The position numbers and the translations under genes were made by a program. Source: Nitrososphaerales archaeon TH526 (GTDB lineage: Archaea; Thermoproteota; Nitrososphaeria; Nitrososphaerales; Nitrososphaeraceae). From it: a DNA stretch of 14,439 bases. Where the stretch lies: the NCBI GenBank assembly GCA_014523665.1, contig JAATVR010000199.1:1-14439 (forward strand). Direction: 5' to 3'. The notes under the pieces are model-generated. The model was not told where the DNA came from. It did no database searches and was given only the letters and a program-made list of their open reading frames with translations. This document shows positions 1 through 14,439 of the stretch, one piece after another (within the stretch, counting starts at the first letter, position 1; every line of letters begins with the position of its first letter).

Positions 1-444
1 ATCGATAGTATCGAGGTAAATAGTGAGAACACAATTCATTCTGTCTGTGCTATAGGCAAACAAAAAAGATGAGACGGTTAGAAAAGCCTTAAAAAAATGT
101 CAATGATAACTATTGATCGAGTTTCTTAATAATATACGTTGGATTAAACATAATTCGACCGAAGTCCAAGCAGTGATGGATACAGGTCTAAAAGAGAGTA
201 ATAGCAAGGTACCAGTCTTTGGTCAGTTTAATCAGTACAACCACCATCTGAATAGTACAACAAGAAAAGATAAGCTGCATATGAATTGGAGTGAACTCCG
301 GTCTATTCGCCGCCGTACTATAGGTTTGAAGCCACCCAAAATTCAGAATATCGTATGAGGAGGTCAAAGTCGCAGGCAGTAGGCCAGGAGTAAGGTCGAT
401 ACACCGTGACCTGTCCAGCAACTTACTTTACAATAGGATTTATT

Positions 445-468
445 ATTTCATGTTCATAAACATGAAAT
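445..468. repeat. Perfect 10-bp inverted repeat with 4-nt loop
   Basis: The arms ATTTCATGTT (445-454) and AACATGAAAT (459-468) are exact reverse complements separated by CATA. As RNA this would be a stable short hairpin; as DNA it could be a dimeric regulator site. It is not within or next to a confident gene, so its role is unknown. Confidence 0.5.
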
Positions 469-714
469 GCACACTCGGCTTTTCCTAATAGTCGGAATAT
501 TATGATGTGCCATGTTGAAGCAAGCTGAAGACCAGGAATCTCATTGAACAATGAACAGTATTTGGACCTGGCGTGCAACCTGCCTGTTTTATGATGGGAG
601 TAAACTAGTTAAGGTGATGTCACATTTGTTGTTGATTCTTCAGCAGCGGGATGTAAAGTAGCATACTAAGATAAACTAGATAGCGTATAATTCGAATTAA
701 ACCAGACTCACATT

Positions 715-734
715 AGCGGCAGGCGCTTTTTTTT
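715..734 (+). terminator. Terminator-like hairpin with T8 tract
   Basis: AGCG (715-718) can pair with CGCT (724-727) around the loop GCAGG, followed directly by a run of eight T (727-734). This resembles an intrinsic terminator on the plus strand; archaeal RNA polymerase often terminates at T tracts alone. No confident plus-strand gene precedes it, so it is either chance or marks the end of an unannotated transcript. Confidence 0.35.
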
Positions 735-1281
735 GAAGTCACTACAATGATACATAGTATTATACAAAAATGGTTCAAAATCAAATGAGATGTCGTATCG
801 GTATATGGTTGATATGAAGCACCCACCTAAAACGTGCACCTGAAACATTAACAGCCGGAATTATGAGGAGTATCGCTCAACTTTTTCTAATTTAACGTAA
901 TAATATGATAATATGGAAAGATAGGGCGATCCACATTACCCTTGTTATTGGTTAAGGTTCAAAATATCATTTGTGACTTGATAATACATTGTTTGCATTA
1001 TCAAAAAAACACATCTTCTGGAAATACAAGGGTTTAATGAACCGAATTCTAAATTAAAGTAGAAAGATCTTGTATGTCTTATTTTTGACAATATAGAAAA
1101 AATAGTTTAAAACAGCATATGTAGAAAATTTTGTTTTGTGATTTTTAAACAAGATAAACAAGCGATAAAATATTGTAATGAATATCCCCACGATCTCTTT
1201 TTGAATTGTCTGTTGCTTTTATGCCTTGCAATAATCGGCAAATAATTACTCTCAGGTATACTAATAATGGATCCCGCAAGA

Positions 1282-2622
1282 CTATTTTACAATTCTATAT
1301 ATACGTCCATCGGAATAGGTTAAGATGTAAAGGTAGCCATCTGGCCCGGTCTCGACGTCGGTGATTCTACCGCTAAATCCCTTGGCAAAAAGTGTAGGAG
1401 ATAGATCATCTTGAGGATCAGCGATTGAATCGGATAGATCGGTGTGACCTGACGTAGGGGGATCAATTCTAACTCCAGATCTGTTGTCGTTTATTCTGAA
1501 GAAATACAGATCGCCAGCGTTAATGTCCCCTATGAAAACATTGTTTGAGAATTTATCACCAAGCTTAGTTGAATTATAGAACTCTAGATCTGTAACACCA
1601 ATAGGTTTAAACCAACTAAATTTTGGATCAGAATAATAAGAATTATTTAGCATTACTAGGTCATTTTCACTGAAGTTTTTGTTCCTAGATAGAGGTCCCA
1701 TAATCTTAGACCAGCCGCTATTAAATCCGGGTTTCACTAAGTTAGTTTCATCAAATTTATCTTCTCCATTCTCCGTATCCCAAAGGCTTCCAGTGATAGG
1801 ATCAAATGATATGCCAAAGCTATTCCTGATCCCGTAGGCATAATAATAATCCAAATTGGAATTATAGGCAGAATCATTCTGGCCCTGGTTTTTGAATGGA
1901 TTATTTGATGACGGACTTCCATCCAAAGGATTAATGCGTATTATGACTGATGTATTATTTGGAGTCGCGTGACTGTCCGGTACATGATTTTGTAGTATAG
2001 TGGAAGGGCTAGTGAGATCGCCTATCACTACATATAGCTGTCCGTCTGGACCAATCTTTATCTTGCCACCATTATGGTATGGACCAGGTTCGCCAGGTAA
2101 ATCTAACAGAAGTACTGGATTAAAAAGATCTGTACCGTTCCAATTGTATCTATAAACTCTGTTCCTGACACTGTCTTTTTCGCTATTTTGGTTTGTTTGC
2201 TCTGTAAAGTAAATAAAGACATAGTTGTCAATTTTTGTTTGTCCAGTATCCCTCTCAAGTATATCGATTCCAAGTAGGCCACGTTCCGCTTTAGGGTCAA
2301 CTCCAACACTTAAGGCAGGATTTTTCTCAAGCGTTCCATTATTTACTACTCGAACCATTCCAGTATCCTTTTCCAGGACCAGGATAGTATCATCATCAAC
2401 AAATGTCATACTGGTAGGTTGGGCTAAGCCGTTGGTAAAGGGTTCAATTCTTAAGTCATTATCATCGCTTTGATAAATAAAAGGACCCTGAGACGATGAA
2501 TAGTAAGATTGGATCAAAGAGGGTAAATAATTAATAGTCAATATAGAAATAGGAATTATTATAATTATGACAATGATGACCAAGAGTCGGGTCACTCTAA
2601 TATTTTTAAGAATATTGAACAA
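1282..2622 (-). CDS. Membrane-anchored PQQ-dependent sugar dehydrogenase (GSDH family)
   Basis: This is a 446-residue glucose/sorbosone dehydrogenase-type beta-propeller. Such enzymes oxidise aldose sugars outside the cytoplasm using pyrroloquinoline quinone. Residues 13-31 form a very hydrophobic segment rich in Ile, read as an uncleaved signal anchor, leaving the propeller outside. Family signatures are visible in order: ERGLLGI (113-119), HNGG then GPDGQLYVVIGD (183-202, with the putative catalytic base His183), YGIRNSFG (263-270, carrying the conserved Arg), WDTENGED (281-288), NLVKPGFNSGW (294-304) and GRITDVETGPDGYLYIL (418-434). The start is a TTG one codon after an in-frame stop; a TATA-like box 32 nt upstream fits a nearly leaderless transcript. 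A GTG at codon 10 is the alternative start. Length is close to the family norm. The family call is secure; the substrate and true use of PQQ are not. Confidence 0.93.
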   Translation of the reverse strand: MFNILKNIRVTRLLVIIVIIIIIPISILTINYLPSLIQSYYSSSQGPFIYQSDDNDLRIEPFTNGLAQPTSMTFVDDDTILVLEKDTGMVRVVNNGTLEKNPALSVGVDPKAERGLLGIDILERDTGQTKIDNYVFIYFTEQTNQNSEKDSVRNRVYRYNWNGTDLFNPVLLLDLPGEPGPYHNGGKIKIGPDGQLYVVIGDLTSPSTILQNHVPDSHATPNNTSVIIRINPLDGSPSSNNPFKNQGQNDSAYNSNLDYYYAYGIRNSFGISFDPITGSLWDTENGEDKFDETNLVKPGFNSGWSKIMGPLSRNKNFSENDLVMLNNSYYSDPKFSWFKPIGVTDLEFYNSTKLGDKFSNNVFIGDINAGDLYFFRINDNRSGVRIDPPTSGHTDLSDSIADPQDDLSPTLFAKGFSGRITDVETGPDGYLYILTYSDGRIYRIVK

Positions 2623-3721
2623 AGTTCAGCTTCGATTTAGGACGGTGTCTAATTTAAGAATTTACAAAGCGATATTTCTTGCTCACAGTTTCCAAACAAA
2701 GAGATTATTTTCATTTAGACCTCCTTAATGGATCAGGTACGAAAAATGCTGTAGTTTAAACGGTATCAACTAACATAAGTGGCATCGGAATATTGTGCCT
2801 TCATCTATCATAAAATATTCGTTAATTTCATTCTGTTCTGTTAATGCTCAACCATCCTCATTATGCCATTCAGAAAAGGGAATGCAGCATTCTTGAATCA
2901 GACATCTACTGCTACCTTTATGATCACCATTGATCGATTAAGATATTCAATACATCGTATCCACCACATATACTCTCCTTAACCACAACAAATATACCCT
3001 TTTAATCGTGAATTCGTCAGGGTTAGACAAGTACAGGCGATTATTATCTTATTCTCCTATTTGTCGAAGCGTTTAGAGAATTTGATGAAAACCCGTCATA
3101 GATGGATATTTAGAATGGGTTCCTCCACTTTGACACTTTCTCCCTCGAATTTTTCGGATATAAATGATTCAAAAAAAAGACAAGGGCTGTTTTTATCGTG
3201 GTTCCACATCGGCATATTTCGTGTAAGGACATGAGTTTACATCATTTATAGATGGAACTATGTTCAATCTGGCCTGTTGCCTCGTCATTGTTGTTGTAGA
3301 ATTAGCATCAGCCGCCCTTAATCGCTGCTAAGATGGTATTATGGTATCATAATTAACGATCCAAATATATTGAATCATATGGATCGGTCCTTAAACAGGA
3401 CCTAGATAAAATGGGTCGCAGAATAGAAATTATTGTTTTCTGATTTAGGTTATGCAATAGCAAACTTCTTGGTTCGATCAGCGACTTTCATACGGGTGTC
3501 CTTGTTGCCCAAAGAAAATGAATTCAGATAGATTATACAGTGTTTGACAACGCTCGACTTTGCAGACTCGTGTTATTCGTGACCGGTGGTGATAATATGG
3601 CCTAGCTCGCCGCAACAGCGCTATGAAATTAAGAAGATAATTGCGGGTATCTTCCACATAAAAATGATGTTAGATAGTTAAACATGATGCAACATCCAAT
3701 GGGCGTGATCGTATTCAATAT
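2623..3721. other. Intergenic region, no convincing gene
   Basis: About 1.1 kb between two minus-strand genes with no ORF of 60 codons. A minus-strand frame of about 44 codons (roughly 3200-3335) has a protein-like composition (it includes MTRQQARLNIVPSIND) but no recognisable family and could be a gene remnant. A 6-bp hairpin GGTCCT/AGGACC lies at 3386-3402. Apart from the dehydrogenase TATA box at its left edge, nothing else is supportable. Confidence 0.6.
2650..2658 (-). promoter_or_regulatory. TATA box for the PQQ sugar dehydrogenase
   Basis: CTTAAATTA read on the minus strand is centred about 32 nt before the TTG start at 2622, the spacing expected for an archaeal TBP site giving a leader of only a few nucleotides. 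It is AT-rich DNA, so a chance match is possible. Confidence 0.4.
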
Positions 3722-3958
3722 TCATACAATTTGATCAGCCATTAATGTGTGAGTGAAGGAGATTTCCCTAATCTTTACCATGTCCTTCCCGATGACTTCT
3801 CTTAATAAATCCAAATCGCTTCCAGATAGCTTCACGACTATGTCATAGACGCCTGTGACTCGATTCACCTCTTCTACGCATGGTAGTTTAGATATTTGTT
3901 CCATGGCCTTATCTTCAAAGCCGATTTCACACGTGACCAACACATATGCTACTGGCAT
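3722..3958 (-). CDS. Stand-alone Lrp/AsnC ligand-binding (RAM) domain protein
   Basis: This 78-residue protein consists only of the effector-binding, oligomerising domain of Lrp/AsnC (FFRP) regulators and lacks the helix-turn-helix. The beta-alpha-beta-beta-alpha-beta pattern is visible: strand AYVLVTCEIG, helix EDKAMEQISKLP, strands around VEEVNRVTGVYDIVVKL with the typical G-x-YD turn, helix DLDLLREVIGKDMV, and the last strand REISFTHTLMA. Such free domains bind amino acids or other small effectors and may modulate full-length Lrp proteins or enzymes. The frame extends upstream to 4048, but I chose the internal ATG. It begins the conserved domain, has GGTGAGG about 5 nt before it (a match to the archaeal anti-Shine-Dalgarno), and a TATA box falls inside the longer version. 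No paired regulator is adjacent. Confidence 0.9.
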   Translation of the reverse strand: MPVAYVLVTCEIGFEDKAMEQISKLPCVEEVNRVTGVYDIVVKLSGSDLDLLREVIGKDMVKIREISFTHTLMADQIV

Positions 3959-4023
3959 AGTATCCTCACCAAGTGTATATGATAAATCATTCTCAGGGCT
4001 GTCTAGGTGATTATATGGTGAAA

Positions 4024-4036
4024 CCTTATATAAAAG
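4024..4036 (-). promoter_or_regulatory. TATA box for the Lrp/AsnC-domain gene
   Basis: The minus strand reads CTTTTATATAAGG, a strong archaeal TATA element centred near 4030. Transcription would start near 4003 and give a leader of about 45 nt carrying the GGTGAGG ribosome binding site. This is the main argument against translation from 4048. A second TATA-like stretch lies near 4055-4064. Confidence 0.6.
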
Positions 4037-4224
4037 TCTGCGACCCAAAAAAAAGTTTTATATGGTATTGAATCAGTAACAAAAAAGTTAGGGTTTCTAA
4101 TGCTGTGTTTCGGTAATAAATATTTACAAACTGTCTCTTCGGTCTGAAATCAACATATTTTCGGTGATCCCTTTTCCGCAATGTTGGTAGTTAAATGAGA
4201 TATTAAACATATTACTTTAGATAC

Positions 4225-4250
4225 CTAAGATAAATATATAGCTATCTTAG
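4225..4250. repeat. 8-bp inverted repeat
   Basis: CTAAGATA (4225-4232) and TATCTTAG (4243-4250) are perfect reverse complements around a 10-nt AT-rich spacer. It could be a hairpin or an operator. It overlaps the 5' arm of the larger pairing at 4248-4328, so the two folds would compete. Confidence 0.45.
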
Positions 4251-4328
4251 TTAACATTCGTATGGTGGAGTCTTTTACCTAATTGGTAGGTAGAGACGCT
4301 TAGCGCAAAACTAGGTCTTAACTAACCA
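4248..4328 (+). other. Possible structured RNA, tRNA-like in size
   Basis: The ends TTAGTTAA (4248-4255) and TTAACTAA (4318-4325) are reverse complements, and the second is followed by CCA. Inside lies a hairpin made of GTCT/AGAC outside and TACCT/AGGTA around AATTGGT, which resembles a tRNA D arm. The total span of about 81 nt is tRNA-like. However, I find no T-arm TTCRA motif and no convincing anticodon stem, so this is not called as a tRNA. A degenerate tRNA, another small RNA or chance are all possible. Confidence 0.2.
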
Positions 4329-4562
4329 TTTTGAAAAAGTACGTGCATTTATGGACACCTAAGTCGCTTTCATGTCGATCAAATAGTTTTTAGGATCATG
4401 AAGTAAAATACGGGTAACATTGCATTGTAAGAACCCACGTCATAATGTCCCAACCAACAGATACACCTCATTCACGTTTAGACAGCAAGTTTCGAATTAG
4501 TATTGAAATTTAGATAATCCTTTCTAATGATTTCTTTGATATTGCGATATTCTTGGCAGGAT

Positions 4563-4805
4563 CTAATGTGCTTTAAGAGCTTTAGCTGAGTCCCTAGGTT
4601 GTACAGCTCGATTCGCAGGCAAAACGCGATTCTTCTCCTCTCTATTTACCACATTAATAAAGTCATCCAGAGCTTCATCAAGATCTGCAGATTCTTTAAT
4701 ATTGTCAACAAGTGTCTTTAATGCGTCATCTACACTTTGTTGAATTAATTGAGATATTGTCCTATGAGAGAAATCGAACCTATCTTCCGATGCATTTCGA
4801 TAATT
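4563..4805 (-). pseudogene. Coding-like fragment without a start codon
   Basis: An open frame of 80 codons runs from the TAA at 4806-4808 to the TAG at 4563-4565, with no ATG, GTG or TTG until its last third. The predicted peptide looks like real protein: an amphipathic helical stretch (LIQQSVDDALKTLVDNIKE, then DLDEALDDFINVVNREEKN) and a basic tail (RVLPANRAVQPRDSAKALKAH). I do not recognise the family. The most likely reading is the C-terminal remnant of a gene whose 5' part was lost or frameshifted; a non-canonical start is the alternative. The intact upstream part was not found in the other minus-strand frames just beyond. It lies 80 bp from the TGTCA repeat array, and one extra repeat pair falls inside the fragment at 4702-4716. 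Confidence 0.45.
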
Positions 4806-4885
4806 TTATTATCCACCCTCGAATAAGGAGACTAATTGACATTACTTGATATTGAACATTTTACTTGTCTTGACTGACAATAAAG

Positions 4886-4970
4886 TGTCAAAATGATTTC
4901 CCTAGGGGGAATTGTCAACATATGTCAGGATTGTCAATGCAGCTGTCAGAATGATTGTCAACTAGTGTCA
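4886..4970 (+). repeat. Helically phased TGTCA direct-repeat array
   Basis: Seven exact TGTCA copies on the plus strand start at 4886, 4913, 4923, 4932, 4944, 4956 and 4966. The last six are 9-12 bp apart, averaging 10.6 bp, so they face the same side of the helix. They alternate between TTGTCAA (4912, 4931, 4955) and NTGTCAR (4922, 4943, 4965), giving three dimeric units of about 21 bp. Inverted copies (TGACA) occur at 4837 and 4875, and a near-identical dimer, 14 of 15 bases the same as 4955-4969, lies at 4702-4716. A CCCTAGGG palindrome (4900-4907) sits between the first and second copies. This looks like a cooperative binding site for a DNA-binding protein; which protein, and for what purpose, is unknown. 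Confidence 0.8.
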
Positions 4971-5385
4971 ATATAGCATCTCTGTGTTCGTCATCCATAG
5001 GTAAGTGCCATAATGGGCTATATCGTTCATACTTGCTATCGTCTGACACTCCGTTCCACTTGGTAAAATATCTGCTTCAGGCATATTTTCCATGCCTTAA
5101 CCTGACAGATCATTATAGAACGTTTTTGATCGTTCAACGTTTTTTTCTCCAAATGTACTATCACTAACATCTTCATTCGCCAGCTATTGTCATGAAAGTA
5201 GAAAGCGCCAGGCAGTGAGTTCATCCTAGCCAACACGATGATGTCAGAACATGGGTTAAGGCAGTCCACCTACTCGTTGTAGAATTGTCTCATAGTTTCA
5301 TTATTTCTAAAGCTTGTTCTAACTTCCTCAAAGCGTTTGTGATCCGGAGGAAATTAATAACACTTATTGTATCAGACGTTCTTGG
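4971..5385. other. Intergenic region
   Basis: Between the repeat array and the small exported-protein gene. A 77-codon minus-strand frame (5036-5269) and a 70-codon plus-strand frame (4955-5167) overlap each other, are Cys- or Met-rich without recognisable motifs, and are not called as genes. A short direct repeat ACGTTTTT occurs twice near 5119-5145. The promoter at 5348-5360 closes the region. Confidence 0.5.
5348..5360 (+). promoter_or_regulatory. BRE/TATA promoter of the small exported protein
   Basis: GGAGGAAATTAATAA contains a purine-rich BRE-like part followed by the TATA-like AAATTAATAA centred near 5356, 30 nt before the ATG at 5386. This spacing suggests a nearly leaderless transcript. 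Confidence 0.5.
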
Positions 5386-5598
5386 ATGACATTGATAAAG
5401 ATAATTCTCGCGTTAGTTATACTAACTGTCGTCATTAGTTACTTAAGTTCGAATGTGGTTCTCGCAAGCACTATCCGAGTTACACAACAGCAAGCGGAAT
5501 TGATAGAATGGTGCACTAAGGAGATGGTGAGAGTAACTGATGCTAGTATGGTTCAAGCTCTGAACGTTTGTGCAGAGTATTATTTGAAGGTAGAATAA
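5386..5598 (+). CDS. Small exported protein with two cysteines
   Basis: This predicted 70-residue protein is not one I recognise. Residues 5-20 are a clear hydrophobic segment after an N-terminal Lys, and VVLA at 24-27 is a plausible signal peptidase site; it may instead remain as a membrane anchor. The mature part would be only about 43 residues, mildly acidic and probably helical, with Cys43 and Cys62 that could form a disulphide or bind a metal or haem outside the cytoplasm. No CxxCH motif is present. The start is supported by a BRE/TATA element 30 nt upstream. It stands alone: the TGTCA array lies about 415 bp upstream, and the next confident gene, the broken CBS gene downstream, is on the other strand. 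Coding status rests on the signal peptide and the promoter. Confidence 0.6.
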   Translation: MTLIKIILALVILTVVISYLSSNVVLASTIRVTQQQAELIEWCTKEMVRVTDASMVQALNVCAEYYLKVE

Positions 5599-6053
5599 TA
5601 AGTAATCTTGCCGCTAAATGTTTGTTGTTTGCAAGGACGCGATATCTAAGGAAGATCATAGCCTGATTATTGAAGAAGAATGGTGAGGTAAACCACAACA
5701 CGTTGAGAAAAAAACAGTGGAATTTCAAAATGGGTGCAACTATGCAGCATAAGAGCATGATCATACATTTAACAGAATATCGCACCGCCTTGAGTTTTCG
5801 TCCCAATAATACATTGGAATTTTGCTTACGCCTCGTTCAGCCATCCACAAGTAGAATTGTGCAAATCCTGTTGTGGCTATAGAAAGTAAGTAGTTTCAAC
5901 TTGCGTATGCCTTGAGGTGGCTTGGCCCCCCTATGACAACTCGTCCGAGGAAATCGTCTAATCCGCTTTCTGCTATTGAGTACAGTTACCTCTCTAGATC
6001 GTTTGTTTATATTTTCATTGGCCACTAGCAGTCATGAAGGTAATCATCATCAA
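5599..6053. other. Intergenic region with possible gene remnants
   Basis: About 450 nt without a supportable intact gene. A 70-codon plus frame (5670-5882, TTG start) and a 62-codon minus frame (5837-6025) overlap. A slightly GC-richer patch near 5905-5970 contains a protein-like minus-strand frame that would join the 6025 frame after a frameshift (see findings). Confidence 0.45.
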
Positions 6054-6523
6054 TTAAAATGCTAATGTCATAAAGTCCTGTTCAACCAGAATCTTTTTTA
6101 GAATATCCATAGTTGATTTAAGTATATCTTTTGCAGTAACAATTCCTACTAGCTTCCCTTTGCTATCTAGTACGGGAAGTCTCCTGATATTATTCTGTTG
6201 AATCAAATCTGCAGCTTCTTTTAATGAGGAACTCGTAGTCGTCGTCAATAATGGTTTGCTCATTACTTCAGATATTGGCATCGTTGGAGAAAATGTTGAT
6301 GCGAATCCTACTATTCTGGCAATATCTCTGTAACGATACCTGTAGGAACACTTTCACTCTCATCTTCGTCGGTGCTCTTGAGAATTATTATACTTCCGAT
6401 ATTGTTCTGATACATCAATTTGGATGCCTCTTGCAAGGGTTGGTTTTCGGACACAGTTATAACTCGTTTGGTCATAAGATTTGTTATATCTATATTTTTC
6501 ACTTTTTCCGCTATGTCAATCAT
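6054..6523 (-). pseudogene. Two-CBS-domain protein gene, frameshifted
   Basis: CBS pairs bind adenosine nucleotides (AMP, ATP, SAM) and act as energy sensors. The N-terminal half starts at ATG 6523 and reads through CBS1 (NLMTKRVITVSENQPLQEAS, then GIVTE), but runs into a stop at 6311-6313. A shift at 6324-6328 restores the normal continuation DIARIVGFASTFSPTMPISE, followed by a complete CBS2 (VMSKPLLTTTTSSSLKEAAD, NNIRRLPVLDSKGKLVGIVT) ending at 6054. The family usually has GIVTERDI here; the Arg codon and one more base are missing from a GA-repeat, so slippage by 4 nt is the simplest explanation. Either the gene is broken, or this is a sequencing error, or translation shifts frame. Both halves otherwise look unspoiled, which suggests a recent event or an error. 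Confidence 0.85.
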
Positions 6524-6552
6524 TGGGATGGTATCTTAGTTTAACCACGCAA

Positions 6553-6564
6553 CCTCTTAAAAGG
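6553..6564 (-). promoter_or_regulatory. Possible TATA box of the frameshifted CBS gene
   Basis: CCTTTTAAGAGG on the minus strand lies about 35 nt before the ATG at 6523, giving a predicted leader of under 10 nt. Confidence 0.35.
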
Positions 6565-7050
6565 ATTAACTATGGGTCAAAATGATGATTGAGATTGATG
6601 ATATTTGAGTAGTGCATGAATTACAAGCGTTGTGACAACATGTCTATTCGAATTCACTTTCTCAAATCTATTCAACCGGGCTAGATATCAATAACAGCAA
6701 GTTAATAAATACACAGGAGATCTGATGCATCCTGGGACGGCATGACTCATATCCCGGTCCTGGTCCCCGAAACTAAGTTGGAAAAACTTTCGTGCTTAAC
6801 AAAAAATGTCTCTTCCTTCAGTCAGCGATGATATACAGTTTAAATCAGTTTAAGATTAATGTAAAAAAATGCGAAAACCTTCCTAGGCATGATAGCTATA
6901 GCCTGACTTATTATGGGTATTGTATTAATACGTCTCTTTAAATTATAGAGGATCGTTCATTTATCGTAACATGAATTTTCTGATTCGATACACAAGCAGT
7001 CATCTATTAATTGTAAATTGGATACATACAGGGATCATTTCTTCGTAGTT

Positions 7051-7060
7051 CTTAAATAAG
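7051..7060 (+). promoter_or_regulatory. TATA box of the PH-like/SHOCT gene
   Basis: CTTAAATAAG is a good archaeal TATA match centred near 7056. The predicted transcription start near 7082 leaves about 7 nt before the TTG at 7090, supporting that start. Confidence 0.5.
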
Positions 7061-7089
7061 CATTAAGATATCAAAATATAAGCTAGAAG

Positions 7090-7770
7090 TTGTTTGGTTT
7101 GGGAAAGAAGCTAGATAGTAGCAAAGAACTAGTTATGAGAACAAGTGAAAAATTTTCGATACAACCACTCAACAGTGACGATATGGGTGAGATTGGAAGA
7201 ATTCAAGATGTACTAAATCCTAATGAGAATGTGATAATTGTTGCTCGTCAATCAAGAATCTTGCCTGGAGGTTCCTACGTTACTCCTAATACTATTTACG
7301 CGACTGAAAAGCGATTAATTATTAGAGACCCGTACATGTTAGGCATAAAAGAAAACCTAATTGATATCCCCTATGACGTTATTACAAGTATTAAGCTTGA
7401 AAAAGGATTGTTCTCATCTACTATAAGATTCGAAGCTCCTGCATTGGTTGGTTCCAAAAGGCTAGGGATGATACATGGAATAATACATGGTAACAATGAG
7501 AATGAAGGAATGATACAAGCGATTCCGAAAGCGAAGGCGGAGGATTTAATAGAAGTAATTCGTTTTGGTATCCATCAAAAAGGAATTGAAGGACATCAAA
7601 ACACAGAAAAAGAGAATAATTCAGCCTTAGCCTTCCGCTCCAAACAAACTGGCAGTTATTCAATTGCAGATGAATTGACCAAACTGATGAAACTAAAAGA
7701 ACAAGGAGTATTGAATGAGGAAGAATTTAGTAACATCAAAAAAGATCTTCTAGACAAGAAATGTATGTGA
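7090..7770 (+). CDS. PH-like domain protein with C-terminal SHOCT domain
   Basis: This is a 226-residue cytoplasmic protein. Residues about 45-160 look like a bacterial/archaeal PH-like domain: a run of beta strands (NVIIVARQSRI, NTIYATEKRLIIRDP, ENLIDIPYDVITSIKLEKG, STIRFEAP) ending in a helix (AEDLIEVIRFGIHQK). After a polar linker (165-190), residues 191-223 form a SHOCT domain (ADELTKLMKLKEQGVLNEEEF, then IKKDLL), a short helical hairpin usually found at protein ends as an oligomerisation or interaction module. The function of such PH-SHOCT proteins is not established. The TTG start follows an in-frame stop by one codon, gives the compact N-terminus MFGLGKK, and suits the TATA position; an ATG at codon 16 is the alternative. 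The gene is convergent with the next minus-strand gene. Confidence 0.85.
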   Translation: MFGLGKKLDSSKELVMRTSEKFSIQPLNSDDMGEIGRIQDVLNPNENVIIVARQSRILPGGSYVTPNTIYATEKRLIIRDPYMLGIKENLIDIPYDVITSIKLEKGLFSSTIRFEAPALVGSKRLGMIHGIIHGNNENEGMIQAIPKAKAEDLIEVIRFGIHQKGIEGHQNTEKENNSALAFRSKQTGSYSIADELTKLMKLKEQGVLNEEEFSNIKKDLLDKKCM

Positions 7771-7896
7771 TCGAAGAGATGTTAGAATTCCCGATGTGCA
7801 ATGGACCGTAAGGTTCTTCAATCGATAATAGTAATATCATTTTCGGATTTCTCAACTTATTGTTATGGCTGTAATCATAATCATCGTCATAGCCAC

Positions 7897-8397
7897 CTAC
7901 ATTAACTTTTCAGAATCTACAATGATTTTTCCACGCTTGATTCCTAATATGATGTTACCTGCAAGTACGCCGCCGCTGTATACCTTAGCATATTCTTTAC
8001 CGAGCCCAAGAAATGATTCCAGGATTTTGGATTTGGAATGATATCCTGCCTCAACTATTTTCATATTTAACTTACTGCTCACCTTAACTATAACATGACG
8101 AGCTGCGGACCACTCCCCTTCCCATGAAATTACTTCAAAATTTCCAAAGTTTATAGTTGATAAGGTATAGCCGAGAAGCTTTGCGTTAAATTTTTTGTTT
8201 TTCGTGGCGGCATAAGCATTCATCCAGTTTATTGCTTTTTCTGCCTTACCCTTCTCTAGAGCAAAATTATCAGATCGAGCCAACCTAATATGAATACACC
8301 AGAACATATATACGCTATTTGTCCCATTTAATGTGAACGCGCTTTTGGCAAATGTATCATAAATATTTGTTAGAAAAGGTGCCAAATGTATCATCAT
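7897..8397 (-). CDS. Hypothetical protein, 166 residues
   Basis: I do not recognise this protein. It has no signal peptide and no clear membrane segment. The N-terminal third (MMIHLAPFLTNIYDTFAKSA through VYMFWCIH) is hydrophobic and aromatic. A basic helix follows (ALEKGKAEKAINWMNAYAAT), then an alpha/beta C-terminal half with strands such as FEVISWEGEWSAARHVIVKV and a Gly-rich segment (YSGGVLAGNIILGIKRGKII). Composition and codon use look like its neighbours. The ATG is preceded by AAAGGGG, a weak purine-rich ribosome binding site. It ends about 125 nt from the stop of the convergent PH-like/SHOCT gene and is divergent from the CBS-Usp pair, with 172 nt between starts, so shared regulation is possible but unproven. 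Confidence 0.75.
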   Translation of the reverse strand: MMIHLAPFLTNIYDTFAKSAFTLNGTNSVYMFWCIHIRLARSDNFALEKGKAEKAINWMNAYAATKNKKFNAKLLGYTLSTINFGNFEVISWEGEWSAARHVIVKVSSKLNMKIVEAGYHSKSKILESFLGLGKEYAKVYSGGVLAGNIILGIKRGKIIVDSEKLM

Positions 8398-8535
8398 ATA
8401 CCCCTTTGATAATTGATTTTGGTCAAAGATCTAGCAGGTCGTTGTAGAAAAAACGTTTTGAAAAGTTGAGGGCCAGGTACGAGAACGGAATTGATCTTGA
8501 GTTCCTTATATCGAATTCGTAAGATCGTCAATATC

Positions 8536-8543
8536 CTTAAAAG
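8536..8543 (+). promoter_or_regulatory. TATA box of the CBS-Usp gene pair
   Basis: CTTAAAAG is centred about 30 nt before the ATG at 8570, predicting a start of transcription within a few bases of the start codon. It would drive the CBS gene and probably the UspA gene behind it. Confidence 0.5.
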
Positions 8544-8569
8544 TTGAAGACGTTTATCATTTCAAATAG

Positions 8570-9031
8570 ATGGCCACAACTTTAAGAGATATCATGAGGA
8601 AGAGACTAGAGACCATTGACGATTCGGATTCCGTTCAGGGCGCAGCTAAAAAAATGAAGGATAAGGATGTCAGCTCTTTGATAGTAGTTGACAGAGTGGG
8701 TAAACCTCAAGGCTTGGTAACTGAACGGCATTTGGTTACCAAAGTATGTATTAATGATACTTTTACAAGTGCAATTACAAATCAGCAGATAATGTCAGTA
8801 CCTCTTATCACAATTAATTCCACATCTACCCCTGCAATTGCCGCTGATACGATGTTAAGGTACAATGTAAGACACTTGCTTGTTATTGATGATAACAAAA
8901 CTAGTGAAAAATCCGATCAGAAACACCTTTTTGGAATAATTACACCTCTCGATTTTGCAAGGTATGAAGAATTTCCAAATGACGAAGTAGGTAAGGATGA
9001 AATCGAAAGATTGTTAGAGTATTATATTTGA
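8570..9031 (+). CDS. CBS-pair domain protein
   Basis: This 153-residue protein consists almost entirely of a Bateman module. CBS1 spans about residues 4-58 (LRDIMRKRLETIDDSDSVQG, then SSLIVVDRVGKPQGLVTERH) and CBS2 about 72-131 (IMSVPLITINSTSTPAIAAD, NVRHLLVIDD, LFGIITPLDFARY). Such pairs bind AMP, ADP, ATP or SAM between the two repeats and signal energy or stress state; stand-alone versions usually act on a partner protein. The G-[LI]-[VI]-T-[EP]-x-x-[LD] ends that contact ribose are present in both repeats. A charged C-terminal helix (EVGKDEIERLLEYY) follows. It has a near-leaderless promoter. The UspA gene starts 68 nt downstream on the same strand, and this pairing of two nucleotide-binding stress modules suggests a joint response. 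Confidence 0.93.
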   Translation: MATTLRDIMRKRLETIDDSDSVQGAAKKMKDKDVSSLIVVDRVGKPQGLVTERHLVTKVCINDTFTSAITNQQIMSVPLITINSTSTPAIAADTMLRYNVRHLLVIDDNKTSEKSDQKHLFGIITPLDFARYEEFPNDEVGKDEIERLLEYYI

Positions 9032-9099
9032 AGATGGTTACACTCTTTGAGATTACACAGAGCTAGTTAATCAGACAGATTGTATTACCTTCAGAGCTC

Positions 9100-9594
9100 A
9101 TGATATCAAATACAAGAATCAAGAACATCAGGAAGATATTGCTACCAATAGACGGTTCGGTTACTTCAATGAAAGCCGCTCGCTATGGTATCAGTCTTGC
9201 TAGGAAATTTGCATCAGATCTAATTGGTTTGACAGTAATTGATCTAATGTCTCTCCCTTACGGATATTTTCTGATTCAACCTGGAACCCTCTCAAATGAT
9301 AATGTATTGGAAGAAAAAAGGAGAGAAGCAAAAAAATGGTTGGAAGAGGTCGAAAGGTCAATGTTAGATATATTGAAAGAAACAGAATACACTAAAGGAA
9401 AATTTAGATCAGAAATTCTCGAAGACCCCTTCTCTAAGGTGGAAAATGCGATTATTAAGTATGCAGAGAGTAAGAGTGTAGATCTTATAGTAATGGGGAG
9501 TAGAGGAAGATCAGCTTTTAGAAAAACTCTTTTGGGAAGTGTTGCGTCGGCTGTGTTATCACATGCAGAGTGCTCTGTACTCACTGTACGGTGA
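9100..9594 (+). CDS. Universal stress protein, UspA family
   Basis: This is a 164-residue single-domain Usp with the Rossmann-like fold. The N-terminal strand ILLPIDGSVTSMKAARYGIS carries the conserved Asp18. The C-terminal nucleotide motif is intact: G133-x-x-G136-x9-G146-S147, within VMGSRGRSAFRKTLLGSVAS, so the protein belongs to the ATP-binding branch. The last strand CSVLTVR is typical. An insertion of charged helix at about residues 65-100 (EEKRREAKKWLEEVERSMLD) is normal for the family. Usp proteins form dimers and respond to nutrient, oxidative or energy stress. It lies 68 nt after the CBS-pair gene with no clear TATA box between, so co-transcription is likely. Confidence 0.95.
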   Translation: MISNTRIKNIRKILLPIDGSVTSMKAARYGISLARKFASDLIGLTVIDLMSLPYGYFLIQPGTLSNDNVLEEKRREAKKWLEEVERSMLDILKETEYTKGKFRSEILEDPFSKVENAIIKYAESKSVDLIVMGSRGRSAFRKTLLGSVASAVLSHAECSVLTVR

Positions 9595-10475
9595 TATTAT
9601 TATAACTTCAAACCTGATGAGCTAAGTGGAACTTTGAGCTTGGAATTCCTTGAATAATATTCGGAGATTAGTACAAATTCAAAAATTGAAGAGGCGAATA
9701 AAAAAGCACTATGTCCAACACTAGATTCTTGACATAGTTAGCGGCGGCGATTCTACTATTTAGGGAGTCTCTTAGATCCGTCATCATAGACTCCAGGGAT
9801 CTCTTGTTTGGTTGGGATGATGCAGGATATTCAACCAATGTTATATTTCTTCTATTACTATCTTATCATATATATATTATCGACTCTTCTATTATAATAT
9901 ATCTAATGTATGTACTGAAAGAATGTTATCGAGACAAATCTTCTCTAGATCTGCTGCACAGATAAGGACTTGTAAAAACGGGAAACATTAGCTGTAGTAT
10001 AAAGTGTGTTAGTTGAGTATTTGTCTGACATGCTATACATGGATTCAAAGACTCCTCATACCTGCTGACAGATATGATTTAAGCACTCATCCAAATTATC
10101 CCTTGGAGGATATTCTATGAAGATGCATTCATGCTCTTAGCTGGTAAAACGGCTGTCCTTGTGGGTATCGGGTTTGACAAGAATTTACGTCAACCTCCCG
10201 ATTACAAAGGCGATGTACAAAGTGGGTTCGGATTTCTTTAGGTATCAATGCTTGCCAACTCTTAAGGCCAGCCGGCCAGCCATGAAAAACTGGACTATAA
10301 GGCAAGTTTGGATATACCAAGAAGACAGAACGTACAAGTAACTTTGAACAAGGACCAACTCTAAAGCGAATCAATTCCACTCCAAAAAGTTCGATCATGA
10401 CCCTTCACGTTACTTTACTAGTAATGAGTCCTTAATTGGCGTAAGTTTTCTGTTATTGCTAAATTCTAGTTCTAT
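9595..10475. other. Intergenic region with hairpins and unsupported ORFs
   Basis: About 880 nt without a convincing gene. The left half is AT-rich and carries three consecutive inverted repeats (9764-9902). The right part (10129-10398) is GC-richer and has open frames on both strands opposite each other (89 codons minus, over 60 codons plus, and a 36-codon plus frame from 10131 beginning MLLAGKTAVLVGIG). None has a recognisable family. A 16-bp direct repeat, GGCCAGCC twice, lies near 10266-10281. Confidence 0.5.
9764..9902 (+). repeat. Three consecutive inverted repeats, possible structured RNA
   Basis: Hairpin 1 is GGAGTCT (9764-9770) with AGACTCC (9788-9794). Hairpin 2 is TTGGTTG (9808-9814) with CAACCAA (9832-9838). 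Both have 7-bp arms and a 17-nt loop. Hairpin 3 is ATATATTAT (9872-9880) with ATAATATAT (9894-9902). Within hairpin 1, AGATCC (9774-9779) can also pair with GGATCT (9797-9802), an interleaved arrangement giving either a pseudoknot or a switch. Each repeat alone is within chance for AT-rich DNA; the run of three in a gene-free region is what deserves attention. Confidence 0.35.
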
Positions 10476-10733
10476 CTAACTATGAGTTACTATCTCCGCC
10501 TTTGCAAATCTTTCGCCTATAGCAGTTATTTTTATTTTTACTTTGTCACCGACTCTTCCGTCCTTGACGAATATTACTAATCCTTGAATCTTGGCAATTC
10601 CATCGGTCGTACCACTCTTTCCTCTATCAGAGATTTCTACATCATACTCATTCCCTACCCCTACAGGCTTTGAAAGTCTGCCGTGGGTTCCTAGACTACT
10701 AACACGATGTGTGTCATTATTTTGTACCTTCAT
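10476..10733 (-). CDS. Small TRAM-domain RNA-binding protein
   Basis: This 85-residue protein is essentially one TRAM domain (about 22-82), an OB-like beta barrel that binds RNA. Diagnostic stretches are PVGVGNEYDVEISDRGKSGT, DGIAKIQGLVIFVKDGRVGD and KVKIKITAIGERFAKAEIV. The domain is best known at the ends of tRNA and rRNA methyltransferases, but archaea carry free versions that act as RNA chaperones, including in cold adaptation. The N-terminal 20 residues are polar and probably disordered. The ATG at 10733 has GGAG about 10 nt upstream as a ribosome binding site. It follows the 223-residue gene on the same strand after 114 nt. Confidence 0.92.
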   Translation of the reverse strand: MKVQNNDTHRVSSLGTHGRLSKPVGVGNEYDVEISDRGKSGTTDGIAKIQGLVIFVKDGRVGDKVKIKITAIGERFAKAEIVTHS

Positions 10734-10847
10734 TAGAATGCTCCAATTTGAAATTCATAGGTTCACACAAAACAGACTGAACCGAATGTAATGCGGGGCA
10801 GGAAGTTTCAGTTTTATCTCTGGAGTTCAGAAGGACAACACTACCGT

Positions 10848-11519
10848 TCAAACTCCGTAAACCGTGATAGGTTTTTCTATGATATCATCATATTTTTCGA
10901 AGAATGCGTAATCTGATTTCTCATTCATGAATAATAGATGTAATCCTTCTCCCATAAGGTTTTCCACTGTGACACTAATTTCTTCTTTCGTAATAATAGA
11001 CAAGTACGATAAAGAATCCGTTACAAGAATTAGGTTTGTATTTTCATAATTGTCTATAATGTCATATAGGATTGACTCTAAATGCCCAAAGAATCCCAGA
11101 TCGTAGTCTTGAATTTTTGGGTTAATAATGCATACGGTAGTGGTAGTTTTGCTAGCATCCTCCCCAAACACTCCAGATGCTTTTCGCTCACCTTCCATCG
11201 GCTTGGCCTCTTGATTCTGTACTCGCGTGTAACCATTGTCTTGCCCTTGATATACAATACCGTTCAGGTCGTCTTGGGATGAATTTCTATATCCTACTAT
11301 AGGGAAAGTGAACTGATATCCGCCCTGATTTAAGGTCTGGTTGAATTCAATCTTCTGGTAGCCACTCAACTTGATGAATTTCTCTACTCCTAACACTAAC
11401 TGACCTTCAGTAAGCCAGAGATCATTTCTTCCAAGAGTGTCGTTAGTTTTTCTCGAAGTTCTATCATGATTCAACCTAAGAAAAAGAGACCTTACGCTCA
11501 TTAGTCTATTCGTTGACAT
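10848..11519 (-). CDS. Hypothetical protein, 223 residues, alpha/beta C-terminal domain
   Basis: I cannot assign this protein. The N-terminal part (1-60) is basic and then helical (LWLTEGQLVLGVEKFIKLSG). Residues 60-125 are polar and Gln/Asn/Gly-rich and look like a linker. The C-terminal 100 residues form an alpha/beta unit: strand TTTVCIINPKI, helix GHLESILYDIIDNY, strand NLILVTDSLSYLSII with an Asp that resembles a Walker B position, helix ISVTVENLMGEGLHLLFM, and ending EKPITVYGV. No P-loop is visible, so an ATPase role is not claimed; a sensory or regulatory domain is a guess. The ATG start is supported by a TATA box 30 nt upstream. No membrane segments are present. Confidence 0.8.
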   Translation of the reverse strand: MSTNRLMSVRSLFLRLNHDRTSRKTNDTLGRNDLWLTEGQLVLGVEKFIKLSGYQKIEFNQTLNQGGYQFTFPIVGYRNSSQDDLNGIVYQGQDNGYTRVQNQEAKPMEGERKASGVFGEDASKTTTTVCIINPKIQDYDLGFFGHLESILYDIIDNYENTNLILVTDSLSYLSIITKEEISVTVENLMGEGLHLLFMNEKSDYAFFEKYDDIIEKPITVYGV

Positions 11520-11941
11520 CTACATTTTACTGGTGACTCTGTGTCAATAAAAGGCTATTCCTGAGCTACTTATAAGACAAAAGCAAGTCATGGATTGGCA
11601 TATTGAAATGGAGCATAGGATCTGCTGAGCTTTTACTTATCAAATTGAAAATTTCATGTCTAGCTATCGAAAGTGTGCTTTAGATTTGCAAAAGAGAGCA
11701 TATCTTGGAAATACTGAAAATGGTTTCTGATTTGAAATTTTTAGATGGTGGAGGATTGTTGAAAGTGATCCAAGTTTAGTTTTAACGGGACCATGCCAGC
11801 TGTTGGACTGATAGTGATTGGTTTCACTTTTGATACTCTCTCGATTTCATGTTTAGTGCAGATATCTTGTTTTCATTTGCAATCTCGCGTTCATTTTCTT
11901 GATTGCTTGTGATACACACCCAGAATTGGTACAGGTAATCT
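11520..11941. other. Intergenic region, possible remnants
   Basis: About 420 nt. On the minus strand two short frames join at an overlapping TGA/GTG near 11821-11824: a charged stretch (SNQENEREIANENKISALNM) and a second one beginning KPITISPTAGMVPLKLNLD. Both look protein-like, but neither is long enough to call. No RNA gene was seen. Confidence 0.45.
11541..11554 (-). promoter_or_regulatory. TATA box of the 223-residue protein gene
   Basis: CCTTTTATTGACAC on the minus strand is centred about 30 nt before the ATG at 11519, consistent with a nearly leaderless transcript. Confidence 0.45.
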
Positions 11942-12568
11942 TTACAAAGTGGGGGTTGTCAAGCAATTGCTCCTTACACTCACTTCAAGAGCGTCTTTGA
12001 CATTCTTTGTAAATTCTAATGTAGTTTCAGTGGATTGACTCTTGTATCTCCCTGAACCCCGAACATACTGAAGGTAGTCTTGCATCTCATTCTCGTATAG
12101 CAGAACGTTGTCTGCAACTACCACCACCCTATCACTCAACAGATTGTTCTTCTCTGCTAGATTAAGATACTTTAAATAATCGGATTTTACGGCATCCAAA
12201 AACATCAGGTCAAACTTCTGTTTTTGAAGCAGTGGAATCCCCTTTAGCCCATCTGCATTAATGACCTCAATAATGTGAGACAGTCCGGCATCTTCAACAT
12301 TCTTCTTCGCTATACCAAATAGATTTGTATCTTTCTCTATAGTAATCAGCTTTCCATCTTTTGGTAACATATCACCCATCAAAATTGCAGAATATCCATG
12401 TAGCGTTCCAATCTCGAGTATCGTTTTAGGTTTATATTTAGAGATAATACCTATCAAAATCTTTCCCTTTATTGGACCAATAGATGGCAAACCCTGTTTC
12501 TTTGCTATTTGCTCTAATCCTCGTAACACCTGGACAACTTTCGAATTATAAGTCAAGATCTGTATCAA
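11942..12568 (-). CDS. SAM-dependent O-methyltransferase, COMT-like
   Basis: This 208-residue class I methyltransferase belongs to the metal-dependent catechol O-methyltransferase-like group. SAM motif I is LEIGTLHGYSAIL (E52-I-G54-T-L-H-G58), and the acidic residue after strand 2 is in LITIEKD (Glu78). The catalytic set matches COMT in spacing: Asp125 and Lys128 in FLDAVKSDY (COMT Asp141, Lys144) and Asp153-Asn154 in VVVADNVL (COMT Asp169-Asn170). It should therefore transfer methyl from SAM to a hydroxyl of a small molecule with Mg2+; the substrate is unknown. The TTG start is the first possible codon after a stop and gives the usual N-terminal helix before GPIKGK. It lies 74 nt downstream of the macro-domain gene on the same strand. 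Confidence 0.92.
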   Translation of the reverse strand: MIQILTYNSKVVQVLRGLEQIAKKQGLPSIGPIKGKILIGIISKYKPKTILEIGTLHGYSAILMGDMLPKDGKLITIEKDTNLFGIAKKNVEDAGLSHIIEVINADGLKGIPLLQKQKFDLMFLDAVKSDYLKYLNLAEKNNLLSDRVVVVADNVLLYENEMQDYLQYVRGSGRYKSQSTETTLEFTKNVKDALEVSVRSNCLTTPTL

Positions 12569-12642
12569 ATATGGCCATTATGATTATTCAAAGGTTTCTT
12601 ATTGTTTAAGAAGAATCTACGCTTCTTTACTCGGTGTTCACT

Positions 12643-13239
12643 TCATTTACGACCATTACCGCTCAATTCATACTTCAATACGCTAAATTGGGACCTAAAC
12701 TCCTTCAGTGTGTCACTATCTATTATACAAAATTCTACAATTTCCAGAGTAGATCCCCTCTTGTCATCAGTGCTATAAAGGAGAAAGTTCAAAGATTCAT
12801 TCAACAATATAGTGGCACATTTATCCTTAGGAAAACCAAATATTCCTGAGCTTACCGCAGGGATCGCAATGTCTCGAAACTTTCTCTCAGAAGCTAACAA
12901 AAGACTAGCCCGAATGGCACTTCTTAGCTTTACATCTTCATCCCCTTCACCCATTCTTGGTCCAACTGCATGAATAACTGCTTTACATGGCAATTTACCA
13001 GAAGTCGTAATTGCCGCTGAACCAACTGGAACAAATCCTATTTTATCACTTTCTTCTTGTATAATCTGCCCTCCTTTCTTCACGATGGCAGCTGCGACTC
13101 CTCCTCCGTGTTTAAGATTTGAGTTTGAAGCATTTACCACCGCATCAACGTCTCTTGAAGTAATATCTCCTTTAACTAGCCTTATGATCTTGCCATTTTG
13201 TAGTTCAATTTGTTCTACTATTGCTTGAGGCTCCCTCAA
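12643..13239 (-). CDS. Macro-domain protein, AF1521-like ADP-ribose binder/hydrolase
   Basis: This is a 198-residue macro-domain protein. The ADP-ribose site is recognisable: GDIT at 24-27 (Asp25 for adenine), VVNASNSNLKHGGGVAAAI at 34-52 (Asn and the Gly-rich loop around distal ribose), VPVGSAAITTSG at 70-81, KAVIHAVGP at 86-94, and IPAVSSGIFGFP at 126-137 (diphosphate loop). The HGGGVAxAI form resembles Archaeoglobus AF1521 more than the GGGGVDGAIH of MacroD enzymes. Such proteins remove ADP-ribose from proteins or deacetylate O-acetyl-ADP-ribose. A C-terminal extension (about 155-198) ends in a basic tail. The start is a TTG, the first candidate after an upstream stop. It is followed by the O-methyltransferase gene 74 nt downstream. 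Confidence 0.93.
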   Translation of the reverse strand: MREPQAIVEQIELQNGKIIRLVKGDITSRDVDAVVNASNSNLKHGGGVAAAIVKKGGQIIQEESDKIGFVPVGSAAITTSGKLPCKAVIHAVGPRMGEGDEDVKLRSAIRASLLLASERKFRDIAIPAVSSGIFGFPKDKCATILLNESLNFLLYSTDDKRGSTLEIVEFCIIDSDTLKEFRSQFSVLKYELSGNGRK

Positions 13240-13603
13240 ACTATTTTCATGATATGATATCTATTCAAATTAATAGGTTTAAATTGTATCAAACATGACA
13301 AATGCACTCAGTATTTCTGAGATAGGAATACTGACTATTGACGCATTGATTATTTTGATTTATTGGAGTAATAAAGGTTTTAGGGGTCACAGACGGTTAC
13401 ACGGCAAGTAACCTTGCTATTCTACCTTTAGATAATACTACTATGTAGTATCATGTGATATTAGCACGCTATTTCTTGGAATTTTCTATATCAGTCTGGT
13501 ATCGAAATGAACTCAGTCTACCTCTTAAGCATCGTCTGTACTAAAATTAAAAAAATGTAAGTAATAACATCAACTAGATAGAGCTCAAGGAAAAGACAGA
13601 ACT
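13240..13603. other. Intergenic region with palindromes and a possible micro-ORF
   Basis: About 360 nt. On the plus strand, 13295-13411 encodes 38 residues with one hydrophobic stretch (IGILTIDALIILIYW), a possible membrane microprotein without further support. Its end overlaps two mutually exclusive hairpins: GGTTAC/GTAACC (about 13395-13413) and GCAAG/CTTGC (about 13404-13417). A 17-bp odd palindrome ATACTAC-TAT-GTAGTAT follows at 13435-13451. Confidence 0.4.
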
Positions 13604-13873
13604 CTAGTTTCTCCCTAACTCTATATCCTTTATCAGTTTGTTATTTTTGTCAATCATTTCACGAAAGGCATTGTTTATTGCTTCCTTGCATTCTAATGCT
13701 TTTGTATAGAGAGATTTATTTTCGATAGGCTTCCTCTTTCTATCCATTTGGATTAACTTTTCTAAGGTATTAACTATCTCATTAATACTACAAGAACCCC
13801 AGTATTTGGTCCACTCATCATCTGAGTCAGTTAGATTAGGGATGTCCTTCCTTCTTTGTGATTCAAATGTCAT
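13604..13873 (-). CDS. Small charged hypothetical protein, 89 residues
   Basis: I do not recognise this protein. It is soluble, highly charged and mostly helical. An N-terminal polar stretch contains two tryptophans (DEWTKYWGSCSINEIVNTLE), followed by a basic linker (MDRKRKPIENKS) and a long amphipathic helix (LYTKALECKEAINNAFREMI, then DKNNKLIKDIELG) that could form a coiled coil. Its composition is that of a genuine protein, and an AT-rich TATA-like element lies about 26 nt before the ATG. No neighbour suggests its role; an adaptor or small regulator is possible but unproven. Confidence 0.65.
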   Translation of the reverse strand: MTFESQRRKDIPNLTDSDDEWTKYWGSCSINEIVNTLEKLIQMDRKRKPIENKSLYTKALECKEAINNAFREMIDKNNKLIKDIELGRN

Positions 13874-13894
13874 TCTTTATTTTTGGAACAAACG

Positions 13895-13902
13895 GTTATT
13901 TT
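13895..13902 (-). promoter_or_regulatory. Possible TATA box of the 89-residue protein gene
   Basis: AAAATAAC on the minus strand is centred about 26 nt before the ATG at 13873, consistent with leaderless transcription. The surrounding DNA is AT-rich, so confidence is modest. Confidence 0.35.
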
Positions 13903-13943
13903 GTTATTGCCCCGATCTAGTTCTGATTCGACTATCTGCTTAA

Positions 13944-14078
13944 TTAGGATTTATTTGTCGTATCTCCAAGTTCCTTCTTTTCTACATAAATTCTATTGCC
14001 ATCAGCATAAATCCTCAGTCTGTTAACCCGTTTCAATTTCAAAGCAGTGACTAATGACCTTGATACCGAGATTTCCAT
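13944..14078 (-). CDS. Possible AbrB-like microprotein, 44 residues
   Basis: This short ATG frame encodes a peptide with strong protein character. The core (SVSRSLVTALKLKRVNRLRI, then YADGNRIYVEKKELG) resembles the half-barrel of SpoVT/AbrB-MazE DNA-binding domains, which typically read as an ip-x-x-l-x-x-lgik-x-gd-x-lxiy-xdg-x-ixiek pattern. The usual first strand with its Gly turn is missing, so it may be a truncated or degenerate member. AbrB-type proteins act as dimeric transcription regulators or as antitoxins; no toxin gene is adjacent. A plus-strand frame (14054-14170, 38 residues) overlaps its 5' end and competes with it. It starts 70 nt upstream of the 89-residue gene on the same strand. 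Confidence 0.4.
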   Translation of the reverse strand: MEISVSRSLVTALKLKRVNRLRIYADGNRIYVEKKELGDTTNKS

Positions 14079-14439
14079 TAATAGGTTGCGTGTCTAAAGG
14101 GACATTTGGTTATACAGAAATTGAAAGGGATTATTGTGATCGTATTGTTGATGAAGTGGCCAACAAATAGACTGGGAAATTCTCTCCTATTTCAAGTGTC
14201 ATGCCAACGAACAAGAGTAAGAACATTAGGTGTTTATTATGCATAATTTCTTTCAACTCTAAGAGTAAATTCTGGCAATACAGAAATATTGAAGAGAACA
14301 TTCTTTTTGACGTATAACCATTTCTTGTGAGTAATTGAAACTTAAACTTCTGCACCGCTCCACGGGATAGATTCTTTCTTAATGAGGATTTATTTTTCTA
14401 TTTATTCTCATAACTTTTGCGAATTGTAAATACACAAAA
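14079..14439. other. Right-end region, no convincing gene
   Basis: A 74-codon minus-strand frame with a GTG start (14131-14355) contains a hydrophobic stretch (HLMFLLLFVGMTLEIGENFP), and a plus-strand 38-codon frame ends at 14170 (VSKGTFGYTEIERDYCDRIV). They overlap and neither has a recognised family or a clear promoter, so neither is called. Confidence 0.4.

Follow-up and report, generated by a model that had tools for sequence, protein, structure and literature searches.

The met boxes of MetJ are tandem operator boxes in which adjacent short boxes located upstream of genes are bound cooperatively. Short direct words with near-constant spacing are found likewise in the iterons of mobile replicons. 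To our knowledge few multi-site phased DNA platforms are known in archaea, and none from ammonia-oxidising archaea was found described among the best-ranked matches in the full-text literature. In the ParR-parC system and the omega-parS system of pSM19035, short words in direct and inverted orientation are the substrate for cooperative assembly of ribbon-helix-helix proteins; the ParR repeats are of ~10 bp and pSM19035 has several array loci overlapping promoters, according to the sections of the source that treat these systems (PMC5016525). Prokaryotic MITEs are small, multicopy, non-coding and dispersed, as outlined in the relevant part of PMC10969869. The archaeal DNA element described here resembles the ParR and omega centromeres in its one-turn direct repeats (9-13 bp spacing in its TGTCA arrays) and differs from them by a constant GATTTnCCTAGnnGG centre, by the existence of two swapped words and by its dispersed chromosomal copies. 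From the met boxes it differs in box length, one-turn spacing, constant centre and swapped words. No published element of the same form was found among the best-ranked matches in the full text of open-access journal papers.

The array was found in the window, the 14,439-nucleotide stretch of DNA analysed here. TGTCA starts on the + strand at 4886, 4913, 4923, 4932, 4944, 4956 and 4966, that is seven times within 85 bp. Among 5000 first-order Markov sequences modelled on the interval 4049-5385 the largest 85-bp TGTCA cluster has four copies, reached in 4 cases. A ranking of the 1024 pentamers by their densest 85-bp cluster on the window's + strand puts TGTCA first (runner-up AAAAA, with 6). These numbers bear out the preliminary description, which had noted an abundance far above chance. 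The site positions confirm also its six TGTCA in identical orientation with gaps of 10, 9, 12, 12 and 10 bp (mean 10.6 bp). The proposed match to the helical repeat stands as a mean, but individual gaps vary from 9 to 12 bp and phase coherence is moderate, with a best-fitting period of ~10.9 and a vector strength of 0.54 for 37 sites in 17 copies of the element. Its three dimers of 21 bp are only approximate, the TTGTCAA boxes lying 19 and 24 bp from each other. Tandem Repeats Finder detects no tandem repeat at the array, which is thus an array of words rather than a simple tandem unit. The inverted word TGACA occurs 5' of the array at 4837 and 4875. The array as first described is real but makes up only one flank of a larger element. 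This element is organised around a constant centre, and its octamer TTCCCTAG (4898-4905) and its end at 4976 had been overlooked.

A dispersed non-coding DNA element, present at scattered sites in one genus of soil archaea, has the TGTCA cluster as its tail. When the intergenic region was compared with 41 genomes by BLAST, its array stretch had repeated matches in the genome of the window (G000) and in other genomes of the genus; the best match of any intergenic part outside the genus had an E-value of 0.0019. A 220-base query gave 22 matches distributed over the five genus genomes (G000 to G004); four of these matches (L023, L035, L036 and L037) cover only a neighbouring repeat of the type found at 4802-4845 in the window. 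The sequence-only profile built from 18 aligned copies of the element has 27 matches in the genus at E<=0.1 (7 in G000, 2 in G001, 4 in G002, 1 in G003 and 13 in G004), 23 of them below 1e-7, the 18 training copies matching by construction. The weakest, G004:C12 (E 0.076), looks like a chance match. Beyond the genus, the 70 genomes of the family yielded only weak matches, in 13 genomes (E 0.0014-0.1), which were not accepted as copies (the surroundings of four were inspected). A strict core pattern is found 12 times in three of the 70 family genomes, all belonging to the genus, and its reversed control not once. In GTDB contigs the same pattern matched five stretches, which belong to Nitrososphaerales archaeon TH5896 and to MAG plot3_rep3_bin15; TH5896 serves as a Nitrososphaeraceae genus name in the part of PMC12625717 that mentions it, and the window presumably comes from this genus. 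The recurrence of the array geometry in related genomes is borne out, since similar arrays are present at further loci and in several species.

The element is ~125 bp long, reaches up to ~250 bp with a left module, and has no coding capacity. Its layout consists of a TGACA-TGTCA pair, then the centre GATTTCCCTAGnnGG, then up to six direct TGTCA that are mostly 9-13 bp apart. With TTCCCTAG as the reference point, the 24 copies include 20 that have TGACA between -21 and -26 and 13 that have TGTCA at -11/-12. The direct TGTCA usually occupy positions +13 to +15, +23 to +25, +32 to +37, +44 to +49 and +55 to +58, the number of exact words 3' of the centre ranging from 0 to 6 per copy (24 copies). 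Neighbour gaps of at most 30 bp (n=52) measure 9-13 bp in 38 cases and 5-8 or 14-18 bp in none, with a two-peaked distribution (9-10 bp, n=17; 11 bp, n=3; 12-13 bp, n=18). The gaps do not count as independent events, since the copies share ancestry, and the common spacing reflects partly descent rather than selection. Mean column identity over 18 copies decreases from 0.97 in TTCCCTAG to 0.78 in the pentamers and 0.65 in the spacers outside the centre. When six 5-mers were placed at random 5000 times, 128 placements equalled the difference between pentamers and spacers, so that conservation support for the pentamers is moderate: the repeats are better conserved than the spacers, but the contrast is modest. 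The left module, which contains GTTAAC words and reaches ~-185, is present in several copies. The left module of G004:C249, used as a query, gave nine matches, all of them at known copies including the query's own place.

It is extremely improbable that the cluster is a product of chance, a coding repeat or an RNA structure. Other TGTCA arrays in the family do include simple or coding-like repeats, but simulated clusters had at most four copies and homologous copies of the element exist in five species. The 10- and 12-bp gaps fall out of one common reading frame. A protein-coding repeat was rejected: four of the six direct sites share one frame, but the minus-strand frames around the array have stops. 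At the RNA level, the RNAalifold consensus amounts to -0.98 kcal/mol with 8 pairs, one of them changed on both sides, showing no conserved fold; there was no Rfam match and no tRNA. These results support an action of the array at the DNA level, putatively as a protein-binding site. A family-wide role of TGTCA was also rejected: three-site arrays are found in 36 of 70 genomes and many look simple or coding (18 chosen loci were fetched).

Two elements keep the centre and the inverted-left, direct-right layout of the TGTCA type but are built with the word GTTCA (n=2). In G003, upstream of an ABM-monooxygenase gene (PF03992) without a profile match, a TGAAC/GTTCA pair precedes GTTCAGAAAGATTTGCCTAGGCGG and eight GTTCA spaced by 11 bp, the last of which is followed by ATATAG as in the window. 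The second, G000:C228, belongs to the window's own genome and has 19 GTTCA whose positions fit a slope of 10.61 bp with a largest residual of 0.82 bp. Its gaps are a mixture of 10 and 11 bp, and 2925 of 20000 shuffles are as even; the order of 10s and 11s being no evener than shuffled, the evidence is the mean period and not the order. The TGTCA profile, trained without GTTCA elements, gives a weak match to the G000:C228 centre (E 0.0015 in 43 kb) and none at E<=1 to the G003 element. The centre pattern GNTTTNCCTAGNNGG has 22 matches in the five genomes (reversed control 9), which correspond to 11 TGTCA-type copies, the two GTTCA elements, five copies of one conserved and apparently coding site, and four others. 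A longer centre pattern gave 15 matches in six of 300 genomes of the order (reversed control 3): 13 of them fall in four genomes of the genus, and the remaining 2 in two genomes from a different genus, the match in G011 lying within an ORF. The 19-site array is situated between glyoxalase-like and PNPOx-like genes (L239, 2917-3414 and 4514-5032), while the G003 array has the ABM gene on one side and, on the other, small ORFs with signal-peptide-like starts (L240, 4482-4757 and 4922-5185). Small ORFs of a similar kind are found near some TGTCA copies too.

The copy in the window (4851-4976, + strand; profile match 4851-4964, E 7.4e-25, a training copy) corresponds to the right half of the longer unit known from other loci. 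From left to right on the + strand it features TGAAC, which is the sister-type word GTTCA inverted (4853-4857), the inverted pair TGACA-N6-TGTCA that recurs among copies (4875-4890, with TGACA at 4875-4879 and TGTCA at 4886-4890), the constant centre GATTTCCCTAGGGGG (4895-4909), common to the two GTTCA elements, and the direct array of six TGTCA (4913-4970). It terminates in TGTCAATATAG; G002:C137 has this end too, and in the GTTCA element of G003 it reads GTTCAATATAG. The left module is missing and near 4845 the copy adjoins instead a second, different dispersed repeat, AATTTTATTATCCACCCTC...GGAGACTAATTGACATTA (4802-4845, + strand), which has 84-91% identity over 37-44 bases at L050, L051, L052 and L053. 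This repeat, also written AATTTTATTATCCACCCTC...GGAGACTAATTG, thus has four further loci in the genus. The stretch 4701-4716, ATTGTCAACAAGTGTC, is 88-94% like two array stretches and is perhaps a second array-end fragment 210 bp upstream. A truncated and decayed fragment of a glyoxalase-like gene starts at the element's right end (4976-5161, - strand). It has 71% and 69% DNA identity to intact relatives in L044 and L045, respectively, which match PF00903; the window frame is interrupted by stops. A small ORF of 70 aa follows downstream (5386-5598, + strand) and has orthologs in relatives without an element upstream.

The gene order of this region is kept in G002, with a glucose/sorbosone-dehydrogenase-like gene, an Lrp-like gene and a stretch with homology to window 5181-5391, but 150 bp are found there versus 1093 bp in the window (4088-5180, comprising the repeat, the element and the glyoxalase fragment). 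In the available DNA there is no profile match (E<=1) around the G002 locus or around the orthologs of the 5386 gene in G001, G003 and G004. The element is therefore not a conserved part of the window locus, and conservation of the repeats at the same place in close relatives, a prediction of the preliminary description, was not borne out. An operator of the 5386 gene or of the Lrp-like gene was rejected on the same grounds. The window copy is a solo copy beside a broken gene; its local function is doubtful, and it probably lacks a gene of its own to control. It may be a relic left over from rearrangement of a family that is perhaps functional elsewhere, a reading that is quite possible, if less likely than not: the absence of the left module, the truncated gene at the right edge and the orthologous locus without the element speak for it. 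Against it, the window copy has six exact direct TGTCA after its centre, the highest number among the 24 copies, and this centre is intact, which is unusual for decay. Such an origin is compatible with the explanation of the array as a protein-binding platform.

The copies are dispersed in both orientations and varied intergenic contexts, as expected for a non-autonomous, MITE-like mobile element or a solo transposon end whose pentamers would be subterminal transposase-binding sites and whose dispersal would result from transposition. The ~1.1 kb missing from G002, where the window copy adjoins another dispersed repeat and a truncated gene, the perfect inverted repeat TGACTGACA...TGTCAGTCA around the centre of several copies, and the ATATAG end common to three elements (ends compared by eye) also favour this reading. 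It is nonetheless rather unlikely. Unlike in MITEs, no constant terminal inverted repeat was seen in the same comparison by eye, and no target duplication was found, the only filled/empty pair being that with G002, at one locus and too diverged to show one. The neighbour set comprises 87 ORFs of at least 100 aa from the 2 kb on either side of 28 elements (the profile matches without G004:C12, n=26, and the two GTTCA elements); no transposase, integrase or replication initiator is present among the 25 of its 55 Pfam families that were listed, which include one Rad51-type recombinase. Similarity among the 18 copies is nearly equal within genomes (0.72, 40 pairs) and between genomes (0.69, 113 pairs), and genomes are interleaved in their tree, so that there is no sign of a recent burst. 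In some copies the shared sequence continues past the element into the flanks, on the right in G002:C137 and G004:C185 and on the left in G000:C365 and G004:C268b, pointing to duplication together with their surroundings.

ABM is the commonest Pfam family in the neighbour ORFs (6 of 87). Seven elements, six of the TGTCA type and one of the GTTCA type, lie upstream of ABM genes. The distance from TTCCCTAG to the ABM start codon is 149-160 bp in the six TGTCA-type elements, and the G003 GTTCA element precedes its ABM gene (assigned by Pfam) by 187 bp. The ABM gene at G000:C365 is broken and at G004:C6 a C-terminal ABM remnant is found after the element. As the ABM-linked elements have their centre 149-187 bp ahead of the start codon and upstream of the basal promoter, transcriptional control is a likely role. 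This constant upstream position is seen for the seven ABM-linked elements but not for many others. Most of the other copies have no ABM gene; they are found in varied places and in either orientation to nearby ORFs, G002:C137 lying between convergent ORFs, an arrangement that a promoter-type operator does not explain. The many solo copies count against a purely promoter-bound role. Conversely, a profile scan of 30 ABM loci (of 48 ABM matches altogether) found the TGTCA type at 6 and no such match at 24, one of which has the GTTCA type, and a promoter common to all ABM genes was thus rejected. The ABM family appears strongly expanded in the genus, with its 48 matches in the five genomes G000-G004, many of them partial or with stops. 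A GAAATAT-like word ~30 bp before the start codon recurs at many ABM loci, as judged by eye.

The combination of one-turn direct repeats with an inverted set is reminiscent of plasmid centromeres bound by ribbon-helix-helix proteins, as presented in the corresponding sections of PMC5016525, and the element might derive from a partition or replication site of a plasmid or integrated element. Three copies are near ribbon-helix-helix-like ORFs with a long C-terminal part (L241 509-1129, L242 7193-7861 and L111 843-1388), whose Pfam matches, NikA-like, CopG and HicB, are all below cut-off; the encoded proteins are candidate binders. Three loci in other genomes of the family carry 9-bp-period TGTCA arrays (TGTCAGGG, TGTCATAG and similar) 98-160 bp 3' of P4-type primase genes (L162, L171 and L174). 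These primase genes carry D5_N/DUF5906 domains and belong to two other genera. Arrays with the 9-bp period are found also within an MCM-like ORF (G002:C258) and within large ORFs (L161, L163, L165, L168 and L169), in reading frames that differ in L163, L165, L168 and L169. They look like iterons of integrated replicons, with conservation of the DNA word and not of the protein sequence. In a survey of integrated elements (PMC6563490) the word iteron appears a single time, among the references.

A centromere- or iteron-like nature of the dispersed element is, however, quite improbable. The element is multicopy, with up to 13 profile matches per genome, and its CCTAG centre was not seen in the 9-bp arrays inspected. 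Neither a replication gene nor a partition operon with its motor and binding protein was recognised beside the copies (ORFs by eye; 25 of 55 Pfam families listed), and the element differs from iterons also in its constant centre and in having no recognised initiator gene within 2 kb among those families. An origin in a virus or plasmid was rejected, window 4796-4980 being unmatched in phage and plasmid records and the two core patterns in viral contigs. Nothing found here supports a replication origin, a function of the kind that had been suggested for the array.

The reading preferred here, to which a probability of about 0.5 is assigned, takes the array as the distal portion of a dispersed element that is specific to the genus and acts as a cooperative protein-binding platform, with a likely role in transcriptional control. 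A putative oligomeric DNA-binding protein would seat on the TGACA-TGTCA pair beside the constant centre GATTTnCCTAGnnGG and then spread one way along the TGTCA sites, roughly one helical turn apart. By analogy, seating at the centre and one-way spreading would resemble the assembly of ParR and omega on direct and inverted repeats. The GTTCA elements may be read by a paralogous protein with shifted specificity. At the ABM-linked copies, protein bound at the element, above the basal promoter, would control transcription. A cooperative platform on one face of the DNA, as proposed in the preliminary description, agrees with the recurrent geometry, the lack of an RNA fold and the 10.61-bp period of the sister array, but not with the lack of conservation at the window locus. 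A broader scenario is more speculative and unlikely: paralogous host-encoded proteins, each with its own pentamer (TGTCA, GTTCA and perhaps more), would form one-sided filaments from the common centre GATTTnCCTAGnnGG and serve chromosome-wide regulation and organisation.

The two types of element, in which the centre is kept and the word swapped, form a natural experiment on how a DNA-binding protein and its sites evolve together. TGTCA-type, GTTCA-type and scrambled DNA are exact baits for finding the putative binder. If this protein controls ABM genes, it would open the way to understanding how transcription is controlled in a major group of soil nitrifiers that is mostly uncultured.
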